Shown here: piece after piece, positions 1 through 9,604 of the stretch
How positions within the stretch are numbered: position 1 is the first letter of the stretch
How the letters are laid out: each line of letters opens with the position of its first letter
Origin: a bacterium
Lineage (GTDB): Bacteria; Blakebacterota; Blakebacteria; Blakebacterales; Blakebacteraceae
NCBI GenBank assembly: GCA_025774615.1
Contig: JALGVQ010000262.1
Coordinates: forward strand, 1-9,604
Reading direction: 5' to 3'
DNA length: 9,604 bases
Made by a program: the position numbers and the translations under genes
The notes under the pieces: model-generated
Told to the model about the DNA's origin: nothing
The model's input: only the letters and a program-made list of their open reading frames with translations
Database searches by the model: none

Positions 1-1310
1 TGGGACGCCACTGGTGCTGATCAACGGGGGGCCGGGTGGCACGCATCACGGTTTTCACCCATGGTTCTCCCGTGCCGCTGCTTTTTCCCGGGTCATCTAT
101 TATGACCAGCGGGGGTGCGGACTCTCCGATTGGGAGCCGGGTGAAGGGTATTCGGTCGATCAGGCCATTGAGGATCTCGACACCATCCGTGAAACACTCG
201 GCTACGAACAGTGGGTGGTGCTCGGGTACTCCTACGGCGGTTTCCTGGCACAATGGTACGCGGTGCACTATCCGGAGCGGGTGGCTGGTCTCGTACTGCT
301 GGGAGCTTCCACCGGGATGTGGGATGAGGGTGGCAGCGGGCGGCAGTACGATTTCATCTCGGATGAAGAGCAGGAGAGAATGAGGGAGATCGGTTCCCAG
401 CTGCGGGAATTGAGAGTGGAAAACAACTGGTCGTACAACGACTACATGCGGCTGATCGTCTATAACAACCATCTCAATGGAGACTGGAAACGACAGAATT
501 TCTACCGGCCCTCCCTCCCGGGACGAGATCGCGCAACTGGCGCTCTATGAATGGAACCATGACAGCAGGTTCCGCAGTCCGGTCAGTTCGAGTCAGAACA
601 GGATAGATCTCACCGGTGCGTTCGAAGGGTGTCCGATACCGACCCTCATTCTGGAGGGTAGATGGGATCTCACCTGGAGCACTGAAAAACCGGAAATACT
701 GCTGAACAACCACCCGGGAGCGGAACTGGTGATGTTCGAGGACGCCGGACACGGGATCTACAGCGAGGAGACCGACAAGTTTTTCCGTGTCCTGAAGAAG
801 TTCGTGAAGCAACTACCGTCGGTGGGCGATTCTGAGGTGTCAGCCTGGCAGACCCGGTTGGAGGAGTGGGATCGGATGCGGATATCCTCACCCGTATATG
901 TTCTGAGAGGGAACGACTGGGGGCGGAAGGCGAACGAGGAACTTGTTGCAGTCTATTCGAGGGAGTGGCTGGCCGATTTCGACGAACCGGGTGAGTTCCT
1001 GAAGATCGGTTTTGCGCTCTATGACCTTGAGGAATACGCGGAAGCCCTTGAAGTGTTCGGCCGGATGGAGAGGACTTCAGAAGCTGAGGGGAACGAGGAA
1101 TACCAGTGCATGGCCATCATCTGGCAGGGGCACATGCTCGATCTGGCTGACAGAAGGAGCGAGGCGATCACCCTCTATCAGAGGGCGGCTGACATGCAGA
1201 TCGAGGATGAGTGGATGCACAGCCAGTTCGGATTGAACTACTCTCTCAGCCCCTGGGCGGCCGAGCGGGTGAGGACACCGTTCACGAGGGTTGAGAACCA
1301 GCAGAGATGA
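1..1310 (+). pseudogene. Alpha/beta hydrolase (peptidase S33 / proline iminopeptidase type) with C-terminal TPR-like domain; 5'-truncated by window, frameshifted
   Basis: The reading frame is open from base 2 (G-T-P-L-V-L-I-N-G-G-P-G-G), so the start lies outside the window. The oxyanion-loop motif GGPGG and the nucleophile elbow GYSYGG (Ser codon 230-232) lie in one frame, which ends at 550. The acid Asp in GRWDLTW (666-668) and the His in DAGHGIY (750-752) lie in the next frame, which runs to the TGA at 1308-1310. The two halves join at a CCCT tandem repeat (509-519); removing 4 bases gives the continuous reading FYRPS-RDEIAQLALYEW, as expected for the cap region. S33 enzymes release N-terminal residues such as proline from peptides, but the substrate here is unknown. 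After the hydrolase domain about 165 extra residues follow, with two TPR-like helical pairs (about 990-1079 and 1098-1196), which is unusual for the family. The gene converges on the next with an 18-base gap. As written, the product loses the Asp and His of the triad. Confidence 0.85.
509..519 (+). repeat. 4-bp tandem duplication (CCCT x2.75) at frameshift
   Basis: CCCT occurs at 509-512 and 513-516 and is followed by CCC. The hydrolase frame breaks exactly here. Deleting one 4-base unit, or alternatively one base, restores the frame. The 4-base deletion gives the more natural peptide (PSRDEIAQ), but a one-base error in a C-rich run cannot be excluded. Confidence 0.6.
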
Positions 1311-1328
1311 ACGGATCACAGACAAATA

Positions 1329-2315
1329 TCAGCGGAAAGAGATCCGCAACTGCATCGAGAGTCCGGCCGACCCGGATCGACCGCTCTGACCTGAAACACC
1401 TTCAAGGCTGAGGAAAAACGGACTGCTATCGGGTCGTTCCCGGGCCAGGAGCAGAGAGTCAACGACGTTGAAGAGGTAAGCTGCCGCTACCAATCCGGAA
1501 GCCCGTTTCCTCCTGATCTTGACTGCCCGCCGCTCTGCCCTGGCACGCAGGTGATGTTCCCAGTTCTCATCCACCACCTGATAGAACACTTCGGCGGTTA
1601 CAGCGATGCCACCGATAGTATGGTCATATTCCCCGGTCGCCCAGTTGAAAGGCGTCTCAAGACCCTCCCGCGAGAATTCGAAAGGGTCGGGTTTCGGGGT
1701 GGAGATAGCGTACAGGATACTGAATCCCATCAACCCGGCGCTGACCAGGGCATGAATCGGTTCCTCTTTCTGCAACTGTCCCACGCCAGGAATCAGAATG
1801 GAGAGGAAGAAGGCGCTGTCAGCGGAGGTGTAGTTCCGCGCCCGTGCCAGCTCTGCCGTTATCTCTCCGGCTCCATTGAAGAGTGCTTCAGCATTCACGA
1901 ACGAATAGTTATGAACGGATGCGATCTGACGGGTATCCTCATCGAATATCACCAGATGGAACTCATAACCGCCATCATCGGATTGCGTGAGGACGCCTCC
2001 GATGAGGTAGGCTGCACCTGCATCTGATGCGGTCCTCTCCATCTCATTCGTACTGGAGAGGATTTGTCTGACAGAGCGATTCTCGGTCAAACCGTCGATC
2101 TGGGACTGTTCCAGCAGTGCCTTGCCGGCAGGTAGTCTCATTCCACTTATCAGTATGTTCTGGAATGCTTCCGCGGTGTCCCGGATGCTCTCGTCTGACA
2201 CGATCGGAAGGAAGGCGATGCGCTGCAGGGTCATTTGCTGAGCCTCGGCGGGCAGATGTCCTGCGGACATGACCAGGCCGGCCAGGAGCAGCGCCCGTGC
2301 GATCCCGCGCTTCAT
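1329..2315 (-). CDS. Exported protein with CsgG/FlgO-like N-terminal region and DUF5683-like membrane domain
   Basis: The start is set at 2315 because its ATG overlaps the stop of the upstream gene as ATGA, and a GGGAGG ribosome binding site (2323-2328) lies 7 bases before it. An ORF start 27 bases further upstream adds residues ahead of a good signal peptide and is less likely. The product is 328 residues. Residues 1-25 are a Sec signal peptide (MKRGIARALLLAGLV..., probable cleavage after AEA). Residues 30-160 resemble the small alpha/beta fold seen in CsgG/FlgO/TolB-N-like proteins (IAFLPIVSDES, then AAYLIGGVLT and a strand of the FHLVIFDEDT type). From about 165 the pattern SAFFLSILIPGVGQL, a hydrophobic segment, and later LVAAAYLFNVVDSLLLA matches the DUF5683 arrangement (small membrane domain with a PGxGQ signature). 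The molecular function is unknown; an envelope role is inferred. It is translationally coupled to the propeller lipoprotein gene. Confidence 0.8.
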   Translation of the reverse strand: MKRGIARALLLAGLVMSAGHLPAEAQQMTLQRIAFLPIVSDESIRDTAEAFQNILISGMRLPAGKALLEQSQIDGLTENRSVRQILSSTNEMERTASDAGAAYLIGGVLTQSDDGGYEFHLVIFDEDTRQIASVHNYSFVNAEALFNGAGEITAELARARNYTSADSAFFLSILIPGVGQLQKEEPIHALVSAGLMGFSILYAISTPKPDPFEFSREGLETPFNWATGEYDHTIGGIAVTAEVFYQVVDENWEHHLRARAERRAVKIRRKRASGLVAAAYLFNVVDSLLLARERPDSSPFFLSLEGVSGQSGRSGSAGLSMQLRISFR

Positions 2316-3433
2316 GGCGATGCCTCCCATCGTCCGTACCACAATTGCTGGGCAGGGCGATGATACACGCTCACATGGACTATCCCGTCAGCATCAATGC
2401 GCATATCGTACCTGCCGTCGGGATCGATGTCACCGATCTGTCCCATTCGCTCCCACCCCGCTCCGGTCGAATGCCTGCTGAGGTGGATCGTGTTCCCTTT
2501 CACGTAGGTGAGCCAGAGTTCACCCCCCGCTCCGGTTCGCATGATGATCGGACTGTTACGTACACCGGTGTCGATATCCTCACCTCCGGTGTCCTTCAGT
2601 ACGTTCTCCCGCCCGAGATAGACCAGATGTGAGATATCGTTGTTGTCGAAACCGATCGCGATCGACCGGTCTCCATACTTGAGGGAATCGTAACTGTCAA
2701 TGTTGACGATATACTCTCGCGTCCACGGCCCCGATCCATCCGCAGCGGACTGTTTGACGATCGCGAAAGAGCTGGTGACGGCAGTGCCGTCATAATCCTT
2801 CTGGATCAGGGCGATGACGGGACCGTTGGGACCGATCGCGAAACCGATAAATGGTCGCATGTAGGTGAGGCTGAGTTCGCTGAGTCTCTGCCATCCTCCC
2901 GGTGCTTTCCACCAGTAGTTCACACTGCCTGAATGGGAGCCTGTCCGGGATGCCGTGAAGATCTCCACCATGTGGATTCCGTCAGGCTGTTCGATCATCG
3001 AAGGAGACTCACCGCGGGAACTCAATGGACCGAGATGCTCAAAGGTCCAGCCGGTCCCGTCCTGGTATGCGTACCTCAGTCTCCGGTTCCAGGTGTCCTG
3101 GTAGGCCAGGTGCAGGTGATCGTTCTGGTCGATGCAGATGGTTACATACTCGCCTACCCACCCGACGGTATCGATTTCAGTGATCGACCAGTCTCTGGCT
3201 GCAAGGCGGCGGGCGAGATGGAGGTCATTGTGCCGCAGATCATTGAATGCGACATAGACGGTACCATCTGATGTAGTCGCGAGACTGCTGTGGATACCAA
3301 CTTCCCGCCCGGAAGCGACAAGTTCGAATGTCCAGCCACTTCCGTGCGGTTTCGTGATTCCGCCCGAACCACATGCGGAGAGCGAGAGCGATACAAGCAG
3401 GAGGCTGAGCAGTGTCGGGGTACACTTTTTCAC
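2312..3433 (-). CDS. Beta-propeller-like repeat lipoprotein
   Basis: The 373-residue product starts with GTG (3431-3433) and has a lipoprotein signal peptide (MKKCTPTLLSLLLVSLSLSAC; lipobox L-S-A-C, lipidated Cys21). The mature part contains repeated blade-like units of the pattern G-x-x-x-S-L/I-A-x-D-x-x-G-x-x-x-x-A-Y-x-D followed by x-L-x-Y-A and a W. Examples are SSLATTSDGTVYVAFND...LHLARR, VTICIDQNDHLHLAYQD...LRYAYQDGTGW and MRIDADGIVHVSVYHR near the C-terminus. Such repeats usually fold as a beta-propeller; I can place about five or six of them, with divergent middle ones. No catalytic residues stand out, so binding or scaffolding is more likely than enzymatic activity. The gene lies 79 bases downstream of the GH127 stop, has its own candidate promoter, and overlaps the DUF5683-like gene by 4 bases, so these two probably form one operon. 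Confidence 0.8.
   Translation of the reverse strand: MKKCTPTLLSLLLVSLSLSACGSGGITKPHGSGWTFELVASGREVGIHSSLATTSDGTVYVAFNDLRHNDLHLARRLAARDWSITEIDTVGWVGEYVTICIDQNDHLHLAYQDTWNRRLRYAYQDGTGWTFEHLGPLSSRGESPSMIEQPDGIHMVEIFTASRTGSHSGSVNYWWKAPGGWQRLSELSLTYMRPFIGFAIGPNGPVIALIQKDYDGTAVTSSFAIVKQSAADGSGPWTREYIVNIDSYDSLKYGDRSIAIGFDNNDISHLVYLGRENVLKDTGGEDIDTGVRNSPIIMRTGAGGELWLTYVKGNTIHLSRHSTGAGWERMGQIGDIDPDGRYDMRIDADGIVHVSVYHRPAQQLWYGRWEASP
2323..2328 (-). promoter_or_regulatory. Ribosome binding site GGGAGG for the DUF5683-like gene
   Basis: GGGAGG on the minus strand lies 7 bases before the ATG at 2315 and inside the last codons of the upstream lipoprotein gene. Together with the ATGA overlap it decides the start and implies translational coupling. 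Confidence 0.7.
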
Positions 3434-3440
3434 GTCACGT
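3431..3440 (-). repeat. 5-bp direct repeat ACGTG overlapping the GTG start codon
   Basis: On the minus strand the sequence reads ACGTGACGTG followed by AAAAAG, and the GTG of the second unit is the start codon used. A second, out-of-frame GTG lies 5 bases upstream. Only a weak GGA-type Shine-Dalgarno precedes them. A gain or loss of one unit would change the start-region spacing. A 5-base repeat can occur by chance. Confidence 0.4.
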
Positions 3441-3446
3441 CCGTTT

Positions 3447-3462
3447 CTGAAACAGGTTTCAG
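3447..3462. promoter_or_regulatory. Perfect 16-bp inverted repeat, possible operator or 5'-UTR hairpin
   Basis: CTGAAACAGGTTTCAG has 7-base arms that pair perfectly around a 2-base centre. It lies between the candidate promoter at 3481-3508 and the GTG start at 3433, about 12-27 bases after the likely transcription start. That placing suits a dimeric repressor site. A 2-base loop makes a stable RNA hairpin less likely. It is followed by CTTTT on the + strand, but no + strand gene ends nearby, so I do not call it a terminator. Confidence 0.4.
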
Positions 3463-3480
3463 CTTTTCATGATTCGGGAG

Positions 3481-3508
3481 AGTCTAGCGATTCAGCCGGC
3501 CCGGTCAA
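3481..3508 (-). promoter_or_regulatory. Candidate sigma70-like promoter for the propeller lipoprotein operon
   Basis: On the minus strand TTGACC (3503-3508), a 16-base spacer and TAGACT (3481-3486) resemble -35 and -10 boxes. It starts 5 bases after the GH127 stop codon, which suggests that the lipoprotein and DUF5683 pair can be transcribed independently of GH127. This is motif matching by eye; promoters in this group of bacteria may differ from the E. coli consensus. Confidence 0.4.
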
Positions 3509-3512
3509 GGGG

Positions 3513-5451
3513 TTATCTGCCCGCCACCGGAAGCCACACTACCATCTCACCCATTCCCCGGTGCGCCCAGGCGTAATAGGGGATCGCCTCGAACGTCCAG
3601 GGACCGCCAGTGCTCCGGATCACCCGGATCCCGCCGAGAAGGTCGGCCCGCTCCTCTGTCTCGAGATCGGGATGCTCGGGCAGGACGAGGCTCTGCACGT
3701 CACCACTCTCGCTGTCGAGCCATTCGACACAGTAGACCACAGTAGACCAGTGGGCCGCGCTGCAGTGAGAGTTTGCCGCGATCAGCTACCACGTTCTCAT
3801 GGGCTGCGACAGTACGGATCGGCATCGGAAGGTCGAGAACGACCTCGTCCTCTTCCTGCCAGCGTCGCCGGATGATGACATATCCGTTCTCTACCGTCAG
3901 GGGGACCTGCACACCATTGATCTGCAGTATCGGTTCCTCCGTATTCTGGTCGGTAAACCGGTAGAGATCACTCGGTACTGCTTCATTCCGGGCCCATCCA
4001 GGTATCCGGATATGGAGGGTGAACATCCCCGATCGCCGTTCAGGTGCCACCTGGAGAGTTACCCGCCCATCCCACGGATACCCGCTCTTCTGAGATATCC
4101 GGACAATACCCCGATCCGTTCTGACGATCCCGGTCCCACTGATGAAAAGGTTCACATACAGGTCATTGCCGGCGTGGGCATAGATGTATCCCGGGAGTGA
4201 TGGAAGGAAACGCACAACATTCGAGGGACAGCAGGCGCAGGGGAACCAGGGGGCCCGCTCCTCACCGTTCACGGTCGCGAGACGGTTGGAGTAGAAAAAC
4301 CGGTCTCCCTCGAGCGAGATGCCGGAGAGGAACGCGTTGTAGATGACACGCTCGGCGACATCCATGTACCGAGCGTCGCCGTGCAGGAGGAACATGCGGT
4401 GGTTCCACATGGCGTTGGCGATGGAGGCACAGGTCTCAGAATAGGCGGTTTCGTTCGGCAGGGCATAAGGGGTACTGAATCCTTCATTCCCACCGGTCGC
4501 CCCGATCCCGCCGGTCACATAGAGCTTTGTGCTGACTGCATCCTGCCAGATAGCGTCGATTGCCTGTACGTACCGGTCGTCGCCGGTCAGGGCTGCGATA
4601 TCAGCCATCCCCGAGTAGAGGTAGGCCGCTCTCACCGAGTGACCGACTGCCTCGGTCTGATCTGTCACGGGAATATGGTCCTGACTGTACTCCCCGTACA
4701 GTTGATGACCTTCGGCGTCCCCCCGCATGTCGAGGAAGAACTTTGCCAGGTTGAGGTAGCGCGGCTCACCGGTCAGTCGGTACAGCTTTCCGAGGGCTAT
4801 CTCGATCTCCTGATGTCCGGGTGGATTTCTCATCCCGTCGGGACCGAACACTTCCTCCACCAGGTCGAGACTCCGGAGGACTACGTCGAGCAGTTGTCGC
4901 TTGTCGGTCGCCAGGTAGTAGGCGATCGCTCCCTCGATCATGTGGCCAAGATTGTAGAGCTCGTGTCCATGCTCGATATGTGACCAGCGTTCCTCGCCGC
5001 CAGGCGGCATGTGATCGGGTGTCATGGCGGTGCGAGCCGTATAGAGGTATCCGTCCTCCTCCTGGGCAGCGGCGATCTTGTCGATCACATCATCGATATA
5101 CGCCTCCAGTTCAGGATCGGGGTAGAGTGCCAGGGAGTAAGCCGCGCCCTCGATGACCTTGGCCACATCGGAGTCATTGAAATAGTATCCCTGGTGACTG
5201 CCCTCCATGAGACCACCCGCGATAGCGAAGTTGTCTATCCTGCCTGTTTCCTCACACATTTGCAGCGCGTACGGGATCGTCACCTCCCGGTTCATCTCCA
5301 TCCGGGGGGACCAGAACGAATCATCGATCTCAACATCGGTGAAGGGTACGGGCTGTATCGGGTAGTCGGGCGTACCGGTCGTCCCGCAACCATTCAGACA
5401 GGTGATCCCGAGCAGAAGGATCGCAGCGACACTCTTTTTCCATGATGCCAT
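3513..5451 (-). pseudogene. GH127 beta-L-arabinofuranosidase-type lipoprotein (DUF1680), frameshifted near 3' end
   Basis: GH127 enzymes remove terminal beta-L-arabinofuranose from plant-type glycans using a zinc-bound cysteine nucleophile. In HypBA1 the key residues are Glu322 (acid/base) and the zinc ligands Glu338, Cys340, Cys417 and Cys418. Here GNEGF, YSETC and CACC supply the equivalents with identical Glu-Glu (16) and Glu-Cys (2) spacing, so the active site is complete. Start 5451 is preferred over 5466: GGAG (5461-5464) lies 9 bases upstream, and the product begins MASWKKSVAAILLLGITC with lipobox L-N-G-C (Cys22), giving an anchored outer-envelope or periplasmic enzyme. The uninterrupted frame ends at 3700 with an unrelated tail (GLLCRMARQREW). 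The true C-terminal beta domain (VYCVEWLDSESGD ... PYYAWAHRGMGEMVVWLP) lies in another frame ending at the TAA at 3513. Removing one copy of a 10-bp duplication (3728-3747) gives a continuous 642-residue protein, a usual GH127 length. A sequencing or assembly error is the alternative. Confidence 0.9.
3728..3749 (-). repeat. 10-bp tandem duplication that frameshifts the GH127 gene
   Basis: On the minus strand GTCTACTGTG occurs twice head to tail (3738-3747, then 3728-3737), with TG shared at the edge (2.2 copies). With one copy the sequence reads CTG GTC TAC TGT GTC GAA TGG (L-V-Y-C-V-E-W), the expected continuation after the GH127 block QRGPLVYC. With two copies it reads L-V-Y-C-G-L-L-C and then runs out of frame. 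Confidence 0.9.
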
Positions 5452-5460
5452 CAGCAGTGA

Positions 5461-5464
5461 CTCC
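5461..5464 (-). promoter_or_regulatory. Ribosome binding site deciding the GH127 start
   Basis: GGAG on the minus strand lies 9 bases before the ATG at 5451. The upstream in-frame ATG at 5466 is preceded only by the GGGATAACC repeat and has no good Shine-Dalgarno, so 5451 is the likelier start. Confidence 0.5.
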
Positions 5465-5466
5465 AT

Positions 5467-5485
5467 CGGTTATCCCGGTTATCCC
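5467..5485. repeat. 9-bp tandem repeat CGGTTATCC x2.1 in GH127 leader
   Basis: CGGTTATCC occurs at 5467-5475 and 5476-5484, followed by one more matching C. It lies in the 5' leader of the GH127 gene, immediately ahead of the alternative ATG at 5466. Confidence 0.75.
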
Positions 5486-5490
5486 TTTTC

Positions 5491-5512
5491 CGATCTGAGA
5501 TCGATCTGAGGT
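5491..5512. repeat. 11-bp tandem repeat CGATCTGAGAT / CGATCTGAGGT
   Basis: Two adjacent 11-base units (5491-5501 and 5502-5512) differ at one position. They lie between the candidate GH127 -10 box and its start. They could be paired binding sites for a regulator or the relic of an older duplication. Confidence 0.65.
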
Positions 5513-5524
5513 GCGCACACCGTG

Positions 5525-5530
5525 AGTATA
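5525..5530 (-). promoter_or_regulatory. Candidate -10 box for the GH127 gene
   Basis: TATACT on the minus strand matches the TATAAT consensus at five of six positions. The -35 side is poor (TGGAGC, 16 bases upstream). If used, the leader would be about 65 bases long and would contain both the 11-bp and 9-bp tandem repeats. This is motif evidence only. Confidence 0.3.
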
Positions 5531-5544
5531 CCCGGTTCCCGGTT
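5531..5544. repeat. 7-bp tandem repeat CCCGGTT x2
   Basis: CCCGGTT occurs at 5531-5537 and 5538-5544, perfect and adjacent. The second copy continues as CCCGGTTAT, the same core found in the 9-bp repeat at 5474-5482. It lies in the spacer of the candidate GH127 promoter, so a change in copy number would alter promoter geometry. Confidence 0.65.
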
Positions 5545-5554
5545 ATGCTCCATC

Positions 5555-5582
5555 GTGACTTTTACCTGATATTGGTAACAAT
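5555..5582 (+). promoter_or_regulatory. Weak candidate promoter for the SGNH hydrolase gene
   Basis: GTGACT (5555-5560), a 16-base spacer and AACAAT (5577-5582) each match four of six consensus positions. The likely transcription start would be about 65 bases before the ATG at 5653. The match is weak and is given only as the best I can see in this divergent region. Confidence 0.25.
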
Positions 5583-5633
5583 GTGCAGTCGGGTTGCGTC
5601 TTCAGGGTATGATGCCACCCGCAGTCCTGTTTC

Positions 5634-5639
5634 GGAGGA
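5634..5639 (+). promoter_or_regulatory. Ribosome binding site GGAGGA for the SGNH hydrolase gene
   Basis: GGAGGA is a strong Shine-Dalgarno match, 13 bases before the ATG at 5653. The spacing is longer than ideal, but no better start fits, and the ATG opens directly onto a lipoprotein signal peptide. Confidence 0.55.
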
Positions 5640-5652
5640 ACGCGCCCACACC

Positions 5653-6514
5653 ATGATACTGCGATCGATCGTGATAACCGTTTCGAAACGGATACTGACT
5701 CCGACCCTGCTGGTGATCGCCCTGCTGCTGGCCGCCTGCGAAGGCAATCCTGTTTTCGTGGAGGATGGATCAGGTGGATCTGAGATGGGTGATGTTGACG
5801 TCCTGTTTATCGGCAACAGTATCACCATGTGGTTCAATATGACGACGCAGTTCGAGGCGCTGGCCGACTCTGCCGGTAAATCGATCCATGTCAGCGATAT
5901 ATCGAGACTGGGGCAGCGCCTGGAGAACCATCTTGAGTTCGTCAATACCGAGGCCGCCATAAGTTCCCGCGTCTGGGATTATGTGATCCTGCAGGAATCC
6001 AACTTCGCGGTGGCCTTCCCGGAGTATCACTACCTGATGCATCCGGAGTTCAGTACGATGCGCGAATACATTCTGTCAGCCAGTCCAGACTGCAATATCG
6101 TGATGTACATGGATTATGCCCTGGAGCGTGATGTACATGGATTATGCCCTGGAGGAGATAACCCTCCTCGATACCCTGTTCACGTTTGAAACCCTGCAAC
6201 CGAGGATCCGGTCGGGAACGATCGGGTTTGCCGATCCCTACGGATTCGTCATAGCTCCGGTGGGATCAGCCTTCGGGACCCTCCGTACCGAACGGGAGGA
6301 GATTGACATCTTCGATGCCGATCGCCGGCACCCTTCAGAACCAGCGCAATACCTTCAGGCGTGTATCTACTACGCCACCATCTTCCAGGAGAGCCCGGAG
6401 GGGAATCTGTTCATGGGGAACATCCAGCCCGAGCTTGCTGCGTACCTCCAGCATGTCGCGGCCCGGATCGTGTTGAGTGAACCACAGACCTGGAATCTGC
6501 CCGATACTCCCTGA
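5653..6514 (+). pseudogene. SGNH/GDSL-type hydrolase lipoprotein, frameshifted by a 28-bp duplication
   Basis: The start is set at the ATG at 5653, after GGAGGA, because it gives a clean lipoprotein signal (MILRSIVITVSKRILTPTLL... with lipobox L-A-A-C, Cys29); the open frame extends upstream but without a signal. Block I is VLFIGNSITMW, with the catalytic Ser56 in GNS rather than GDS. YVILQES and FVIAPVGSAF are typical internal blocks. The catalytic D-x-x-H is DRRHPS (Asp codon 6320-6322, His 6329-6331), with the following YLQACIYYATIF helix. The first frame stops at 6189, before the Asp and His; these lie in another frame ending at the TGA at 6512-6514. Removing one 28-bp copy fuses them through MDYALE-EITLL into 277 residues. 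Such enzymes act as esterases or deacetylases, often on carbohydrates or lipids; the substrate is unknown. It is divergent from GH127, so joint saccharide processing is plausible but inferred. It converges on the M14 gene with a 21-base gap. Confidence 0.8.
6099..6154 (+). repeat. Perfect 28-bp tandem duplication in the SGNH hydrolase gene
   Basis: The 28-base unit beginning CGTGATGTACATGG and ending CCCTGGAG is present at 6099-6126 and again, identically, at 6127-6154. The repeat stops exactly at both edges (T versus G before the unit, C versus G after it), so no flanking microhomology is shared. The length is 3n+1, which shifts the frame. The duplicated peptide start VMYMDYALE is visible in both frames. 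Confidence 0.97.
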
Positions 6515-6535
6515 CAGATTCCTTCCCGCCCTCTG

Positions 6536-9277
6536 CTATCGACCCCCATCATCAGGTTTTGACGCAGATGGAGCGCTCCAGAATCCTGGTGTGCCTTCAG
6601 CATCATGGGCGTTGCGCCCATGAAAGAGTGCAGCGTTGAACAGGACCCGGAATGACCCGAATGGCTGTCCCCGCCACTGCGGCTTGAATCCGATAAGGAG
6701 CACATGTCCCGCCCCATGTCTGACATCGAGTGCCGCTGCATACCCGTTGATATGCTCCTCTCCCATCAGGAAGCCGGACAGCAGTGGTGAGCCCGATTCC
6801 TGATAGACTGCCATGGCGGTACCTGTGAATCCCTCTGTGGTGGTGAATACCGGACTGCGGCTGAACAGGATGCCGGCATGAGATGGCATGCCTGCCATGA
6901 CGGGGTGGATCGGATCGACCAGAATCTCCAGGATCGAACCGCTGGCTGAAAATGCGCCGCGTTCGAGGCCGGTCGTCACATTCCTGACGGGGAGATCGAG
7001 AACATCGATCGCGAATCCGCTGCTTCCATTGAGACATACCAGGGTGCCGCCATCACTCACGAACGTATCAAGGGCCCGTACGCCCGCCTGACCGATACCG
7101 CCGACATAGCGGGCCGGGATCGATCCGGGAGCGAATCCCTCCATAATTGTCCGGGCGCCATAATCGGCGAAGATGACCACATCATAGCGATCCAGAAGCG
7201 GACCACTCGTGAAGTCAGCGTTCCTGATACTGCTGAACGCGAAGTCGTACTGTTCGAGCAGCCACCTGGTCCACCCTTCATCCATGCTGGCCGACCATGG
7301 GCGGTAGAGCCCTATACGGGGCTGGGGAAGTGTCGTTCCCTCAGGTTCGCTGCGTACAGCTCTCAGGGCCAGAGATTCGACCATCTCGGCCATTGTTTCC
7401 CGGTCGAGTCCCGTGATGATGTACCGACCCACAGCCCCGGGACCGATCGTGCCTGCTTCCCCGGCGCGGAACCTGACGGTTCCACCCTCACGCCAGGCCC
7501 GGTTGACCGCGCGAAAGACATTGTTCTGGGCCGCATCGATCGAGAGGGCCGGACCGGAGCCGGTCAGGCGGCCTGCAGGCGGCACGATCCCGGCAGCCGT
7601 AGCGTCGGAATCGAATCCGAGACCGGGAACGCTGTCGAACGGGGCGTGATCTTCCTCTGCCGGGTCACTACCTGACCCTGTCGAACGCCACTCTCCGGCC
7701 TCTCCCTCGACAGGCGCCAGGGCGGAAAGGAATGCTTCGGTGAGTGGTTCGACTGCTTCGATCACCCGAACACCGAACTGAAGGGGAAGAGTCCAGCCTG
7801 AGACATCGTATGGTCGCTTGGGGGGTCCGCCGGCGTACTCCCTCAGGTCGGGATACACCTGTACCTCGAGGAGTGTCCGGGCGAGTTCAGCATACTCCTG
7901 ATCCATCGGGATCACCCAGGTGCCCGCCGGATACTCGATTCCCGCGTGCGTCACACTGCTGGTCAGTCGGGAAACCCTGATACCGTTGAATGCCAGACGA
8001 CGCAGCAGCTCCACCGGTGCCACGGGGTCCCACTGGTCCTGCGGGATGAACCAGGCATACGGCGGTCCCTCTGTGTATTTCCGGATCGCGTCCCTGCCGG
8101 CCTGATACCGGTTGTAGAGCAGATCGAACCTGAATTTGGCCGCGAAGTCGAGAACCGCGGTCGAGGCCGTCACCATGTATTCGACCGCGTCCCGGAGGCG
8201 CCACCATCCCCCCGGCCAGGGACTCGGATAGAGCGATTCCGGTCGCAGGTCACGGGCATCAGCGGGGAGATCCGAGATCGAATAGAAACGGGGGGTCGCA
8301 TATCTGAAGAGCGCGGTCTCGGTCCAGAACGCGGCAGCGTTCTGCAGCATGGGCAGGTAATCGATATACCCGGGATACCAGGCGTCGAAGGGCGCCATAT
8401 GAGTCGCCCCGACCTGTCCCCGCTCCTCAAGCGCCTGGGCCATCAGCATGCCGATCGTATTCACGGTCCGGGCCATAAGAGGATGGACCCGGTTCCCGAC
8501 CGGGTCATCGAACGGCGGCAGCCAGATCCTGGAAGGGAAGGGGGCCGTCTGATGATGCACATACACGATCTGCGGTTCCCACTGTCGCCAGGTTCTGCCG
8601 ATGACCCGCGACTCGATCATGTTGAGCATGTATGAGTCCCGGTTGTTGTCGTGGCCGACGTACTTCTGATAGAGCCATGGCATCGAGGATGTCTCGAATG
8701 GTGTGCCGAGGTTCGATTCGTACCACTGCACCACCATCGTCTGGCCGTCGGGATTCAGTGTCGGCCACAGCATGAAGATGACATTGTCCAGAATGGCCTG
8801 GATCTCCGGGTCATCGGTCGAGGTGAGCAGGTCATACGCGAGCTGGATGGTGTGCTGGTGAGCCGCGACCTCAGAAGCGTGGACGGCTCCATCGATGTGG
8901 ACTATCGCTTTGCCCTCTCTCGCCAGATTGCGGGCCTCTTCATCTGACAGACCTTCAGGATGAGCGAGGCGGAGGGATATCTCGCGGTACCTCTCCACGT
9001 TCTGCAGGTTATCTGCCGAGGAGATCAGAGCGAGATAGAAGGGACGGTCTTCGGAAGTCCGGCCGACCTCCACCAGATCGAGCAGGGGGGAGGCCGCCTC
9101 GAGTCGCTTGAAGTAAGCGATTGATTCTTCATAGGTGGCCATCTCGAAATCGGCGCCGACAGTGAATCCCAGAACAGATTCAGGTGTCGGGATACTCCCC
9201 GACTGGCTGTAGGCGTCTGATGTCCATCCTGAGCAGATAAAGAGAGATGCAATGATCACGAAGAATGATCTGGGCAT
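6536..9277 (-). CDS. M14-family zinc carboxypeptidase, exported, with long C-terminal region ending in a GATase1-like domain
   Basis: This intact 913-residue frame begins with a Sec signal peptide (MPRSFFVIIASLFICSG..., likely cleavage near AYSQ). The M14 zinc site is H-A-S-E (His133, Glu136) plus a later His in YVHHQTA (241/242). NPDG (about 175-178) and NNRD (211-214, expected carboxylate-binding Asn-Arg) follow, and Glu320 in FWTETALF is the best candidate for the general-base Glu. The active site therefore looks complete, and release of C-terminal residues from peptides in the periplasm or outside the cell is likely. The protein is far longer than the roughly 300-residue M14 catalytic domain. 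Residues about 400-640 are a linker and a second region. Residues about 654-887 (RIGLYRPW, YDVVIFADYG, FVSDGGTLVCLNGSS, GHVLLIGFKPQWRGQ) resemble a class I glutamine-amidotransferase-like Rossmann fold without an obvious catalytic triad. Similar long M14 proteins are frequent in Gemmatimonadota. No good Shine-Dalgarno is visible before the ATG. The gene has its own upstream promoter candidate. Confidence 0.88.
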   Translation of the reverse strand: MPRSFFVIIASLFICSGWTSDAYSQSGSIPTPESVLGFTVGADFEMATYEESIAYFKRLEAASPLLDLVEVGRTSEDRPFYLALISSADNLQNVERYREISLRLAHPEGLSDEEARNLAREGKAIVHIDGAVHASEVAAHQHTIQLAYDLLTSTDDPEIQAILDNVIFMLWPTLNPDGQTMVVQWYESNLGTPFETSSMPWLYQKYVGHDNNRDSYMLNMIESRVIGRTWRQWEPQIVYVHHQTAPFPSRIWLPPFDDPVGNRVHPLMARTVNTIGMLMAQALEERGQVGATHMAPFDAWYPGYIDYLPMLQNAAAFWTETALFRYATPRFYSISDLPADARDLRPESLYPSPWPGGWWRLRDAVEYMVTASTAVLDFAAKFRFDLLYNRYQAGRDAIRKYTEGPPYAWFIPQDQWDPVAPVELLRRLAFNGIRVSRLTSSVTHAGIEYPAGTWVIPMDQEYAELARTLLEVQVYPDLREYAGGPPKRPYDVSGWTLPLQFGVRVIEAVEPLTEAFLSALAPVEGEAGEWRSTGSGSDPAEEDHAPFDSVPGLGFDSDATAAGIVPPAGRLTGSGPALSIDAAQNNVFRAVNRAWREGGTVRFRAGEAGTIGPGAVGRYIITGLDRETMAEMVESLALRAVRSEPEGTTLPQPRIGLYRPWSASMDEGWTRWLLEQYDFAFSSIRNADFTSGPLLDRYDVVIFADYGARTIMEGFAPGSIPARYVGGIGQAGVRALDTFVSDGGTLVCLNGSSGFAIDVLDLPVRNVTTGLERGAFSASGSILEILVDPIHPVMAGMPSHAGILFSRSPVFTTTEGFTGTAMAVYQESGSPLLSGFLMGEEHINGYAAALDVRHGAGHVLLIGFKPQWRGQPFGSFRVLFNAALFHGRNAHDAEGTPGFWSAPSASKPDDGGR

Positions 9278-9336
9278 GGATTACCGCTTTCTCGTCCTGG
9301 TCCGACCTCGACCCGTTCGCAGTGGAAAACGAATCG

Positions 9337-9366
9337 ATTGTAACAGGAGGCCGGATGGGGGCGCAA
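9337..9366 (-). promoter_or_regulatory. Candidate extended -10 promoter for the M14 gene
   Basis: On the minus strand TGTTACAAT (TG-n-TACAAT; -10 box at 9337-9342) is an extended -10 match. TTGCGC (9361-9366) lies 18 bases upstream as a partial -35. The transcription start would fall near 9330, giving a leader of about 50 bases. This supports transcription separate from the upstream permease gene. Confidence 0.4.
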
Positions 9367-9402
9367 AGCGGGTCGGTCAGAAAGACTCGATTATTGCGCT
9401 GG

Positions 9403-9604
9403 TCATTCCTGTCTGAGCGTTTCGATCGGATCAACCCGGGTCGCTCGCCTGGCCGGGATCCAGGCAGCGAACAGCGCCGACCCGCCCATCACGATCAGGG
9501 TCAGAAGGTAGATCATGGGATCGTTCGGACTGACACCGAACATGAACCGGGAGGCCACCTGCAGAAGGGCAAAGGCGATGACTATTCCGACCAGAAGCCC
9601 CAGG
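9403..9604 (-). CDS. C-terminal end of a MacB/FtsX-type ABC transporter permease (partial)
   Basis: The frame enters from the right edge and ends at the TGA at 9403-9405, giving 66 residues. It contains two hydrophobic segments (LGLLVGIVIAFALLQVA and MIYLLTLIVMGGSALFAAW) followed by the very typical permease ending IPARRATRVDPIETLRQE. That end motif (PARRA-x-x-x-DP-x-x-x-LR-x-E) is characteristic of the MacB/FtsX family, including the fused permeases common in Acidobacteriota and Gemmatimonadota. MacB-type proteins are mechanotransmission ABC systems linked to export of peptides, antibiotics or lipoproteins; which subtype this is cannot be told from the fragment. No start lies in the window. 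It is separated from the M14 gene by 125 bases with a promoter candidate, so the two need not be co-transcribed. Confidence 0.88.
   Translation of the reverse strand, partial: LGLLVGIVIAFALLQVASRFMFGVSPNDPMIYLLTLIVMGGSALFAAWIPARRATRVDPIETLRQE

Follow-up and report, generated by a model that had tools for sequence, protein, structure and literature searches.

Exact tandem duplications that break genes in a metagenome-assembled genome most likely reflect assembly joins and not a genetic switch

The window, i.e. the whole stretch of 9,604 nucleotides analyzed here, is the complete contig C57 of the metagenome-assembled genome G000, which comprises 3,295,596 bases (3.30 Mb) in 324 contigs and is 82% complete. 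The features distinguished within the window are as follows.

1-114, unstranded: 114 bp shared exactly with the end of contig C109, an assembly join left unmerged (contig-end comparison)
2-1310, plus strand: S33-type alpha/beta hydrolase gene in frames 2-550 and 477-1310, its 5′ end lying beyond the contig (upstream Abhydrolase_1 match)
509-519, plus strand: 4-bp tandem duplication (CCCT) in the S33-type alpha/beta hydrolase gene (4-base gap in a same-genus contig)
3513-5466, minus strand: GH127 beta-L-arabinofuranosidase-like gene in frames 5466-3700 and 3785-3513 (Pfam GH127 catalytic, middle and C-terminal domains)
3728-3749, minus strand: 10-bp tandem duplication breaking the GH127 gene (10-base gap in a same-genus contig)
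5545-6514, plus strand: SGNH/DUF4886-like gene in frames 5545-6189 and 6116-6514 (weak DUF4886 matches in both halves; relatives in genome G001)
6099-6154, plus strand: 28-bp exact tandem duplication breaking the SGNH/DUF4886-like gene (single copy in SGNH relatives from G001 and G000)

The head-to-tail duplications of 4, 10 and 28 bp reported in the initial annotation were all found to be exact and correctly placed. The shortest, CCCTCCCTCCC (509-519), has a period of 4, the second (3728-3749) has a period of 10 with 12 matched bases, and the third (6099-6154) consists of exactly two copies with a period of 28 and a junction without microhomology. A search of the G000 genome for a second copy of the 28-bp region found none. 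Since shuffling the sequence yields no tandem repeats with a period of at least 9 in the window, chance does not account for the 10- and 28-bp repeats. Four-base tandem repeats number 33 in the window versus 29.5 expected, and the 4-bp repeat taken alone is not beyond chance. The frame break at 509-519 is nevertheless real, because a contig of the same-genus genome G001 (G001:C232) has a 4-base gap there; the event could be genuine slippage. Exact tandem repeats of 9 and 7 bp are also present in the noncoding DNA between the GH127 and SGNH genes (5467-5485 and 5531-5544).

The fragments flanking each duplication were compared separately with relatives, without mending the sequence. In all three genes (S33, GH127 and SGNH) they align, in different frames, to neighbouring parts of a single family or relative, in agreement with the claim that each duplication breaks the frame of a single gene. 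Both S33 fragments match one open reading frame (ORF) of G001, with 83% and 72% identity. The upstream frame of the GH127 gene encodes the catalytic and middle domains and positions 1-27 of the C-terminal domain, and the other frame encodes positions 12-71 of that domain (Glyco_hydro127C); in most of the 75 GH127 relatives the match ends at residue 576-577 of 588. The weak DUF4886 matches of the two SGNH gene halves stand in the right order. In SGNH/DUF4886 relatives (approximately 35% identity) a single segment matches both copies of the 28-bp unit. One stretch of a relative's ORF is covered both by the upstream fragment, up to residue 148, and by the downstream fragment, from residue 5 onward; this relative accordingly carries a single copy.

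Contig G001:C232 (JALGWK010000073, Meg22_46_Bin_213) aligns to window positions 8-4956 at 73% nucleotide identity, with gaps of 4 bases at the 509-519 site and 10 bases at the 3728-3749 site. The proposed comparison with related genomes thus revealed a single copy in a same-genus genome at the sites of the 4- and 10-bp repeats, and in more distant SGNH relatives at that of the 28-bp repeat. Against G001:C232, neither the aligned S33 gene nor the part of the GH127 gene that was displayed shows another uncompensated frame-breaking gap, and the remaining fragments of the broken genes stay open; over this extent, the view that the genes are otherwise intact was upheld. An ordinary pseudogene would be expected to show further decay elsewhere in the gene, and none was encountered in the aligned S33 gene or the displayed GH127 part. 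A second copy of the M14 peptidase gene of the window (70% nucleotide identity) is located at positions 1033-2464 of L048 (G000:C111) and has a counterpart in G001:C461.

Tandem duplications of up to 400 bp were sought in 767 kb of G000 (23% of the genome), in 237 kb of G001 and in a control set of 769 kb (74 loci). Simple duplications of at least 20 bp were found six times in G000, eight times in G001 and not at all in the controls; at equal rates, the chance of zero in the controls is approximately 3e-4 for G000 and G001 combined and approximately 0.015 for G000 alone. The survey of the wider genome called for at the outset therefore shows that the same class of duplication recurs outside the window, in excess over controls. 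Besides those of the window, the G000 sample contains frame-breaking exact duplications of 38, 76 and 35 bp, the first in an isoprenylcysteine methyltransferase-like gene (named by eye), and further exact duplications of 12, 15, 18 and 21 bp; two of the five frame-breaking duplications of at least 10 bp lie in the window, which was itself chosen for them. At approximately 34 duplications of at least 20 bp per Mb, G001 has about four times the rate of G000. Exact duplications of 10-49 bp that disrupt the frame were also noted at G001 loci L090, L093, L220, L223, L224, L230 and L237; the broken genes, named by eye, include those for a pyruvate phosphate dikinase-like protein (L093), an ABC transporter ATPase (L223) and a KDO transferase-like protein (L224). 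In the samples of G002 and G003, which represent another genus of the family (51 and 57 kb, partly masked, and too small for comparison), one 10-bp duplication was found in G003 and none in G002. Repeats of 4-6 bp were noise in the scan (in G000, 9 frame-shifting cases in the expected direction versus 22 in the wrong one), hence the genome-wide claim is limited to longer duplications.

The duplications are of arbitrary, one-off lengths (10 to 76 bp). Of the 14 that reach 20 bp in G000 and G001, 9 have lengths that are not multiples of three, and the ratio of frame-breaking to in-frame lengths is as expected without selection on the frame. No extra matching base was present at the junction in 16 of the 25 duplications of at least 10 bp from these two genomes, compared with approximately 56% for random breakpoints; because junction matches are near this level, slippage between microhomologies is not indicated. 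A search of one literature collection for short tandem duplications with microhomology in bacteria found no paper.

Ribosomal protein L16 and Der are essential in bacteria, and their genes, rplP and der, are normally present in a single copy. In G000, a 35-bp exact tandem duplication (L071, G000:C28, 16320-16389) breaks rplP within its ribosomal protein operon, and a 76-bp exact tandem duplication (L070, G000:C27, 3814-3965) breaks der/engA. When the whole genome was searched with NCBIfam models, the rplP model hit C28 in two overlapping pieces, the der model hit C27 with positions 1-367 and then with positions 345-432, and no other full copy of either gene was found; G000 being 82% complete, a second copy may conceivably be missing from the assembly. 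Each gene is whole, in one open frame, in G001, and rplP is also whole in G002 and G003. As L16 and Der are essential, these lesions can be neither fixed alleles in living cells nor tolerable OFF states. Near the ribosomal protein operon there is also an array of 15-bp repeats, of in-frame length (L071, 11684-11874).

Among the contig ends in the G000 sample, seven of eight overlapping pairs, including that of C109 and the window, overlap by exactly 114 bp. The odd pair, the right end of L202 and the left end of L205 (G000:C62 and C65), overlaps by 105 bp. No overlaps with other contigs were found for the far end of the window contig or for one end of G001:C232. Overlaps of 114 bp fit an assembly with k = 115 and an overlap of k-1. 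In a control scaffold with a SPAdes-type name, the flanks of an N gap are identical over 127 bp, an indication that overlaps left by SPAdes have length k. Because the published convention is the opposite, i.e. n for IDBA-UD and n-1 for metaSPAdes (Chen et al. 2020, PMC7111523), the assembler cannot be identified from the overlap length by itself. For Guaymas sediment metagenomes, IDBA-UD was run with --mink 65 --maxk 115 (PMC9258230), and it was also used for Guaymas samples including Meg22 (PMC10290634; PMC9727166), a Guaymas core that is the source of G001. From this we infer that G000 was probably also assembled by IDBA-UD with maxk 115, and that its source study is probably linked to the Guaymas/IDBA-UD pipeline. 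Chen et al. 2020 (PMC7111523) regard IDBA-UD as a suspected prominent source of local assembly errors, among them the duplication of sequence where an overlap was not merged. N gaps with duplicated flanks were sought in G000 and G001; few N gaps are present, and none is so flanked.

The duplications are very probably local errors of short-read metagenome assembly, absent from the DNA of the organism, a strong inference that falls short of proof. Adjoining contigs or graph paths may overlap by up to k-1 (114) bases, and a join that kept part of the overlap twice would produce an exact head-to-tail copy of arbitrary length. Such a doubled overlap would fall at a random place, usually within a gene. 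Partly retained overlaps at joins would be the presumed origin of the duplications, and the exact step of the algorithm is likewise a presumption. As expected of such errors, the lesions ignore gene function and reach the universal, essential single-copy genes rplP and der; they are in excess within the same assembly (6 of at least 20 bp in 767 kb of G000 versus 0 in 769 kb of controls); and the longest, 76 bp, stays under the 114-bp overlap limit, without selection on the frame. Against this explanation stand the Ns in published unmerged overlaps, which all of these duplications lack, and the fact that both genomes with the excess (G000 and G001) belong to one genus, so that lineage and pipeline are confounded.

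A lineage forming short tandem duplications at a high rate, in which the three window genes are recent pseudogenes, would account for the excess in both sampled genomes of the genus, and the three genes encode plausibly dispensable hydrolases. We consider this unlikely: rplP and der, each present once, carry the same lesions, the proportion of frame-breaking to in-frame lengths is what an absence of selection would give, and the aligned window genes show no other decay relative to G001:C232. The early gene decay suggested in the initial annotation is thus an unlikely explanation, since pseudogenization cannot act on the sole copies of rplP and der/engA in a living cell. That the duplications are nevertheless real, the genus forming microhomology-free short duplications at an extreme rate and surviving, even in rplP and der, through populations that mix one- and two-copy alleles or through the skipping of one copy in expression, is very improbable. 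Reversible switches, in which each duplication is gained or lost to turn a gene off or on, would be compatible with the exactness of the copies and with the intact appearance of the remainder of each gene. Known phase-variable genes, however, use repeated short units, whereas each site here has its own unit of 10 to 76 bp in two copies, with no such duplication at the corresponding position in the relative; junction microhomology is not enriched, and restriction to loss-tolerant genes is contradicted by the same class of lesion in rplP and der. The arbitrary one-off lengths and the broken sole copies of these genes leave the proposed clean on/off switches unsupported, and we assign them only a marginal probability. 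Expression might instead skip one copy, e.g. by translational bypassing between identical codons, for which a tandem copy supplies the take-off and landing codons; this would account for tolerance of the lesions in rplP and der. Known bypassing requires specific signals, the sites share neither sequence nor length, and assembly error accounts for the data with less, making skipping the most remote of these possibilities; even jointly, switching and skipping have very little probability. Of the interpretations offered at the outset, the assembly artefact is strongly supported by rplP and der, broken here and intact in G001, clean switches are not supported, and decay is unlikely.

The finding is most likely a warning about draft genomes and not the discovery of a genetic switch, because the same class of repeat disrupts genes indispensable to every living bacterium (rplP and der). 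Joins in public metagenome-assembled genomes can imitate phase variation or gene decay. At the G001 rate, about a hundred loci would be affected per genome, which bears on gene catalogues and on claims of gene loss. A cheap check is to screen universal single-copy genes for disruption by exact tandem duplications of 10-114 bp.

Slipped-strand contingency loci resemble the present sites in that tandem repeats determine whether a gene is in frame, but they consist of many copies of short units in a fixed gene, whereas here two copies of arbitrary units occur at unrelated places, including essential genes. Translational bypassing of the phage T4 gene 60 type likewise involves an insert that disrupts the frame of a needed gene and has identical codons on either side; the inserts described here, known from sequence alone, differ in having no common sequence, codon or structure. 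The local errors described for IDBA-UD (PMC7111523) have Ns between the copies of an unmerged overlap, whereas the G000 copies abut without Ns, but the two are alike in the duplicate sequence at joins and in exact contig-end overlaps, set in the published case, and probably here, by the largest k.
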